From Candidatus Bathyarchaeota archaeon (GTDB lineage: Archaea; Thermoproteota; Bathyarchaeia; TCS64), in contig WJIV01000067.1 in assembly GCA_014730055.1 (NCBI GenBank), forward strand, positions 8,513 to 72,512: a DNA stretch of 64,000 nucleotides, given 5' to 3'. Positions within the stretch are counted from its first letter, which is position 1; each line of letters starts with the position of its first letter. Below the pieces are notes generated by a model. It had not been told where the DNA came from. It saw nothing but the letters and a program-made list of their open reading frames with translations, and did not search any database. The position numbers and the translations under genes were made by a program. This document shows, piece by piece, positions 1 to 64,000 of this stretch.

Positions 1-471
1 TTAATACCACAACTTGTTGGGATAGATCCAGCAACTATGCCGAGCAATCTTAGACTACTATCAGGTATTGGGGTCGGCGTCAGTATTTTGCTAGGATGGA
101 TCTTATCCACATTGCTCATGCATGGTCTAAGCCATCTGTTAGGGGGTCAGGGGGGTCTCAGGAAATTTTTTGCAATCAATGGGTTAGCAGCCTCACCATT
201 TTTAGTCAACTACTTAGCTAGGACTCTGGATGCATACCTGATTTCAAAGGGGGCTGCGATAAATTACTTCCTTCTGAACAGGGGTATTGAAAGCAGATTT
301 TTCAAGGCGGTGCTGGATATGAACCTGCTGAATATTTTCGGTTTGTATTCATTAATCCTGGTCGTAATCGGGTTACAGGAGAACTACAAGCTAAGCAGGG
401 GTAAAGCATTGTTAATCGCCCTCTCTCCATGGCTCTTGTACTTCGTCCTAAATTTCTTTACTTCCGGTTAA
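1..471 (+). CDS. Yip1-like integral membrane protein, C-terminal part
   Basis: The reading frame is open from the first base to the stop at 469-471, so the gene begins outside the window; the first internal ATG is at 37. The visible 156 residues are very hydrophobic and hold about four membrane segments, around residues 24-42, 55-80, 105-125 and 135-150. The pattern LLMHGLSHLLGGQGG followed by hydrophobic helices resembles the membrane domain of Yip1-family proteins, which are common and mostly uncharacterised in archaea. The family call rests on pattern only. No catalytic residues are visible and the function is unknown. Confidence 0.6.
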   Translation, partial: LIPQLVGIDPATMPSNLRLLSGIGVGVSILLGWILSTLLMHGLSHLLGGQGGLRKFFAINGLAASPFLVNYLARTLDAYLISKGAAINYFLLNRGIESRFFKAVLDMNLLNIFGLYSLILVVIGLQENYKLSRGKALLIALSPWLLYFVLNFFTSG

Positions 472-519
472 TGACCGTAAATTCTACAAGCCTGTAGACA
501 GTTATTCTTTCTGATCTAT

Positions 520-1962
520 ATGGAGGATTACAGTAGAATAGATAAAAGGATCTTAGGAGAGACGTATAGAAGTAGAGCGCCCCTGGATATAGTCACACAC
601 CTATGTGACGAGTTTGAGAGCCGCTGGCCTGGCTCAGGCCTTGATAAGGCTAGTTGTGAATATATGGCTGATGAGCTTGGGGAATACGGGCTGGAGAATG
701 TCCACCTAGAAAAATTCTCGATTCCCGGATGGATAAGGGAGAAGAGCAGCCTAGAAGTTCTCTTCCCTAAACAGAAGCAGATTGACTGCGTTGCACTACC
801 TATGAGCAGCGAAGGATCAGTTGAAGCTGAGTTAGTGTATCTCGGTGCCGGACCTGTTGATATCTATGATCAGAAGGCGGACGAGATAGAGGGCAAGATT
901 GTCATGGTTAATAGCGGAAACCCTGAAGGCATGACTCGTTACCTCCATAGGAGCGAGAAATATCAGAGGAGTGTGCTCGCCGGTGCTTCTGCCTGGATAT
1001 TTATGAACCACTACCCAGCATACGGACCACCCACGGGAGGAATAAGCCCCATAATTCCAGGCATCGGTATAGGCTATGAAGATGGGAGATATCTAGCCAG
1101 GCTCCTGGAGAAATACGGAAGCGTTAAGGTCAAGCTAGAGACTTGGTGCAGGAATAAAGAAGTCGATACCTGGAACGTTGTCGGAGACCTACCTGGTAAT
1201 ACGGACTCTGATGAATGGTTAGTTTATGGAGCACACTATGAGGGACACGATATTAGTGTAGGGGCGCTGGATGATGCAACAGGTGCAGCCTGTGTAATGG
1301 AGATAGCACGAATATTATCGGGCGAAAGAGAAAACCTAGATAGAAGCATTCGATTCATTCTTTTCGGAGCGGAAGAGATCGGCCTATATGGCAGTAGAGC
1401 ATACGTGGAGCAACATCCAGACTTCATAAGCAAAATACGCTTCATGCTAAACTTCGACGCGGCTGGTAGAGCGGGAAGACAAGGATTCTGTATCCACGGG
1501 TGGCCTGAATTAATGAAATTCTTCAAGCCAATAAGAGAGGCAATAGGGGTGGATATCCCGTTATGGAGCAGTGTAAGTCCCTATAGTGACCATTGGCCAT
1601 TCCTTCTAGAGGGCGTTCCAACAGCCACCATGGGAGACCCAGAAGAGGCAAAAAGAAGGGCAGGTCGAGGTTTCGGGCACACAAAGTACGACACAGTTGA
1701 TAAGGCCGATCTGAGAGCTATGAGAGAATGCATTGGTAACGCCGCTATCGCCGCCTTAAGGATAATAAATGCTGATAGCTGGCCTTTCGAGCACCGAAGC
1801 AAGGAAGAAATAGACAAGCTTGTTGAAGCCCAAGGATACGAGCACACAGTTAGGCTTGGCAAGAGGCTTAAGGAATATCTCGAATCACATAAAGATGAAC
1901 TTAGACCAGAGACCCTTGTTTATCTCGAGAGGCTAAAGGGAAGTTGGGAAGAAGTCATCTAA
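520..1962 (+). CDS. M28-family zinc aminopeptidase (paralogue 1)
   Basis: A 480-residue M28 (aminopeptidase Y/Q-like) metallopeptidase. A protease-associated-type region fills roughly residues 90-200. The co-catalytic zinc motifs follow in the usual order: HYEGHD, then GALDDATGA with the bridging aspartate, FGAEEIGLYGS with the catalytic and metal glutamates, NFDAAG, and a C-terminal YSDHWPF histidine. All expected ligands are therefore present. There is no clear signal peptide, so it probably acts in the cytoplasm on peptides. Its neighbour, 53 bases downstream, is a close paralogue with the same architecture, which points to a tandem duplication. The natural substrate cannot be read from the sequence. 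Confidence 0.88.
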   Translation: MEDYSRIDKRILGETYRSRAPLDIVTHLCDEFESRWPGSGLDKASCEYMADELGEYGLENVHLEKFSIPGWIREKSSLEVLFPKQKQIDCVALPMSSEGSVEAELVYLGAGPVDIYDQKADEIEGKIVMVNSGNPEGMTRYLHRSEKYQRSVLAGASAWIFMNHYPAYGPPTGGISPIIPGIGIGYEDGRYLARLLEKYGSVKVKLETWCRNKEVDTWNVVGDLPGNTDSDEWLVYGAHYEGHDISVGALDDATGAACVMEIARILSGERENLDRSIRFILFGAEEIGLYGSRAYVEQHPDFISKIRFMLNFDAAGRAGRQGFCIHGWPELMKFFKPIREAIGVDIPLWSSVSPYSDHWPFLLEGVPTATMGDPEEAKRRAGRGFGHTKYDTVDKADLRAMRECIGNAAIAALRIINADSWPFEHRSKEEIDKLVEAQGYEHTVRLGKRLKEYLESHKDELRPETLVYLERLKGSWEEVI

Positions 1963-1975
1963 CCCCTCTTCTAAT

Positions 1976-1988
1976 GGTTTTATATTCT
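1976..1988 (+). promoter_or_regulatory. TATA-like promoter of the second M28 peptidase
   Basis: The sequence GTTTTATATTC lies about 35 bases before the ATG at 2016. That spacing fits an archaeal TATA box with a transcript start close to the ATG. It suggests the second peptidase can be transcribed on its own despite the short 53-base gap. Confidence 0.5.
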
Positions 1989-2015
1989 AAACGGTAATGT
2001 ATAGCTGGTGTCTAA

Positions 2016-3443
2016 ATGAATCCATATTTGGATGTAGATAAGAAAATAATGGCCGAGATTTACACTGGATCAGAGCCAATGGATAACCTGGAAGTCATGT
2101 GCGACGTCCATGGCAGCAGATTCCCTGGAACACCTGGAGATAAGGGAAGCGTAGATTACATGGTGAAAAAGTTTGAGGAGTATGGTTGTGAGAACGTGCA
2201 CCATGAAAAATTCACCATACCTGGATGGACCCGAGGGCCAGCGAGCCTAGAGGTAACCAGCCCAATCAAGAAAAGCTTTGATGTAATCAGCCTGCCCCAC
2301 AGCGTTGGTGATGAGGTTGAAGGGGAGCTTATATTCATTGGACCAGGGGCCATTGAAGTATATGAAGAGAAAAAAGACGAGATAGATGGAAAAATCGTAA
2401 TGGTGACAAGCGCTAATCCGCCAGGAATGAAAAGGTTCCTTCATAGAAGCGAGAAATTCATGCGCAGCGTGATGGCTGGAGCAAAAGGCTGGATATTCAT
2501 GAACCATTATCCAGCATACGGACCACCTACGGGAGGGATCAACCCAGTTATCCCAGCCATAGGATTAGCTCACGAAGATGGTGCATTCCTTACTAGACTG
2601 CTTGATAGGGAAGAAGAGGTTACTGTTAGAATAAAGACCACGGACAAGAACCACAACGTAGATACATACAACGTTATTGCAGACGTTGTACCAGAAAAGC
2701 CTGTAGATGATGAGTATATTGTAGTTGGGAGTCACTATGACGGACACGACATAAGTCAGGGTGCGGTAGATCCTGCTAGTGGAGCGGTCACAGTTATGGA
2801 GATAAGCCGCAACCTGAATCTTGTAAAAGACAAGCTCAAGAGAAGAGTACGTTGCATGTGCTTCGGGGCTGAAGAAATCGGTCTATATGGAAGTTACGCG
2901 TACGCTGACCGTCATGAAGATGAGTTAGATAAATGCAGATTCATGCTTAACTTAGACAGCGCTGGAAATGAGGGTGTAAAAGGAATTGTATTCCACGATT
3001 TCCCTGAGCTAGAACCCCTTGCTGAGAAATACGCTGAGGAAATGAAGGTAGAATTCCCAGTCCAACAGAAGGTAAGTCCCTATAGCGATCATTGGCCATT
3101 CTTCCTGAAATCAGTTCCATGTGGGAGTCACGGAGGTGACCCTACCGAAGTAAGAACCGGAAGAGGTTATGGGCATACCAAATATGACACAGTTGATAAA
3201 GTTGACCTCAAGTACCTGAGACTAGCTGCCGCAAACTATACCAGATTCCTATTCCGAGTAGCAAATGAAGAAGACTGGAACCCCAAACGGAAAACAGAAG
3301 AAGAGATTGAAGAATTCATCAAAGAACAGGGATATGACAGGACAATTAAACTCGCTGATGAGATGAGAGAGTATATTAAGGAGAATTTCAAGGAAATTCA
3401 CCCAGAGACCAAAGAGTGGTTAGAACGAGGCGGAGCTTGGTAG
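2016..3443 (+). CDS. M28-family zinc aminopeptidase (paralogue 2)
   Basis: A 475-residue paralogue of the upstream gene, similar along its whole length; both share the stretches MNHYPAYGPPTGGI and SPYSDHWPF. Metal motifs are HYDGHD, GAVDPASGA, FGAEEIGLYGS, NLDSAG and SDHWPF. The bridging aspartate is kept, but the residue after it is proline, where paralogue 1 and most M28 enzymes have a second aspartate. The C-terminal third is rich in Glu and Lys. No signal peptide is visible. A TATA-like box sits about 35 bases upstream and a T-run follows the stop. The two copies probably differ in substrate; this is inferred from the divergence and not shown. Confidence 0.88.
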   Translation: MNPYLDVDKKIMAEIYTGSEPMDNLEVMCDVHGSRFPGTPGDKGSVDYMVKKFEEYGCENVHHEKFTIPGWTRGPASLEVTSPIKKSFDVISLPHSVGDEVEGELIFIGPGAIEVYEEKKDEIDGKIVMVTSANPPGMKRFLHRSEKFMRSVMAGAKGWIFMNHYPAYGPPTGGINPVIPAIGLAHEDGAFLTRLLDREEEVTVRIKTTDKNHNVDTYNVIADVVPEKPVDDEYIVVGSHYDGHDISQGAVDPASGAVTVMEISRNLNLVKDKLKRRVRCMCFGAEEIGLYGSYAYADRHEDELDKCRFMLNLDSAGNEGVKGIVFHDFPELEPLAEKYAEEMKVEFPVQQKVSPYSDHWPFFLKSVPCGSHGGDPTEVRTGRGYGHTKYDTVDKVDLKYLRLAAANYTRFLFRVANEEDWNPKRKTEEEIEEFIKEQGYDRTIKLADEMREYIKENFKEIHPETKEWLERGGAW

Positions 3444-3466
3444 TCAATATCACATGAATAAAATAC

Positions 3467-3473
3467 TTTTTTT
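3467..3473 (+). terminator. Poly-T terminator after the M28 pair
   Basis: Seven consecutive T residues occur 24 bases after the stop codon of the second peptidase, followed by more pyrimidine-rich sequence. Archaeal RNA polymerase terminates at such T-runs without needing a hairpin. Confidence 0.45.
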
Positions 3474-3532
3474 CTCTATATTACCCACCAATAATTTTTT
3501 TAATATCTGCACACCGTTGGTTTAAGGATTTA

Positions 3533-4135
3533 ATGGTAGCTTACTCCACACTCGTTTATCTATTCTCTGACAGGTATGTTGATAAAGCAAGATTCCAAGG
3601 TGAAGAGGTTCCCTGTAAAGGTAATAAAGTGAAACAAGACGAATTAGCAGTAAAGCTTGTAGCAGCATCCATATCATGGTTAAACGAGAATAATAACCTA
3701 AAACTTGATATCGGAAAAAGGAGCAAAATGCTTGGTTTGAGAAAGATAGATACAGTAATCATCAATAAAATAGGAACGCCAGGACTACCATCATCAAGTT
3801 TAGAGAGTGTACTGTGGGATAAGGCAAAGAAAAACGACAATCTGTTCGATCTCACATCACGTATTATTGGCAGATCTAAAAGAAATAACCCAGAATCGGT
3901 AATCATCAACATAGTAAAAGATCACTTGGCTGATGAAGGTTATTTAGAAAAAAAGAAGAAGATGCTTCTCTTAACTGAATATATTCCAGATTGTAATAGA
4001 ATAAGTGAACTGGAAGATTCCCTTGAAGAAATACCAGAAATATATTCCTCAATTAAAAATAATAACTTATACAAAAAAATTATTGGTGACATAAATTCAG
4101 GCATTAAAAACATGACTCAAGTTGATGTAGATTAA
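3533..4135 (+). CDS. Possible GPP34 (GOLPH3-like) family protein
   Basis: A 200-residue soluble, basic protein that I cannot identify firmly. The N-terminal YSTLVYLF, the helical ELAVKLVAASISWL stretch, the alternating KLDIGK strand and the helical NPESVIINIVKDHLADEGYL followed by EKKKKMLL recall the helix and beta-hairpin layout of GPP34/GOLPH3-like proteins. In eukaryotes that family binds phosphoinositides at the Golgi; prokaryotic members have unknown roles. The gene is more AT-rich than the peptidases before it. It stands alone, with its own upstream AT-rich region. Treat the family assignment as a weak guess from pattern. Confidence 0.45.
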   Translation: MVAYSTLVYLFSDRYVDKARFQGEEVPCKGNKVKQDELAVKLVAASISWLNENNNLKLDIGKRSKMLGLRKIDTVIINKIGTPGLPSSSLESVLWDKAKKNDNLFDLTSRIIGRSKRNNPESVIINIVKDHLADEGYLEKKKKMLLLTEYIPDCNRISELEDSLEEIPEIYSSIKNNNLYKKIIGDINSGIKNMTQVDVD

Positions 4136-4356
4136 TTTCCATCAACAAGCAAATAATTATCCCCACAGCTATCATGGCAATAATCGTCATATAAAATCCA
4201 AAATACAAATAAAGCATAATTGGCTGTAAATTAAACTGTAAACATGTTTTGAAGGTATAAATCTATCTAAAATGGGGTACATTTGGCAATTTCTTTCAAA
4301 ACCTATATATGATGGCGCTGTATTGCTTGAACACTGAAATTAGGAGAATAAACAGC

Positions 4357-4935
4357 GTGTCTAGGGCAGTAAGAGACAAATGGCGCCGCAAAGAATGGTA
4401 CGATATCATCCTACCCAGATACTTTGGTGAAACAAAGGTAGGTGAGACCCCAAGTGATGACCCAGATAAGGTAATGGGTCGAGTCTTCGAGACAACCCTC
4501 GCCGCAATAACGGGGGATTTTAGTCAAGAATATATCAAGATGTATTTCCAGGTCAACGAAATAGAGGGACATGTAGCGAGGACAGTATTCAAGGGTCACG
4601 AGTACCTGCGAGACTACCTTCGAAGCCTCGTGCGCCGAAGGAGCACAAAGATCGACGGGTTATTCAGAGTTCAAACACCCGATGGTTACCGTGTTAAGGT
4701 AGTCGTAACAGCGATGACTCAGACCAGGATACAGACAAGTAAAGAACTGAAGATCCGTAGGATAATGGAGAACATAGTAAAAGAAAAAGCTGAGACATTA
4801 ACCTTTGACCAGCTAGCACATGAGATGGTGTTAGGTAAATTGGCTTCTGACGTATATAACGAAGCAAAGAACATCACAGCTCTGAGACACGTAGGCGTGA
4901 GGAAGAGCGAGCTACTTGAGATACCAGAAGAGTAG
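4357..4935 (+). CDS. rps3ae: Small ribosomal subunit protein S3Ae (eS1)
   Basis: This is eS1, an archaeal/eukaryotic protein of the 30S platform near the mRNA exit. The diagnostic region is DKWRRKEWYDIILPRYFGE near the N-terminus, followed by the GRVFETTLAAITGDFSQ segment and a basic C-terminal half. I place the start at the GTG at 4357: AGGAG lies 10 bases upstream and homologues begin just before the basic DKWR region. A start at 4309 would add 16 residues that do not look like the family. The resulting length, 192 residues, is normal. The gene is single and not part of a ribosomal operon here. Confidence 0.9.
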   Translation: MSRAVRDKWRRKEWYDIILPRYFGETKVGETPSDDPDKVMGRVFETTLAAITGDFSQEYIKMYFQVNEIEGHVARTVFKGHEYLRDYLRSLVRRRSTKIDGLFRVQTPDGYRVKVVVTAMTQTRIQTSKELKIRRIMENIVKEKAETLTFDQLAHEMVLGKLASDVYNEAKNITALRHVGVRKSELLEIPEE

Positions 4936-5066
4936 CCTAAGTTTTATTATCAAAATATTTCCAATTTAACTTGTTTATACTTTCAGTCTTAAAATTAAGT
5001 TAATTTCTTAATCTTATTCTGCAAAGTTGAAATCGAATAAATACGATGTACTGTATTATTTAGTAT

Positions 5067-5669
5067 ATGGATCCCAGAACTAGAGTTGCAATAGAAGCAG
5101 CGCGACTAATGTATCATGGTCGGGCAAAAGAATACATTGATGCTAAAGAACAGGCAGCTGCTAGCTTGGGTGTTAACACCATGCCAAGTAATTTCGAAGT
5201 GGCCATCGAGTTGGATAGGTACGCTCAGGAGGTCGAGGGATCTGAAAGATACCAAAGGCTCATTGAGATGAGGAAGGCTGCATTAAAGACTATGAGATTA
5301 ATTGGAAAATTTGACCCTCGGCTCACTGGTAGTGTCTGGAGGGGAACAGTTCGAGAGAGCAGTGACATAGATATTATCGTTTTCCATGATGATCCTCAAG
5401 AAATTAGGGACAAAATAAGAACCACTTATGAAATTGATGAAATGGAAACTGAGGTTTTTCAAAAGAACGGCCTTCCATGTAGCTCCACTCACATTCGAAT
5501 CCAGGTAGATAAATACCCGCTTGAAATAGTAGTTCGCCCTTTAGCGGAGAAAGAACTCGAACGCTGCGAGATATATGGTGACATTAAGAGAGGGATTACC
5601 CTGCACGAGTTAGAAAAACTTATCATATCAGACCCCCTCCGCAGATTCATACCAAGGAGAAGAGTATAA
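5067..5669 (+). CDS. Nucleotidyltransferase-fold (pol beta superfamily) protein
   Basis: The central GSVWRGTVRESSDIDIIVF is the GS...DxD signature of the polymerase-beta nucleotidyltransferase fold, at residues 88-106. A third acidic or polar strand (DKYPLEIVV) follows near residue 150. The first 85 residues are helical, with a long region that may bind nucleic acid or a partner. The gene ends with TAA directly followed by the TTG start of glmM, so the two are almost certainly co-transcribed. Its substrate is unknown: it could modify a tRNA, a protein or a small molecule. The contact with the sugar-nucleotide genes is suggestive but does not prove a role there. Confidence 0.7.
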   Translation: MDPRTRVAIEAARLMYHGRAKEYIDAKEQAAASLGVNTMPSNFEVAIELDRYAQEVEGSERYQRLIEMRKAALKTMRLIGKFDPRLTGSVWRGTVRESSDIDIIVFHDDPQEIRDKIRTTYEIDEMETEVFQKNGLPCSSTHIRIQVDKYPLEIVVRPLAEKELERCEIYGDIKRGITLHELEKLIISDPLRRFIPRRRV

Positions 5670-7034
5670 TTGAAGCCAAAATTGTTCGGAAGTTCCGGGA
5701 TAAGAGGAGTAGTAAACAAGGAGATAACACCTACCCTCGCCCACAGGGTAGGCACAGCCTTAGCGACCATCCACAAGGGCGGTACAATAATTGTAGGCAG
5801 AGACGCAAGAGTTTCAGGGCCAATGATCGAGGGAGCCCTTTTTTCAGGACTTTCCTCCGCAGGAGCGGACATTTACTCAATAGGGCTTGTGCCCACACCC
5901 ATAACAGCATGGACTGTAAGAAATCTAGACGCAAATGCTGGAATTGAAGTGACCGCAAGCCACAATCCACCAGAATATAACGGTCTAAAGATCTTCAATG
6001 AGAAAGGTATGAGCCTGACAGAGAAAGAGCAACTGGATATAGAGGATATTCTGGAAAATTGTCTTTATCAGCTTAGTGAGTGGGATGGGGTAGGAATTCT
6101 AGAACCGCTATATCCGTTAGATCAATATACTGAGGAACTGATCTTATCAATTGAATTGGAAATTGAGGAAAGCATCGCATTTGATCTATTCAATGGGGCG
6201 ACTTGCACTGTCGTTCAATCGATAATGGATGAATTTTCAATACAAGCTGAATTTATAAATGGCATCCCGGATGGAACATTTCCATCAGGCAACCCAGAAC
6301 CTGATGAAAATTCCCTACTTAGAATTGGCAAGTTTATGAAAGCAAGAGACATCGATATCGGTTTCGGATTTGACGGTGACGGAGACCGTATGATGCCTAT
6401 CGACAGCTCGGGTCATATGGTCAGTCCTGACAGAGCATTGGCTTCATTTGCCGCCTATCTGGTTGAAAAAAACCAAGGTGGAACCGTCGTAACTCATGTT
6501 GGCACAAGTATGAACGTTGATGAGATGGTTGAGAGTGAAGGGGGTAAGGTTATTAGAACCCCAGTCGGGGACTCTTATATTACTGAAACCATGGCGGAAA
6601 GTAAAGCAATATTTGGGGGTGAACCAGTTGGTGCCTGGGTTCATCCTGATATACATATGTGCCCGGATGGTATACTTTCCGCGTTAAAACTCCTAGAAGC
6701 AATTAAGGATATGGAGATGAGTCTTGGAGAGTTCGTAAACCGTGCACCCGCTTACCCAATAAACAGAGAAAAAGTAGTCTGCCCAAACGAGAAAAAGATA
6801 CCCATATTGAGTAAAATTAAGTCGGGATATCAGGATACCTTCAATAATATAAAAACAATTACTACTATAGATGGGGTAAGACTTGAGCTTGAGGAAGGAT
6901 GGATACTAATTCGCACCTCGGGCACAGAGCCCCTCATAAGAATAACAGTAGAGGCTAAGACTGATCAGATGGTGAAGGAATATACAGAAAAAGGTATCAG
7001 CCTCATCAAAAAATCATTTAGGGATATAAGATGA
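5670..7034 (+). CDS. glmM: Phosphoglucosamine mutase / phosphohexomutase
   Basis: An alpha-D-phosphohexomutase of 454 residues, the normal length for archaeal GlmM. It starts GSSGIRG; the phosphoserine loop is TASHNPPEYNG (residues 95-105), the metal loop is DGDGDR (near residue 235), the sugar-binding loop is GGEPVG (near 315) and the phosphate-binding C-terminal loop is RTSGTEPLIRI (near 415). It should interconvert glucosamine-6-P and glucosamine-1-P. The start is TTG, immediately after the stop of the nucleotidyltransferase gene. The stop overlaps the ATG of the GlmU-like gene in ATGA, so translation is coupled. Other phosphohexoses are possible substrates, but the pairing with GlmU favours glucosamine-P. 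Confidence 0.87.
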   Translation: MKPKLFGSSGIRGVVNKEITPTLAHRVGTALATIHKGGTIIVGRDARVSGPMIEGALFSGLSSAGADIYSIGLVPTPITAWTVRNLDANAGIEVTASHNPPEYNGLKIFNEKGMSLTEKEQLDIEDILENCLYQLSEWDGVGILEPLYPLDQYTEELILSIELEIEESIAFDLFNGATCTVVQSIMDEFSIQAEFINGIPDGTFPSGNPEPDENSLLRIGKFMKARDIDIGFGFDGDGDRMMPIDSSGHMVSPDRALASFAAYLVEKNQGGTVVTHVGTSMNVDEMVESEGGKVIRTPVGDSYITETMAESKAIFGGEPVGAWVHPDIHMCPDGILSALKLLEAIKDMEMSLGEFVNRAPAYPINREKVVCPNEKKIPILSKIKSGYQDTFNNIKTITTIDGVRLELEEGWILIRTSGTEPLIRITVEAKTDQMVKEYTEKGISLIKKSFRDIR

Positions 7035-8299
7035 AAGCAGTTATATTAACAGCTGGTAAAGGAACGAGACTCAGACCTCTTACAGACAATACACCCAAGC
7101 CCATGCTTCCAGTAGCTGGAAAGCCTCTACTGGAGTGGATGATAGAACGTGTCAGGGAAGCTGGCGTCGGAGAGGTTCTAGTAGTTACAAACTACCTCGA
7201 GGACCAGATCAAAGATTACTTCCAAGATGGAACTGGTTTTGGAATTGATATTTCGTATCGAACTCAGAAAGAAGCTCTAGGAACTGCCAATGCGATTTAT
7301 GAGGCAATGGAATGGGTCGGGGATAACTATTTCCTTAGTCTATATGGGGATCACTACCTGGAAAAGGGTACTTTGGTGAAATTAATGAAAGCTCATAAAG
7401 AGGAGGAGACGACTGTTGCCTCAATTAGGGTCGAAGATCCGAGCCAGTATGGTGCTTTTGGATTAGATGGGGAAAAAATCACTAAGGTTGTTGAGAAGCC
7501 CCCAAAAGGAAAAGCACCAAGTAGCTACGCTAATGTCGGCATCTATATTTTTCCACCGGAGGTTTTCTGGCACATTGAAGAGACATCAAAGAGCCCTCGA
7601 GGGGAATACGAGATCACAGATACGATGCAACGAATGATCAATGCAGGATTAACTTTAAGAAAATATGAACTAAACCATAATGACTGGCTGGACATTGGAC
7701 TTCCTTGGAACCTGCTCGAAGCAAATGAAAGGGCAATGAAACATATTGAGAAAAAAATCGAAGGCGAGGTCGAGCAAGGGGTCCAAGTAAAAGGCCCAGT
7801 ATGGTTAAAGAAGGATGCAGTTCTAAGATCCGGAACCTACATTGAGGGCCCTGTGGTAATTGGGGAAGGGAGTGATATTGGCCCCAATTGTTACATAAGA
7901 TCATACACGAACCTAGGGGTAGGTGTTAGAATTGGAAATGCCTGTGAAGTTAAAAATAGTATAATAATGGATAACACCCACGCAGCCCATCTCAGCTATA
8001 TAGGCGATAGTATAGTGGGAAAGAACTGCAATCTGGGAGCAGGTACCATAACGGCGAACTTGAGGTTTGATAAGACACCAATAGAATTGAACATAAAAGG
8101 AGAAAGGATGAGTAGTGGAAGGAAAAAACTGGGAATTATTATGGGTGATGAATGCCAAACAGGGATAAATGTTAGCTTCCACCCTGGAGTCATTGTAGGT
8201 TCAGGTGCCTGGATAGCACCAGGGCTAACAATCCAGAGAGATGTCGACCCTCAAATCATCAAATACTTCTTCCCAGAACACCAGGAGAGAAGGAGATAA
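7031..8299 (+). CDS. glmU: GlmU-like sugar-1-phosphate nucleotidylyltransferase/acyltransferase
   Basis: A 422-residue bifunctional-type protein. The N-terminal Rossmann-like domain starts LTAGKGTRLRPLTDNTPKPM, the nucleotidylyltransferase signature, and continues with YGDHY and EKPP motifs. The C-terminal third, from about residue 250, has the hexapeptide pattern of a left-handed beta helix, including GAGTITANLRFD and a terminal GLTI. Archaeal enzymes of this build make glucosamine-1-P into UDP-N-acetylglucosamine (acetylation plus uridylylation); some act on glucose-1-P/dTTP. Its overlap with glmM supports the UDP-GlcNAc route, which feeds surface glycans and N-glycans. Confidence 0.85.
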   Translation: MKAVILTAGKGTRLRPLTDNTPKPMLPVAGKPLLEWMIERVREAGVGEVLVVTNYLEDQIKDYFQDGTGFGIDISYRTQKEALGTANAIYEAMEWVGDNYFLSLYGDHYLEKGTLVKLMKAHKEEETTVASIRVEDPSQYGAFGLDGEKITKVVEKPPKGKAPSSYANVGIYIFPPEVFWHIEETSKSPRGEYEITDTMQRMINAGLTLRKYELNHNDWLDIGLPWNLLEANERAMKHIEKKIEGEVEQGVQVKGPVWLKKDAVLRSGTYIEGPVVIGEGSDIGPNCYIRSYTNLGVGVRIGNACEVKNSIIMDNTHAAHLSYIGDSIVGKNCNLGAGTITANLRFDKTPIELNIKGERMSSGRKKLGIIMGDECQTGINVSFHPGVIVGSGAWIAPGLTIQRDVDPQIIKYFFPEHQERRR

Positions 8300-8344
8300 A
8301 CCCTTATTATTAATAATGATCGAATAAAGCAAAGAAGCGATAAA

Positions 8345-8662
8345 ATGGAGAAAGAAGAATTCAAGAAACGTTTCCCAACCCTAGCGAAGGAAATCGAGGA
8401 AGGAGAGGGTAAAGCGGGACTAAATTTCCAAGTAGAAAAACCAGAGCCAAAAAGGAAGTTCGCCGGCTATGATCCTGACATAGTTGACTTTCTCCGGAGA
8501 TGCAATACTGAAGAAGAAGCATTAGAAATTATAGAATATATGAAAGACAGGGACGAGATAACCGACGAAGAAGCTAATCAATACCTAGAAAAACTGAAAG
8601 AAGAAGGACTCAGAAGCTTTGGGACCAAAAAAAGTCCAGGTTATTACGAGAAAGAAGGATAA
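8345..8662 (+). CDS. DUF2095-family small acidic/basic protein
   Basis: A 105-residue soluble protein. The segment KFAGYDPDIVDFLRRCNTEE, then the helical EEALEIIEYM, and the C-terminal RSFGTKKSPGYYEKEG match my recollection of the archaeal DUF2095 family, whose members have no known function. It has no membrane segment and no catalytic motif that I recognise. It lies 45 bases after glmU in the same direction and may be the last gene of that transcript. Confidence 0.65.
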   Translation: MEKEEFKKRFPTLAKEIEEGEGKAGLNFQVEKPEPKRKFAGYDPDIVDFLRRCNTEEEALEIIEYMKDRDEITDEEANQYLEKLKEEGLRSFGTKKSPGYYEKEG

Positions 8663-8788
8663 AACATAATAAAATTGGGGCTTATATTTTCCTTGTAGCT
8701 GTTTTTCCGAGTCATTATAACGGTTCATTTATTTCGCTCTATCCAATAAGTTTAAGGTACACAAAATCCCAACATATTCGGTGTATAC

Positions 8789-10000
8789 TTGGCAAAAACT
8801 GTAGGACTGGTAGGAAAAGCGAACGTCGGGAAAAGTACGTTCTTTGGAGCTGCTACTCTTAAGCCCGTTGAGATCGCAGGGTTTCCATTCACCACAATTA
8901 AGGCAGATAGAGGAATAGGGTATATTAGAGCAGCCTGCGTCTGCAGGGAACTTGAGGTGGAAGATAACCCCGTTAACAGTGCTTGTGTTAATGGCACCAG
9001 ACTGATCCCTGTTGATATAATAGATACACCCGGTCTAATTCCAGGGGCCCATCAAGGAAAGGGATTAGGAAATCAATTTCTCGATGAAGTGAGAAGAGCA
9101 GATGCATTAATAGTAGTAGCAGATGCTTCTGGCTGCACTGATATCAGCGGCCAGGTTTGTGATCCGATGACCCACGACCCAATTGAAGACGTCGAGATGT
9201 TCGAGGAGGAGTTCGATCTATGGCTATATTCTCTCATCTTAAAGGACTGGGACAGGATAACAAGGACAGCCCAGTCAAAAAAAGAACCATTAGAGAGACA
9301 TCTAGAGGAGAAACTTACTGGCCTAGGGATTAATAGGTTTCAGATAAAAGAAGCTGCAATGGCAGCAGAGCTGGATTCCTACAAAGCTAGCCACTGGGAA
9401 CCAGAAGAGATAAGAAAATTTGTCACAGAACTGAGGAAAACCAGCAAACCATTGATCGTAGCAGCCAATAAAGCCGATCGGGATGGCGCAGAGATTAACG
9501 TAGAGAGGTTAAGGGAGGCAGGCTACGAGGTAATACCAACTTGCGCTGAAGCCGAGTTAGCTCTTAGAAGAGCAGCCGAAGCAGGTCTCGTTGAATATAC
9601 ACCAGGAGATAGCAACTTTACGATCAATAACCCAGAAAAACTAAATGAAGCCCAGATAAAGGCTCTGGAAAGGATTAGAGAGAAAGTATTCGAGAAATGG
9701 GGTAATACAGGGCTCCAAGACGCACTCAATCAGTCATTCTTCAAGTTGCTTAACATGGTAATTGTCTACCCAGTGGAGGACTCAGATAAGCTAACAAACC
9801 ATCAGGGACAGGTCTTGCCGGACTGTTATCTGGTACCTAGAGGGACCACGGCTAAACAGTTTGCTGGAGAAATTCATAGCGATCTTCAGGAGGGCTTCCT
9901 GTTCGCGGTTGACGCTAGGTCAAAGAAACGTCTAGGAGATAGCTATATCCTTGAGGATAACGATATAATTCAGATAGTGTCGGCTAAAGGCCGAAAGTAG
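8789..10000 (+). CDS. YchF/OBG-family GTPase (archaeal redox-regulated ATPase type)
   Basis: A 403-residue TRAFAC-class NTPase. The P-loop GLVGKANVGKST is at residues 6-17, the switch region is DIIDTPGLIPGAH (residues 74-86), and NKAD occurs near residue 226 at the G4 position. The C-terminus is a TGS-like domain (VYPVEDSD to DNDIIQIVS). Archaeal members of this OBG/YchF group are thought to associate with ribosomes. The start is TTG. Eleven bases separate its stop from the ATG of the phosphoglycerate dehydrogenase gene, so the two may form an operon without an obvious functional link. Confidence 0.88.
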   Translation: MAKTVGLVGKANVGKSTFFGAATLKPVEIAGFPFTTIKADRGIGYIRAACVCRELEVEDNPVNSACVNGTRLIPVDIIDTPGLIPGAHQGKGLGNQFLDEVRRADALIVVADASGCTDISGQVCDPMTHDPIEDVEMFEEEFDLWLYSLILKDWDRITRTAQSKKEPLERHLEEKLTGLGINRFQIKEAAMAAELDSYKASHWEPEEIRKFVTELRKTSKPLIVAANKADRDGAEINVERLREAGYEVIPTCAEAELALRRAAEAGLVEYTPGDSNFTINNPEKLNEAQIKALERIREKVFEKWGNTGLQDALNQSFFKLLNMVIVYPVEDSDKLTNHQGQVLPDCYLVPRGTTAKQFAGEIHSDLQEGFLFAVDARSKKRLGDSYILEDNDIIQIVSAKGRK

Positions 10001-10010
10001 GAGACATAAT

Positions 10011-10928
10011 ATGGTTAAGATACTAATTTGCGACCCAATACATGAGGAAGGTATGAAATTGTTGGAGAAGGCAGGTTTTGATGTCGATGAGAAACCTGAT
10101 ATTTCTCATGAGGAGCTTGGTAATATAATCGGAGTATATGATGGTATTATTGTAAGAAGCGCCACGAAAGTAACCCGAGATATCCTGGAGAATCCAGGAA
10201 AGTTAAAGGCTATAGCACGTGCAGGGGTAGGACTGGACAACATTGACCTCGATAAGGCCAAAGAAAAAGATATCAAGATATTCAATAGCCCAGAAGCTCC
10301 ATGTAACGCAGTAGCTGAGTTGGTCCTTGGATTCATCATCACATTAGCTCGAAATATTACTCAAGCAGACTCGAGCATGAAGGAAGGGAAGTGGGAGAAA
10401 AGGAAGCTTACCGGTATCGAGATCACGGGCAAAAAACTTGGTATCATAGGATTCGGTAGGATTGGATACAACCTAGGTAGCAAAGCAAAATCGTTGGGAA
10501 TGGAGGTTCTCGCATTCGATGTTGCCATGGACAAGTTAAGGCATTTCGTTGAGGAGATAGGTGCAAAAGAAGTTGATTTAGAAACTCTAATTGCAAACTC
10601 GGATTTTATTAGCATTCACGTTCCTCTTCTACCCCAAACAAAGCACATGATCAGCTCGAAAGAATTTGATTCTATGAAGGATGGAGTCTATATCATTAAT
10701 GCCGCTAGGGGCGGTGTAATCGATGAAAAAGCCCTGAAAGAAGCATTAAGGTCAGGTAAAGTAGCTGGGGCGGGCTTAGACGTTTTTGAGAGTGAACCGG
10801 ATCCAGACCCGGAACTCGTAAAAAACCCCAATCTGGTAGCAACCCCCCACATAGGAGCTGGGACAGAGGAAGCTCAGATTGCTAACAGCACAATAGTCGC
10901 AGATAAGTTAATAGATTTCTTAAAGTAA
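10011..10928 (+). CDS. serA: D-3-phosphoglycerate dehydrogenase, short form
   Basis: A 305-residue D-2-hydroxyacid dehydrogenase. The NAD-binding GFGRIG is near residue 146. Catalytic Arg is in NAARGGVID, Glu in the FESEP motif region and His in TPHIGAGTEEAQ. The protein stops after the catalytic and NAD domains and lacks the C-terminal ACT regulatory domain of long SerA forms, so serine feedback through that domain is not expected. It probably oxidises 3-phosphoglycerate in serine synthesis; glyoxylate or hydroxypyruvate reduction is an alternative for this family. A T7 run follows the stop. Confidence 0.82.
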   Translation: MVKILICDPIHEEGMKLLEKAGFDVDEKPDISHEELGNIIGVYDGIIVRSATKVTRDILENPGKLKAIARAGVGLDNIDLDKAKEKDIKIFNSPEAPCNAVAELVLGFIITLARNITQADSSMKEGKWEKRKLTGIEITGKKLGIIGFGRIGYNLGSKAKSLGMEVLAFDVAMDKLRHFVEEIGAKEVDLETLIANSDFISIHVPLLPQTKHMISSKEFDSMKDGVYIINAARGGVIDEKALKEALRSGKVAGAGLDVFESEPDPDPELVKNPNLVATPHIGAGTEEAQIANSTIVADKLIDFLK

Positions 10929-10940
10929 CTATTGTAATTA

Positions 10941-10947
10941 TTTTTTT
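10941..10947 (+). terminator. Poly-T terminator after serA
   Basis: A run of seven T residues begins 13 bases after the stop codon and precedes an AT-rich gap before the next gene. It fits an archaeal intrinsic terminator. Confidence 0.4.
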
Positions 10948-11003
10948 CAAAAAACCTATAGTATAATTCTTATTTCAGTTTCCTTAGGGTTTTATTCAGT
11001 TTA

Positions 11004-12281
11004 ATGATCACTATAATAGGTGCAGGACTAGCTGGATTGAGTGCGGCTTATCACTCAGATTCAGAATACTTGTTACTTGAGCGTGAGGACTCTCCTGGCG
11101 GCTTGAGTAAGAGCGTTGAGATTAAAAGATATATATTCGATTATGCGCCACATATTTTATTCACTAAAGACCCGTACGTCCAACAATTATGGAAAGATCT
11201 TCTACAGAATAACATGATAACACAGAGAAGAAAGGCTTTCATCTATATGCGGGATACCTTTGTCGAGTACCCTTTTGAGGCTAACCTAGCCCCGTTACCG
11301 AAGGAGATAATTGATGACTGCATAGAGGGGGTTAAAAATAAGCTTGACTTTAAGCCACAAAATTTCCGAGAATGGATACTTACAACTTTCGGAGATGGAG
11401 TAGCTAAACACTATATGATACCCTACAACGAGAAAATTTGGAAATACCCTCTATCAAAAATCAATACAGACTGGATAGAAGGTAGAGTACCTACACCCAG
11501 TATAAAAGATATGAAGAAGGGTGCTGCAGGACAGCAAGAGAAAAACTTTGGGCCAAACGCCTTTTTCCATTATCCTAAATTTGGTGGGATTGGAAGTTTA
11601 GCTGAATCATTATCAGATAAAGTTAAGGTATCATACAATTCAGAAGTTAAAGATCTCAGAATTACAGAGGATGGAGTTGAGACTACTTTTGTGAAAAATG
11701 ATGTTGAGAAAAGAATTACTTCTGGAAAGTTATTATCCAGTCTACCTCTTCCAGACTTAATCGGCAGAATAGATGATGTACCAAGCGATATCTCAAAGGC
11801 TTCAAGTGAATTAATATACAATTCTCTTGTTTGTGTGAATCTTGGTGTGAACAGACCTAATATTATCGATAAACATTGGCTATATTTCCCAGAGGGAGAC
11901 TTGGTCTTTAATCGTATCAGTTTTCCAATGAATTTTTCACCTTATACAACACCCGAAGGAAAAAGCAGTTTACTTGTAGAAGTCACATATAGGGATCAGA
12001 TTATAGAGGAAGAGGAGGTAGTATCGATGGTTCTAAACGACTTAATAGATATCGATATCTTGGATAAGCAAGATAACATAGAAGTATGCGATTCAGCAGT
12101 ATTCGAATACGCGTACGTGATCTATGACCTCAAACACAGGGAAAACGTCACAGCTATACATAAATATTTAATTGAGAACAATATTGTTCCTATCGGTAGA
12201 TTCGGTGAGTGGGAGTATTACAATATGGATAAAGCAATCCTTTCAGGGAAGGATGGAATAGAGAGGATTAAGAGTCTATGA
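11004..12281 (+). CDS. FAD-dependent amine/protoporphyrinogen oxidase-like or UDP-galactopyranose mutase-like protein
   Basis: The 425-residue protein opens with a dinucleotide-binding fold (TIIGAGLAGLSAAYHS), then the FAD contact ERED..GGLS and the conserved DYAPHILF stretch. The centre has MIPYNEKIWKYPLS, a pattern seen in UDP-galactopyranose mutase-like and protoporphyrinogen-oxidase-like sugar enzymes. The C-terminal GRFGEWEYYNMDKAI is the second FAD-binding signature. Its stop overlaps the ATG of a glycosyltransferase gene (ATGA), which suggests it acts on a sugar nucleotide or glycolipid for that transferase. The exact substrate is not readable, and haem synthesis seems less likely given the neighbour. 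Confidence 0.75.
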   Translation: MITIIGAGLAGLSAAYHSDSEYLLLEREDSPGGLSKSVEIKRYIFDYAPHILFTKDPYVQQLWKDLLQNNMITQRRKAFIYMRDTFVEYPFEANLAPLPKEIIDDCIEGVKNKLDFKPQNFREWILTTFGDGVAKHYMIPYNEKIWKYPLSKINTDWIEGRVPTPSIKDMKKGAAGQQEKNFGPNAFFHYPKFGGIGSLAESLSDKVKVSYNSEVKDLRITEDGVETTFVKNDVEKRITSGKLLSSLPLPDLIGRIDDVPSDISKASSELIYNSLVCVNLGVNRPNIIDKHWLYFPEGDLVFNRISFPMNFSPYTTPEGKSSLLVEVTYRDQIIEEEEVVSMVLNDLIDIDILDKQDNIEVCDSAVFEYAYVIYDLKHRENVTAIHKYLIENNIVPIGRFGEWEYYNMDKAILSGKDGIERIKSL

Positions 12282-13012
12282 CAAGGATATCAGTTGTTGT
12301 TCCAACCTATAATGAAGAAAAAAACATAGAGAAGTGCCTCGTAGCACTACTAAACCAATCATTACCCAAAGATAATTACGAGATCATTGTAGTGGATGGT
12401 AATAGCTACGATAATACATATGAGATCGCAAAGTCATATGCTGATAAAGTCATTCAGCAGATAAGTCATGGAGTCGGTGGCGCCAGAAATGATGGTGTTG
12501 ATGTAGCACAAGGAGAGATAGTTGCTACTACTGACGCGGACTGTGAACCTTTTGAAGAATGGCTCGAAGTTATCTGTAAAAAGTTTGAGGATGAATCGGT
12601 CGTAGCATTAACAGGTATACTGAAACCATACGACTTTACTGAAATGAACAAAATTGAGATATTTATCTATAAGCGGCTATTCGATGCCTCAAACTGGCTT
12701 CTGGTGGTTTTCAGCTGGATTGGACATTATCACCTATGTGGAGCAAACAGCGCATTTCGAAAAGATGTATTCCAAAAAGTCGGAGGATACCTACCACTTG
12801 CATATGCTGATGATGTAGAGATATTCAAACGGATAAAGAAAAAGGGAAAGATACTGCTGGACAGAAAAATGAAAATACGATACAGTGTAAGGAGAATTAA
12901 AAAATTAGGTTTAATGAACTATTTCTTCTTAATAATTAAGATGGACTGGAACATAATGGTCTTAGGCAATAAACCTACACAGGGTAACTACTCAAAAATG
13001 GATTACGATTAA
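12278..13012 (+). CDS. Family 2 glycosyltransferase
   Basis: A 244-residue GT-A fold transferase. It starts ISVVVPTYNEEKNIEKCL, has DGNSYDNT, the metal-binding TTDADCEP (DxD-like) near residue 85, and a late acidic acceptor motif YADDVEIFKRI. A hydrophobic stretch around WLLVVFSWIGHYH may sit on the membrane. It overlaps the upstream FAD-oxidoreductase gene by four bases and ends three bases before the convergent L15e gene. It probably transfers a sugar to a lipid carrier or glycan; donor and acceptor are unknown. Confidence 0.83.
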   Translation: MTRISVVVPTYNEEKNIEKCLVALLNQSLPKDNYEIIVVDGNSYDNTYEIAKSYADKVIQQISHGVGGARNDGVDVAQGEIVATTDADCEPFEEWLEVICKKFEDESVVALTGILKPYDFTEMNKIEIFIYKRLFDASNWLLVVFSWIGHYHLCGANSAFRKDVFQKVGGYLPLAYADDVEIFKRIKKKGKILLDRKMKIRYSVRRIKKLGLMNYFFLIIKMDWNIMVLGNKPTQGNYSKMDYD

Positions 13013-13015
13013 GGT

Positions 13016-13471
13016 TTAATTTTTTCCAGCTATCCAGCCAACGTCTTTATCTGATTTTATTGCCGGATGATGAGGATCAACTAGGATAACCTCGAACCAC
13101 TTGTATCTTCCGTCCTGCCAGACCCAGTAGCTGTTTAAAACCTCTAGATTGGGGAACTTTCTGGCAACACGTTCCTCGGCCATTAGTTTTCTGCTCTTAC
13201 TGGGAGTAAACTTTACTACACCCATACGTTTCTGGCTTCGCCCGAGAGTAGGTCTCCTCTTTCTTCTACCGCCTCGGCTTATACGAATGCGAGCAACAAC
13301 AAATCCCTTCTTAGCCTTGTAGCCCACAGCCCTTGCTCGATCAAGTCTGGTTGGTCTTTCAATTCTAGTAATTGAAGGCTGTCTTCTCCATATTATTGCC
13401 CTATCTCTCATGACATCTTGAATATAGCTATTTTCCGGGCGTTTCCATGCATCCCTGAGGTATTTGTACAT
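13016..13471 (-). CDS. rpl15e: Large ribosomal subunit protein L15e (eL15), C-terminally short
   Basis: The protein starts with [12 protein letters not shown] and carries the eL15 hallmarks [28 protein letters not shown] and [14 protein letters not shown]. It ends at DVGWIAGKN after 151 residues. From my knowledge of the family, archaeal and eukaryotic eL15 go on for about 40 more residues, with a basic tail (Arg-Gly-Leu-Thr-Ser-Ala-Gly-Lys-Lys-type). No such tail can be read in any frame after the stop, where the convergent glycosyltransferase gene begins 3 bases away. A TATA-like box (TTTATTAAT) lies about 45 bases before the ATG. Confidence 0.92.
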
Positions 13472-13509
13472 TGATTATTCTCCTTTAGGCTACCAGATTA
13501 GATTGGTTC

Positions 13510-13523
13510 GTATTAATAAAGGT
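13510..13523 (-). promoter_or_regulatory. TATA-like promoter of rpl15e
   Basis: Read on the minus strand, ACCTTTATTAATAC lies about 45 bases before the ATG at 13471. This gives a short leader of around 15-20 bases, typical for archaeal ribosomal genes. Confidence 0.45.
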
Positions 13524-13562
13524 ATAGAAAAAGTTCAGAGAATAAAATATTGTTAGATTGTA

Positions 13563-15560
13563 TTATACGCCTATTATCGCGTATAATATGAATAGAGGGG
13601 CAAATAACGAAGCAATCTGAGATATAACTGTCACCAGTGTATTTAATGATGGTCCTGCGGTGTCCTTGAAGGGATCTCCAACAGTGTCTCCGATTACTGC
13701 TGCCTTATGTGCATCTGAGCCTTTTCCTCCATAGTGACCAGATTCAATGTATTTCTTAGCGTTATCCCACAGCCCGCCTGAATTAGCCATTAAGATCGCT
13801 AGGAAGAATCCGCTGAAGATGGCTCCGCTCAGGTAACCAGCCAGTGCCTTTACGCCTGCAACGAACCCCAGCACCAGAGTAGTTAATATGCTGAATAATA
13901 TTAGTGGAAGTAGCTCTCTAAGAGCACCACGAGTTGCCAGACTGATACATTTATCATAATCTGGCTTAGCGGTTCCTTCCATTAGTCCTGGGATCTCATC
14001 AAACTGTCTACGTATTTCCTCAATCATCCTATAAGCATTCTTAGATACACCTAACATAATCATCGCCGAGAAGATAATTGGAATACTCATACCGATGAAA
14101 ATCCCCATCATTACTAGCGGATCCATCATATCGAAAACAACTGTTTGTTGCAGGAGTTCTCTAATAATTTTCTGATAAGATGCTAAAAGAGCGATGGCTG
14201 TTAAGCCCGCTGCACCTATCGCGAAACCTTTTGTAATAGCTTTTGTCGTGTTTCCAGCAGCATCTATCTCATCAGTTATGTCAAGAACAGTGTCACCGAG
14301 GTTTGCCATCTCTGCAATACCTCTAGCGTTATCTCCTATCGGTCCATAGGCATCTCCAGTTATTATTATTCCCGCTATACTAAGCATACCTACAGCAGCT
14401 ATACCTACACCGTAGACACCGTAAATCGAGTACGCCACTGCAGAACCTATACCTATACCTAATAGAGCTGGAAAGCAACTGATTAAGCCGTAAGAGAATC
14501 CCGTTAAAATGTTGACAGCTGCCCCGGTTTGTGATGATTCAGCTGTATTCTGAGCTGGTGAACGCTCTATTGAAGTATAGAAGTCAGATGTCATGCCTAT
14601 AACTATACCAGCGATTAAGCCAGCAAGATTACTGTACCATATTCTCATATCGTATTCAAAATACCATGTAGCTATGAAGGTTAATACGGCAAATGAAATC
14701 GCGGTCACGTAAGTTCCCAAATTCAAAGATTTCCCAGGGTTCCCTTCCTTACCCACCCTAACAACGGCTATACCGATGATTGACGCGATTATTCCTAGAC
14801 CAGCGTAAACAAGGGGCACAACCTCGAGGTAAATCTGGGAAGCTGCTCCTCCTAGTATCATGGCTGCCATTATCGCTGCGACATAGGAGTCAAAAAGATC
14901 TGCTCCTGACCCTGCGCAGTCTCCCACATTATCTCCAACGTTGTCTGCGATAACAGCAGGGTTTCTGGGGTCATCCTCTGGAATATCTAGTTCTACTTTT
15001 CCAACTAGGTCTGCTGCGATATCCGCAGTTTTCGTAAATATTCCACCTCCAGCTTTCATAAATAGTGTTAATGTGCTGGCACCGATGCTCATCCCTAATA
15101 CTATTTCTGGATCTTTAGTGAGCCAATAGATGGTGCTGACACCAAGAAGTGCTAATCCAACGACCATCAGCCCCATTACGGCTCCCCCTCTGAATGCTAT
15201 TGGGAAAGCTCTTATGAGACCCCCTTCTTTTGCTGCGTTGGCAGTACGAACATTAGCCCTTACCGCAATCTCCATACCGATTATCCCTGCGATGCCCGAC
15301 AATATAGTACCAAAGACATAGGTGACTCCGATCTTCAGACCTAATGCTAATGATAATATTATAGCCATAACTCCCACGAAAATTCCCAGATACTGGTACT
15401 CTGTCTTTAGGAATGACCTTGACCCTTCTTGGATCCATCCCGCTATTTCCTTCATGCGGTCTGTACCTGCATCTTTCTCACTTACGTAATTGAAAAGGAA
15501 AAATCCAATAAGGATTGAAATCACAGATGATATCGGTGCTATTAACCATGCATCTACCAA
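13563..15560 (-). CDS. hppA: Membrane-bound proton-pumping pyrophosphatase, K+-independent type
   Basis: A 665-residue integral membrane protein with about 16 helices. It couples hydrolysis of cytosolic pyrophosphate to export of H+ (or Na+ in some relatives). The substrate site shows DVGADLVGK-like DIAADLVGKVE, DNVGDNVGDCAG, GDAYGPIGDNARG and the late DTVGDPFKDTAG. In the cation-control segment the sequence is GNTTKAITKGFAIG: lysine and threonine occupy the positions that are alanine and glycine/alanine in K+-dependent enzymes, so this should be a K+-independent form. The gene is single, with a TATA-like box about 45 bases upstream. Confidence 0.95.
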   Translation of the reverse strand: MVDAWLIAPISSVISILIGFFLFNYVSEKDAGTDRMKEIAGWIQEGSRSFLKTEYQYLGIFVGVMAIILSLALGLKIGVTYVFGTILSGIAGIIGMEIAVRANVRTANAAKEGGLIRAFPIAFRGGAVMGLMVVGLALLGVSTIYWLTKDPEIVLGMSIGASTLTLFMKAGGGIFTKTADIAADLVGKVELDIPEDDPRNPAVIADNVGDNVGDCAGSGADLFDSYVAAIMAAMILGGAASQIYLEVVPLVYAGLGIIASIIGIAVVRVGKEGNPGKSLNLGTYVTAISFAVLTFIATWYFEYDMRIWYSNLAGLIAGIVIGMTSDFYTSIERSPAQNTAESSQTGAAVNILTGFSYGLISCFPALLGIGIGSAVAYSIYGVYGVGIAAVGMLSIAGIIITGDAYGPIGDNARGIAEMANLGDTVLDITDEIDAAGNTTKAITKGFAIGAAGLTAIALLASYQKIIRELLQQTVVFDMMDPLVMMGIFIGMSIPIIFSAMIMLGVSKNAYRMIEEIRRQFDEIPGLMEGTAKPDYDKCISLATRGALRELLPLILFSILTTLVLGFVAGVKALAGYLSGAIFSGFFLAILMANSGGLWDNAKKYIESGHYGGKGSDAHKAAVIGDTVGDPFKDTAGPSLNTLVTVISQIASLFAPLFILYAIIGV

Positions 15561-15600
15561 ACTAGTTTATCTCCTTCGACTCCGCCTTAATACGATGGAA

Positions 15601-15613
15601 ACTCTATAAAAAT
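15601..15613 (-). promoter_or_regulatory. TATA-like promoter of hppA
   Basis: The minus strand reads ATTTTTATAGAG about 45 bases before the ATG at 15560. It lies between the pyrophosphatase and the upstream cation ATPase, so hppA probably has its own transcript. Confidence 0.45.
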
Positions 15614-15639
15614 ATAGGGGCTAAAAAATTGGTTTACAC

Positions 15640-18396
15640 TTAATGTTCCACATATACCCTCTTAGGAATTAACCTCTGTGGAATAATTAAGAGAGCAGTA
15701 AAGCTTCCTAAGACACATAATCCAAGTTGGAAGCGAGTAAGGGGAACAACGTGAAAGACCTCATTCAGGAATGGTACGTAAAGTATCATTAACTGTAGTG
15801 CTAGACCTACTAATACAGATACAAAGAGCATCTTATTTGCAGTTACCCCCTCCCATCCAAGCTGGAATATATGCTTGGTCTCGCTCCTGCATTGGTATGC
15901 AAGGATGAACTCGAAGAAGACGATGCTTGTAAAAGCAACAGTTCTCGCGGTAGCTGCGGCCAATTCGGGATTTCCTGTGTTTGTAAGGGTCGTCAAGTAC
16001 ACGTAGAAGAAGGGTATGAAGTCGCTGATGAAGTCAACTAAGGCTGCGAAAAGTAGGAATCGCCAGAATCTTCTCAATATATCCTCTTTGGGATCTCGTG
16101 GGGGATATCTCATTAGATCTGGGTCTGGCGGATCTATACTAAGAGCAACAGCGGGTAACCCATCAGTAACAAGGTTGACCCAGAGCACATGTATAGGCAG
16201 GAAAGGTACGGGCAACCCAAGGAGTGCTGTGACAGTGATCTCTATGAACTCGTCAAAGTTTGCAGCCAACATCAACCTGATATATTTTGTGACGTTTGTG
16301 TAGATCTCACGTCCACCCTCAATAGCCCTAACAATAGTTGCAAAATTGTCGTCCTCAAGGATCATATCACTGGCCTCCTTGGTGACATCAGTTCCCTTAA
16401 TCCCCATGGCAACGCCAATATCAGCAGCCTTCAGGGCTGGGGCGTCGTTGACGCCATCACCAGTCATTGCCACGATGTGGCCACGTCTTCGAAGGCTGTT
16501 AGCTATTCTCATCTTGTGCTCGGGGCTAACACGGGCACACACTCGTACATGCTCAATGGTAGAGTCAAGTTCCTCATCTGTCATTGCCTCAATCTCGTAA
16601 CCTTCAAGGACTGATTCTTGAGTTTCCTCTTCCAATATCCCTATCTGTTGAGCAATTGCAACTGCTGTTATTCGGTGGTCTCCGGTAACCATCACGGGTC
16701 TTATACCTGCTAGTTGCGCTACCCTGATTGCCTCAGGGACCTCTTCCCTCGCTGGGTCAATCATACCCTGCATCCCAACGAAAACGAGCTCCCGCTCTAA
16801 CTCTTCTGTTTCTAAGTTTTCTAGGTCATAATCATCTGGTAGCTCACGATAAGCCATACCAAGTACCCTTAGTGCGTCTGCAGCCATGCTTTTCATTTCA
16901 GATTGCTTTTCCCTAAGATCCTCTTCATTTATCTCCCGAACACCATCATCAACTATTTTTCTACTTAGATCAAGCAATATCTCTGGGGCACCCTTTACGT
17001 AGGCGAATAGCTTCCCCTCTGGAGTCCTGTGTATGGTGGTCATTCTTTTTCGTGTGGAGTCAAATGGGATCTCTCCAACTCTGGGATATTTCTCCTCTAA
17101 TTCACTTTTCTTTAATCCAGCTTTTGCTGCAGATGTTACAAGTGCACCTTCTGTAGGGTCTCCGAAGCATATCCAGGAACCATTGTTTTCCTGTAAATGA
17201 GCGTCGTTATTCAGGGCCCCAATCCTTAGCAGTAATTCAAGATCTTTATCTTCGAGGGGATCAATTTTCTCATCGTCCTCAGTAAATTCTCCACTCGGCG
17301 CATATCCTGCACCACTAATTTCTACAGTTCTATCTTTCACATTAAGTCTTGTAACTGTCATTTCATTCCGGGTCAATGTACCGGTTTTATCGCTACATAT
17401 TACAGTGGTACTACCAAGAGTCTCAACACTCGCAAGTCTCCTGACAATTGCATTTTGTTTAGCCATACGGGCTGTTCCAAGAGCTAGTGTAATGGTCAAG
17501 ACAGCCGGTAATCCTTCAGGAATTGCCGAAACTGCCAAGCTAACACTGGTCATGAAGACTTCCTGGAGAGTTCGCTCATGAACAAACCAGAGTACAAAGA
17601 ATACAAAGATTGTAAGAATCACGCTGATCTGTGCGAGCTGTCTTCCCATTTTCTCCATCTTCTGGCGAAGTGGGGGTTCTTCCACCTCAATCGCTTGTAC
17701 CATCCCAGCTATTCTCCCAAATTGACTGTTCATACCAGTCTGGGTTACAACTGCAATGGCCCTTCCATTAGTTACCACAGTGCCCATAAAGACCATGTTT
17801 TTTCGGTCACCAAGGGAGGCATCTTTTTCACTTACGCCTAATCTCTTCGAGACAGGTCTTGACTCCCCTGTCAAAGCAGCCTCGTCTATCTCAAGGTTAG
17901 CTGCTTCAATCAGCCTTGCATCTGCCGGCACTCGACTGCCTGCTTCCAGTAAAACTATGTCCCCGGGTACAAGCTCCTTTGAGTCAATATCTTCTTCCCT
18001 GCCTTTTCTCAAGACAAGTACATGAGGAGAAACCATGGCCTTCAAGGCCTCTACGGCTTGCTCTGCTCTAAACTCTTGCACAAAACCCAAGATTGCGTTT
18101 AGAACGACTATAATCAGGATAACATAAGTATCCGTCATGGGTTCGCCTTCGATTCTTGCGATATAAGCCGAGACAATGGCTGAAAGAATCAAAATAACTA
18201 CGAGGATACTAGTGAACTGTTCCCATAGTAGATGGTACCATTTACGTCCTTCCTCTTCTCTTAACTCATTTGGACCATATACTTCTAGCCTTCTCTCAGC
18301 TTCCTCATCCGATATTCCTTGACGATCAGTCTCAAGAGATTCAAAGACTTCATCCAGTTCTAAAGCATGCCAGTTTTCCTTTTCCATTTTAACCAA
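15640..18396 (-). CDS. P2-type cation-transporting ATPase (Ca2+-ATPase-like)
   Basis: A 918-residue P-type ATPase of the P2A/PMCA-SERCA group. Order of parts: an N-terminal cation-ATPase domain (WHALELDEV... GLSDEEA-like), M1-M2, the actuator loop with TGES, M4 with PEGLP (ion-binding PEGLPAVLTI), the phosphorylation site CSDKTGTLTRNEMT, the nucleotide domain with KGAPE, the hinge MTGDGVNDAPALKAADIG, and C-terminal M5-M10 with LWVNLVTDGLPA. The PEGL and NLxxD motifs fit Ca2+; Mn2+ or a Na+/K+-like role cannot be excluded. It likely exports cation at the expense of ATP. It sits just upstream of the pyrophosphatase on the same strand, with 79 bases between. Confidence 0.92.
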   Translation of the reverse strand: MVKMEKENWHALELDEVFESLETDRQGISDEEAERRLEVYGPNELREEEGRKWYHLLWEQFTSILVVILILSAIVSAYIARIEGEPMTDTYVILIIVVLNAILGFVQEFRAEQAVEALKAMVSPHVLVLRKGREEDIDSKELVPGDIVLLEAGSRVPADARLIEAANLEIDEAALTGESRPVSKRLGVSEKDASLGDRKNMVFMGTVVTNGRAIAVVTQTGMNSQFGRIAGMVQAIEVEEPPLRQKMEKMGRQLAQISVILTIFVFFVLWFVHERTLQEVFMTSVSLAVSAIPEGLPAVLTITLALGTARMAKQNAIVRRLASVETLGSTTVICSDKTGTLTRNEMTVTRLNVKDRTVEISGAGYAPSGEFTEDDEKIDPLEDKDLELLLRIGALNNDAHLQENNGSWICFGDPTEGALVTSAAKAGLKKSELEEKYPRVGEIPFDSTRKRMTTIHRTPEGKLFAYVKGAPEILLDLSRKIVDDGVREINEEDLREKQSEMKSMAADALRVLGMAYRELPDDYDLENLETEELERELVFVGMQGMIDPAREEVPEAIRVAQLAGIRPVMVTGDHRITAVAIAQQIGILEEETQESVLEGYEIEAMTDEELDSTIEHVRVCARVSPEHKMRIANSLRRRGHIVAMTGDGVNDAPALKAADIGVAMGIKGTDVTKEASDMILEDDNFATIVRAIEGGREIYTNVTKYIRLMLAANFDEFIEITVTALLGLPVPFLPIHVLWVNLVTDGLPAVALSIDPPDPDLMRYPPRDPKEDILRRFWRFLLFAALVDFISDFIPFFYVYLTTLTNTGNPELAAATARTVAFTSIVFFEFILAYQCRSETKHIFQLGWEGVTANKMLFVSVLVGLALQLMILYVPFLNEVFHVVPLTRFQLGLCVLGSFTALLIIPQRLIPKRVYVEH

Positions 18397-18476
18397 TCTT
18401 CTCTCGGATTTGCCCTAATCTAGCTAGGGATAACATAATAGCTTTTAACTTCTCCGCTGGAGAATTGCTTTGCTCC

Positions 18477-18869
18477 TCAACGTAAGAATTCTATGTAACG
18501 TCTCTGACGAAGAGCGAGAGAGCCTACTCCCTCTGACCTTAACCTTCTTCTAAGTCGGATATCAGAAGTCGCTACTATGAAATCATTTTCTTTAGCAACC
18601 CTAACTAAACTATCGTCGACGGATTCACCAGGAAATAATTCTACATCAATAATCTTACACTGTTTTGCTAAGGTCTTCGCCAATCTTAGTTCTTTCCTGA
18701 ACTTTGGATTTGCTTCATCAATTAGTTTATCAATCTCATCCAATACAGTCGAAGTGACAGCGAATTCAACCTTTTCCTGTAATGCAGCCTCGGTCTCGGA
18801 GAATATATCTACATGAAAACGATGAGGGGCTAGAAGAAAATTTGTGTCAAACAGAACGGTTTTTGGCAA
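18477..18869 (-). CDS. Fcf1-like PIN-domain ribonuclease
   Basis: A 130-residue PIN domain. Acidic metal ligands are visible: LFDTNFLL (residues 6-13), the E in VLDEIDKL, DDSLVRVA and ATSDIRLRRRL. The total matches the archaeal Fcf1/YacL-like stand-alone PIN protein. In many archaea this gene follows aIF2 gamma, and it is thought to act in rRNA or tRNA processing. Here an FMN reductase gene lies between the two. No antitoxin-like small partner gene is adjacent, which argues against a VapC toxin. Confidence 0.82.
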   Translation of the reverse strand: MPKTVLFDTNFLLAPHRFHVDIFSETEAALQEKVEFAVTSTVLDEIDKLIDEANPKFRKELRLAKTLAKQCKIIDVELFPGESVDDSLVRVAKENDFIVATSDIRLRRRLRSEGVGSLALRQRRYIEFLR

Positions 18870-18991
18870 CTTTACTCTCTCGCTGTTAATTTATATTTTA
18901 AAGGATTCTTTTCACTTAATGATTATCATATAGTTAAAAAAATGAATATAGTCTTGATGATAAATAATTCAAGTTTAATAAAAAGAGGATA

Positions 18992-19879
18992 TTATTTATG
19001 CCATATCTCATCTTCGAGAAACTCTTTGAAAGTTGCCGGTCCCCAGAAAGACCTCGTTTTCACTAGGTGCTCAGAGGCTTTTTCCAAGTTTCTTAATCTA
19101 TAGTAATACAATGTAAGCTTTAGTTCTTCACTCGCTTTCTTCAAAAGTTCAATAGATTCTTTTTCTTTAACTGTATTATGGCTCAAGGCATATTCGATTA
19201 AAGAGTCTTCAAAATTGAATGTCCCGTTCGTAATATCCATTATAGCTGATTCCAAAGAACTCCATGGGTTTTCTACCGTTCCTAGATATCTATGTTTCTC
19301 CGCTATCTTGATTCTATTCTTTGAATCCTTTCTTGCTGCCTCAGCTATTTTTCTTCCTAGATGATTCGCCCTGCTCAAAGCAGCTTCAAATTGTACTAAA
19401 TGAACAGGTAAACCTCCGACATACTTTAGGCAAAATATTGATGCCCATCTCCTCATCTCTGCGTTTGCTGTCCTTGCACCTCCATTGTTAGCAGCCTGTG
19501 AGATAGATGCAAATGGTATTCCACTTAACTCTCCGCTCCATTTGAAAGGATAAAAACGCTCAAAGAATAGTTGTGTAATCGCGGGAGGTTTTCCAAAGTA
19601 AACTGGCTGAGAGACGAAGATCCCGTTTGCTTCCAGTATCTGATTGAATAACTCACCCTCGCCACTTGCCCCCATTGAGTCATTTAGAACACATCGATGT
19701 TCCTCATCCCTAATGCAGCTCCAGCATGAGGCACACGGACGAATATCATGTTCGTAGAGATGTACTAGTTCACATCTAACAGAGTCATACGACTCGATCC
19801 CATCAATTACTTGATTCAGCAGCCTTGCGGAGTAACCATTTTTTCTTGGACTTGCTAAAATGCACAAAATGTTGGTCAA
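18992..19879 (-). CDS. NADPH-dependent FMN reductase-like flavoprotein with C-terminal extension
   Basis: A 295-residue protein. The flavodoxin-like first 180 residues hold the FMN phosphate loop ILASPRKNGYSARLL, the CxxC-type metal or redox motif CASCWSC, a fourth Cys in HRCVLND, and the flavin loop SQPVYFGKPPAITQLFFERF. These are typical of the iron-sulfur flavoprotein/NADPH-dependent FMN reductase family; the cysteines could hold an Fe-S cluster. The last 100 residues are helical and unrecognised. The gene separates aIF2 gamma from its usual Fcf1 partner, which suggests a later insertion. Confidence 0.78.
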   Translation of the reverse strand: MTNILCILASPRKNGYSARLLNQVIDGIESYDSVRCELVHLYEHDIRPCASCWSCIRDEEHRCVLNDSMGASGEGELFNQILEANGIFVSQPVYFGKPPAITQLFFERFYPFKWSGELSGIPFASISQAANNGGARTANAEMRRWASIFCLKYVGGLPVHLVQFEAALSRANHLGRKIAEAARKDSKNRIKIAEKHRYLGTVENPWSSLESAIMDITNGTFNFEDSLIEYALSHNTVKEKESIELLKKASEELKLTLYYYRLRNLEKASEHLVKTRSFWGPATFKEFLEDEIWHK

Positions 19880-19959
19880 TTTTGAATCTAAGTTACTAAA
19901 TAGGAATATAGGGGTTTATTATTTTTGGAAGGATTTGATTTTTCTAAACCTTGATAAGA

Positions 19960-21198
19960 TCAGGCCCTTACTGTTCCTACGCCGATTAGTCTCCATCTAC
20001 CGCCCACTCGTCTACTGATGGCTACTCTGCTTCCGTCCTCAGCACATACAGGTATAGTAAGATCTAGATCCATCCAGTCTCCTCTAACAGTGGTAACGTC
20101 CCCCATAGTTTTCGCTGTTCCTACATTTAATAGCAATTTCTCCCCCCGAGCGATGCTGGACACCTTCTCCTCCTGTACCGTCCCCACTACAGTCTCAAAA
20201 AGTCTGTAATCTAGTGTGATTTGCTCCACGACAGGAGGCAAAGTACCTGGCTTTCCTACCAAATTTCCTACTAAACCGTCAGATTTTGTAACAGAGGGAT
20301 CAAGCATTGTCCCCATACCAGCCAAACCACCGGGTAAAGCTTCTTCCAGTGAATACCCACCAACCTGCAGGCTGGTAATTTCTGTGGACAACTCTCTTGT
20401 CTTAATTCTTCCCTTCTGTCTCTCTGGCAGGCCGGGCTTAATCTCTACTTCATCACCTAACTTGAAGCTACCCTGAGTAATTGAACCACCTAGGACACCT
20501 CCAACAAGGTCATCAATTGGAGTGCCTGGGCGATTTACGTCGAAACTACGCACAATATACATTCTGGGAGGGAGGTTTGGATCATGTGTAGGAGTAGGTA
20601 AATACTCTTCCATTGCTTGAATGAGGAGGTCAACGTTTACTACCTGTTGAGCTGAAACCGGGATAATTGGTGCGTTCTCAGCTATGCTGCCTTTGACGAA
20701 TTCCTTTATTTGATTGAAATTTTCAACTGCTTTCTCTCGATTGACGAGATCAATTTTGTTTTGAACTATTACCAGGTTCTTAAGGCCCACGGCTTCGATG
20801 GCTGCAAGGTGCTCCCTTGTCTGCGGTTGAGGGCATTCCTCGTTTGCTGCAATGACTAGAATCGCTCCGTCCATTACAGCCGCGCCGCTAAGCATTGTAG
20901 CCATAAGAATCTCGTGTCCTGGAGCGTCAACAAAGCTTACAGTTCTCTGTAACTCGGCTTCCTCGCCGCACATTGGGCACTGTTGACTTGAACAAAAACA
21001 GTGGGGCTCAGGGCAGTTAGGGCACTTGTAGAGCGCAGCATCAGCGTATCCAAGTTTAATGGTGATTCCTCTTTTTAGCTCCTCACTGTGACGGCTAGCC
21101 CATTCTCCTGTAATAGCTTGAACTAGTGTTGTCTTCCCATGATCTACGTGTCCAATGGTTCCAATGTTAATTTCCGGTTGACGTGGTAATCTTGCGAT
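19960..21198 (-). CDS. eif2g: Translation initiation factor aIF2 subunit gamma, likely non-AUG (ATC) start
   Basis: This is the GTPase subunit that carries initiator Met-tRNA to the small ribosomal subunit. The frame contains GHVDHGKTT (G1), the zinc knuckle YKCPNCPEPHC ... CPMC, DAPGHE (G3), NKIDLV (G4), then beta-barrel domains 2 and 3 ending GVGTVRA. The first ATG in frame is at 20973, inside the zinc knuckle and after the G1 motif, so it cannot be the start. Upstream, TAG occurs at 21211-21213 and no ATG, GTG or TTG lies between it and G1. GGGGAG (21206-21211) sits 7 bases before ATC at 21198. Starting there gives 412 residues, the normal length. Confidence 0.88.
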   Translation of the reverse strand: MARLPRQPEINIGTIGHVDHGKTTLVQAITGEWASRHSEELKRGITIKLGYADAALYKCPNCPEPHCFCSSQQCPMCGEEAELQRTVSFVDAPGHEILMATMLSGAAVMDGAILVIAANEECPQPQTREHLAAIEAVGLKNLVIVQNKIDLVNREKAVENFNQIKEFVKGSIAENAPIIPVSAQQVVNVDLLIQAMEEYLPTPTHDPNLPPRMYIVRSFDVNRPGTPIDDLVGGVLGGSITQGSFKLGDEVEIKPGLPERQKGRIKTRELSTEITSLQVGGYSLEEALPGGLAGMGTMLDPSVTKSDGLVGNLVGKPGTLPPVVEQITLDYRLFETVVGTVQEEKVSSIARGEKLLLNVGTAKTMGDVTTVRGDWMDLDLTIPVCAEDGSRVAISRRVGGRWRLIGVGTVRA

Positions 21199-21203
21199 GC
21201 TTG

Positions 21204-21211
21204 ATCTCCCC
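21204..21211 (-). promoter_or_regulatory. Shine-Dalgarno sequence that decides the aIF2 gamma start
   Basis: GGGGAGAT on the minus strand is a good match to the 16S anti-SD and has 7 bases between GGGGAG and the ATC at 21198. It begins at the G of the in-frame TAG stop codon. It is the best evidence that translation begins at a non-canonical codon here. Confidence 0.6.
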
Positions 21212-21240
21212 TATTTGCTAGTGCAATCAGTACGGATTCT

Positions 21241-21253
21241 TATCTTAAATACA
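21241..21253 (-). promoter_or_regulatory. TATA-like promoter of aIF2 gamma
   Basis: The minus strand reads TGTATTTAAGATA about 45-55 bases before the proposed start at 21198. Transcription would start near 21221, leaving a leader of about 20 bases that contains the Shine-Dalgarno motif. This agrees with the proposed start. Confidence 0.45.
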
Positions 21254-21337
21254 TATCCCCAGAAATGAATTTAATAATAATCACATGAATACAGTTATAT
21301 CCAATAGTCAAGAAATCAATACAAAAAGGTGGATAAA

Positions 21338-21538
21338 ATGTCAGAAATGATCAAAATCAGTATTCCCAAGGATATCTACGAGAAAATTAAAGACAGAATC
21401 CAAGGGACAAGTTTTGAAAGCGTGGATGAATATGTTGCTCTTATGCTGGAAAACGAATTTCCAGAAGAGACACAGTACAGCAAAGAAGAAGAAGAACTCA
21501 TAAGAGAGCGCCTTAGAAGATTAGGATACATCGAGTGA
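21338..21538 (+). CDS. Ribbon-helix-helix (CopG-like) small protein
   Basis: A 66-residue protein. The N-terminal strand KISIPKDIYEKI followed by two helices (FESVDEYVALMLENEF) is the ribbon-helix-helix layout of small archaeal and bacterial DNA-binding regulators. The C-terminal tail EELIRERLRRLGYIE is charged. I chose the ATG at 21338 because GGTGGA lies 4-9 bases upstream; a GTG nine bases earlier is part of that site. The stop is 7 bases before the TTG start of sat, so the two genes are co-transcribed. It may regulate sat or itself; no operator is obvious. Confidence 0.75.
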   Translation: MSEMIKISIPKDIYEKIKDRIQGTSFESVDEYVALMLENEFPEETQYSKEEEELIRERLRRLGYIE

Positions 21539-21545
21539 ACTGGCT

Positions 21546-22688
21546 TTGAGGCCCCACGGAGGAAGGCTGGTAAACTGTAGAGCAGAAATAAACGACATCC
21601 CCAAACTATCTAATGAAGCCCGGGAGTATACGAAGATTTCCGTATCTCATGAACAAAGGCTTGATCTGGAAAACGTGGCATGTGGACTTTACAGCCCATT
21701 GACAGGTCCCCTTCTTCAAAACGACTACCTCACGGTACTTGCTAAAGGTAGACTCCTAGACGATACCCCGTGGACCATTCCCATACTACTTGATGTGGAG
21801 GAGGACAAGAGCAGAGAGATCGCAGCGGGAGACCGGGTGTCAATAGCCTCATCTGGTGATACTTTCGCTTTTTTAGACGTGGAAGAAAAATATTCATGGG
21901 ATAAGAAGACTCACTGCCAGCGAGTATACAAGACCTGTGACACCAGACACCCGGGGATCAATACCGTAAACCAAATGAAACCCGTGTTAATAGGTGGGAC
22001 CCTTATACTTGTAAAAGAGCACCCTGGAAAATTTCCGAGATACAGGCTCAAGCCGACTGAGACTAGATTCTTATTCCGAGAAAAAGGCTGGAGAACAGTT
22101 GCTGGTTTCCAAACTAGAAATGCACCTCATATGGGACATGAGTACGTACAAAAAACAGCATTAGCCTTCGTTGACGGCCTATTCATAAATCCTTTAATAG
22201 GAAAAAAGAAGAAGGGTGACTTCACTGACGAGGTTATAATTGATAGTTACGAGGCTCTTTTCCAGAATTACTTTTTGAAAAACAGTGCTACTTTGGTAAC
22301 TTTAGAGATGGAGATGCATTATGCGGGGCCTAGGGAAGCTATTCACCACGCCATTATTCGAAAGAATTACGGATGTACACATTTCATAGTGGGAAGAGAC
22401 CACGCTGGAGTAGGCGATTATTACGGTCCTTTCGAAGCACAGGAAATTTTCGAGCATTATCCTGATCTTGGGATTATCCCCATATTCTTCAGGAATTTCT
22501 TCCACTGTAAAAAATGCGGTGGACCCCAAAATGACAAGATTTGCCCTCATCCAGTTGAAGATCATATAATATATCGAGGACGCGTAATGAGGGACCAACT
22601 ATCAAATGGAGATAGACCCAGCCAAGACCTAATGAGACCTGAAGTTGTTGATGCTATTCTCACCCACGACACCCCGTTTGTAGAGTAA
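21546..22688 (+). CDS. sat: Sulfate adenylyltransferase (ATP sulfurylase)
   Basis: A 380-residue single-domain ATP sulfurylase that forms adenylyl sulfate (APS) from sulfate and ATP, or the reverse. The signatures are FQTRNAPHMGHEYVQKTAL (nucleotide loop with HxxH), LEMEMHYAGPREAIHHAI and GRDHAGVGDYYGPFEAQ. The C-terminal CKKCGG ... CPH looks like the zinc-binding insert of archaeal/bacterial homomeric Sat. No APS kinase domain is attached and no APS reductase or APS kinase gene is in the window, so the direction cannot be told. The start is TTG, 7 bases after the ribbon-helix-helix gene. Confidence 0.93.
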   Translation: MRPHGGRLVNCRAEINDIPKLSNEAREYTKISVSHEQRLDLENVACGLYSPLTGPLLQNDYLTVLAKGRLLDDTPWTIPILLDVEEDKSREIAAGDRVSIASSGDTFAFLDVEEKYSWDKKTHCQRVYKTCDTRHPGINTVNQMKPVLIGGTLILVKEHPGKFPRYRLKPTETRFLFREKGWRTVAGFQTRNAPHMGHEYVQKTALAFVDGLFINPLIGKKKKGDFTDEVIIDSYEALFQNYFLKNSATLVTLEMEMHYAGPREAIHHAIIRKNYGCTHFIVGRDHAGVGDYYGPFEAQEIFEHYPDLGIIPIFFRNFFHCKKCGGPQNDKICPHPVEDHIIYRGRVMRDQLSNGDRPSQDLMRPEVVDAILTHDTPFVE

Positions 22689-22713
22689 CCATTATTTTTA
22701 CAACTATTATCGA

Positions 22714-22725
22714 CCCTTTTTATCT
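22714..22725 (+). promoter_or_regulatory. TATA-like promoter before the membrane-anchored LEA-like gene
   Basis: CCTTTTTATCTG lies about 35 bases before the ATG at 22754, and a T5 run in the same spacer may end the sat transcript. Confidence 0.4.
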
Positions 22726-22753
22726 GATAATGTTTTTTTAGACTTGGTAATCA

Positions 22754-23239
22754 ATGAATAATCGAAGAACAACCACCATAGCCATTATAGTTGCATTAGC
22801 TGTTATTGTTTTACTATATTTTTGGAATATTCCTAGGTCAGCTGTTAACACTACATTAGATAGTGTTGACTTTAGTGGACCAATCTACCAGACAGAAACG
22901 GGGGCATTTGACCAGTTTTTTATGACTTTAACATTTGAGAATGAAGGAAGGACAAGAGTAGAGATCACGAAACTTGATGTAAATGTACTTCTCAACGGTA
23001 CAGACTATAATAGCCAGATGACAACCCATAACCTAGGCGGGATAGAGCCTAGTAATAGCAGAACGTTTCATAGAACTGTATTGCTTACTAACGCTCCCAT
23101 AGGATTCCGTGAGAATGAAGCATGGAACTTGACGGGAATAGCTGAAATCACAGCTGAGGCTGAATTTCTGTTTTTCAGGTATAAAAAAAGCATGAGGGAG
23201 ATAAGGTCGTATCCCTGGGAAATCGACTTCCTTGATTAA
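22754..23239 (+). CDS. Membrane-anchored LEA2-like/immunoglobulin-fold extracytoplasmic protein
   Basis: A 161-residue protein with one N-terminal membrane segment (residues 8-25, IAIIVALAVIVLLYFW), after a short positive stretch. The rest is a beta-rich domain with a FDQFFMTLTFENEGRTRVEI core and a late TGIAEITAEAEFLFFRYK strand, as in LEA type 2 or DUF-type archaeal surface proteins. N-glycosylation-type NxT/S sites occur (NTT, NGT). It should face outside the cytoplasm. Function unknown. Confidence 0.6.
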   Translation: MNNRRTTTIAIIVALAVIVLLYFWNIPRSAVNTTLDSVDFSGPIYQTETGAFDQFFMTLTFENEGRTRVEITKLDVNVLLNGTDYNSQMTTHNLGGIEPSNSRTFHRTVLLTNAPIGFRENEAWNLTGIAEITAEAEFLFFRYKKSMREIRSYPWEIDFLD

Positions 23240-23285
23240 CACTTAACCCTTATCAATTACCGATAGGGATAATGTGGGATAAAGA

Positions 23286-23564
23286 ATGAGTAGTAAAGTA
23301 CGTACATCACATATATTGGTAGAGAAACACAGTGAGGCCTTAGATATATTGAAAAAACTTGAGAAAGGTGAGAGCTTCTCTGAATTAGCTAAAAAACACA
23401 GTTCATGTCCTTCCGGTAAAAGAGGGGGAAACCTGGGTGAGATCAGTGCCGGAAAGGTCGTAAAGCCGTTCTGGAAAGCTGCCTCACAACTGGACAAAGG
23501 AGAGACAACCAAAGAACCAGTAAAAACACAGTTTGGCTATCATATAATTAAAAGAACAGGTTAA
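23286..23564 (+). CDS. Parvulin-type peptidyl-prolyl cis-trans isomerase
   Basis: A 92-residue single parvulin (PpiC) domain: VRTSHILVEKHSEA, the KHSSCPSGKRGGNLGEI core, and the C-terminal TQFGYHIIKRTG. It isomerises Xaa-Pro bonds to help protein folding. There is no signal peptide, so it is cytoplasmic, unlike secreted PrsA/SurA forms. Its 3' end overlaps the convergent radical SAM gene by 4 bases. Confidence 0.93.
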   Translation: MSSKVRTSHILVEKHSEALDILKKLEKGESFSELAKKHSSCPSGKRGGNLGEISAGKVVKPFWKAASQLDKGETTKEPVKTQFGYHIIKRTG

Positions 23565-24589
23565 AAGAAATCACGCTTTAAAAAAGCACTTAGCAATGTT
23601 TCAATTAAAAACATTTTATTATTTTTTATTTCTCTAAAAGTTTCACACTCAACCCAACAGCCGGGACAGCCCATTTTTGATATATTCTCTCGAACTTTAT
23701 CTGCCCTTTTTGAGAACCAAAGATCTTGGAAAGAGGTATCACGGATATTTCCAATTCTATAATTTAATGCGATACAAGGATATAGATTTCCATAAGGGTC
23801 TAAGAAAAAAGATTTTGAACCCGCAGAGCATTTCACTGGTCTTCTCTTAGGATCTCTTAGAAACTGGGGGATACCTCGTAGAAAAGATAAAAATGTGATC
23901 GACTTTTGCCATCCTTTACGTTTGATAGAGGACTTTGAGAGTGCATGGAGTACGTCTAATAGTTCTTGATTGTAGAGCGGTTTTTCTGTTATTCCATAAT
24001 ATATCTCACTGATATTCACTGGCCTCAAGCTAAAATCTGCATCATAATCTATAGCTAATTGATGGACTTTAAGAGCCTCATCAATATTGTATGGCGAGAG
24101 AGTAAATCCAACCGAAAGTGACAGATTAGAATATTCCCTCCTATAATTTGAGAGGATTTTTAAAGTTTCGAGTGATTTTTGATAACTTCCCTGTAGACCC
24201 CTCTGTTTATCATGTTCAGCATCAATACCATCTATAGATATGCTGATACCTAGTGACTTGACATCTTGAAGTATCCCCCCGACCATGCTATGGATCTTTT
24301 CAGGGATTAGACCATTCGTTGGTATCCAGATGAAGCACTTAGGTAGAATATCGTGGATGACTTTTGTTATATCTGGTAGGTCAGGTCTAAGAAACGGCTC
24401 CCCTCCAGTTAGTTGAATAGAGCTTACCTTTTTCAGAATGTCATAATTATTTCGAAAAAGAGATTCAATCTCGTGGAGAGATAATTCTGATTCATGATCG
24501 TTTTTCTTCCAGATATAGCAGTAGCTACAACGACTATTACACCTGTATGTTACTGCAAAGTTGGCTATCTGCGTCGGATAAATATCCAT
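23561..24589 (-). CDS. Radical SAM protein with SPASM domain
   Basis: A 342-residue enzyme. The [4Fe-4S]-SAM motif CNSRCSYCYIW lies at residues 16-26, then TGGEPFLRPD binds SAM. The C-terminal SPASM/twitch region has CSAGSKSFFLDPYGNLYPC and MGCPGCWVEC cysteines for extra clusters. The family includes peptide-modifying enzymes (RiPP maturases), anaerobic sulfatase-activating enzymes and archaeal lipid or cofactor enzymes. No precursor peptide gene is seen nearby. It is transcribed divergently from the aminotransferase gene 56 bases away. Substrate unknown. Confidence 0.87.
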   Translation of the reverse strand: MDIYPTQIANFAVTYRCNSRCSYCYIWKKNDHESELSLHEIESLFRNNYDILKKVSSIQLTGGEPFLRPDLPDITKVIHDILPKCFIWIPTNGLIPEKIHSMVGGILQDVKSLGISISIDGIDAEHDKQRGLQGSYQKSLETLKILSNYRREYSNLSLSVGFTLSPYNIDEALKVHQLAIDYDADFSLRPVNISEIYYGITEKPLYNQELLDVLHALSKSSIKRKGWQKSITFLSFLRGIPQFLRDPKRRPVKCSAGSKSFFLDPYGNLYPCIALNYRIGNIRDTSFQDLWFSKRADKVRENISKMGCPGCWVECETFREIKNNKMFLIETLLSAFLKRDFF

Positions 24590-24645
24590 TGAAAACCATT
24601 TTTCAAATAAATATTAAAGTTAATTGGTATTAGTCTACCTAAAAA

Positions 24646-25800
24646 GTGAAGAATACATACGAGGATACTAATAACATGGATATCAGTCAAATCCGAGAAG
24701 AATTTCCCGTACTTAAGGAATGGACCTATCTTGATAACGCGTTCGTGGGTTTAATGCCCAGACAGGTCAGAGAGGGGCATCTAGACTATATCGATTCATG
24801 GTATAAATTCAAGACAAGAGGAGGTAACACAATTCTTCAGGACTGGCTGGAAAAAACCAGCCTTGTGAGGAGAATGGTTGCGGAATTTATCAATGTAAAA
24901 TCAAGGGAGATTGCATTTACTATGAATACTGGGGCAGGACTAAATATCATAATAAATGGTATTGATTGGGAGGAAGGGGATAATGTGGTTTTCCCGGAAT
25001 GGGAGCATAACCCACTATTTACATATAAAACAAAGGAAAAAGGCGTTGAGCACAGGGCTGTGCCTGTTAAGGATGGAATCGTAGATATATCTGAGATGGA
25101 GAAGGCTATTGATGATAGGACAAAACTGGTTCAAGTTAGTCATGTTAGCTACGTTAATGGTTTTAGGTTTGACCTGAAGGAAATTGCTGAAATCTCTCAT
25201 GGATATGGTGCTAAACTCTTGGTGGATGCCACTCAAGCTGTGGGTGCCATTCAAGTAGACTACGAGAGAGATAATGTTGACTTTGTTAGTGTCGCCCCAT
25301 ACAAGTATTTGATGGGCCCCACTGGGCTCGCATTCCTATATGTTAATGAGAGAAATTTACCCGAGTTAATCCCGGATAGAACTGGCTGGAAAAATCAGGC
25401 TTGGGAGGGAGATAATCCAGAGGATGAAGCTGACTTGGAGTCGGCTGAGAAGTTCGAATACGGGACATTAAATTTCGAGGGCATGTATGCTTTAGAGAGG
25501 TCCCTGATCTTTTTGAACGAACTGGGTATAGAAAACATCGAGGAACGTGTTCTAAATCTATCTAATCATCTTTACGACAACGTTGTCGCTGAGGGTAAGG
25601 ATATGTATACTGCAGATCCTCCTAACTCGCCGATTGTTAGCTACTATCAAAAGAATGCAGTTACAAAATCTTTACAACTGAAAAATCAAAAAATCAAGGT
25701 TACAGGAAGAGAGGCCCACGGAGGACACATGCGAGTTTCTGTTCATTTCTATAACACTGAAGATGATATTGACAGATTTATCAGGGAAATAGGTCAGTAG
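24646..25800 (+). CDS. Class V (cysteine desulfurase-like) PLP aminotransferase
   Basis: A PLP-dependent fold type I enzyme of about 384 residues. Visible motifs are TYLDNAFVGLMP at the start, FTMNTGAGLNIIIN (cofactor phosphate), LLVDATQAVGAIQVD (PLP-binding aspartate) and SVAPYKYLMGPTGLAFLYV, with the Schiff-base lysine in PYKYL. The catalytic loop of SufS/NifS-type desulfurases is not obvious, so an alanine-glyoxylate or isopenicillin epimerase-like role is possible. The start could be GTG at 24646 or ATG at 24676; family alignment favours 24676. Confidence 0.82.
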   Translation: MKNTYEDTNNMDISQIREEFPVLKEWTYLDNAFVGLMPRQVREGHLDYIDSWYKFKTRGGNTILQDWLEKTSLVRRMVAEFINVKSREIAFTMNTGAGLNIIINGIDWEEGDNVVFPEWEHNPLFTYKTKEKGVEHRAVPVKDGIVDISEMEKAIDDRTKLVQVSHVSYVNGFRFDLKEIAEISHGYGAKLLVDATQAVGAIQVDYERDNVDFVSVAPYKYLMGPTGLAFLYVNERNLPELIPDRTGWKNQAWEGDNPEDEADLESAEKFEYGTLNFEGMYALERSLIFLNELGIENIEERVLNLSNHLYDNVVAEGKDMYTADPPNSPIVSYYQKNAVTKSLQLKNQKIKVTGREAHGGHMRVSVHFYNTEDDIDRFIREIGQ

Positions 25801-26540
25801 AGCTTTTTCCAGACCAGTAAGACAGCGATAGCAGCAGCCCCTGCCCCTGCAAAATAGGGGATCAAAGGGGTGTTTATCTGCTTCACAAGTATTCCAACAA
25901 GCGCCCAGATTAATACAAGATTATATCCCACATCGGCTCGGATCAGTATGTTAGCAAAAGATAACCCAATTGCGACAACTATAACGAAGACAGTCATATA
26001 GATAGCAGTCATTCCAACAGGAGGCCAACCTATACTTACAAGGTAAGCCGCAACGTTAGCTATCGGTGCTACTGTTATCCAGCCAAGGTATACACTGAAA
26101 GGGAGATGCACATATCTTTTGACTTCCTGCTCGACCTCTGATCTTCCAATATCAAGTCTTAGATATATTCCTATTAATGAAAATAGCAACCCAAACATTA
26201 CTAGAAGACTCAGTAGAAGATACTCATAATGCCAGAAGAATATCCAGACAGAGTTAAAAATACAACTTAGAGGAAAGAGCCAGCCAACCTTCTTCACAAA
26301 CCCCTTATCTTGATGTTTTGGCTGTAGCTGAAAAATTGTAAAAGCGCCCAGTAGCAGATAAATTACCAACCATATGCTGAATACGTATGCTGCGGGTGTG
26401 AAGAGATTATAGTATTTGTCAGCAAGTTCCCCTGTTGTTATATTGTTCAAGGGTAAGGAATTAGCCAAGGTATTAACTACTATTACCATGAGGAAGCCAA
26501 CTGCATTGACTATGTTGATTAAATCGACTTTTTTGTACAT
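25794..26540 (-). CDS. TspO/MBR-like tryptophan-rich sensory membrane protein
   Basis: A 248-residue polytopic protein with about seven hydrophobic segments. The region NLFTPAAYVFSIWLVIYLLL is close to the TspO signature (TPxxxxFxxWxxxYxLxG), and WKK ends the protein. This longer group of TspO relatives is found in bacteria and archaea and may bind tetrapyrroles or act as a sensor or transporter. The 3' end overlaps the aminotransferase gene by 7 bases in convergent orientation. Substrate not readable. Confidence 0.68.
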   Translation of the reverse strand: MYKKVDLINIVNAVGFLMVIVVNTLANSLPLNNITTGELADKYYNLFTPAAYVFSIWLVIYLLLGAFTIFQLQPKHQDKGFVKKVGWLFPLSCIFNSVWIFFWHYEYLLLSLLVMFGLLFSLIGIYLRLDIGRSEVEQEVKRYVHLPFSVYLGWITVAPIANVAAYLVSIGWPPVGMTAIYMTVFVIVVAIGLSFANILIRADVGYNLVLIWALVGILVKQINTPLIPYFAGAGAAAIAVLLVWKKLY

Positions 26541-26609
26541 GGATATTTGTTTTACTTGATCAAAGATAAAACTGATGGAATCAAAGGTGCATAAAACAAC
26601 ACTTCAAAC

Positions 26610-26622
26610 TACATATTTTTAC
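26610..26622 (+). promoter_or_regulatory. TATA-like promoter of guaA
   Basis: ACATATTTTTACA lies about 40-48 bases before the ATG at 26659. GAGGTGG just upstream of the ATG is a good ribosome binding site. Confidence 0.4.
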
Positions 26623-26658
26623 AAAAATAATAAAAAAGGGCACGTATAGAGGTGGGTA

Positions 26659-28212
26659 ATGAAACAAATCCTTCCTGACGGCATTGTTATTCTTGACTAT
26701 GGGGGGCAATACTGTCATTTAATAGCTCGCAGGGTCCGTGAGAATAATGTTTACAGTGAGATACTTCCAAGTGATGCAACTGCTGAAGATATACAAAAAT
26801 TGTCAAGAGTCATGATAACTAGAGGGATTATACTATCAGGTAGTCCCCATAGCGTAAATAGAAAAGACGCACCAAAACTTGATGAGAGTATACTGGAGCT
26901 TGATCTACCCATACTTGGACTTTGCTATGGCCTGCAACTTTTGGCAGATATCTATGGTGGTGAGCTCCGTAAAGGTAGAGTGAGAGAGTATGGGATTACT
27001 TATGTGAGTATCGATTCAGCAGAAGGTGTGCTTGAAGGAATGAAGGATATTGAGCAGGTCTGGATGAGCCACGGCGATACCGTATTTAAATCACCTGAGA
27101 GCTTTGATGTTTTAGCACATACTGAGGCCTGCCCGGTAGCTGCCATGAAGCATAAAGAAAAGCAGATATTTGGGCTTCAGTGGCACCCGGAAGTTATTCA
27201 TACCAAACGTGGGAAGGAGATGCTAAAAAATTTCATTTTTAACATCTGTAAATGTAACCCTAACTGGAAGCCTCTAGATACAATTGATGAATCAGTAGCC
27301 AAGATTAAGGAGATAGTTAGGGATAAACATGCAATTATTGCTCTAAGTGGGGGTGTTGATAGCAGTGTGGCGGCTGCTCTTGCGGGTATAGCACTCGGTG
27401 AGAACCTTGTGGCGGTTCATGTAGATCATGGATTAATGAGAATGAATGAATCCCAAGAGGTTGAGAGTGCATTCAAGGATAGGGGATTAGATCTCGTAAT
27501 AGTTAATGCTCAAGATAGGTTCCTAGATAGATTAAGGGGTATTACAGACCCAGAGGAAAAAAGGAAGATAATAGGAGAGGAGTTCATCAGGGTATTTGAG
27601 GAAGAAGCCCATAAGATTGGGGCTGAATACTTAATTCAAGGGACAATTTACCCAGATAGAATTGAGTCAGGAATAACCAAAGACAGCGACACGATAAAGA
27701 CACATCATAATGTAGGAGGTCTACCACTCAACATGGATTTCAAGGAGGTTATCGACCCCCTACAAGACCTGTATAAAGATGAAGTGAGAGCCCTCGGTAA
27801 CAAGCTAGGACTCCCAGAAGAGCTGGTCTTAAGGCAGCCATTTCCTGGGCCTGGATTAGCTGTTAGACTGATAGGTGAGATATCACCGGATAAACTAGAG
27901 ATACTTAGAAGAGCTGACTTGATAGTAACTCAAGAAATTGAGAGCCTACCCCGCAGTAGAGACTTATGGCAGTATTTTGCCGTACTTACAAACACGAAGA
28001 GTACTGGAGTAAAAGGGGATGAGAGGGCATACGGTTGGACAATGGCAATTCGGGTTGTTGAGAGTGTTGATGCAATGACAGCTAACTTCAGTAAACTACC
28101 TTGGGAGGCTCTTGAGAAGATAAGCAATCGGATCGGAAACGAGATACCTGAGGTCACGAGGGTTGTATATGACGTAACCCATAAACCTCCTGCCACCATT
28201 GAATGGGAGTAG
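26659..28212 (+). CDS. guaA: GMP synthase, single-chain glutamine-hydrolysing form
   Basis: A 517-residue enzyme converting XMP to GMP. Residues 1-200 are the class I glutamine amidotransferase with LGLCYGLQLLADIYGG (nucleophile Cys) and LQWHPEVIHT (His, Glu). The PP-loop ALSGGVDSSVAAALAG starts the ATP pyrophosphatase domain near residue 225, and the C-terminal dimer domain has RQPFPGPGLAVR and ends VVYDVTHKPPATIEWE. Many euryarchaea carry the two halves as separate genes; here they are fused. The archease gene follows 7 bases later. Confidence 0.96.
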   Translation: MKQILPDGIVILDYGGQYCHLIARRVRENNVYSEILPSDATAEDIQKLSRVMITRGIILSGSPHSVNRKDAPKLDESILELDLPILGLCYGLQLLADIYGGELRKGRVREYGITYVSIDSAEGVLEGMKDIEQVWMSHGDTVFKSPESFDVLAHTEACPVAAMKHKEKQIFGLQWHPEVIHTKRGKEMLKNFIFNICKCNPNWKPLDTIDESVAKIKEIVRDKHAIIALSGGVDSSVAAALAGIALGENLVAVHVDHGLMRMNESQEVESAFKDRGLDLVIVNAQDRFLDRLRGITDPEEKRKIIGEEFIRVFEEEAHKIGAEYLIQGTIYPDRIESGITKDSDTIKTHHNVGGLPLNMDFKEVIDPLQDLYKDEVRALGNKLGLPEELVLRQPFPGPGLAVRLIGEISPDKLEILRRADLIVTQEIESLPRSRDLWQYFAVLTNTKSTGVKGDERAYGWTMAIRVVESVDAMTANFSKLPWEALEKISNRIGNEIPEVTRVVYDVTHKPPATIEWE

Positions 28213-28219
28213 AGGATGT

Positions 28220-28642
28220 ATGTCTTTCACTTATCCTGAAGGAGGTCCAACGGCTGATTTACTTATCGAGGCCACAGGGAAAACGCTAGGGGAGGCATTC
28301 GCTAATATCGCTTTAGGGATGTTTAATGTCATCACCCCAATAGGTGAGATTGCTGAAGAACAGGAATTTGAATTGGTAGCAGAAGGCAGAGATCTGGACA
28401 GCCTGTTATTCAATTTAATGGACGAGTTCCTTTTCATTCACGATACAGAGCACTTGGTTCCCCACTATATCGATATACAGGTTGATATGAAAAACCTGAG
28501 AGCATTCGCTAAATGCGCTGGGGAAAAATTCAGCAGAGAGACCCATGAAGTGGGGATATCTGTAAAAGCCGTAACATACCACAAGATGAAGATTGTCGAA
28601 ACAGATGGGCAGTGGTTTGTGCGGATCGTCTTCGATACTTAA
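28220..28642 (+). CDS. Archease (RNA ligase RtcB cofactor)
   Basis: A 140-residue protein of the archease family, which speeds guanylylation of the tRNA ligase RtcB in tRNA splicing. The start ATG at 28220 follows GAGG and gives MSFTYPEGGPTADLLIEA. Most archeases have D-H-T-A-D in this place; here it is P-T-A-D, so the first Asp and the His are missing while the second Asp remains. The end WFVRIVFDT with a final Asp fits the family metal site. No rtcB is in the window. It follows guaA by 7 bases. Confidence 0.75.
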   Translation: MSFTYPEGGPTADLLIEATGKTLGEAFANIALGMFNVITPIGEIAEEQEFELVAEGRDLDSLLFNLMDEFLFIHDTEHLVPHYIDIQVDMKNLRAFAKCAGEKFSRETHEVGISVKAVTYHKMKIVETDGQWFVRIVFDT

Positions 28643-28703
28643 CACCTACATTAAAATACGAATTGTTTGAGCATTCATATCGTGGTTTTTTGACCGGTTC
28701 CCA

Positions 28704-28717
28704 ATATTTTTATGCTA
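28704..28717 (+). promoter_or_regulatory. TATA-like promoter of the ferredoxin-AOR operon
   Basis: ATATTTTTATGCTA sits about 40-50 bases before the start region at 28746-28755, and the two following genes overlap, so one promoter would serve both. Confidence 0.45.
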
Positions 28718-28745
28718 CACTTACCCATATGAATAACAAATTCTG

Positions 28746-29279
28746 GTGAATACAATGGTAAAACCAATTTGGATAGCACGTGATTTTTCGTCCTGCTCAG
28801 GGTGCAGGCGCTGCGAACTAGCATGCAGCATGTACCACGAGGGATGGATGTGGCCTGAAGCTTCGAGGGTAAGGGTATTCATGCCCTTCCCAGGCGTAGA
28901 GGTACCTCACCTCTGTGCTCAATGCCAGGACTATCCATGCGTGAACACGTGCCCAGTAGATGCCCTTTCAGTAGACCCAAACACAGACGCAGTAATCACC
29001 GACAGGGAGAAATGTATCAGCTGTGGGCAGTGCATAACAGCCTGCCCAGGCGACGTACCCTACCTTCACCCGAAGGACAACAAAGCCACAATATGTGACC
29101 TCTGTGGCGGTGACCCAAAGTGCGTCGAGGTTTGTACTGAGGCGGGCTATAACTGCTTGACGATCGTACATGAGGGACCCAATATACACAGAAAGCTGCA
29201 CAGCAGGGATCCAGTGGAAACCGCGAAGGACCTCGCTGTCAAGATGTTCGGTGAGAAAGGAGAGGAGGTTATAGAGTAA
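28746..29279 (+). CDS. Four-cluster [4Fe-4S] ferredoxin-type electron-transfer subunit
   Basis: A 177-residue HycB/DmsB-like protein. Four cysteine groups are visible: CSGCRRCELAC, CAQCQDYPCVNTC, CISCGQCITAC and CDLCGGDPKCVEVC, enough for four [4Fe-4S] clusters. It ends with a helical tail after HSRDPVETAKDLAVKM. GTG at 28746 or ATG at 28755 may be the start. The stop overlaps the ATG of the aldehyde oxidoreductase gene by one base (TAATG), so the two are translationally coupled, and it should carry electrons from that enzyme. It lacks a twin-arginine signal, so it is cytoplasmic. Confidence 0.92.
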   Translation: MNTMVKPIWIARDFSSCSGCRRCELACSMYHEGWMWPEASRVRVFMPFPGVEVPHLCAQCQDYPCVNTCPVDALSVDPNTDAVITDREKCISCGQCITACPGDVPYLHPKDNKATICDLCGGDPKCVEVCTEAGYNCLTIVHEGPNIHRKLHSRDPVETAKDLAVKMFGEKGEEVIE

Positions 29280-31144
29280 TGCCTGGTGGATACGCAGGAA
29301 AATGGCTAGACATAGACTTAAGCAAGGATAAGATAGAGGAAGTAGAATATAGCGACAAAATCCTAAAACAGTACTTCGGAGGCAGAGGACTAGCAGCAAA
29401 GGTGCTCTGGGACAAAGTGGGAGATAAATACAGGGAATTAGATGCCCTTGATCCTGAATCTCCCTTAATGGTCTTCACAGGACCTATGACCGGAATTTAC
29501 CCTGGCTCCAGGATATGCGTAAGCGGTAAGAGCCCCGTCAGCAACGGTACAGTGGGCAGTACTGCTGCAACAGAGTTCGCCAATGAAATCAAACAAGCTG
29601 GATACGACGGCGTAACCTTTACTGGAAAATCGGATGACCCAGTATACCTACTAATAACGGATGAAGGAGCCGAATTAAGGAAGGCTGATCATCTCTGGGG
29701 CCTTGACGGAGAGAAGACACTTATAAAACTAAACAAGGAAGTAACGGATGAGCTCAAAAAGCGCAAGCCAGGTATAGGACTCTGGAAAGAACCCGGTTTC
29801 ATATATATTGGCCCTGCAGGAGAGAACCTTGTCCGAAATGCAGCTGTGATGACCAAGATATGCCATGCAGCTGGATATGGCGGATACGGCAGCCTGATGG
29901 GAAGTAAGAATCTAAAAGCTGTTGTCGCTAAGGGAAGAGGTCCTCTACCTAGAGTGGATGCCCCAGAAGCTACTAAACTTCTCTGGAGAAAGGCACATGA
30001 CCACTTAATGCAAAGGACCCCAATGAGAAGACAAGGAACAGGCTACGCTGGATACAGTGTCGGAGCTGAGACCAGTAGTGAGCCAATAAGGAACTGGCAG
30101 GAGGAGTGGCACGACGAGAAGAGCTTTGGAGGCCCCATGTTCGAGAACAAATTCTGGGTCAAGAAGAAATGGGCAGACTTCAACTGCACCACAAACTGCA
30201 TGAAGGTAAGCTGTATACTAAATGGCCCCTGGAAAGGAGACATCACAGACATGCCAGACTACGAGCTACAAGCATACTGTGGTACAAACTTCGGAATATT
30301 CGACCCAGAAGCCAACGTACATCTCAGCGCTCTGGTAGACCAACTGGGCCATAGCGGAATAAACGGCCCCAATACAGCAGCTTATGCTGTGGAACTACAT
30401 CAGAGGGGAATACTAAGTGACGAAGACTTTGGTTTCAAGCCCGAGTGGGGTGATCCAGAGACCTTCGACAAGATTTTGAGGATGATGGCTAACAGGGAAA
30501 AGATCGGTGATGTACTGGCAGAAGGGACATACAGAGCTGCCTTGAAGATCGCTGAAATGAAGGGATTAAAACCAGAGGATACAATGAAGTACGCAGTTCA
30601 TGTAAAGGGAATTGAGATTGGCGCCCACGGGACACGAAGCGACGCTGATTACACCCATGATATAAGCTATGCTGCAAACGTTCAAGGAGGAGACCACACA
30701 AGCACAGCCGTCGACGGCTACAATGATATGAGTGGCGCAGTCTTCACAGACAGCGCAGTATTCTGCAACTTCTGTTACTATGGCGTTCCTCAGGAACTCG
30801 TCTTTGATATGGCCAAATCTATCACAGGCTTCGATATCGATTTAACAAAGTGGAGAAGCGAGACGGGTCCAAGGATTGTGACTTTACAGCGCGTGTTCCT
30901 TATGATGGGAGGGCCTGATATAATTTGGGAACCTATCAAAGATGATGATAATCCCCCTAGATTCTATGAGCCCCTGCCAAGTGGCCCCTTCAAGGGAAAG
31001 ACAACAGATAAGGAGCTTGTTGACGAGAAACTGCAGGCGTACTTCGACACCCTTGGATGGGACGAAAAGGGAATACCAACCAAGGAAACTCTAAGGAAGC
31101 TGGACCTTGGATTCCTTGAAAAAGCAGTTAATAAACTACCCTAA
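29279..31144 (+). CDS. Tungsten-type aldehyde:ferredoxin oxidoreductase family enzyme
   Basis: A 621-residue AOR-family enzyme that binds a tungsto-bispterin and a [4Fe-4S] cluster and oxidises aldehydes, or reduces acids, with ferredoxin. The N-terminus GGYAGKWLDIDLS leads to LKQYFGGRGLAAKVLWD and FTGPMTG, and HGTRSDADYTHDISYAANVQG is the pterin-binding region. The expected cluster cysteines appear as CTTNCMKVSC; a spacing of CX3CX4C differs from the CX2CX3C I know in classical AOR. A further Cys is in AVFCNFCYYG. It forms an operon with the four-cluster ferredoxin. Substrate unknown. Confidence 0.9.
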   Translation: MPGGYAGKWLDIDLSKDKIEEVEYSDKILKQYFGGRGLAAKVLWDKVGDKYRELDALDPESPLMVFTGPMTGIYPGSRICVSGKSPVSNGTVGSTAATEFANEIKQAGYDGVTFTGKSDDPVYLLITDEGAELRKADHLWGLDGEKTLIKLNKEVTDELKKRKPGIGLWKEPGFIYIGPAGENLVRNAAVMTKICHAAGYGGYGSLMGSKNLKAVVAKGRGPLPRVDAPEATKLLWRKAHDHLMQRTPMRRQGTGYAGYSVGAETSSEPIRNWQEEWHDEKSFGGPMFENKFWVKKKWADFNCTTNCMKVSCILNGPWKGDITDMPDYELQAYCGTNFGIFDPEANVHLSALVDQLGHSGINGPNTAAYAVELHQRGILSDEDFGFKPEWGDPETFDKILRMMANREKIGDVLAEGTYRAALKIAEMKGLKPEDTMKYAVHVKGIEIGAHGTRSDADYTHDISYAANVQGGDHTSTAVDGYNDMSGAVFTDSAVFCNFCYYGVPQELVFDMAKSITGFDIDLTKWRSETGPRIVTLQRVFLMMGGPDIIWEPIKDDDNPPRFYEPLPSGPFKGKTTDKELVDEKLQAYFDTLGWDEKGIPTKETLRKLDLGFLEKAVNKLP

Positions 31145-31155
31145 TCTATAAACCA

Positions 31156-31161
31156 TTTTTT
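31156..31161 (+). terminator. Poly-T terminator after the AOR operon
   Basis: Six T residues lie 12 bases after the AOR stop codon, followed by pyrimidine-rich and AT-rich sequence. Weak but well placed. Confidence 0.3.
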
Positions 31162-31263
31162 CTATTAATTTAATATCTTAAATATAGCATATTATTTTGA
31201 TATATAGTTTAGGCATCAAAATAAGAACTTTAAAAAGTGATAAATCCATAGTATATACTGAAA

Positions 31264-31500
31264 ATGCAATTACAAGACATCAGTATCAGAGAAGCTAAAG
31301 AAATGATTCTTGAAAGGCTTGATGAAAAAGTTGAGAAAGGAAATGTACCAAGGGTACGTTTCAAAAACCTCTACAAGAAGCATAAAGAATGGAGTCCAAT
31401 ATTCTTCCAAGCAGGTCAGACATTGGAAGAAGAAAGAGAAGACATAGAATTTGGAATAAGACACGGCTACCATCACGTAGAACTAGTGGAAAATAACTAG
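31264..31500 (+). CDS. Hypothetical small soluble protein
   Basis: A 78-residue charged, mostly helical protein: ISIREAKEMILERLDEKVEKG, then RVRFKNLYKKHKEWSPIFFQAGQ and an acidic EEEREDIEFGIRHGYHHVEL. It has no membrane segment or metal motif. The coding bias, the sensible start after an AT-rich leader and the length support a real gene. It faces the PCNA gene tail to tail. I do not recognise the family. Confidence 0.55.
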   Translation: MQLQDISIREAKEMILERLDEKVEKGNVPRVRFKNLYKKHKEWSPIFFQAGQTLEEEREDIEFGIRHGYHHVELVENN

Positions 31501-31529
31501 ATTAAATTTATTTAAAAATAGTTTTAAAA

Positions 31530-32282
31530 TCAGACTCCTATACAAGGAGCCAAGTAGTAAACAAGCCTGCCCTGGGGAATCTCAAAATCCATTTTTATTG
31601 GCATATCCGTACTTAATTCTAGAGTGGCCACCTCGCTATTAGCACCGGCGGCATTGGCTATGTCTTGAAGATAGCTCAAGGTAAAAGTAGCACTACTATC
31701 CTCATCTATTTTTAGTTCAAGCAGATCATCACTATCTTTCGCCCACTCGCTAAAGCTGCTACCCATATCACCCTCGGCATTAATCTTGAAAACAGAGTCC
31801 TCTACCTCAAGCTTAACGTGCTCAGATACTAGGTTGGCGTCCCTTATTGCCATCCTAAGTGCGTCGGTTGTGAGTCTCGCTTTAGCCTTGAAGAAGATCT
31901 TAGGTTGTGGAACTTCCTCATCTAGGGGCTCGAGGATCGGCATCTCGAATCTCCTCTGGTGTCCCCCACGCTTACAATGGATTACTAGGCGAGCTTTCTC
32001 TTCGTTTAAGACTATACGAACTTCCTCATCCCTGTCAACCCTATCAAGAAAGCGGAGGAATTCCTTGATATTGATGCTGAGCTTTGGTTCTCCCTCTGAC
32101 TTGTAGCTATCGAAGAAGCCACTGGGCAACTCGAAATCTACCATAGCGACGTGGCTGGGGTCCATTGCCAAGAGTTTTAACTGAGCCTCATTCATGGTGA
32201 ATGTACCTTCTTCTACAATCACACTCAGAGCCTTCACCAAGTTCCTGAATGGGTCTATCCGTGATACTTCTACTTCAAACAA
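31530..32282 (-). CDS. pcn: DNA polymerase sliding clamp (PCNA)
   Basis: A 250-residue clamp subunit that forms a trimer round DNA and tethers polymerase, FEN1 and ligase. Visible PCNA features are the N-terminal DPFRNLVKALSVI, EAQLKLLAMDPSHVAMVDF, the interdomain connector around residues 118-135, and the C-terminal PIKMDFEI ... LVYYLAPCIGV. The length is normal. The gene heads a minus-strand block with TFS, DUF99, RpoL and Csl4 upstream of it. FEN1 at 51-52 kb and the two ligases are its expected partners. Confidence 0.96.
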   Translation of the reverse strand: MFEVEVSRIDPFRNLVKALSVIVEEGTFTMNEAQLKLLAMDPSHVAMVDFELPSGFFDSYKSEGEPKLSINIKEFLRFLDRVDRDEEVRIVLNEEKARLVIHCKRGGHQRRFEMPILEPLDEEVPQPKIFFKAKARLTTDALRMAIRDANLVSEHVKLEVEDSVFKINAEGDMGSSFSEWAKDSDDLLELKIDEDSSATFTLSYLQDIANAAGANSEVATLELSTDMPIKMDFEIPQGRLVYYLAPCIGV

Positions 32283-32353
32283 TGCTATTTTCCTCTAATA
32301 CTATGACTGTGATGCTGTCAAATAGTTGGATCTAAGTAATAAAAGTGATTGCT

Positions 32354-32674
32354 TTAGCTATAGTCTCTCCAAGTGTGACCACATTTAGTGCATCTGTAGA
32401 ACTGGGTAGTGGACTCGTCTATTCCCCTAGTCTGGACCATCCACCAGTAGGCCTCCTGGTTCCCACACTTGGGACAGACTTCTTTAGTCTTGGGCATGGT
32501 ACTTAAGTCCCTTTCCTTCTCACCCACTACTATGATCTTCTCACTCTTCTGCGTGCGGTTAATAGTCCTGCTCTCTTCCAGAGGCTCCTCCCACCCGCAT
32601 TTGGGACATACATAACAACGCTTCTCACTGTCTGCCTGACAAAATGCTCCGCACTCTGGACAAAATTTCAACAA
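32354..32674 (-). CDS. tfs: Transcription factor S (TFS, TFIIS/RpoM-like)
   Basis: A 106-residue two-zinc-ribbon protein. The N-terminal ribbon is CPECGAFCQ ... CYVCPKCG (four Cys) and the C-terminal one is CPKCGNQEAYWW ... YRCTKCGHTWRDYS. The loop carries RGIDES, whose Asp-Glu pair is the catalytic pair that helps RNA polymerase cleave backtracked RNA. Length and order are typical. It lies next to PCNA as in several euryarchaea. Confidence 0.93.
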   Translation of the reverse strand: MLKFCPECGAFCQADSEKRCYVCPKCGWEEPLEESRTINRTQKSEKIIVVGEKERDLSTMPKTKEVCPKCGNQEAYWWMVQTRGIDESTTQFYRCTKCGHTWRDYS

Positions 32675-32714
32675 ATCTCCTCCATTAGTAAAATACCCCC
32701 TTCTCCTGATATTT

Positions 32715-33209
32715 TTAAATGTTATGTAAACCCTTTGAAACTAGGTTAGCAACTCTCAGAGCCTCGGGATAGTTATCCTCTCTGGTTGAGACATCCAGAA
32801 CTCCCAATGCGTCTTTCTTTCCCAGCCCAGCAGAAAAAATAGTCCATTCTTTCCATTTGAACATGAATCTCTCATCTAATCTATCACCCTTAGAAAGCGA
32901 CAGAACGGGTTTCTCAGTGCTCTCAAAGAGAAGAAAAGGATCCAATGAGGCGGAGGGTAGAGTTTCCTCATCATAGATAATTACACGTATCTGATTGTAA
33001 TGTTTTGATTTCTTAATCATATCGGATACATGAATGGTAAGATCTTGCTCATTTACTAAGGTAGTTGTAATGACGCCGTCAAGTGATTTGTTTCCCTTGA
33101 AGACTACACCTACTACCTGGAGACCCTTAGTTAGCTCGGTAATAGATATGCCTAAAAGCCTGATCTCTTTTTTAACCTGTCTAAGCCGTATAATCGGCAA
33201 CTGTATCAA
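32715..33209 (-). CDS. DUF99 family protein (endonuclease V-like fold)
   Basis: A 164-residue protein with IRLLGIS near the start, LQVVGVVFKGNKSLDGVI, DMIKKSKHYNQIRVIIYDEETLP and a middle strand TEKPVLSLSKG, the DUF99 pattern. DUF99 proteins are related in fold to endonuclease V and are archaeal; their role is not known for certain. It lies 18 bases downstream of rpoL in the information-processing block. Confidence 0.78.
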   Translation of the reverse strand: MIQLPIIRLRQVKKEIRLLGISITELTKGLQVVGVVFKGNKSLDGVITTTLVNEQDLTIHVSDMIKKSKHYNQIRVIIYDEETLPSASLDPFLLFESTEKPVLSLSKGDRLDERFMFKWKEWTIFSAGLGKKDALGVLDVSTREDNYPEALRVANLVSKGLHNI

Positions 33210-33227
33210 TTATAAAAAAAAGGTAGG

Positions 33228-33515
33228 TTACTTAAAATCTTGAAGACTTTTCTCGAACTCTGATAAGAATTCATCCAACTTACCGTCTGCTCTTTCAGCA
33301 GCCTTCTTAAGGACCTCAAGGTGGTCCCCTTCCTCTTTTAAGCGGATGAAGAGCTTGGATCTATCCATTAGGGGGTGTTGTTTACTGTATCCTGCCATCT
33401 CAACCTCGGGCTCCTCAAGCAGGTTAGTCTGCAGGAAGTTCAGCAGTGTATGGCCCTCTCCGCTAAAGTCGAACTCGATATATTTTTCATCCTGCTGGGA
33501 GATTTTTATTTTCAA
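33228..33515 (-). CDS. rpoL: DNA-directed RNA polymerase subunit L (Rpo11)
   Basis: A 95-residue subunit that pairs with RpoD to assemble RNA polymerase (Rpb11/alpha-like). FSGEGHTLLNFLQTNLLEEPEVEMAGY is split here into two motifs: GHTLLNFLQ and EVEMAGYSKQHPL, both diagnostic. The C-terminal helix dimerises. It starts with TTG at 33515, which overlaps the csl4 stop by four bases (TTGA), so translation is coupled. Confidence 0.93.
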   Translation of the reverse strand: MKIKISQQDEKYIEFDFSGEGHTLLNFLQTNLLEEPEVEMAGYSKQHPLMDRSKLFIRLKEEGDHLEVLKKAAERADGKLDEFLSEFEKSLQDFK

Positions 33516-34084
33516 ACTAACTCCTCCTCACCATAGCTCTTGGCTGTTTTTCTTCTCTCAACTCTTCCACAGTCCGGGCATGTAAGTTTCCCGCCCCGCT
33601 TCTCTAGCAGGCCCCCACATCTTGTGCAGTAAGCATATATTACGCCGTATTCTGATCCTGCCATGCTGGTCTGATTGAGCCTGTTTTTTGTGTTGACGAT
33701 CTTTCCTTTAATGATGTCGCCACTCCTCACTGCCATGTCAATGTTCTTTATGTAATCCTTGCTGATGTCGCTGATATGTATGACACCGCTAATTGTGGGA
33801 AAGTTCTCCTTGCCCTGGATCATGAATATATCGATTCTAGCGTCTTTCCGGGCAACACTACCGACCTCGGCTACTACTTCCATGCCATCCTCTGGGTACA
33901 AAGGCTTGGGGGTCTTCTTCTTGACAGAGATAGCCCTTCTCCTGACATCAATCCTAGTCTTCCCTATCTCATTGGACCTAATCTCCCCGTCATGCTGGTA
34001 GGTGCCATCACCCTCGTTGAATTCCTCTATTACAGCCAGCTTATCTCCGGGGAATACTTCTTGGTTACGTAGATTTCTTTGCAT
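33512..34084 (-). CDS. csl4: Exosome RNA-binding subunit Csl4
   Basis: A 190-residue cap protein of the archaeal RNA exosome. It has an N-terminal beta domain (FPGDKLAVIEEFNEGDGTY), an S1-like RNA-binding domain (MEVVAEVGSVARKDARIDIF, VIHISDIS) and a C-terminal zinc ribbon CTRCGGLLEKRG ... CPDCGRVE. It selects RNA for the Rrp41/Rrp42 core, whose genes are not here. Overlap with rpoL is a known archaeal arrangement. Confidence 0.93.
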   Translation of the reverse strand: MQRNLRNQEVFPGDKLAVIEEFNEGDGTYQHDGEIRSNEIGKTRIDVRRRAISVKKKTPKPLYPEDGMEVVAEVGSVARKDARIDIFMIQGKENFPTISGVIHISDISKDYIKNIDMAVRSGDIIKGKIVNTKNRLNQTSMAGSEYGVIYAYCTRCGGLLEKRGGKLTCPDCGRVERRKTAKSYGEEELV

Positions 34085-34235
34085 TTCCTTATTCCTTTAC
34101 GTCTATTTTCCCGGTTTTTCTCCCCAGGAAACATTTGTTAAGTGTGATTGTGATAAATCATGTAAACATACGCATTTTAATAAACTAAACGGTATTTTTC
34201 CGTGTTTTAACTGTAGTAGTTACATCTTTAAACTC

Positions 34236-35948
34236 CTAAATATTGAGATAATCCTCGATTTCCCGTAGATTCATTGTATTCAGCACATCTTTTTGTTTGA
34301 GCCAACCCCTTCTTGCATTTGCGATACCGAACTCCATGAAGCGCAGGTGCTCTATATTATGAGAGTCAGTCCCCAGAGCGAACTTGATGTTAAATTCCTT
34401 AGCCTTCTGGATCTCTGTATCAGGAAGGTCTAAACGAGTAGGGAATGCATTGATCTCTAGTGAGACCCCTCTTTCTTCAGCGGCCTCATATATCTTATCG
34501 AGGTTAACATCGTATTGGTCACGCTTCAGGAGCAGCCGACCCGTGGGATGGCCTATTGCATCCACATAGTCGTTACTTATAGCGGATAGTATCCTGTTGG
34601 TTATCTTCTCCTCGCTCTGTTTGAAGCCACTATGAATGCTCGCTATTACAAAGTCTAGATCTTTTAATAGACTGTCTGGCAGGTCAAGTTTTCCATCTGA
34701 GTCGATCTCAACTTCTGTTCCTGATAGTACCCTAAAGTCTAGTTCCTCATTGACATTGTCTATCTCTTTCTGCCTCTCCCTGTAGTCCTCAACTGTAAGG
34801 CCTTGGGCAATTGCCAAGGTTTTGCTGTGATCAGTCATGGCTATGTACTCGTAATCCATCTCCATCGCTCTCTCAGCCATCTCCTTAATGGAGTGGTTTC
34901 CCTCACTCCATTTACTGTGAGTGTGCAGATCTCCCTTCAAGGAATCATAAGCAATCAACTCAGGTAGACGTCCCTCTCGAGCCGCATCTATCTCACCGCG
35001 ATCTGTTCGTAGCTCTGGTTCGATGTACACTAGATCAAGTGCCTTATAGATCTGCTCTTCACTCTCTCCTGCTATCAAGTCTTCATTTTCTCTGTCAATA
35101 AGTCCGTATTCACTGAGCTTCCAGTTCTTTTCAAGTGCAATATTTCTCAATTTGATGTTATGTTGTTTATTACCTGTAAAATACTGCAGGGCGGCACCAT
35201 ATGTCTCGGGCGCTATAATCATCAAGTCCGCCTGTACGCCGTTTTCTAGAACCACTGTGCCTTTCCTCTCACCTCTGGAGATAACTATATCAACCTGTTC
35301 CATGCTGGTGAAAAAGTCCATTACCTCGTCGTGATTGCCATCTATTGTGATTAATATGTCTATATCCCCTATGGTGGCCTTACGCCGCCTTATGGATCCC
35401 GCTAGATTAACTCTACTTATGTTCTCCCTGTTTTTTAGGATCTTAACAATTTCCTCAGCGTCTCTAAGCTTGTAGCCAAGTAGAAACCTCTCTTGGTGGC
35501 TTCGGTGCATCTTGATGTTCCTAAGAATGTCTTCCTCAGATTTTTCACCGAATCCTTCGAGTTCTCTTATCTTCTGGTCTTTCGCAGCCTTTTCCAGTTC
35601 ATCTATGCTAGTAATCTCCAGCTCCATGTAGAGTTTTTGAGCGGTCTTTGGGCCTATTCCCTCGACATTCATCAGGTCTCTAAGACCCTCATGAACGTCC
35701 TCACGGAGACCCTCTAGGTATTCTATGCTCCCTGTCTCAAGGTAATCTGCGATCTTCTCCGCGATGCTCTCCCCGATACCAGGGATCTTGGCCAACTCGC
35801 CTCTCTCATATACGTCCTCTATGGGCTCACTGTGAGTCTCTATGGTTCCGGCCGCTCTTCGATAAGCCCTGGGTTTCCACTCCACGTCCTTTATCTCTAA
35901 ATAGTCAGCAATCTCGTAAAGTAGCTCTGCGACTTCGCTATTTTTCAT
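34236..35948 (-). CDS. DNA polymerase X family protein with PHP domain (PolX)
   Basis: A 570-residue X-family polymerase. Residues 1-150 hold HhH repeats (KIPGIGESIAEKI and NVEGIGPKTAQKLY), the palm has the metal pair in ATIGDIDILITI, and from about residue 335 the PHP domain (GDLHTHSKWSEG, YIAMTDHSKT, ALGTDSHNIEHL) supplies a metal-dependent exonuclease or phosphoesterase. The enzyme fills short gaps in base excision repair. It lies one base after the DNA ligase gene, on the same strand, so the two should work together in repair. Confidence 0.93.
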   Translation of the reverse strand: MKNSEVAELLYEIADYLEIKDVEWKPRAYRRAAGTIETHSEPIEDVYERGELAKIPGIGESIAEKIADYLETGSIEYLEGLREDVHEGLRDLMNVEGIGPKTAQKLYMELEITSIDELEKAAKDQKIRELEGFGEKSEEDILRNIKMHRSHQERFLLGYKLRDAEEIVKILKNRENISRVNLAGSIRRRKATIGDIDILITIDGNHDEVMDFFTSMEQVDIVISRGERKGTVVLENGVQADLMIIAPETYGAALQYFTGNKQHNIKLRNIALEKNWKLSEYGLIDRENEDLIAGESEEQIYKALDLVYIEPELRTDRGEIDAAREGRLPELIAYDSLKGDLHTHSKWSEGNHSIKEMAERAMEMDYEYIAMTDHSKTLAIAQGLTVEDYRERQKEIDNVNEELDFRVLSGTEVEIDSDGKLDLPDSLLKDLDFVIASIHSGFKQSEEKITNRILSAISNDYVDAIGHPTGRLLLKRDQYDVNLDKIYEAAEERGVSLEINAFPTRLDLPDTEIQKAKEFNIKFALGTDSHNIEHLRFMEFGIANARRGWLKQKDVLNTMNLREIEDYLNI

Positions 35949-35949
35949 T

Positions 35950-37710
35950 TTATCCCTCTCTCATCTGCACAATCTCGGACGTTGTTGTTGCTTGTTCAGG
36001 GGATTTATCTGGCCTCCAACGAATGAATCGAGGGAACCTCAATCCAAGCCCTCTCTCCTTCTCAGGGTCCCAGTTGCACGTGTGTACTGGGCTCTCTGTC
36101 AGTTCGCTTCCCTTGACCTCTATTACATGTTTTGGGGTAAACCAAGTATCTGGCTCTACATTTTCAGTCGTTTTCAGTCTAGCAGGTTTCTTGTCACTCT
36201 GGGCGTCTGATAGTTTTTCTGGTAGTTCGGCTAGTAGTTCATCAGTGAAGCCAGTTCCAAGTTTACATACTGTCTCATAGATGTCCTCTTCATGGTTATA
36301 AGAGGCACAGAGAAGAGACCCATAAGTTCCTGCTCGCTTTCCTTTACCCGCGTATGACCCGACAATTACTAAGTCTAGTGTATCGGATAACTCGCTCGCG
36401 TAGCTAGACTTCCATTTAATCCAGCTCCACTCCCTCGCTCCTGCTCTATAGTAGCTATTGGAGGAGGTGGATTTGCATATTACCCCCTCAAGCCCCCGGC
36501 TTATGCAGTCCTGGAAGTACTCGTCTATCTCGTCTAGGTTATCCGTCAGTATACGCCCAGTTGGGGCGATATAGTCGTGCTCTCCGAGTATCTCGTGCAT
36601 CTCCTCGGTTCTCTCAATATAGTTCTTCCGCAGGTAGCTGCTACCATTCTTATAGACAAGATCAAATACCATGTACTTCACTGGTATCTTCTCAGCGTAC
36701 TCCTCAATGTCGTACTTTCTCCTGCGATTCATGATTTTTTGAAAAGGAAAATACTCTTTCTCGCTGAAATCATAAGCTACTGCTTCACCATCAAGAATAG
36801 CTGAATCAGCCTCGACATGATTACTTACGCTCTCCACTATCTCAGGAAACTGATGGGTAATTTCATTGAGCCTTCGACTGAAAAGCCTGACTTTTCCTCC
36901 ATCTTTATGAGCCTGTATTCGCTCCCCGTCATACTTCTCCTCAACAGATATAGTATCTGAATCAATCTTCTCCCTCACCTCAGTGATTTTATCAACCCTC
37001 TGAGCTAGCTGAGGCCGGAGAGGCCTATTTATCGCCACTCTGATTCGTTTAACCCCTTCAAGGCCACTTTTCGCCAGTATCTGGGCAACGTACCCGATGT
37101 CCGAGGATACATTATACGCGTGTTCAAGGGGAGGACGATCATCTTTCGAACCCAGGAAAGCGGCAGCTAGACCGTCCAGCACCGTCATATCACCTACACC
37201 CAACCTCATCTGCCCTAGTACAAGCCTGATAATATACCTCCTAGAGCATGAATCAGCGGCAGACAGCAGGGCTGCGAGGGTCTTTTTCATGATCTCCTGG
37301 CTATTCTCACCACTGGTGTTCGCTATTTTTAGTAATCCCTCATGAACTTTCTCGACGGTCAAAGCGTCAATCTCAAAAAACTCTGCAAATTTTTTCTCAG
37401 GCCCATGCTCCACTTCAGCAGCTAGATCACCGAGATCCCCTAATTCTTGGAATTTTTCGTCTACATCATCCTCACCAAGTTCCAGCGCCAGAGATATACT
37501 GGATTTGGTCATTTCCTCACCCATACCCAACTTGACTTCTTTATAATCAGCGGTTATATCCCCGACAAGGAAGTAAGAAATACTATCGATTTCCTCCTCA
37601 TCTGAATTCTGAAAAAGTTCAGCCAGAGTACTGATCATCTCATTACGTTTGGTAGTCGCCTCTAGATTCGTGAAGTAATTGCATAGGGTTTTGAATTCCA
37701 ATCGAGACAC
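35950..37710 (-). CDS. lig: ATP-dependent DNA ligase (copy 1, next to PolX)
   Basis: A 586-residue ligase. The N-terminal DNA-binding domain is helical; the nucleotidyl site is EEKYDGERIQAH (Lys attaches AMP), followed by FSRRLNEIT (motif Ia/III), LDGEAVAYD, FDLVYKNG, EGVICKS and the C-terminal KWKSSYASELSDTLDLVIVG. Start is GTG. It forms an operon with polX one base downstream and differs clearly from the second ligase at 49.6 kb (530 residues, KYDGAR). Which one joins Okazaki fragments is not settled by the sequence. Confidence 0.94.
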   Translation of the reverse strand: MSRLEFKTLCNYFTNLEATTKRNEMISTLAELFQNSDEEEIDSISYFLVGDITADYKEVKLGMGEEMTKSSISLALELGEDDVDEKFQELGDLGDLAAEVEHGPEKKFAEFFEIDALTVEKVHEGLLKIANTSGENSQEIMKKTLAALLSAADSCSRRYIIRLVLGQMRLGVGDMTVLDGLAAAFLGSKDDRPPLEHAYNVSSDIGYVAQILAKSGLEGVKRIRVAINRPLRPQLAQRVDKITEVREKIDSDTISVEEKYDGERIQAHKDGGKVRLFSRRLNEITHQFPEIVESVSNHVEADSAILDGEAVAYDFSEKEYFPFQKIMNRRRKYDIEEYAEKIPVKYMVFDLVYKNGSSYLRKNYIERTEEMHEILGEHDYIAPTGRILTDNLDEIDEYFQDCISRGLEGVICKSTSSNSYYRAGAREWSWIKWKSSYASELSDTLDLVIVGSYAGKGKRAGTYGSLLCASYNHEEDIYETVCKLGTGFTDELLAELPEKLSDAQSDKKPARLKTTENVEPDTWFTPKHVIEVKGSELTESPVHTCNWDPEKERGLGLRFPRFIRWRPDKSPEQATTTSEIVQMREG

Positions 37711-37749
37711 TGTTAATGAAATTGTGCGGGTTTGAATAAACCTTAGTCG

Positions 37750-38754
37750 CTAGTCCCTAAAGTAGCCCTTACTCCAAAAATCTTCCCAGTCTTTTTCACC
37801 AAGCACAACGAGAGCCTCATTAACTGTAAGTACCGGTCGATTAACTCCCTCAACCCCATCTATTGATAACCGGGGGCAAGCCGTGTTAATGAAAGCCTCG
37901 GGTTCTACAAAGTTGTTTATGTGCTCAGCCCTAACCTCATTCATGTAAATGATTACAGCTGTGACATTCCTATCTCTGAACTTCTTCTCTAGATCTAAAG
38001 CAACCTGAAGGTCTTTCTGCCCTGGCTTGCTAGAAACAATTATACCTAAATTTTTTGCTTGTTTCGTCGCCTCAATTGATGCCATTCGTTTTTTTGCTAT
38101 GGACATTAAATCCTGCTCAGTTAACTTGGATATTTTAGCCTGAAACGGATCTGCAATGACGACTGGCTTTCCCGTACTCATAATCAGTCCTATAGGGTGA
38201 AATCTTCCTCCGCCAATATACAGGAATCCATCGACTTTATCCGCTATCTCCTCAGCACCTATATAATAACATCCAAGTATCTGGCCGGGAAAGGGCGTCA
38301 TTCCTCCCTTCTTGCTAACAAAAGGTAGGAATTCTCTTTCCCTCAACTCTATCTCAATGTCTTCCACTTGATGAATATGCTGAACTGTAGTGACTACCCC
38401 TACTCTTTCCCAGGATTGGATTTCAGGTTCTGCGGCATCGATCATCGCAATCACATCGATATCTATCTCTGCATGAACAAAGAGAACCGGTACATCGTAC
38501 TCCCTGACCATCTCACTGTGGCCATAATGGACTAGGAGGTCAATATTCAGTTCTTTAGCCTGATTCAGGGCGACGTCACAGGACCCGTAGCAGCTATCCC
38601 CGGATATGATGACATGTGAACCCGTAGCTAGGGTTATTGCTTTAACCATTTGGTATGCAAATGGTCTCATACCGTCAGGCAGCTGGAGGAGTATCCTATT
38701 TGCGTTCCTCTTCTGAATTTCCTCTGTTACACGCTCTAACTCCAAGTGATACAA
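37750..38754 (-). CDS. dph2: Diphthamide synthesis protein Dph2
   Basis: A 334-residue archaeal Dph2, the radical SAM enzyme that moves an aminocarboxypropyl group to the histidine of elongation factor aEF2. The three cluster cysteines sit in GDSCYGSCDVAL, QILGCYYIG and NTACPRLSIDG. YIGGGRFHPIG is another family motif. Unlike classical radical SAM proteins the cysteines are far apart, as is normal for Dph2. TTG start at 38754. Confidence 0.93.
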   Translation of the reverse strand: MYHLELERVTEEIQKRNANRILLQLPDGMRPFAYQMVKAITLATGSHVIISGDSCYGSCDVALNQAKELNIDLLVHYGHSEMVREYDVPVLFVHAEIDIDVIAMIDAAEPEIQSWERVGVVTTVQHIHQVEDIEIELREREFLPFVSKKGGMTPFPGQILGCYYIGAEEIADKVDGFLYIGGGRFHPIGLIMSTGKPVVIADPFQAKISKLTEQDLMSIAKKRMASIEATKQAKNLGIIVSSKPGQKDLQVALDLEKKFRDRNVTAVIIYMNEVRAEHINNFVEPEAFINTACPRLSIDGVEGVNRPVLTVNEALVVLGEKDWEDFWSKGYFRD

Positions 38755-38794
38755 AATGATTCAGATAGAAATGGGAGGGGGAGTAAATAAGGAA

Positions 38795-39292
38795 TTAATT
38801 TATAGATGAGTCAAAGATTCTGCACTTTACCGGAAACTTTGCGGCTGCTCTTCGGAGGGCTTCTTTGCTGTTCTCTACGTTGTTCTCAGTCGTCTCGACT
38901 ATGATTATCGGGTTATTCTTATCTATACGAGCGACCATAGCAGTTGGTTTTCCGTAAGCTTTCTTCATTCCTTCCTGGAATCGGTCTGCTTGAGCTACGT
39001 TTACTCTCTTATGCTCCCTTACTATGTTGTGGGGGAAGGGGACTATCTTAAGCATAAAGTTCTCTTTCCCCACCATCTTCTCGAGGTACCTATTGGCCGC
39101 AATACGGGCGGATTCAAGGGCGTTGTGTCTGATCTGAATATCCTTGAGGTTTATGAGCTCTACCCTGTGACTGAAATCCCTAGTCGTGTTACCCATGGTA
39201 AATTTAACTATCTTTGATCCAGGTATACCACCCATGTACTTTTTCTGTGTATATGGCATGTTGCCTTTATGCTTAAACGTACTTGCTTTCAT
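38795..39292 (-). CDS. rpl10e: Large ribosomal subunit protein L10e (uL16)
   Basis: A 165-residue uL16. Motifs: YTQKKYMGGIPGSKIVKFTMG, the tRNA-proximal HRVELINLKDIQIRHNALES, KIVPFPHNIVREHK and DRFQEGMKKAYGKPTAMVAR. It helps form the A-site tRNA region of the 50S subunit. A strong TATA-like box is 30-40 bases upstream, so this gene starts its own transcript. Confidence 0.96.
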   Translation of the reverse strand: MKASTFKHKGNMPYTQKKYMGGIPGSKIVKFTMGNTTRDFSHRVELINLKDIQIRHNALESARIAANRYLEKMVGKENFMLKIVPFPHNIVREHKRVNVAQADRFQEGMKKAYGKPTAMVARIDKNNPIIIVETTENNVENSKEALRRAAAKFPVKCRIFDSSIN

Positions 39293-39317
39293 TTTTCTAA
39301 CCCTGTTTAGCCAACAA

Positions 39318-39331
39318 GATATTTAAAAAGT
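39318..39331 (-). promoter_or_regulatory. TATA-like promoter of rpl10e
   Basis: The minus strand reads ACTTTTTAAATATC about 27-40 bases before the ATG at 39292. It is one of the clearest TATA boxes in the window. Confidence 0.5.
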
Positions 39332-39353
39332 TAGTGTAAAGAAACATTCAGAT

Positions 39354-39554
39354 TTAATCTGATTTCTCGGTGCCGTTTTTGTTCTCTTCTTCCTCATCAT
39401 CGGGCATATCCAGAGCGTCAGGTGTCTCAGAGACCTTTTCTACATCCTCCAAGACCTCCGCCTTGGGAGACTGTGTTATTCTCTTAATTACAAAATAGGC
39501 TACGATAACAGTTACTAGTAATAGAGTGATTAACGATAAACTATCTAGGGCCAT
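39354..39554 (-). CDS. Small single-pass membrane protein with acidic tail
   Basis: A 66-residue protein: one N-terminal membrane helix (residues 5-23, LSLITLLLVTVIVAYFVIK) and a highly acidic cytoplasmic or external tail ending DEEEENKNGTEKSD. It lies between rpl10e and the DUF655 gene on the same strand. The acidic tail suggests a protein-binding role, but the function is unknown. Confidence 0.6.
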   Translation of the reverse strand: MALDSLSLITLLLVTVIVAYFVIKRITQSPKAEVLEDVEKVSETPDALDMPDDEEEENKNGTEKSD

Positions 39555-39592
39555 AGATGAAAATAGTTAACAAAATACTTGAACATTACGAG

Positions 39593-40159
39593 CTAGGCTG
39601 GTCTAGTGAAAATATTGTATTTTTCATCCTCGCTTAGCTCTTTCAGGACCCTTCTTACAATCAGCTTTACTGGGTCGCTTAGATTTACTCTCTCCTTCAG
39701 GTCCTCAAAGCTCTCAAAGGGAACCCTTTCCCTGAGCTCGATTATCTGATACATCAATCTCTTACCGATTCCAGGTAATAGTTCTAGGCTATGCATTCTC
39801 GGTGTCAGAGGAGGACTTGTATTAAAGAACTCTATGAAGCGGGACTCATTATCGAGTACGATCTTTTCAATTATTGCTGTGAGCTCTGCCTTGGCTCCAC
39901 TTGTAAGATCATCATACTTAATCCTTGATAGTATATGGTCAACTTTGGCACGGTCGCCCCTACCCACATAGATTCTATCCCGGATATTGTATTCAGCATC
40001 TCTCTGCGGGGATGCCTCTAGCAGGGTAAAATAGTCCTCTCCTACCAGTTGCAATATACCTGTCGCGGAGCGGCCAGTCCTAGGTACCCCTGGCCTACCA
40101 TGGGGCAGATAATCTAAGACATAAGCGTACTCTTCATACTTTTTTGTTTCTCTATACAA
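39593..40159 (-). CDS. DUF655 family protein (HhH-type nucleic-acid binding)
   Basis: A 188-residue DUF655 protein. The opening EEYAYVLDYLPHGRPG and the middle DYFTLLEASPQRDAEYNIRDRIYVG, read as two segments, are typical. The C-terminal LELLPGIGKRLMYQIIELRE is a helix-hairpin-helix motif that binds nucleic acid. In archaea this gene lies beside rpoF and L21e, as here, and before the rRNA methylase KsgA in many genomes; no ksgA is adjacent here. Role unknown, probably RNA-linked. Confidence 0.88.
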   Translation of the reverse strand: MYRETKKYEEYAYVLDYLPHGRPGVPRTGRSATGILQLVGEDYFTLLEASPQRDAEYNIRDRIYVGRGDRAKVDHILSRIKYDDLTSGAKAELTAIIEKIVLDNESRFIEFFNTSPPLTPRMHSLELLPGIGKRLMYQIIELRERVPFESFEDLKERVNLSDPVKLIVRRVLKELSEDEKYNIFTRPA

Positions 40160-40189
40160 TACTTATCACTCCGCGGTTATTACGGGTAT

Positions 40190-40516
40190 CTATTCTTCAA
40201 CCCGGTATTTGTCTATTATCCCTAAAATCCTGTTCATGGTGTCTTCTGCGATGATACGCTGCCTTCCAAGGAAGGTTCTCAACTCCGGGACCGTCTCAGG
40301 CATACAATTAGATATCTGGACTGCGAGCCCCCTATCGATCTGCGTCTCCTCGACCAACTCTCCCACCAACTCTTTTGCGGATTCACTGTCCACCTTACTA
40401 AACCTGTTAGTGTACTCTAGTACACGCCTTTGAAGGGGATCAAGCTCCTCAGCCTTATCCAGCAGAAGCTTACGGGCCTCTGCTACCGTGATCTCCTTCT
40501 TATCTTGCACAGACAT
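40190..40516 (-). CDS. rpoF: DNA-directed RNA polymerase subunit F (Rpo4)
   Basis: A 108-residue Rpb4-like subunit forming the stalk of RNA polymerase with RpoE. It reads ITVAEARKLLLDKAEELDPLQR, followed by a helical HRDC-like domain that ends EDTMNRILGIIDKYR. It lies one base after L21e and before DUF655, the classical archaeal order. Confidence 0.92.
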   Translation of the reverse strand: MSVQDKKEITVAEARKLLLDKAEELDPLQRRVLEYTNRFSKVDSESAKELVGELVEETQIDRGLAVQISNCMPETVPELRTFLGRQRIIAEDTMNRILGIIDKYRVEE

Positions 40517-40517
40517 T

Positions 40518-40814
40518 TTACTCTTCCATATGTTTTCTTATATGCTCAGGTCTAGCTATTATGGTCTTTACTGTCTTACGCTGAGGTATCTCTAGAATAT
40601 AGGCTCTTCCCCTCTTACCAACCACATTCGCGACCTTTCCCTGGAAGCGTTTGTGAGGCATACCCTTGTGTATAGCAGGGTCTATGTTTATCACTACCTT
40701 CTCCCCGACCTCGTACTCAGTAAGCAGTCTGCTAAGGGGTAGCTTACCCTTATTCCTGACCCTCTTAGTCAGAACAGACCTGCTCTTCCTTCTCTGTCCT
40801 TTGCTTTTTCCCAT
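40518..40814 (-). CDS. rpl21e: Large ribosomal subunit protein L21e (eL21)
   Basis: A 98-residue eL21: basic N-terminus GKSKGQRRKSRSVLTK, GEKVVINIDPAIHKGMPHKR, and KTVKTIIARPEHIRKH at the end. The ATG lies 6 bases after the SRP54 stop, so the two are co-transcribed. Length is normal. Confidence 0.95.
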   Translation of the reverse strand: MGKSKGQRRKSRSVLTKRVRNKGKLPLSRLLTEYEVGEKVVINIDPAIHKGMPHKRFQGKVANVVGKRGRAYILEIPQRKTVKTIIARPEHIRKHMEE

Positions 40815-40820
40815 TTTTTA

Positions 40821-42146
40821 TCACCTAATATTAAAGGGCATCTGACGCCTCATTCTACGGCTTCCCTTCATCTGCTTAAGCATTTTCCTCATAGTGTTAT
40901 ACTGTTTTATAAGTTCTCTTACTTCTCTCTCATCGGTGCCGCTACCTCGAGCGACTCGTTGAATCCTGCTCCTGTTCAGAACTTTGGGGTCCTCTTTCTC
41001 TTCAGAGGTCATGGACTGTATGATTACTTTCCATTTCTCCAGTCGCTCCTGGGCGTCCTCAAGCTCCTCGGTGGGCAACTGATAACTGAATCCGGGAATC
41101 ATGCTGAGAACTTTCTGAAGTGGGCCCATGTTCTGCATAGCCTCAAATTGATTGTACATGTCCTGAAGGCTAAACTTTCCGCTGAGCATGGCCATGACGT
41201 CTTTCTCGCTGACGGGAGCCTCTGCCTCCCTGACCTTTTCTACGAGTCCCTCGATATCTCCCATTCCAAGGAGTCGTCCTATGAACCTGCCGGGTATGAA
41301 GGGCTCGAGGTCCTCTACCTTCTCTCCGGTCCCTATGAATTTTATTGGCGCACCCGTCGCGGCCACCCCACTAAGGGCACCTCCTCCACGAGCTGTCCCA
41401 TCCAGTTTACTTACTATAATGCTGCCCACGTCGGTTGCCTCTTTGAAGGCGCTTGCCTGAGCTGCTGCCTGCTGGCCTATTGTTCCATCGAGGACAAGTA
41501 TGATCTCCTTTGGATCAACTGCTCTATCGATCTCCTGCATCTCACGAATTAGTCCCTCTTCCTCCTTGTGGCGACCGCTTGTATCAAGTATAATGACCTC
41601 ATGATCCTTAAAGTGCTCCACGCCACGCCTTGCCAATTGTACAGGGTTTTTTGCGTCAGTTTCACCGTAGAAGTCAACATTTATTGACTCTGCGAGCATT
41701 TTCAACTGATTATATGCGCCTGGTCTGAAGGTATCTGCACAGATTAATCCTACCTTAAAACCCCTCTTCTGGAAATATCGTGCTAATTTAGCGCTATGTG
41801 TGGTCTTTCCACTGCCCTGGATACCTACCATCATGAGGACGTTTTGTCTTCCTGGCTGTATCTTTAGCTCTTGAGGTTTCTCTCCGACGAAGTTTGTTAG
41901 CTCGTCATAGATTACCTTTACGAGGTGCTCTCTCCGGCTGATACCGGGGGGTAGATCTTCCTCTAAGGCCCTAGTTTCGATATTCTTTGAGAGTTCCATG
42001 ACTAGCTGGACGTTTACGTCTGCCTGTAGCAGTGCCCTCTGAAAGTCTCTTATGAGTTCCTTGACTAGGGCCTCATCTACAACCGGTGCTTTCATGACCT
42101 TCTGAATGGCGTTATACAGGTTGCTACCTAGTTTCTCCAGTACCAT
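40821..42146 (-). CDS. srp54: Signal recognition particle subunit SRP54
   Basis: A 441-residue GTPase that recognises signal sequences with 7S RNA. The N domain opens MVLEKLGSNLYNAIQKV; G-domain motifs are GIQGSGKTTHSAKLARYF (G1), DTSGRHKEEE (G3), SKLDGTARGGGALS (G4) and the GTGEKVEDLEPF closing loop. The M domain with methionine-rich helices ends SRRMRRQMPFNIR. I place the start at the ATG at 42146; the frame is open for 54 more codons upstream, but these encode a hydrophobic leader foreign to SRP54. Confidence 0.96.
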   Translation of the reverse strand: MVLEKLGSNLYNAIQKVMKAPVVDEALVKELIRDFQRALLQADVNVQLVMELSKNIETRALEEDLPPGISRREHLVKVIYDELTNFVGEKPQELKIQPGRQNVLMMVGIQGSGKTTHSAKLARYFQKRGFKVGLICADTFRPGAYNQLKMLAESINVDFYGETDAKNPVQLARRGVEHFKDHEVIILDTSGRHKEEEGLIREMQEIDRAVDPKEIILVLDGTIGQQAAAQASAFKEATDVGSIIVSKLDGTARGGGALSGVAATGAPIKFIGTGEKVEDLEPFIPGRFIGRLLGMGDIEGLVEKVREAEAPVSEKDVMAMLSGKFSLQDMYNQFEAMQNMGPLQKVLSMIPGFSYQLPTEELEDAQERLEKWKVIIQSMTSEEKEDPKVLNRSRIQRVARGSGTDEREVRELIKQYNTMRKMLKQMKGSRRMRRQMPFNIR

Positions 42147-42296
42147 GGAATCAGCTCTGTCGTTATGTATCACCCGGGGGTATAATGTAAACGTTATGCG
42201 AAATAGAAACAAAATATTTCTTAAAAACAAAAATGATAGTATTGTAAAGCAACATAGATAATTAAAATAAATCAATCCTGGCAAAGAGGAAATAAT

Positions 42297-42683
42297 TTGA
42301 ATAGGCAAAACCGCTATACTAGATATTATGCACCCGAGGGTCTGATGGTACTTAGAGGACCTAGAGGAGTACCAGAAAAGGGCTCAAGGTGGATTCTAGC
42401 TGATGATAACGGTTTTGCTGAAACCCTATTCATGGAAGATGAAAGAGCGATAAATCCTAATACGTTCTATGTTGAAAATATGGAGATCAAGACACAGATA
42501 AGAAGAAAAGGGCACGGTAGAAGTCTCTTCCTAAAGATAGAACAGTTCGCCAAAAACATCGGTGCTGAATGGATTCAGATAGACTCAGAGATAGAAGCTT
42601 TGGGATTCTGGGAAAAGATGGGTTTTCATGAGACGGGCAGGGAATTTTATGGGAACAAGATTAATATGATAAAGAAAATCTGA
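42297..42683 (+). CDS. GNAT-family N-acetyltransferase
   Basis: A 128-residue GNAT domain. The acetyl-CoA pyrophosphate loop is IRRKGHGRSLFLKI (R/Q-x-x-G-x-G/A) and ALGFWEKMGFHETGREFYG is the C-terminal motif B strand/loop. The start is TTG. It lies 48 bases upstream of aIF1A on the same strand and could share its transcript. Substrate (protein N-terminus or small amine) unknown. Confidence 0.8.
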   Translation: MNRQNRYTRYYAPEGLMVLRGPRGVPEKGSRWILADDNGFAETLFMEDERAINPNTFYVENMEIKTQIRRKGHGRSLFLKIEQFAKNIGAEWIQIDSEIEALGFWEKMGFHETGREFYGNKINMIKKI

Positions 42684-42731
42684 GTAAAACATGCAGTTTT
42701 TAAGATACAAGCCATATTTAATTAAAGAAAA

Positions 42732-43043
42732 ATGGGTAAAAAACTAGTAAAAAGTGAAAGTGATATTAGAAAAGGAATGATGCTTCCTAGTAAACATGAT
42801 ATACTTGGAATCGTCACTAAAAACCTAGGTTACACACGCTTCATGGTAAAATGCCAAGATGGACACGTCCGGCAGACCAGGGTGCGTGGCAAGATGAAGA
42901 AACGTAACTGGGTCAGAGAGGGTGATGTCGTTCTGGTCTCTCCTTGGGAGTTCAACTCTGATAGGAAAGGAGACATAGTATTCAGGTACACTCAGAACCA
43001 GGCCCTCTGGCTTCGAGAACAAGGTTATTTGAAGATAGATTAG
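42732..43043 (+). CDS. eif1a: Translation initiation factor aIF1A
   Basis: A 103-residue S1/OB-fold factor that binds the A site of the small subunit during initiation. The pattern HDILGIVTKNLGYTRFMVKCQDGHVRQTRVRGKMKKRNWV is the family core; I note only LGYTRFMVKCQDG and GKMKKRNWVREGDVVLVSPW as diagnostic. The tail is short. The gene is single apart from the GNAT gene upstream. Confidence 0.92.
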   Translation: MGKKLVKSESDIRKGMMLPSKHDILGIVTKNLGYTRFMVKCQDGHVRQTRVRGKMKKRNWVREGDVVLVSPWEFNSDRKGDIVFRYTQNQALWLREQGYLKID

Positions 43044-43130
43044 TTTTCTAAGATCCTTTCCAGGACTATTACAGTTTATGGACCTTATAGCCAGTCTCAA
43101 CGAGGTTTTTCTCTCTAATTAAGGAAGTTA

Positions 43131-44003
43131 CTAAAGTTTTAAACTGGATCTTATCTCCGCGATTTTATCCTCCGAGAGGGGCAGGAGAGGTTTCCTAGGG
43201 TGACCTGAATGATAACCGATCACTCCGAGGGCAGCCTTGATCGCGGCAATCTGAGGATTCTCCCTTACCAGAACCTTATTTACAAGACTCGCTCTACTCT
43301 GTAGCTTTCCTGATGTCTCCATGTCATTTTTCTTAAATGCTCTGTAAAGAGATACACAGTCGTGAGGTATAATATTCCCAACGGCAACTATAGCCCCCTT
43401 CCCCCCAAGCATAAGAGTGGGCAGTATCATATCGGCTGAGCCTGAAAGTGCGTTTATCTTATCCCCGCAGAGCCTAATTACCTCTGACATATTCCCGGGG
43501 TTTCCACTGCTGTCCTTAATTGCAACAAGATTACTGCACTCATCAACAACATCAGAAACGACAGAAGGGCTAACACTGTATCCAGTGAATTTAGGTACAT
43601 TATAAAGGATAACAGGAATATCCACCGAACTTGTAACATCTATGAAGAAGTCTCTTATCTCTTCGTCTCTGGGTTTAAAGAAGAAGGGTGTGGTTATTAG
43701 AGCAGCCTCAGCACCAAGATCCAATGCTTCTCTCGTTAGTTGTATTGTTTCCCATGTACTCATCGACCCTGAGCCGGCGAAAACACTAACCCGTCCATCT
43801 GCCTTTTCTATTATATACTCGATAACCTGGGCCTTTTCCTCCATGCTCAGATAAGGTCCTTCTCCTGTACTAGCATTAGCTACGATTCCCGAGACCCCAT
43901 TTTCTATCCAGTACTCAACGAGGTTACCCAGAGCATCAAATATTATTTCACCCTTCCCATTGAAGGGTGTGACGTTTGGCACGAATATTCCTTCAGGCTT
44001 CAT
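43131..44003 (-). CDS. Dihydrodipicolinate synthase/N-acetylneuraminate lyase family aldolase
   Basis: A 290-residue TIM-barrel class I aldolase. The pyruvate-binding STGEGPYLS motif (GTTGE type), YNVPKFTGYS with the catalytic Tyr and AIKDSSGNPGNM with the Schiff-base Lys are all present. Without dap pathway neighbours, its true reaction (lysine synthesis, sugar-acid or KDG aldolase, sialic acid lyase) is open. It is transcribed divergently from the acyl-CoA ligase gene 78 bases away. Confidence 0.87.
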   Translation of the reverse strand: MKPEGIFVPNVTPFNGKGEIIFDALGNLVEYWIENGVSGIVANASTGEGPYLSMEEKAQVIEYIIEKADGRVSVFAGSGSMSTWETIQLTREALDLGAEAALITTPFFFKPRDEEIRDFFIDVTSSVDIPVILYNVPKFTGYSVSPSVVSDVVDECSNLVAIKDSSGNPGNMSEVIRLCGDKINALSGSADMILPTLMLGGKGAIVAVGNIIPHDCVSLYRAFKKNDMETSGKLQSRASLVNKVLVRENPQIAAIKAALGVIGYHSGHPRKPLLPLSEDKIAEIRSSLKL

Positions 44004-44047
44004 ACCCTATTATTTGTTCACGAGGTTTTAATGGTTCCCGCACCATG

Positions 44048-44060
44048 ATTTTTATAATAG
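44048..44060 (+). promoter_or_regulatory. TATA-like promoter of the acyl-CoA ligase
   Basis: ATTTTTATAATAG lies about 25-30 bases before the ATG at 44081, a spacing that would give a nearly leaderless mRNA. Confidence 0.5.
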
Positions 44061-44080
44061 CATTACTTCCCTGAGAACTG

Positions 44081-45781
44081 ATGAACCAGTCCCAGGATTA
44101 CCCTGACGGAGTACCGATAAGTATCAAATACCCTGAGATGCCTCTCTATGAATTCTGGGCTAACAGTACCCGCAAGTTTCCAGATAGAGATGCCTTAATC
44201 TATCTGGGAGCCAGGTACTCGTATAGTGAGCTTTGGGAGCAGATTCAGAGCTTAGCGAGGCACTTGAAATCCCTAGGGATCGAGAAAGGAGACAGGGTGG
44301 GTTTGATTTTGCCCAATTGTCCTCAATTCATCATAGCTTATTACTCAGTCATACTTGTTGGGGCAACAGTAGTAGCGGTAAACCCACTTATGACCGTAGG
44401 GGAGATAGAGAGGCAAGTAAACTCCACTGAATGCAAGATTCTTATTATTCTAGATAGGCTCCTTGATAGGCTACCTGAAAAATATCCGGAGCTGATAGTT
44501 GCCAGAGGAGCCTACTTTGCTCCGCCCTTACTTAGGTTACTGGGGTTCCTAAGGCATCGTAAGAAAGACATTCCCAAAGGAGCTATACTCTTTGAGGACC
44601 TGACAAGGGGTCCAAAGCTGGCTGAACCCGCTGGTATTGATCCCAAGGATGACGTTGCCATGATAATGTTCACAAGTGGCACCACTGGGCAGCCTAAAGG
44701 GGTGATGTTGAGTCACTATGCTCTTATGGCCAACGCTCTTCAAAGCTACTACTGGTTAAGGGGCTGGGGATATAGCTCAAAACCACAGAGTGACGGATAC
44801 CCAATTATCCTATGCGCGATGCCCTTCTTCCACAGTTATGGATTAGTGGTTCTAAATGAAGCAGTAAGCTTCGGATGTACCATGGTGCTGGTTCCCAAAC
44901 CCACAGCGGTTTCAATTCTAGAAGCTATTCAAAAGTATAAGATTACACACGCTCCACTGATACCAAGAATGATCAAAGAGATGCTGCTACATCCTGATAT
45001 TGAGGATTATGATCTCTCAAGTCTTACAACAGCTAGTTCAGGGGGAGCCCCAATTCAAGAGGAAGATATGAAAAAGCTCGAGGAATTAGCCAATGTGCGG
45101 CTTTATCAGGGATATGGACTAACAGAGGCAGGTCCCAGTGTCTCTGCTTCAACTGTGCTGGGGGCCCCAAATTACTTGAGTGTAGGTTTGCCATATCCTG
45201 ACACGGAGGTTAAAATCATGGATCTTCAGATAGGTGAGGTAGAAATGCCTCCAGGAGAGATAGGGGAAGTAGTAGTAAAGGGCCCACAGCTAATGAAAGG
45301 CTATTGGAAAGACCCCGATACGACCACTGAGCTGATTAAAGACGGGTGGCTCCACACAGGGGATACGGGTTACTTGGATGAAAATGGGCACCTGTACATA
45401 GTTGGAAGGAATAGCGAGGGCATTCTGGCTAGAGGGCACAGGGTCTGGCCAACTGAGGTGGAGGAGGTGTTAAATAGTCACCCAAAGGTTGAGAAATCTG
45501 TCGCTTTCGGGGTTCCGGACCCCTTGAGGTGTTCCACAGATATTAGAGCTGGAGTAAAACTCGTAGAAGGAATTGAGCCTTCACCTAACGTAGAGGAGGA
45601 GTTACTGTCTTTCTGCTACGATGAACTGGAGGAATATCAAGTTCCAGCCAAAATCTCTTTCTGGGAAGATATTCCTACTACGCCAATGGGAAAGATAGAT
45701 CGAGCACAAATACTTGAAAAGATTGATGAAAAAATAAATGAACTGATGCAGGAATCAAAGATTCCTCAGGAATATCTCTAA
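44081..45781 (+). CDS. AMP-forming acyl-CoA synthetase (long-chain fatty-acid-CoA ligase-like)
   Basis: A 566-residue adenylate-forming enzyme. ATP loop MFTSGTTGQPKGVMLSH at residues 196-212, YQGYGLTEAGPSVS (acyl-adenylate site), WLHTGDTGYLDENGHLYI (hinge region) and the C-terminal TTPMGKIDRAQI with catalytic lysine are present. It activates a fatty or aromatic acid to its CoA thioester. It stops in a 4-base overlap with a convergent helix-turn-helix gene. No beta-oxidation genes are nearby, so its role is inferred. Confidence 0.9.
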   Translation: MNQSQDYPDGVPISIKYPEMPLYEFWANSTRKFPDRDALIYLGARYSYSELWEQIQSLARHLKSLGIEKGDRVGLILPNCPQFIIAYYSVILVGATVVAVNPLMTVGEIERQVNSTECKILIILDRLLDRLPEKYPELIVARGAYFAPPLLRLLGFLRHRKKDIPKGAILFEDLTRGPKLAEPAGIDPKDDVAMIMFTSGTTGQPKGVMLSHYALMANALQSYYWLRGWGYSSKPQSDGYPIILCAMPFFHSYGLVVLNEAVSFGCTMVLVPKPTAVSILEAIQKYKITHAPLIPRMIKEMLLHPDIEDYDLSSLTTASSGGAPIQEEDMKKLEELANVRLYQGYGLTEAGPSVSASTVLGAPNYLSVGLPYPDTEVKIMDLQIGEVEMPPGEIGEVVVKGPQLMKGYWKDPDTTTELIKDGWLHTGDTGYLDENGHLYIVGRNSEGILARGHRVWPTEVEEVLNSHPKVEKSVAFGVPDPLRCSTDIRAGVKLVEGIEPSPNVEEELLSFCYDELEEYQVPAKISFWEDIPTTPMGKIDRAQILEKIDEKINELMQESKIPQEYL

Positions 45782-46086
45782 TCTGCGAACATTATAGTTG
45801 CTGCGGAAGGATAGTCCTCTACGATCTTTATCACTAGTTCGCCAAGAGATTCAAGTCGCGCGTCACGTTTATCACGAATCGAGCCATATGATATCAGGTT
45901 TAACTCTCTCAGAATTCTCGCATTCAGTTTCAGTGTAGATAGGGGTATATCGTACTTTTCTGATAACATGGATAGGAGGCTTGTCATGCTCCCTTTCTCA
46001 TTCTCAGCTATGGCGTTAAGAACAATTAGCTGATTATCATTTAAGGTACGTAAAATCAAATTACGGAGATCATTTACTCCGCCCAT
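45778..46086 (-). CDS. Winged helix-turn-helix regulator-like protein
   Basis: A 102-residue protein whose central helices (NQLIVLNAIAENEKGSMTSLLS, PLSTLKLNARILRELNLISYG) match a winged-helix DNA-binding fold, with a turn and beta-wing IRDKRDARLE. It lies tail to tail with the acyl-CoA ligase, overlapping by four bases. It may control that gene or itself; no operator repeats were found. Confidence 0.65.
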   Translation of the reverse strand: MGGVNDLRNLILRTLNDNQLIVLNAIAENEKGSMTSLLSMLSEKYDIPLSTLKLNARILRELNLISYGSIRDKRDARLESLGELVIKIVEDYPSAATIMFAD

Positions 46087-46259
46087 AGATATTGGTGGTG
46101 ATGCACATCCATCACAGAGGTTAGACGGCGAACTTATATTTTAAATCCTTTGGTCAGGTTAACCTGTCCATTTAAGGGAAAATCTATTAATAGATACCTT
46201 TGGATGTTAGACCCAATTCCTAAAAAATTATATCTGCAAGAATCCATGCTCTAGGGAGA

Positions 46260-46829
46260 ATGGACATTAAACTACCAGATAACCTCCTAGAGAACCTGAA
46301 TCCGGACGAGACGGTTATCGATAGCTTGAAGACAGCTACGATAGCCTCCAGGCCCGATTACACGGTCCTAACAAATCAGAGGATAATCTACTTCAACGCC
46401 AAGTATCTTGGCAGATACGAGCTCGCCACAATTCCCTACCAGAAACTCGAGAGGATGGTAGCGGAGAGAGGAATGCTGAGATTCGGAACAATCACGTTCA
46501 TAGATGAGAATGAGGAAGAGATAGCCTTAAACCGGGTTCCCAAAGATCAGATAGAGCCTTTCATCAATAGCCTCGAAGAAGCCCTTAACATGATCGCAGT
46601 CGAACCTATCTCAATTAAGAGGAACAAGGGACTTGGAGGGCGTATGAACTGGGAGTTTAACAAGCCACCTGAGATGGTTTATAGGTCATCTGCACGTCCA
46701 GCACAGTCCTACCAGAACCATCAGGCACCTAAGAATCAGGACCCTCTTCGAGTACTTAAGATGAGATATGCTCGTGGAGAGATATCTGAGGAAGAATACG
46801 AGAAGATGAGAGAAGCACTATCGAAATAA
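46260..46829 (+). CDS. PH-domain (bPH_2-like) protein with SHOCT tail
   Basis: A 189-residue soluble protein. Residues 20-110 are a bacterial-type PH domain (VLTNQRIIYFNAKYLGRYEL, with a strand pattern ending PFINSLEEALN). After a Pro/Gln-rich linker, the C-terminal QDPLRVLKMRYARGEISEEEYEKM is a SHOCT helix, which binds proteins or membranes. It has no membrane helix. The next gene follows closely. Role unknown. Confidence 0.75.
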   Translation: MDIKLPDNLLENLNPDETVIDSLKTATIASRPDYTVLTNQRIIYFNAKYLGRYELATIPYQKLERMVAERGMLRFGTITFIDENEEEIALNRVPKDQIEPFINSLEEALNMIAVEPISIKRNKGLGGRMNWEFNKPPEMVYRSSARPAQSYQNHQAPKNQDPLRVLKMRYARGEISEEEYEKMREALSK

Positions 46830-46893
46830 TGAGGGGTTGAAACCGGATACCCTTATAGGATCTGATATCAAACTTAGTTTTCGTTGTGCTTCG

Positions 46894-47460
46894 ATGATTA
46901 AAACAGATAATACCACGACAAAACTTACGGGTACAGCCATACTCGCTGCTCTTGTACTTGTCTTCGATTATTCTCTTAAATATTCAGGGCTGAAGATACC
47001 GTTCCCATGGTACCCTAACTTAAAGTTCGATTTCACCGGTGTGCCGATTGCCCTCTGTTTATTCTTATACGGTTTACCATCATCAGTAATCACAGGTTTG
47101 GTTGCGGGTTTGGGTATCTTTGCCAGAAGTGGTAATATTCTCTCGGCATCACTTAAAGCAATAGCAGAGTTATCGACGATCCTTGGTATGGCCTTAGGTA
47201 TGTTTCTGCTAAAGGAGAATATTGGGGAGACTGGAGGCCAATTAGGTACTATTTTAACAGGAACTGCTTCCAGGGTCATTGTGATGACCGCTGTGAATCT
47301 CTATGTTCTACCAACATTTTACGGTGTGCCTCTCTCAGCAACCTATGGTCTCTTGCCATTAATAGGCCTTTTTAACCTCGTTCAAGGCCTCATAACGATA
47401 TTGCTTGGCTTTTTCCTAAACGGAGCTATTAGAGACAGGCTCGGCGTATCGAGTGGATGA
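46894..47460 (+). CDS. ECF-type transporter substrate-binding (S) membrane component
   Basis: About 189 residues with five to six membrane helices. The first helix TGTAILAALVLVFDYSLKYS, FTGVPIALCLFLYG and a C-terminal GLFNLVQGLITILLGFFL give the ECF S-component pattern. I favour the ATG at 46894 over TTG at 46837, because CCCTTATAGGA upstream is TATA-like and S components begin just before the first helix. Energy (A/A'/T) subunits are not in the window. The ligand, probably a vitamin, cannot be read. Confidence 0.65.
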   Translation: MIKTDNTTTKLTGTAILAALVLVFDYSLKYSGLKIPFPWYPNLKFDFTGVPIALCLFLYGLPSSVITGLVAGLGIFARSGNILSASLKAIAELSTILGMALGMFLLKENIGETGGQLGTILTGTASRVIVMTAVNLYVLPTFYGVPLSATYGLLPLIGLFNLVQGLITILLGFFLNGAIRDRLGVSSG

Positions 47461-47497
47461 TTTTAAAGCCTCATAACATTATTCATGATCGATCAAG

Positions 47498-48925
47498 TTG
47501 AAAGAAACTGCTTATCAATGGATAGATGAGAAGGAGAAAGATATAATCGAGTGGAGCGACAAAGTCTGGGAATTCGCCGAGCTCGGTCTACTTGAGTATA
47601 AGACATCAGAATATCTCTCCAAGATAGCTGAGGACAATGGATTTTACGTCGAAAGAGGGGTTGCTGAGCAGCCAACCGCATTCGTCGCTGAGTGGGAGAC
47701 CGGTGAGGGACCCTGTATCGGGATACTGGGGGAGTTAGACGCGCTGGCTGGCCTAAGTCAGAAGGCGGTTCCTTGGAAAGAGCCCATAAAGGAAGGAGCA
47801 CCTGGTCATGGATGTGGGCATAATATTTATGGTGCTGGGGCAGTTGCAGCGGGGATAGCGTTGAAGACAACCATGGAGGAGAACAATATCCCGGGCACAA
47901 TCAAAATATATGGATGCCCAGCGGAAGAAACTCTTGTGGGCAAGGTTTGGATGGTTAGGCATGACCTCTTCGATGGAGTGGACGCTGTCCTGGCACACCA
48001 CCCCGGAAGCAGTAACACGGCGGGTACCGGGAGCAGCAATGCCATGAATAGCTTCAAGGTTCACTTCCATGGAAGGACGGCCCACAGCGCCGGGGACCCT
48101 GAGAACGGTATAAGTGCCCTTGATGCCATCGAGCTAATGAGTAACGGCGTTAATTTCATGAGGGAACACATTATCGAGAAGGCCAGGGTCCATTATATCC
48201 ACGAGGAGGCTGGTGGTCAGCCCAATGTTGTCCCGGCTTATGCGAGAACTTGGTACTATGTGAGGGCACCTGAGAGGTCACAGGTTGAGGAGATATACCA
48301 GTGGGTCCTGGATATTGTCAAGGGCGCTAATCTTATGGCTAGGACAACAAGCGAGTTAGAGTTCCTGACGGGCTGCTATAACAAACTGCCCAATAAGGTA
48401 CTAGCTGACCTGGTCGTGGAGCAGATGCGAGAGATAGGCGCTCCGACGCACACTGAGGAGGAGCTCGCCTTCGCTGACAAGATGGCTGAGACCATTGACA
48501 TAGATAAGAAGATGAACAGCCTCCAGAAGTCCAACCGTCCAGGCTGGGAGGAGCTAAGGGACGTCCACTTTGACGAGAGGGTGCTGGATGATTACAGAGA
48601 GGGAATGGTAGGAGCCGGCAGTACAGATGTCAGTGATGTCAGCTGGGTTACACCTACCATTGAATTCAGCACGACCTGCTGCATGCTAGGAACCCCTGGG
48701 CACAGCTGGCAGTACGTCGCCCAGAACGGTATGAGCATAGGACACAAGGGCCTGATATTCAGCACAAAGGTACACGCGGCTACCGCTTTAGAACTACTAA
48801 CGAAGCCTGATCTGCTTCAGAGTGTCAAGGACGAGTGGCAGGAAAGACTTAGAGGAAGAGAATACAAACCACCTATACCGCTGGACCTCAAGCCTCCACT
48901 GGATCAGCTCAAGAAAAAGGCTTAA
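47498..48925 (+). CDS. M20-family amidohydrolase, AbgB-like
   Basis: A 475-residue zinc amidohydrolase. Metal motifs: GELDALAGLSQ, GHGCGHNIYGAGAVAAGIA and the CPAEETLVGKVWM glutamates; the dimerisation domain has FHGRTAHSAGDPENGISALDA. The match is closest to p-aminobenzoyl-glutamate hydrolase subunit B (AbgB) type aminoacylases. It would hydrolyse an N-acyl amino acid. TTG start. A transporter S component lies upstream, but a joint role is only a guess. Confidence 0.85.
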   Translation: MKETAYQWIDEKEKDIIEWSDKVWEFAELGLLEYKTSEYLSKIAEDNGFYVERGVAEQPTAFVAEWETGEGPCIGILGELDALAGLSQKAVPWKEPIKEGAPGHGCGHNIYGAGAVAAGIALKTTMEENNIPGTIKIYGCPAEETLVGKVWMVRHDLFDGVDAVLAHHPGSSNTAGTGSSNAMNSFKVHFHGRTAHSAGDPENGISALDAIELMSNGVNFMREHIIEKARVHYIHEEAGGQPNVVPAYARTWYYVRAPERSQVEEIYQWVLDIVKGANLMARTTSELEFLTGCYNKLPNKVLADLVVEQMREIGAPTHTEEELAFADKMAETIDIDKKMNSLQKSNRPGWEELRDVHFDERVLDDYREGMVGAGSTDVSDVSWVTPTIEFSTTCCMLGTPGHSWQYVAQNGMSIGHKGLIFSTKVHAATALELLTKPDLLQSVKDEWQERLRGREYKPPIPLDLKPPLDQLKKKA

Positions 48926-48967
48926 CCCCATTATATTCCCTAATTTTTTGACTTTAATAATTCCATG

Positions 48968-48979
48968 GATTTTTATGGT
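48968..48979 (+). promoter_or_regulatory. TATA-like promoter of the 49.0 kb membrane-protein gene
   Basis: GATTTTTATGGT lies about 25-30 bases before the ATG at 49000 and supports a separate, nearly leaderless transcript for that gene. Confidence 0.4.
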
Positions 48980-48999
48980 GAAAAGTTTCTCTAATTATC

Positions 49000-49584
49000 A
49001 TGTTAAGTGAGCCAAATATCTTGATTGTGATAGCGGTCATCATAGCCGCTGGGCATTACCTGATATTTAGGCTCGCATTTGATCAGGAATTCGAGGATAG
49101 GTTTACAATTTACCAAGAGCAGGCTAAGCAGAACCTTCTCAATGATAACCAGGAGTTTGTATCAACAATGAAAGGGATAATCGAACTCGACCCGGAGGCC
49201 GTCGAGAAGGTCGGCTATGGTGACCAGTGGAAGAATCGGCTGGATATTATTGGGGAGATGAAGGCTGAGAGGGCAAAGATTGAGGGCAAGATATACCTAG
49301 TCTACATTATCCTAATACTCTCGGTCCTAGTCTCTTCTCTCGCCTTTGTGATGCCTGATGGTATCATACTTCCCTATGGCTATAACTTCTACTTTACGAG
49401 CGTCAGCTGGTGGCTTCTGGTTCTAGCTATTCTACTCATTCTATACCTACTACTACAGCAATACCTCTTAGAAAGGAGGTTATCCGACCCCAAATACCTA
49501 GAGAAGATGGAGGGAGGGCAGCGGATTTCATCGGGTGAGAATGCAATCAGTAGGTTTCTCCGAAAAATTGAGAGTCTTGTCTAG
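49000..49584 (+). CDS. Membrane protein with coiled-coil-like region
   Basis: A 194-residue protein. A first membrane helix covers residues 5-25 (ILIVIAVIIAAGHYLIFRL), a charged helical domain follows (residues 30-95, EDRFTIYQEQAKQNL...), then two helices around residues 98-115 and 130-153, and a basic tail. I do not recognise the family. It overlaps the convergent ligase gene by four bases. Confidence 0.6.
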   Translation: MLSEPNILIVIAVIIAAGHYLIFRLAFDQEFEDRFTIYQEQAKQNLLNDNQEFVSTMKGIIELDPEAVEKVGYGDQWKNRLDIIGEMKAERAKIEGKIYLVYIILILSVLVSSLAFVMPDGIILPYGYNFYFTSVSWWLLVLAILLILYLLLQQYLLERRLSDPKYLEKMEGGQRISSGENAISRFLRKIESLV

Positions 49585-51173
49585 CTCAACTCGAGCTTAT
49601 CCTTGTATTTGAACTGTTTCTTGTACATTTCCTCGACTGTCTCAAGGATGTCCGCATCCTCTGGATCCTTGTCTTTTCTTATCCTCTTAATCCGGGCAAA
49701 CCTCAAAGCGTATCCTGATCTGTAATGGGGGCTTTTTTGAATCTCGTTAAACTCGACCTCTACGACCAATACAGGGTATACATTCACGACATGTCGCTCT
49801 TCTGATGTCTTTATGCTCAGGAGTTTCTCAGTCATCCACTTGAACTCCTCGTCAGTTAACCCCTTGAAGGTCTTACCTATAACCAGATACTCGTCCCCGT
49901 GCTTGACCGAGAGGTGATAGTTACTCAGCCATCCCCTTCTCCTCCCAGAACCCCACTCAGCAGCCTTTATAACCACATCCAAGCTCTCAGCAGGTTTTAG
50001 CTTAAACCAGGCTTTACCCCTGCTTCCAGGGGTGTACAAACTGTCTAGCCTCTTCGCAATCAAGCCCTCATGCCCTCCTAAAATTGCCTCTCGGAGGAAT
50101 ACCTTAGCTTCCTCGGACGAACCTGTCACGATTCGCCTCGAAAGGTACTTTTCATGGATATTCGCCTCAAGCAACTGCCACCTTTCCTCATAGGGTTTAT
50201 CTATTAACAGCTCATCGCCCATGTAAAGCAGGTCGAATAGATGGAGGTGGAGGGGGATCTTTTGTGCCATCTCGTGCACATTCTTGACTCTTGTGAACCT
50301 TCTCATGAGGTCTTGAAAGGGCAGGGGCTGCTCAGTCTCACCGACAGCGACCACCTCTCCCTCAAGGATGAAATCCTTTCCTGGGACGAAAGCTTCTACT
50401 ATATCAATGATGTCCGGTAGGCTTAAGGTCACATCGGAGAGCCTGCGACTGAATATCCTTACTTCTCCATCTCTCCTATGCACTTGGATACGTGCTCCGT
50501 CGTACTTGAATTCAAAAGCTGATAAGCCCTCGTGTTCCTCAATTATCTCCTCAGCGTCCTCTGCCATGTTCGCGAGCATGGGTTTTATCGGGATAAAGTA
50601 AGTGGCTTTCAGGTTGCGTAAACCTTCCTCCCCCTCTTTCAGCGCGATCTCTGCGACTTTTCCCAGATCTCCTGTAACCATCAAAGCCCTTCTGACCACG
50701 TTGGAGGGAACTTGGCTGGCCTCTGCTATACCCTCCAGCATGATACCCTCATTCACGCCAATTCTCATTTCTCCGTAGATTACTCGAACCAGTATCTCCC
50801 TTGATTTTCTATCAAGTGAGTTGAAGAGGCCCTCGAGCAACTGCTCCTTATTCTTCTTCGATCCCGTGCCCGACTGTTCAGCTATGCTGTAAAGTACCTT
50901 ATGCACGTAGATTACTGAGGGCTCTCCTCCGAAAAGAGAGGTCTGTCCGCCATTTTTTGATACCTTGTGAAGTGTCCTCCACCCGACATCTAGGGTTCTA
51001 TCATCAAACTCCGGGAATATCGACCCTACAATAAGGAGTACTGCGGGATATACCTCACTCGGGTGCAGATTTTTCAGGAACCCGGAGATCAATTTGATCT
51101 TCTCGTTTCGCTTACTAGTATTCTCTAACTTGCAGCATAGTTCAGCTAACTCGCCGAAGGCTGTATCCGACAC
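49581..51173 (-). CDS. lig: ATP-dependent DNA ligase (copy 2, coupled to FEN1)
   Basis: A 530-residue ligase with adenylation motif FEFKYDGARIQVHRR, FSRRLSDVT, LEGEVVAVG, LFDLLYMGDELL, GLIAKRLDS and WFKLKPAESLDVVI. N-terminal helical DNA-binding and C-terminal OB domains flank this core. GTG start at 51173, one base overlap with the fen1 stop (TAGTG), so translation is coupled. With FEN1 it fits Okazaki-fragment maturation: flap removal then nick sealing. Confidence 0.94.
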   Translation of the reverse strand: MSDTAFGELAELCCKLENTSKRNEKIKLISGFLKNLHPSEVYPAVLLIVGSIFPEFDDRTLDVGWRTLHKVSKNGGQTSLFGGEPSVIYVHKVLYSIAEQSGTGSKKNKEQLLEGLFNSLDRKSREILVRVIYGEMRIGVNEGIMLEGIAEASQVPSNVVRRALMVTGDLGKVAEIALKEGEEGLRNLKATYFIPIKPMLANMAEDAEEIIEEHEGLSAFEFKYDGARIQVHRRDGEVRIFSRRLSDVTLSLPDIIDIVEAFVPGKDFILEGEVVAVGETEQPLPFQDLMRRFTRVKNVHEMAQKIPLHLHLFDLLYMGDELLIDKPYEERWQLLEANIHEKYLSRRIVTGSSEEAKVFLREAILGGHEGLIAKRLDSLYTPGSRGKAWFKLKPAESLDVVIKAAEWGSGRRRGWLSNYHLSVKHGDEYLVIGKTFKGLTDEEFKWMTEKLLSIKTSEERHVVNVYPVLVVEVEFNEIQKSPHYRSGYALRFARIKRIRKDKDPEDADILETVEEMYKKQFKYKDKLELS

Positions 51174-52201
51174 TATTGTTTGCCTCCGAAGTATTCAGTC
51201 AGAGACTTTTGCTTATTAGCCTGTATCAATCGATCTATGATGCGCTCTACTCTTGTTAGGCTAAATTCCCTTTCGTTGACAAGAAACTCTATCAATCCCG
51301 GCTTATCAGGATCACCGTATCTAATCTCGTAGTCCATGTTAACAGGAGGATTTATGTAGAAATTTCTGATCTCCTCATAGTTATCTGGTTGTTTTTCAAA
51401 TAGTTCCTCAGGAAGCTCCTCGAGTGTACCGTGCTCTCTTATAAGCTTCAGTGCGGTCTTAGGTCCTATTCCCTTGATGCCCTCGTTAAAGTCTGTGCCT
51501 ACCAGTATGGAGAGGTCAATTAACTGTTCCCGGCTTATACCCAGTTCTTCAAGGAAGCTCTCCAACTCAATCAACTCTGGTATTAGCTTCCTAGCCCTAC
51601 CCTTGCTTGGGAGCCACTCCTCTCCGCTAATCGTAAGATACCTCAGCAGCCTGGGTGTGCCAAATAGGAGAGAATCGTAGTCTCTGCTGTTCGAAGCCCA
51701 GACCTCACCTCTCTTACATAGTAGGGCAGCCTGCGCTTCTCCCTCGCTTGGCGCCTCTATCCAGGGTATCCCCAGGAGTTCTAGGAGGCGCCTAGCGTCC
51801 TCTAGAGCCTGCTCATCAAGCCTACTAGTCATGACCGCCTTGCTGATTGCATCAGACATATCACCCCGAGCAAGTGCTTCCTCGTACTCTAATCGGGCCT
51901 TCTTTCGGGCTTTCCTTCGTTTAGTTATCTCGTTCCGCTTCAACTCTGGAGGCCTGCCGTCGAAGACGAAGACAAGCCTGATGTTGTATTTGGAGATTAG
52001 GCGGGTAGTTCGGTAGGCTAATCCCACTAGGTGGCTGGTGATGTTTCCTCCACTATCTTTCAGAGGTGTGCCGTCTCTGGTCCTTATGAGTGATAGAAAC
52101 TGATATATGATATTGAAGGCATCCACGGCGAAGCTCTTACCCCTTATGTCATCCAGGCTCAACTCCTTCTTGTGGATAATCGGCGTCAGCAGGACTCCCA
52201 T
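51173..52201 (-). CDS. fen: Flap endonuclease 1 (FEN1)
   Basis: A 342-residue structure-specific nuclease. N (XPG-N) domain: VDAFNIIYQFLSLIR and FVFDGRPPELKRNEI with Asp ligands; I domain: EAPSEGEAQAALLCKRG and the YDSLLFGTPRLLR acidic pair; then VGTDFNEGIKGIGPKTALKLI. The C-terminal QKSLTEYFGGKQ carries the PCNA-interacting peptide (QxxLxxYF type), matching the PCNA gene at 31.5 kb. It removes 5' flaps of Okazaki fragments. Confidence 0.96.
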   Translation of the reverse strand: MGVLLTPIIHKKELSLDDIRGKSFAVDAFNIIYQFLSLIRTRDGTPLKDSGGNITSHLVGLAYRTTRLISKYNIRLVFVFDGRPPELKRNEITKRRKARKKARLEYEEALARGDMSDAISKAVMTSRLDEQALEDARRLLELLGIPWIEAPSEGEAQAALLCKRGEVWASNSRDYDSLLFGTPRLLRYLTISGEEWLPSKGRARKLIPELIELESFLEELGISREQLIDLSILVGTDFNEGIKGIGPKTALKLIREHGTLEELPEELFEKQPDNYEEIRNFYINPPVNMDYEIRYGDPDKPGLIEFLVNEREFSLTRVERIIDRLIQANKQKSLTEYFGGKQ

Positions 52202-52246
52202 AGGGGCTCGATCCTTCTTATTTTTCCGAGATTATTGAAGTTATTG

Positions 52247-53473
52247 TTAAAGGCTGTTTAAAATCCAGTGGTAAGCTATCCCCGAGAGGTACAGTGCTAC
52301 GGCGCTGGGGGCAAGGTACCTTATCACCTTATTGAGGTCGGACCTGTAGTAACTATTGCTCAATACAAGGCAAAGGTGCAGAGGGGATGTGATGTATGTG
52401 CAGGTTATACCAACGAAGATAATACTGACAACATGAATGTTCGGGTCATTGAAAAGCGGTAGCAGCAATGGGAAGCTTATTCCTACACCCATAGCAGGGG
52501 ACCCAGATATAGCTCCTATGAGCAGCGGTATGAAAACAGCAATGGCGATGCGGGGAATCCCGGCACCGAGAATTGCATCGAAAAGGACATCAACGGAACC
52601 TGAGCTTATCACCATATCCCTCAGATATAGTGTCGCTAGCACTGCCATGGCGGTATTCCATTGTATCCCATTCCAGATCATCTTAAAGGCTCTCCGAGGA
52701 GCCACTCTCCCCAAAAGGAAAGCGATCAATATGCCAGCACCAAGACCTAAATACACCTCCAGGCCATAGAGGACCAGCCCCACTGTTATCATCAAGGGGA
52801 TGGCACCTAGAAAATCATCCAAGGTAAAGTTCCCACCGTCAGATTTCCTCTTCGGAGTGGATATGAAGTCTCTGCTGAAGAATAGCCCTATCCCTACCAT
52901 AGCGAAGAACAGGGGCCATTGAACTCGCAGCCAGTAGTTTATAGTAAATCCGGCCAGGGTGGTTGCCATTATTGTCGAGGACGTGACTGGGTTGACCCAG
53001 TAGAGGAGGTGCCTGAACCAGACATTGAAATAAGTCTTATATTCAGGCTCAAGTCCAAGTTTATTTGCCTCAGGTTCTATGAAAGGGGCGGACATTAGGG
53101 CCCCTCCAGGCATGCTGAGGAAACCGAATATCGCGGGTATCAGGGCGAGGAGTATGTTTCCTGGAAGAACGTTACTAAGGCCTTCGATGAAACGGATCAT
53201 GAGCCCTGTCTCCTTCAGGGCATATCCTAGGACAGTTATCATAACCACGGCCACCACCAAGACCCATGTTGACGGGGAGGAGACTGTCGTGTAGAGCACC
53301 GAGAATACTATGGATACCTGGTTTCCCGAGGTCAGGCCGATTATTATTGCCGCCACGGTGATGGCCACGGAGAAGTCAATCTTCTTTGCCCTGAGAACAA
53401 AAATGGTTATGAAGGCCACCAGCAACCCTAAGCTTTCCAACATTATAGCTACCGTCGATCCCTGAACGAACAC
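52247..53473 (-). CDS. DUF401 family membrane permease-like protein
   Basis: A 408-residue protein with about 10-12 membrane helices. SMPGGALMSAPFIEPEANKLGL and a later GAISGSPAMGVGISFPLLLPLF are conserved DUF401-type segments and resemble the fold of ion transporter superfamily permeases. GTG start at 53473, or an ATG 10 codons further on. Transported substrate unknown. Confidence 0.78.
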   Translation of the reverse strand: MFVQGSTVAIMLESLGLLVAFITIFVLRAKKIDFSVAITVAAIIIGLTSGNQVSIVFSVLYTTVSSPSTWVLVVAVVMITVLGYALKETGLMIRFIEGLSNVLPGNILLALIPAIFGFLSMPGGALMSAPFIEPEANKLGLEPEYKTYFNVWFRHLLYWVNPVTSSTIMATTLAGFTINYWLRVQWPLFFAMVGIGLFFSRDFISTPKRKSDGGNFTLDDFLGAIPLMITVGLVLYGLEVYLGLGAGILIAFLLGRVAPRRAFKMIWNGIQWNTAMAVLATLYLRDMVISSGSVDVLFDAILGAGIPRIAIAVFIPLLIGAISGSPAMGVGISFPLLLPLFNDPNIHVVSIIFVGITCTYITSPLHLCLVLSNSYYRSDLNKVIRYLAPSAVALYLSGIAYHWILNSL

Positions 53474-53510
53474 GGTATTAGTATATAAACCCTGACGAGT
53501 AGACCAAGGT

Positions 53511-53669
53511 CTAAAAGATTACTCTAAGTATAAACAGTAGGATCTTTACCGGGAGTAGCAGGATGAAGAGCGCTATCTTGACCGAAATGGCGACTCCCAT
53601 GAAGACAGACGCCATGATGAAAGTTAATCCTAGAAGAACCAGGACCGGGATGAGAAACAGCCACCACAT
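53511..53669 (-). CDS. Small two-helix membrane protein
   Basis: A 52-residue reading frame with ATG start and TAG stop. It starts MWWLFLIPVLVLLGLTFIM and continues with a second hydrophobic segment (residues 24-50, ISVKIALFILLLPVKILLFI). The frame ends 38 bases before the DUF401 start on the same strand, so the two could be co-transcribed. The even hydrophobicity over the full length argues for a real gene. No homologue is known to me. Confidence 0.5.
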   Translation of the reverse strand: MWWLFLIPVLVLLGLTFIMASVFMGVAISVKIALFILLLPVKILLFILRVIF

Positions 53670-53991
53670 TCTAATTAACTAACTGATTAGAGAAAATTAA
53701 ATTCATTTCGGTAAAAAGAAAAAACGCATATTCTTCATCATTTTTTCTCGCATCTATACCTCAATAATATGACCAAAATTGTTACTAGAAAAATACTATC
53801 AGATATTTATCATGGTGCAATATCTAGGGTAGTGAGGAATGGCTTACAGGATTCTGACACAAAACGAACTGTAAAAAGAGCCTGAAAAAGTTAATCATTT
53901 TCTAAGAAATCCTTTCATAGAGCAAAACTGAAACTTTTATAAAAATTTTTCAAAAAACTCACATAGCACATAATATATTAGATATCCGAAG
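53670..53991. other. AT-rich spacer between small membrane gene and MFS carrier
   Basis: About 320 bases of AT-rich sequence. A 38-codon ATG frame on the plus strand (53769-53885) has no ribosome binding site and was not called. I see no tRNA, repeat or convincing regulatory site. Confidence 0.4.
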
Positions 53992-55257
53992 TTATTCTCG
54001 TATCAGGGTCTCTGGAACCCAAATGTATAATATCGGGGTCCTCAGGAGCATATCTACTGCCAGTGGGATAGCGAAGATTAGCCAGGGCATGCTGCTATCA
54101 TAAAGTACTCCCCCGACTAAGGGTGCGCCTATTCTTACCATGGCAGTGAAGGTGTTGCTGAGACCCATCCATCTTCCTCTCTGCTCTGCAGGTACCAACT
54201 CCAGATAGAGTGTCTCGTATGCAGTAGTGCTGAGGGCTATCCCTCTGATGAACCAGGCAACCAAGAGCCACCTTGGGGACGGTGCTAGAATAGCGATTAT
54301 GAAGCTCAACCACAAACCGGGTCTTACGATTAGGAAGGCATACTTTCTCCCCCTGTTATCTGCCAGCCTGTTCATTGTGGTCGAGAATAGTAGGAAGGCT
54401 ATGGTCTCGCAGGTGGGCATGAGACCGAGGGTGTAGGCGTCCGCACCCTTCACCTCCTCAGCATACAGGAAGGCGAATCCCTCCAGGGTCGACCATACGA
54501 ATGCCCCAAGGGCTCCCACTACTATCATGGTCTTTAACTTTCTTCCTCCCTGGTCCAAGACCTCTTTGAAGTCTTGAAGGAATCCTATGCTGGCGTGCTC
54601 TCTTGGTGGTGGGGGGACATTTTCAACTCGTCTGTAGATGTAGGTGTATATTATTAGAAGGCCTGCGAACCTTATTATGTACAGGGGCCTTATCCCGGAG
54701 GTATTCAGACCTCCCATTAGGTTTACTATGGTGGCACCGATGACAGGGCTCACAAGTCCGAGGAGGTAGGCCATCTGTAGGCGGAGGCCCATGCCTGTTG
54801 AGCGGTCTCGGTTCTTCAGCTCGTTGGTGACGATGACCTGTTGACTCCTGAACATTAAAGCCATTGACAGGGGGTTTATCGCCATGGCCAGGAATATCCA
54901 CCTCCAGTCCTTAGCAGCGGCGTATAACCCGATCATGATAATGTTGAGGAGCATCCCCGCGCCGAGGACCTTCCTGAGGTTATATTTGTCGGTAATATAC
55001 CCTACTGGCATACTGACCAGCATACTTATGAAGGCGCTGAAGCTGCTAATGAGCCCGATTAGGAAGTTGTCCGCTCCAAGGGCCTTGGTGTAGATGCTAG
55101 TGTACTGACCCGTAAGGTTAAATAGAAAGTGGGCGCCAGCCGTCCTTGCTACCATCATACGGTAATTGTTACTCTGCCTTCCTAGGAAATCCCTGATATT
55201 CTTGTATAGGTTAACGAGCGCCGTAATACCACCAGCGATATTCCCCTCAAGTCTCAC
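53992..55257 (-). CDS. Major facilitator superfamily transporter
   Basis: A 421-residue carrier with about 12 membrane helices. The loop between helices 2 and 3 reads MPVGYITDKYNLRKVLGAG, the MFS signature (GxxxDrxgrr type), repeated in helix 8-9 as TMNRLADNRGRKYAF. An early cytoplasmic stretch of 40 residues precedes helix 1 (KNIRDFLGRQSNNYR). It is a secondary transporter driven by an ion gradient; the substrate, possibly a drug or metabolite, is not readable. GTG start. Confidence 0.85.
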   Translation of the reverse strand: MRLEGNIAGGITALVNLYKNIRDFLGRQSNNYRMMVARTAGAHFLFNLTGQYTSIYTKALGADNFLIGLISSFSAFISMLVSMPVGYITDKYNLRKVLGAGMLLNIIMIGLYAAAKDWRWIFLAMAINPLSMALMFRSQQVIVTNELKNRDRSTGMGLRLQMAYLLGLVSPVIGATIVNLMGGLNTSGIRPLYIIRFAGLLIIYTYIYRRVENVPPPPREHASIGFLQDFKEVLDQGGRKLKTMIVVGALGAFVWSTLEGFAFLYAEEVKGADAYTLGLMPTCETIAFLLFSTTMNRLADNRGRKYAFLIVRPGLWLSFIIAILAPSPRWLLVAWFIRGIALSTTAYETLYLELVPAEQRGRWMGLSNTFTAMVRIGAPLVGGVLYDSSMPWLIFAIPLAVDMLLRTPILYIWVPETLIRE

Positions 55258-55382
55258 AATAATCTATATAGATTTACCTATTTGCAGGGATAAGGTGTTA
55301 GAGAAATCTAATAGTATAATAATATCCGTTCGCTTCCGTAGCCGCTAAATAGCAAGCCATCATAATAATAGGATGAGTAAAA

Positions 55383-56126
55383 ATGAGACCTGTGATCAAT
55401 GATGCATTTAATGTGGAATCAGAGATCCTGGATGAGACCAGGGAGATATTTGTTTACCTGCCACCCAACCATCAGGAATCCAGTTTGACTTACCCCGTGA
55501 TCTACCTTCTCGATGGGCATAACCTCCATAATGTCTGCGCCAGCTTCGTTCAGCATTACTCGGATAGGGACCGCATGCCCCATGCAATTGTAGTGGGAAT
55601 AGCCAGCACAGATAGGCTCAGGGACTTTACACCCACGGAGAGGGAAGCATACAATGGAGAATACGGTGGAGGTGGGGCCGAAAACTTCCTCAAGTTCATG
55701 TCAGACGAGTTGTTCCCGATAGTAGAGGAAAAGTACCCAACCGGGGACTATAGAGTGTTAATAGGTCACTCTTACGGGGGACTACTCGTATCACACGCCC
55801 TTGCGTCTAGGCAAAGATTATTCAGAGCTTATCTGGCCTGTAGCCCTTGGTTCTCTGAAGCAGATAACAGATTGATACAGAATATAGAGAGGCAACTGCA
55901 GGCAGAATATGAGAAGACCAAGCACTTCTATCTAGCACACGAGCCCATCAGCAGCCCAGGAATCGAGGACCGTATAGTAAGGATGAAAGAGGTCTTTGAG
56001 GAATACTCTGACGCTGATTTCGTATGGGAGTACAAGAGATACGAAGATGCGGATCACTCAAATCTGCCACTGAAGGCCATCCCAGACGCCCTGGATTTCT
56101 TCTTCCCAGGATTTATCCAAGACTAA
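55383..56126 (+). CDS. Alpha/beta hydrolase, esterase D/enterochelin esterase type
   Basis: A 247-residue predicted esterase. YPVIYLLDGHNLH forms the oxyanion region, the nucleophile elbow is VLIGHSYGGLLVSHAL (Ser in GHSYGG, near residue 125), and the C-terminal DADHSNLPL carries the catalytic His. It has no signal peptide. The ATG at 55383 follows AT-rich sequence; the gene is single. Substrate class (acyl ester, siderophore ester) is open. Confidence 0.84.
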   Translation: MRPVINDAFNVESEILDETREIFVYLPPNHQESSLTYPVIYLLDGHNLHNVCASFVQHYSDRDRMPHAIVVGIASTDRLRDFTPTEREAYNGEYGGGGAENFLKFMSDELFPIVEEKYPTGDYRVLIGHSYGGLLVSHALASRQRLFRAYLACSPWFSEADNRLIQNIERQLQAEYEKTKHFYLAHEPISSPGIEDRIVRMKEVFEEYSDADFVWEYKRYEDADHSNLPLKAIPDALDFFFPGFIQD

Positions 56127-56362
56127 TATCTTATTTCTTCTTTAACTATAGATGGAAATCAAGTTGTTAATCTAATCTTAATAACAATTTTCGGTGAAAA
56201 ATCCAGTTATCTAGGATCACTTTTAGCTGGTATATCTCGAGATATTCGGATTGATAATATTGAGTTTTATACTGAAAGGTGGTCAACAACATAAGATTTT
56301 GAGAACATATTAATTATCCAAGGATACATACGTTTATTCATAATATAATAACGGGTTAAATT

Positions 56363-56902
56363 GTGAAACACTTTTATTTTCTTACAGGAAGACCCGGGAT
56401 TGGAAAGACTTCCATTATCCTTGAGGTTATAAGAATTTTACAGGAAGCGGGATACCAGGTTGGGGGTATGATCAGCAATGAGCAACGGGAGAATAGATCA
56501 AGAGTAGGCTTCGTGGTCCGGGATATAGCTACTGGGGAAACAGGTCTGTTAGCCCATGTGGATCAACCTGAAGGCCCTAAAGTTGGTAAATACAAGGTCG
56601 ACTTGAAGGGTCTTAATTCGGTGGGCGTAAAGTCACTGGTGGATGCTATCAATATATCCGATGTCATAGTAGTCGATGAGATCGGACCCATGGAACTTTA
56701 TTCGGAGTCCTTCAAGGAGGCGGTTCTCGAATCGATGCAATGTGGCAAGCCGGTTTTAGGTACGATTCATTACAGGTCCAAGAGTCCATTTATCCTAGAT
56801 ATTCGAGGTCGTGAAGACGTAGAGATAATTGAGGTCACAATGGAGAACAGAGAACATATCGCTGAAGAACTCTCTAAGAGTATATTAGGAATTCTTATTT
56901 GA
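56363..56902 (+). CDS. THEP1-type nucleoside-triphosphatase
   Basis: A 179-residue P-loop NTPase. Walker A is LTGRPGIGKTSIILEV at the N-terminus, Walker B is VIVVDEIGPMELYS near residue 105, and GTIHYRSKSP is a sensor strand. These match the thermostable NTPase THEP1/NTPCR family, which hydrolyse NTPs of several bases. Start GTG at 56363. Cellular role unknown. Confidence 0.9.
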   Translation: MKHFYFLTGRPGIGKTSIILEVIRILQEAGYQVGGMISNEQRENRSRVGFVVRDIATGETGLLAHVDQPEGPKVGKYKVDLKGLNSVGVKSLVDAINISDVIVVDEIGPMELYSESFKEAVLESMQCGKPVLGTIHYRSKSPFILDIRGREDVEIIEVTMENREHIAEELSKSILGILI

Positions 56903-57371
56903 ATGAAGATCAGAGGTAGAAGACTAGGATCTTCAAGAGAGGTAGTATCTTACGAGCCACACTATGCTTGAGCAAGAATCGGAGGCTTAGCGGGAACTAT
57001 TCAATGTTTTCAATAATGGAATTTTTTGGTTATTTACCGTAAAGATCTAATTTGAATATCATAAATGCATTCAAAGGGTACTTTAAGTTTGATTAAGAGA
57101 ACGATGACAATATAATAATGCGGTTGTATGCTCCCAAGATATTGCAGGAAAACTTGAAATCGTTCTGAGAAAATATTTTTGCATTCTAGTTTTTCTCTAT
57201 TTTTAAGTTCTAAGTATACTTTTACCAATCTCACCCGTCTAAAATTTTCGGAAATATCTTTAAAAGGAGTAATTATTGGCTGTTAAGCGGTGACTCTCTT
57301 TATATTCGATGCAGATAAGAGGGAGGGCATAACTACAGGCAAGAATACAGTTTGAAAAGCGGGGTATTATT
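56903..57371. other. AT-rich spacer with possible promoter for the exonuclease-like gene
   Basis: About 470 bases. A TATA-like CTCTTTATATTC (57295-57306) lies about 70 bases before the next gene. A minus-strand frame of 66 codons starting with GTG (57034-57234) has no recognisable content and was not called. No tRNA or repeats seen. Confidence 0.35.
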
Positions 57372-57896
57372 ATGGTTATATTTAGGAAAGAAATAGCAGA
57401 GACGAGTTTTACTGGTACTATAATTGATTTAGAGTCAGTAGGGGGTTTCGATGACTCCTATTTTTCAAGTGATCCCCGGCGTTACGCGTTAAACAGAGCT
57501 ACTATCTTCGGTTACTTATCCGGTCATGGATTAGTACAGTACTGTGCCGAGGGTAAGAATGAACTACCTGTTCTAGTTGACATCATTAATGATGTAACCC
57601 CCTCCCTGGATCCTCCCTTTTACGCATTGAACTGTCATTTCGAGAGAGGAGTGTTCATAAATACCTGCTCAATTGTTCCCGAGCCTTTGATTGATGTTAG
57701 AGGGCGGAATCTAAGAGGGAGTAAGTGGAGTATAAGAGGACAGCTTGGGATACCAAAGTATGATGACCCCTTTGACGGAAGCGGTTATAAGTGCAAGGAA
57801 GAGTGGAAAAAAGGTAATTACCCCGACTGTCTAAAACACAACCGTGCATGCTTACTAATCGAAAGAGACATTTTAATGCTTAGTGGAAACTTTTAA
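57372..57896 (+). CDS. YprB-like RNase H-fold (DEDD) exonuclease with altered motifs
   Basis: A 174-residue protein that aligns by pattern with ribonuclease-H-like YprB domains. Motif I is IDLESVGGF (DxE). The motif II region reads ALNCHFERGVF, where active enzymes have N-x-x-F-D. LRGSKWSIRGQLGI is the conserved loop before motif III, which reads CLKHNRACLL where the family has Y/H-N-x-A-D. So the second and fourth acidic positions are Glu and Cys. It may be inactive or use another metal arrangement; the family call itself is an inference. A TATA-like box lies about 70 bases upstream. Confidence 0.55.
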   Translation: MVIFRKEIAETSFTGTIIDLESVGGFDDSYFSSDPRRYALNRATIFGYLSGHGLVQYCAEGKNELPVLVDIINDVTPSLDPPFYALNCHFERGVFINTCSIVPEPLIDVRGRNLRGSKWSIRGQLGIPKYDDPFDGSGYKCKEEWKKGNYPDCLKHNRACLLIERDILMLSGNF

Positions 57897-58317
57897 TATA
57901 ATCATTGATGGTTTGGAGACAACGCTAATCATTAGTTATAGATAAGCTAAAAACCTTACAAAACGGGGTTACAAACTCGTTATAACTTTTAAAAACTTTA
58001 ACTAATTTCTTAGGAAAATTGAATTTCATGGGATTAATTTTCTTGAGGTTAAAGCCTGTCTCTCCTGATCAAATAGAGATATAATAGCACATATCTTCAG
58101 TTGAGATGTTCCATTCTATGGTAACATAGTTGGGGTTGATGGAAAAAATTAAGTCACACCATTTTGTTAGCATAGTAAATAGAACACTTTGCTTTTAGCA
58201 GAAATTGTAAAAGGTTGTATTTTTCAAAAGTAAATTACTTTGAAAGAATTATAGTGTGTTACTTGCATAGATGAAGGTACGGTTCACAGGACCAATGCTC
58301 TCAATAAGAATTTATTT
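57897..58317. other. AT-rich spacer after the exonuclease-like gene
   Basis: About 420 bases of AT-rich sequence without a reading frame over 30 codons that I would trust, and without tRNA-like or repeat structure. Direct promoters for the flanking genes were not obvious. Confidence 0.35.
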
Positions 58318-58452
58318 CTAGTGTTCTTCTTCCTCATCGAGGAATAATAGCACCTCTTCGAGGAACACGTCCTCTTCCTCAACTTTTTTCTCCATATCCC
58401 ACGGTATCAACAAAAATAAGATAAACATGAACACGAAGACTAGCAGCAACAT
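58318..58452 (-). CDS. Small single-pass membrane protein with acidic tail
   Basis: A 44-residue frame: MLLLVFVFMFILFLLIPWDM is one membrane helix and the tail EKKVEEEDVFLEEVLLFLDE ends in EEEEH. The design, a hydrophobic anchor with an acidic helix, resembles the protein at 39354-39554. It lies on the strand of nhaA, downstream of it by 109 bases. The stop is TAG. Function unknown; possibly a membrane partner. Confidence 0.45.
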   Translation of the reverse strand: MLLLVFVFMFILFLLIPWDMEKKVEEEDVFLEEVLLFLDEEEEH

Positions 58453-58561
58453 ACTACATATTGATCATTATTAAAAGACATAAGTTATAGTATGTCATTT
58501 TGAGTACCCATAACTCGTCTAAACTTTTAAGAGGTTAATTTCTCATCCCTGATTTCGTGCA

Positions 58562-59926
58562 CTAGCATGTCTCCTTAATCTGAACAAGATTAGCCTGATT
58601 CTGTTTAACCTCCGCGGTTCTCAAGATACTTATCCCGGCTATCCCTGAGATTATGGAGCCAATGATGATACCTACTTTCGAGTAGGTAATATAATTAGGG
58701 TCAACAAATGCGAGACCTGAAACAAATATCGACATTGTAAAGCCGATACCGGCGAGACATCCCGCACCTAGTAGATGCCTGAAAGTCATGTTCGCCGGAA
58801 GTCTAGCGATTTTTAGTTTAACAGCAAGCCATGAGAAAAGGAAGATGCCAACCGGCTTGCCCAGAGCTAAGCCCAGTATTATTCCCAGACTAACCCTGCT
58901 GGTTAATGCTTGGATCCCTGCGTCACCTATATGCACCCCAGCGTTGACCAGAGCAAATACAGGCACAATCGCGTAAGCCACAACCTCATGTAACTCCCTT
59001 TCCCATCGCTGGATCAAAGGCTCAACTCTTGCACAGTTTTCCTCAAGATTGGATATGGCGTTTAAGCACACTTTATTAAGGAATTTACTGTCATCCGGTG
59101 GTGCGGATTGCTGAAACGATTCCAATATGGTCAATGACTCTGTGATGAAAACCTGGGGATCAAGCCTAGTTCTAGCTGGAACAGTGGCGGCCAGAAGGAC
59201 ACCCGCAATAGTAGCATGAAGACCTGATTTTAACACAGCGAGCCACAGCGCAACACCCAGAACCATGTATACCGAGGGTCTGGATAAGCCTCTCCTGTTT
59301 GACAGTATCAACGCTAAAACTATCAGGCCCGCAACCAGGAGGGGTACAAGTTTAAGCTGATCAGTATAAAAGATGGCAATTATCAGTATAGCACCCAAGT
59401 CATCAACGATGGCAGTAGCAGTTAAGAAGACTTTAAGGCAAAGAGGAATCTTAGCCCCCAACAATGATAGAATACCCAGTGAGAAGGCGATATCCGTGGC
59501 CATGGGCACACCCCAACCTTTGGCAGCAATGGTTCCTTGGTTGAGAATAAGGTAAAACACAGCAGGGACTAACATGCCACCTATGGCCGCGGAGAAGGGT
59601 AAGACTGCCTCGTTTCTTTTACTGAGCTCCCCGACCATAAACTCCCTCTTAATCTCGAGGCCGATTACTAAGAAGAAAAAGGCCATTAAGCCATCATTGA
59701 CCCAGTGGGTAAGGGGCTTAGATAGACCGAATTTGCCTACGCTAATATTAATTATAGTGTTCCATATGCCGAAGTAGCTCTGAGTATAGGTATTTGCCCA
59801 AATTAATGCTGTTATCGTCGTTATTAGAAGGATTATGCTACTAGAGGCTTCTGCCTTGAAGAATCTGTTAAACCTGTTTCTTGTTTGATTCAGTACCTCG
59901 CTGGGTATTTTTTTCCGGGTTGTCAT
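58562..59926 (-). CDS. nhaA: Na+/H+ antiporter NhaA
   Basis: A 454-residue secondary antiporter exchanging internal Na+ for external H+. The 12-helix pattern is present, with GLEIKREFMVGELS, DIAFSLGILSLLG and TAIVDDLGAILIIAIFY holding the paired aspartates (DD) of the ion site, and LGAGCLAGIGFTMSIFVSGLAF in the C-terminal half. Length is longer than E. coli NhaA because of a central loop with an EESLTILE-like segment (near residues 260-310). With the proton pyrophosphatase it should govern ion balance. A TATA-like box is about 20-30 bases upstream. Confidence 0.95.
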   Translation of the reverse strand: MTTRKKIPSEVLNQTRNRFNRFFKAEASSSIILLITTITALIWANTYTQSYFGIWNTIINISVGKFGLSKPLTHWVNDGLMAFFFLVIGLEIKREFMVGELSKRNEAVLPFSAAIGGMLVPAVFYLILNQGTIAAKGWGVPMATDIAFSLGILSLLGAKIPLCLKVFLTATAIVDDLGAILIIAIFYTDQLKLVPLLVAGLIVLALILSNRRGLSRPSVYMVLGVALWLAVLKSGLHATIAGVLLAATVPARTRLDPQVFITESLTILESFQQSAPPDDSKFLNKVCLNAISNLEENCARVEPLIQRWERELHEVVAYAIVPVFALVNAGVHIGDAGIQALTSRVSLGIILGLALGKPVGIFLFSWLAVKLKIARLPANMTFRHLLGAGCLAGIGFTMSIFVSGLAFVDPNYITYSKVGIIIGSIISGIAGISILRTAEVKQNQANLVQIKETC

Positions 59927-59942
59927 CCATCACTCACTGAAC

Positions 59943-59955
59943 TCCTTATATATTC
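59943..59955 (-). promoter_or_regulatory. TATA-like promoter of nhaA
   Basis: The minus strand reads AGAATATATAAGG about 20-30 bases before the ATG at 59926, so the message would be nearly leaderless. Confidence 0.4.
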
Positions 59956-60160
59956 TATGAATTGAAGGCCAGTATGTAAATATTTGTTTTTATCCTTAAA
60001 GTAAGTAATTATCTTCCGAGCAAATAACTACTAATAACTGGCTTTATTAAATCAGTAAAATGAATTGCGGTCTCTGAACAATTAAGCTTGATAAATCTAT
60101 GACAAGAAACCTGATATTAGATATAATAGAGCAATAGCAAACAAAAATAAAAAATAGGTA

Positions 60161-60322
60161 TTACTTTAGTTTCATTGGTTGACTGCAACAGATAAAAGTA
60201 CAGTCAGAGCATACACCTGTATCCTCGTTGCTGCACGTGCATTCGGTCATAACTTGTAATTCAAGTCCACATACCTCACAGTACAGAGTTTGTCCAGATT
60301 TCAGGTCACAACATTCGGTCAA
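60161..60322 (-). CDS. Desulforedoxin-like zinc/iron ribbon protein
   Basis: A 53-residue frame missed by length cut-offs. It starts with TTG at 60322 and reads LTECCDLKSGQTLYCEVCGL near the start, then LQVMTECTC, CSDC and ICCSQPMKLK at the end. The pattern G-Q-T-x-Y-C-x-x-C-G and C-C-x-Q-P-M-x-L-K matches the desulforedoxin domain of desulfoferrodoxins, with four Cys to hold one metal, plus extra cysteines in an insert (TECTCSNEDTGVCSDC). It stands alone and may handle redox or metal. Ribosome binding is weak. Confidence 0.6.
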   Translation of the reverse strand: MTECCDLKSGQTLYCEVCGLELQVMTECTCSNEDTGVCSDCTFICCSQPMKLK

Positions 60323-60772
60323 TTTTTACCAAGATTTTCCACGAGACGGCGCCTTAAATAGGTTTACTCCCAACAAGTTGATGAACTCAGTATAAGTGCA
60401 ACGTTTTAAACAGCTTCAGTGTGGGGAGTCTTAACAGCTAATTATGCAATTACAAGCTCAAAGCTATCTAGGTTAATAGTCCCAATAGGTGTCTTCCTTG
60501 AGTACTCGATATTTTCAGATTCTCATAATCGCATAAATTCATATACTGAACAATACTCGGAGCTGAAGATCACTTAGCCTGGTATCCTAGCCTCTCGACT
60601 TGTTTAGAATCATTATCTTTTTTAGATCAAAATAGGTTATCTTATCTCTTTCCTCAAGTCTTTGTTTATCTATAAAGTCAGGTATTCTCGTCTGATCCCG
60701 TCTTTAAATGTGAGATAAATGAGGCGTTCAACATTGAAATCGTTTATAAACTTTTGATAAGGGTTACAGTAC
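60323..60772. other. Spacer with promoter region for the small secreted protein
   Basis: About 450 bases. A TATA-like TCGTTTATAAACTT (60736-60749) lies about 25-35 bases before the ATG at 60773. No reading frame, tRNA or repeat that I can support is found in the remainder. Confidence 0.35.
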
Positions 60773-60961
60773 ATGAATAAGAAAGCAGTAGTTTTTGTTA
60801 TACTGATCATGCTCGGCGTCAGTATGATAAACGGAGTTGTAGACGTCTCAGCAGATGAGAACTATAATGATCACAGCAAAGAGCAGAGTGAAGGACCTGG
60901 GTCTCCCCCCGAGAAGGGTCAAGAACGCGAAGAACCTAGAACTCGCTTTAAGGACTCGTGA
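60773..60961 (+). CDS. Small secreted or membrane-anchored hydrophilic protein
   Basis: A 62-residue protein. The N-terminus MNKKAVVFVILIMLGVSMINGVV is a signal-peptide-like or anchor helix, with possible cleavage after VSA. The rest (DENYNDHSKEQSEGPGSPP...) is charged and Pro/Glu-rich and looks disordered. A clear TATA-like box is about 25-35 bases upstream. Function unknown. Confidence 0.55.
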   Translation: MNKKAVVFVILIMLGVSMINGVVDVSADENYNDHSKEQSEGPGSPPEKGQEREEPRTRFKDS

Positions 60962-61032
60962 ATCTTTTTTACATATTTAACCTATTTTCAATTATGTCCC
61001 GAAATAATGGAATAAGATAAGAAATCCGCCTT

Positions 61033-61404
61033 TCAAAATTCTAGTACGAAGGTATTATAATAAATTAGTCTTTCAATGCACTTCCATCTTCCTTTTGCCT
61101 TAACGGAGAAATATCTATGAGAATCACATATGCATTTAGAGTTTCTAGGATCAGGGCATTTCTTTATCATAAGTTCTATATCTTTCAGCTCAGCCTCTGG
61201 AATGTAGATACCTTTATGGTTAACGTACTCTTCTCTAAGGTTGCCTCTTCTAGATTCCTCATATAATCCCAAGGATTTGAATCCGCATCTTGTACATCTG
61301 AGGACTTGGAGGGTTATCTCATCAGAGCGAGTGTCGGGAGGGATTTCAATGCTAGAAGTAATTTCAAGTTCCTTATTTTTGCACTCTGGACACAAGAACC
61401 CCAA
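61033..61404 (-). CDS. Archaeal zinc-ribbon protein with second cysteine-rich motif
   Basis: A 123-residue protein that starts with TTG at 61404 (MGFLCPECKNKELE). CPEC and CTRC form an N-terminal zinc ribbon; LGLYEESRRGNLREEYVNHKG follows; then CPDPRNSKCICDSH gives three Cys and a His near residue 100, which may hold a second metal. I recall similar conserved hypothetical proteins in other archaea. The function, perhaps nucleic acid binding, is unknown. Confidence 0.65.
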   Translation of the reverse strand: MGFLCPECKNKELEITSSIEIPPDTRSDEITLQVLRCTRCGFKSLGLYEESRRGNLREEYVNHKGIYIPEAELKDIELMIKKCPDPRNSKCICDSHRYFSVKAKGRWKCIERLIYYNTFVLEF

Positions 61405-61486
61405 ACCAGTTCAACCAGTTATGATTGGGTTAATTAGAGATTTAAATCAACTGAAACATAGGAATAGATTCCCAAGAGTAACTAAT

Positions 61487-61720
61487 TTATAAGTATTCGA
61501 ACAGGATGCCAAGAACCCCCAATACAAATACAATTGCTGTTCCTGTGATGTTAACTATATTGAGTAATATATTGCCATACTCTTTCGATTTATGCAAAGA
61601 GTAGTCACACCTTCGGTTTCTCCTGATATTTTTACAGCGTTCATATTGGTCCCAACAAGGTGTATTACACTCAGAGACGGGAAAAACTGTTAAAGAGGGT
61701 AAAAAGACCTGTTCACACAG
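61487..61720 (-). other. Possible cysteine-rich membrane protein gene without a clear start
   Basis: A frame open from 61720 down to a TAA at 61487-61489 reads CEQVFLPSLTVFPVSECN, CWDQYERCKNIRRNRRCDY and a C-terminal helix IVNITGTAIVFVLGVLGILF. The residue choice (cysteine cluster, then a membrane helix) looks protein-like. But the only standard in-frame start is a TTG at 61597, after the cysteines; upstream of it only CTG is available before an in-frame TAG. It may be a remnant or use an unusual start. Confidence 0.3.
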
Positions 61721-61843
61721 AAATAAGAACGTGCACCTCTATAATGGATTATAAAACCCGTCTGTTCTCACCCAGACTGGCATAATATAAAGATGATATA
61801 AATATAAAACAAAGGGAACCATCAAAGGCTAGAAAGGTTTCAT

Positions 61844-62767
61844 TTAAATCATTTTTTTACTGTATATTGGGTTAGACCATGCGATCTTACCCTCATAATC
61901 ACTGATTTTTATCCTGACATAGGTCTCACCAACTCTTCCAGGGTAGGAAGCGTAGGTTAGAGGAGAGGCTTCCGCATAGAACCTCATTCCTAGTGAAGGC
62001 GTAGATACGAAAGAAATAGTCTTTACTGGCGAGCACTCAACATGGATCACACCTTCAACATCCACGGCTATGTTCTTCAGTTCTGGACCATTACTGGAGT
62101 AGAAAAACCCATTCCTGATACTATCCACGATATCTTCCCTTGTTAGCGCTCCTGCTTTTACGTTAATCCAGGCACCACAGGCATCAAGTGGAACCCCTTT
62201 TCTGTTGGATCCATGGTGATCATCCACGGCATATATTTGTGGGCGCCTACCAGCGACGATCAATCCATCTATATGCGCAGAGGATAACCCGGTATCACGC
62301 TCGTAGTCACAACTGGTGTTGTAGATCTCGACGCCGTGGTACCTGTCGATCTTCATCATGTCATTGTGATTGAGGCCCGACCAGTACGGATGAGCTAAGA
62401 TCGATATTCCACCCTCGTCGTTAATATAGTTAATTACTTCCTGGGGGTCAAATTTCTCATCAAAGTCATCGAAGGGAAGTGTTTTGTCCACACCTAGTGC
62501 GACAATGTGGTAGAATGTTCCTGCCTGAGACTTGCCTATACATATTTCCTCTCCAGGTAAAACTAGGAAGTCAGGCTCATGGATACTTTTAATATCGGTT
62601 ACCATACTGTGATCCGTTATTGACAGAAAGTCGTATCCGGCATCCTTGTAGATATTAACCAGTTCCTCAGGGGACCTGCTCCCATCTGAGAATGTTGAGT
62701 GAGCATGAATATTCCCCTTAAACCATCGTCCCCCAAGCTCGAAGGGATTAGTAAATTCACGTATCAA
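61844..62767 (-). CDS. PHP-domain metal-dependent phosphoesterase
   Basis: A 307-residue PHP protein. Metal motifs: GNIHAHSTFSDGSRSPEEL (HxH), FLSITDHSMVTD (DH), LPGEEICI (E), ILAHPYWSG (H) and AVDDHHGSN (DxH). This set matches PHP phosphoesterases such as those hydrolysing phosphate mono- or diesters (YciV/TrpH group). The last 80 residues form a beta-rich domain (ISFVSTPSLGMRFYAE) that I do not recognise. Substrate unknown. Confidence 0.85.
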   Translation of the reverse strand: MIREFTNPFELGGRWFKGNIHAHSTFSDGSRSPEELVNIYKDAGYDFLSITDHSMVTDIKSIHEPDFLVLPGEEICIGKSQAGTFYHIVALGVDKTLPFDDFDEKFDPQEVINYINDEGGISILAHPYWSGLNHNDMMKIDRYHGVEIYNTSCDYERDTGLSSAHIDGLIVAGRRPQIYAVDDHHGSNRKGVPLDACGAWINVKAGALTREDIVDSIRNGFFYSSNGPELKNIAVDVEGVIHVECSPVKTISFVSTPSLGMRFYAEASPLTYASYPGRVGETYVRIKISDYEGKIAWSNPIYSKKMI

Positions 62768-62881
62768 AGATATTCATATAAAAACGTTATCGGGGTGATT
62801 TTAGTTTTCTCAAAAGTCTAGAAGCTGATAACTTTTCGGAAAAACTAAAATCCTGAAAGGGTACCTTTACATGATTGCCTA

Positions 62882-63310
62882 ATGAGCCTACAATCTCCTC
62901 ACGAGTTCTACAATGTATATAGAGATGACCCAGCTGAAGCTAAAAGAGAAGCATACAGGATAGGTCAAAGAATGGGCTTAGCTATAATGGAAGAGGAAGA
63001 CATTGAGGGCCAGGGATTGAAAGACCTCTCGGAGATAATTGAATGCGCCATGAGACAGATTTATGGTGAACATAACACGATAGTCGAGGACGGTAGGGTT
63101 ATTATAAGTAATAGCGGGTTCTGCGCTATCATGAGGGCTGCCTTAACCCATAACTTTTCTTGGAGATGGATCGATGAGCACCTCGCTTGGCCCTGTCTCG
63201 AGGGATTAGCCTCAATCGTAAGATGTGATTATGAACTCCGTATCCCCTCGGCAAGGTGCAGAGGAGATAAAGAGTGTATCCATGTGTTCGAATTAAAAAA
63301 GGATAAATAA
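62882..63310 (+). CDS. V4R-like small-molecule-binding domain protein
   Basis: A 142-residue protein. The end CLEGLASIVRCDYELRIPSARCRGDKECIHVFEL is described here by its key parts: CLEGLAS, ELRIPSARCRGD and CIHVFEL. This pattern (E-x-x-C-xx-GDxxC-xH-xF) is typical of V4R and L-2-amino-thiazoline-carboxylate-hydrolase-like domains that bind small ligands or metals. The N-terminal half is helical. It is probably cytoplasmic and its ligand is not known. Confidence 0.6.
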   Translation: MSLQSPHEFYNVYRDDPAEAKREAYRIGQRMGLAIMEEEDIEGQGLKDLSEIIECAMRQIYGEHNTIVEDGRVIISNSGFCAIMRAALTHNFSWRWIDEHLAWPCLEGLASIVRCDYELRIPSARCRGDKECIHVFELKKDK

Positions 63311-63643
63311 AATTAATTGCATTCTTTTTTGAAGTTGGAATGAACTTGTTAAAATCAAGTCGTATCCAATCCAAGGAGACATCTGGAGGAATATTCATAG
63401 GTACCTTTAAGATAAAGCCCGGATAAATTAGAAAAACTCCTATCAGTTGAAATCAGATCTGGTAAATTTCCCCCAGTTTCTAATAACATCCTTAAGCTCC
63501 ATTTCTTAATCAATTACTTGAATACGGAGAAAGAATCCCTTATACTCATATCATAAATCCTTAAAGATCTCATTAAGCCAACCTTTACTTCATAAACCCA
63601 ATATAGATGCTCTAATCTAGTTCTATGAGAACGTGGAATCCTC
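63311..63643. other. AT-rich spacer before the final partial gene
   Basis: About 330 bases. A 28-codon ATG frame (around 63341-63427) has no supporting signal and was not called. No tRNA, repeat or clear promoter found. Confidence 0.3.
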
Positions 63644-64000
63644 ATGGAATCTTTGAGCTTCAAGGAATTTGACAATCCCAAGTTCCCGGTAAAGTCCTCG
63701 TACCCCGAGACTGCGAGATACTACGAGACAACTAAAAAGAAGTACTCGTATCAGGTCTTCCTAAGAGAGAGAAAGGAAAAGTACGTGCGAATGTTAAGAG
63801 AGGAGTACGAGAAATACAGAAAATACGGAGGAGGTACCTTAAAGAGCGTATTCCCGAAATTAGTCGTAAAAATACAAAAAGTATATGTGCCAGCATATCA
63901 GACGGCGGACAGGAAAGCATACTTTATGGACCTCCAGGGCCTTCTGAAACTCCATGGAGTTAAGCATTGGATATATGCATTTTCTGGAACAATAGAATCC
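63644..64000 (+). CDS. Unknown basic, Tyr/Lys-rich protein, 5' part
   Basis: An ATG frame open for 119 codons to the end of the window; the gene continues outside. It starts MESLSFKEFDNPKFPVKSS and is rich in Lys, Arg and Tyr (KKKYSYQVFLRERKEKYVRM, EEYEKYRKYGGG), then turns into a mixed fold DRKAYFMDLQGLLKLHGVKH. No membrane helix or motif is visible in this part. I cannot name the family. Confidence 0.6.
   Translation, partial: MESLSFKEFDNPKFPVKSSYPETARYYETTKKKYSYQVFLRERKEKYVRMLREEYEKYRKYGGGTLKSVFPKLVVKIQKVYVPAYQTADRKAYFMDLQGLLKLHGVKHWIYAFSGTIES

Follow-up and report, generated by a model that had tools for sequence, protein, structure and literature searches.

A conserved AUH codon as the probable translation start of aIF2 gamma in one order of Bathyarchaeia

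Background

Bacterial infC, the gene for initiation factor IF3, is an initiation factor gene with a non-canonical start codon, ATT in E. coli and ATC in Streptomyces (PMC5472188, excerpt). In bacteria, IF3 acts against non-canonical starts and thereby holds down its own production from ATT, and the infC start is often misannotated (PMC5472188, excerpt). In the same excerpt, Streptomyces sigR, with a GTC start repressed by IF3, is a further case of a non-canonical start that lowers output. In archaea, start codons are given as AUG, GUG and UUG in a recent review (PMC7531240). In S. solfataricus, aIF1 disfavours non-canonical starts (PMC6237735, excerpt) and aIF2 binds 5'-triphosphate mRNA ends via its gamma subunit (PMC3936769, excerpt). 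Among start-codon switches from 61,358 ancestral AUG starts, one led to AUU and two to CUG (PMC5622118, excerpt). The open PMC literature, represented mostly by titles and the first lines of abstracts and without most subscription papers, yielded no report of a conserved AUH start in archaea or on any aIF2 gene.

Here we describe aIF2 gamma genes in one order of Bathyarchaeia that very probably begin with AUC, AUU or AUA (AUH; ATH in the DNA). Like infC, this would be an initiation factor gene with an AUH start that mismatches the CAU anticodon at the third base. However, aIF2 gamma is unrelated to IF3: it is a GTPase whose task is to deliver Met-tRNAi, and it belongs to an archaeon, where the known discriminator of start codons is aIF1. 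Since the protein is the aIF2 gamma GTPase and not an IF3 homologue, the gene does not belong to the infC system, although it may function in a similar way. Feedback is known for infC and would be only a possible parallel in aIF2 gamma. The resemblance to sigR would lie in lowered output, although sigR is bacterial, has a different codon and does not encode an initiation factor. Archaeal aIF2 gamma genes with ATG, GTG or TTG are of the same family and encode the same N-terminus, and differ in their ordinary start codon.

Results and discussion

The aIF2 gamma gene of the window

The DNA analyzed, hereafter the window, is a stretch of 64,000 nucleotides from contig WJIV01000067.1 of a Candidatus Bathyarchaeota archaeon (assembly GCA_014730055.1). 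On its minus strand, the aIF2 gamma frame is open from 21210 to 19960, is closed upstream by an in-frame TAG (21211 to 21213) and reads GGG AGA TCA AGC ATC GCA AGA TTA CCA. The translated frame contains both GHVDHGKTT, the G1 P-loop (21127 to 21153, minus strand) that served as the anchor for alignment, and CPNC..CPMC; we take a P-loop GHVDHGKT together with a zinc knuckle of paired CPxC motifs to be the hallmark of aIF2 gamma. The profile TIGR03680 (archaeal aIF2 gamma) scores 637.8 bits on the window protein versus a curated cut-off of 514.5. An earlier note on this sequence had pointed out that no ATG, GTG or TTG precedes the P-loop in this frame, and this is the case: the first such codon lies 79 codons into the stop-to-stop frame, past the P-loop.

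The same note had proposed ATC at 21198 as the start of a protein of normal length. From this codon (21196 to 21198, minus strand), the coding sequence (19963 to 21198, minus strand) runs for 412 codons to a TGA at 19962 to 19960. The 412-residue product aligns with the solved eIF2gamma 1kk0 (410 aa) over residues 3 to 411, and because its residue 3 pairs with residue 4 of 1kk0, the ATC start would yield a normal N-terminus. The N-terminal peptide predicted from this start is the Met-initiated MARLPRQPEINIG, and MARLPRQPEINIGTIGHVDHGK would be expected with or without the Met. Upstream of the ATC, the signals that the note had listed are in place. The Shine-Dalgarno (SD) sequence GGGGAG (21206 to 21211, minus strand) ends 7 bases before it; a duplex of GGGGAGA with the presumed 16S 3' end has an energy of -7.2 kcal/mol. 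A TATA-like TTTAAG (21244 to 21249, minus strand), matching a loose motif, lies 51 bases upstream. Transcription would be expected to start about 25 bases downstream of TTTAAG, near 21223, giving a leader of roughly 20 to 30 bases. Of the window's ORFs of 90 codons or more (62, largely non-overlapping), aIF2 gamma is the only clear gene with such a start gap; the next two candidates, 8578 to 8859 (without a canonical start) and 33244 to 33582 (the first at 34), both overlap other ORFs.

A column of AUH codons across one order

The three best relatives of the window in the genome collection are Bathyarchaeota MAGs, and aIF2 gamma is present in 228 of the 256 genomes of the best relative's class (E <= 1e-120). 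We compared the 5' ends of 111 of these 228 genes, drawn from the listed, mostly higher-scoring matches, a sample that is not random. Dropped before counting were L001 to L003 (same genomes as L018 to L020), L015 to L017 and L021 to L025 (partial or paralogous), L077 (contig end), L193 (an aIF1A fragment at a contig end), L277 to L279 (partial or other EF1A-like matches) and any second aIF1A copy listed without a locus. All of the 28 nearest genomes fall into a single Bathyarchaeia order of 32, the other four of which had no match at E <= 1e-120. With the window, the 29 genes of this order form one supported clade (SH-aLRT 99, and 100/100 in a tree with six outgroup rows).

Counting 15 codons back from the G of GHVDHGK leads to ATC, ATT or ATA in 27 of the 28 order genomes with the gene, as well as in the window. 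Counted over the 29 genes, this column holds ATC 14 times, ATA 8 times, ATT 6 times and GCC once. The GCC, in L048 (G227), adjoins an ACG, and the nearest relatives of this gene (L045 and L049) have ATC; it is either another near-cognate start or a MAG error. Homologues with an ordinary start at the same site would, according to the earlier note, refute its proposal. Taken literally, such homologues do occur outside the order, where exactly this column holds ATG in L053, L055 and L064 and TTG in L076, and within the order L033 has an ATG two codons upstream. The non-canonical codon is nevertheless common to the close kin.

An SD match at an aligned spacing of 6 to 10 precedes the column in all 29 genes (28 with ATH and the GCC of L048). 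As a control, of the 918 ATH codons that lie in frame within these genes, 64 are preceded at this spacing by an SD of at least -6 kcal/mol strength. Spacing in other genes of the order is similar for EF1A (mode 8, in 14 of 22) and aIF2 beta (mostly 7 to 10, in 20 of the 25 counted); aIF1A, aIF1 and aIF2 alpha have no sharp spacing peak, and this control is not uniform. The nearest match to the loose TATA-like motif lies at -43 to -59 in all 29 genes, with TATATG of L039 the farthest.

Reconstruction on the tree sets the column apart from its surroundings. Its first two bases, AT, changed once, while the third base changed at least six times among C, T and A and never to G; in the flanking codons (-3 to -1 and +1 to +3), the first two bases changed 5 to 14 times each. 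AUG is one mutation away from AUH, yet it is absent through these third-base changes. An internal isoleucine of a longer protein would be expected to leave the same third-base pattern, but such a protein would have no start upstream in most of the genes: 18 of 29 have no ATG, GTG or TTG between the upstream stop and G1. The start codon is thus conserved and very probably real, and the comparison strongly supports the initiation at ATC that the note had proposed. We consider it highly probable that the AUH column is the true start of aIF2 gamma in this order.

aIF2 gamma starts in the rest of the class and phylum

Elsewhere in the class, CTG stands at the column in 14 of the 83 genes examined outside the order (L057, L058, L059, L060, L063, L068, L071, L081, L084, L108, L118, L119, L124 and L125). 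Six of these have no ATG, GTG or TTG within -16 to +3 codons and eight have one, which in three is a GTG at -3. An SD at a spacing of 6 to 9 precedes the codon in 14/14 CTG genes versus 2 of 56 in-gene CTG codons. On the tree, the CTG state requires 10 changes, and a repeated origin of weak starts is therefore probable. In all 14 genes the CTG is followed by A (CTGA). Some relatives have aIF2 gamma directly behind a gene whose stop overlaps its start; the overlap reads ATGA in L053 and CTGA in L084, where the longest upstream frame, which resembles ribosomal protein eS6, ends at that TGA. L065, a relative of L060 and L063, has CCG at the column. In L103 (G057), the likely ATG of aIF2 gamma lies, judged by eye, one base out of frame beside a run of A, which looks like an indel in the assembly.

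Outside the class, 63 of 65 genomes of the phylum could be anchored, from high scorers that are not a random sample, and every one of the 63 has ATG (25), GTG (21) or TTG (17) between 20 codons upstream and 5 codons downstream of the column. In L283, which is among them, the column holds CTG and a GTG follows two codons further on.

A proposed weak start on an initiation factor gene

We propose, as the more probable reading overall, that aIF2 gamma is translated from an AUC start on a short-leader mRNA, a start kept weak by selection, with an output that is throttled and sensitive to initiation stringency. A short-leader mRNA would be made from the gene's own TATA promoter, and GGGGAG would position the 30S subunit for initiation at AUC (21198 to 21196). 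Ordinary Met-tRNAi would presumably pair with AUC through the first two bases. Since AUH, and never AUG, is kept throughout the order, the codon is probably under selection as a deliberately weak start, and aIF2 gamma output would then be throttled. Its synthesis would also be unusually sensitive to the stringency of start-codon selection on the 30S subunit, to which aIF1 and the aIF2 complex itself would contribute. As both IF3 and aIF1 act against non-canonical starts, AUH-started aIF2 gamma should follow the balance of aIF1 and ternary complex. We hold this regulatory sensitivity, argued by analogy, tentatively, and with slightly more doubt than belief.

Self-regulation of the infC type is plausible by the same analogy. 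More ternary complex would favour weak codons by mass action, however, which counts against repression of AUH by aIF2 gamma. The binding of 5'-triphosphate mRNA ends by the gamma subunit, together with the short predicted leader, may provide a second loop. It is possible, though we are inclined to doubt it, that these genes carry an archaeal start-codon sensor on an initiation factor, independent of infC, with AUH order-wide and repeated CUG versions in sister lineages. With such a rare start, the gene may be a means by which the cell limits or senses how accurately it selects start codons. If real, it would be a natural reporter of archaeal start-codon discrimination and a convergent parallel to infC.

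The alternative that survives best is that translation does begin at AUH, with no regulation attached to it: start selection would be relaxed in the order, and a fixed weak start would suit the dosage of aIF2 gamma. We consider this unlikely, although CTG starts lend it some support. CTG is the apparent start of trxB-like genes in two genomes (L409 in G233 and L428 in G237), neither with an ATG, GTG or TTG before GxGxxG, and of three nop10-like genes (L236, L239 and L247 in G241 to G243), while the other 11 of the 14 nop10-like genes found have TTG or ATG. CTG probably also starts a myo-inositol-phosphate synthase gene in G233, and a leuA-like ORF there has an ATC candidate start that is ambiguous by eye. 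These four gene names are putative assignments from motifs. With CTG starts in trxB, nop10 and the probable synthase gene, non-canonical starts are not confined to aIF2 gamma, and start selection may be laxer in the order generally. CTG also recurs at the aIF2 gamma column in the class, and 38 of the 63 anchored phylum genes outside the class, from the non-random high scorers, lack an ATG near the column and have GTG or TTG instead.

Against relaxed selection, ATG, GTG or TTG starts 141 of 141 intact genes examined in the order for five other translation factors, counting any such codon located from 12 codons before to 4 codons after the expected start: aIF2 beta (29/29), aIF1 (27/27), aIF2 alpha (29/29), EF1A (27/27) and aIF1A (29/30, the thirtieth being a contig-end fragment and second copies lying outside the count). 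Further, AUG was one step off and never reached through the third-base changes, and switches from AUG to AUU are extremely rare generally (1 in 61,358; PMC5622118, excerpt).

Wider screens gave few convincing cases. Screening 400 kb of G233 and 400 kb of G237 by coding score (346 and 340 ORFs) produced many doubtful flags, judged by eye; trxB (CTG, both genomes) and the probable myo-inositol-phosphate synthase (CTG, G233) were convincing. A reciprocal-best comparison of the two genomes (202 pairs) flagged 53 members in G233 and 58 in G237, among which trxB and aIF2 gamma of G233 were convincing and most others were antisense-like or had a Met soon after. An automatic survey of locus flanks was swamped by antisense ORFs and its counts were set aside; it flagged 20 of 28 aIF2 gamma ORFs and 103 of 636 others, the latter by eye nearly all shadow frames or near an ATG. 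Among the genes and part-genome screens examined, a conserved candidate AUH start was found only in aIF2 gamma.

Other start positions, initiator tRNA and assembly error

Initiation elsewhere is very improbable, whether at an internal canonical codon or at position -2, which is TCA in the window and ATH, ATG or TTG in some relatives. Eleven genes of the order have a canonical codon between the upstream stop and G1: at -32 (L026), at -17 and +9 (L048), at -2 (ATG in L033, TTG in L037), as GTG at -3 inside the SD (L045 and L049, both also with ATG at +9), as TTG at +3 or +4 (L036 and L041) and at +11 (L038, L040 and L042). Some of those at -2, -3, +3 and +4 could be used despite poor SD spacing. 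Given the TATA-like matches at -43 to -59, upstream codons such as that of L026 should be off the mRNA. Position -2 is favored by L033 and L037, and the NCBI entries P0007 and P0017 appear to place their M there. However, the position is variable (5 of 29 begin with AT), its SD spacing would be about 0 to 4 nt, and a stop stands there in L039 (TAA AAG ATA) and L036 (TAG ATT ATA), so no start more than one codon upstream is possible in these two genes. In L039, a five-codon frame (ATG GAA AGG GGA GGA TAA) overlaps the SD and ends two codons before the ATA, as seen by eye. Stop-codon read-through was also considered as the source of the N-terminus and rejected; the upstream stops of the order vary in identity (TAA, TAG and TGA) and position (-2 to -39 codons).

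An internal start is suggested by many database entries that begin internally, but it would remove the P-loop or the strand before it. In 44 of the 120 top database homologues listed, the start was placed at a later codon, within or beyond the P-loop, and GHVDHGK is missing as a result. The entry P0022 is 96% identical over the 81% of the query covered and starts at residue 80 of the frame. Six entries begin MYI or MYL, which would fit the ATG of a TATA-like box ATGTATWTAAG. The NCBI-held entries P0077, P0007 and P0017 have M where relatives' DNA has ATA or ATC, suggesting, as judged from the DNA of relatives, that a pipeline may already have used such starts. If the AUH start is real, automatic annotation cuts off the P-loop of a universal gene in this group, or runs through its promoter.

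A special initiator tRNA whose anticodon reads AUH is more improbable still. An initiator signature, GGGCTNATAACCC, had 35 matches spread over 23 of the 32 genomes; of 30 signature loci, 15 were tRNA-Met with CAT (14 genes, two loci overlapping), and in this limited search of 32 genomes none of the nine GGGCTNATAACCC matches with GAT, TAT or AAT was a tRNA gene. No tRNA was recovered at seven of the CAT matches, the signature was absent from nine genomes, and divergent or intron-bearing tRNAs would be missed by it. Another signature, CGGGCTNNNAACCCG, matched 9 of 32 genomes with 0 of 11 matches reading CAT and was uninformative.

Sequencing or assembly error, which the earlier note had named as the main alternative, or a broken gene is excluded for practical purposes: the window is a single sequence, but 27 other genomes are alike, with mostly intact ORFs and a conserved SD and TATA-like box.

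Neighboring genes

On the plus strand of the window, a small protein and a second gene lie divergently from aIF2 gamma at 21308 to 22688; we take them to be a ribbon-helix-helix-like protein and an ATP-sulfurylase-like gene. A stretch resembling the small protein, as seen by eye, adjoins aIF2 gamma in L001.
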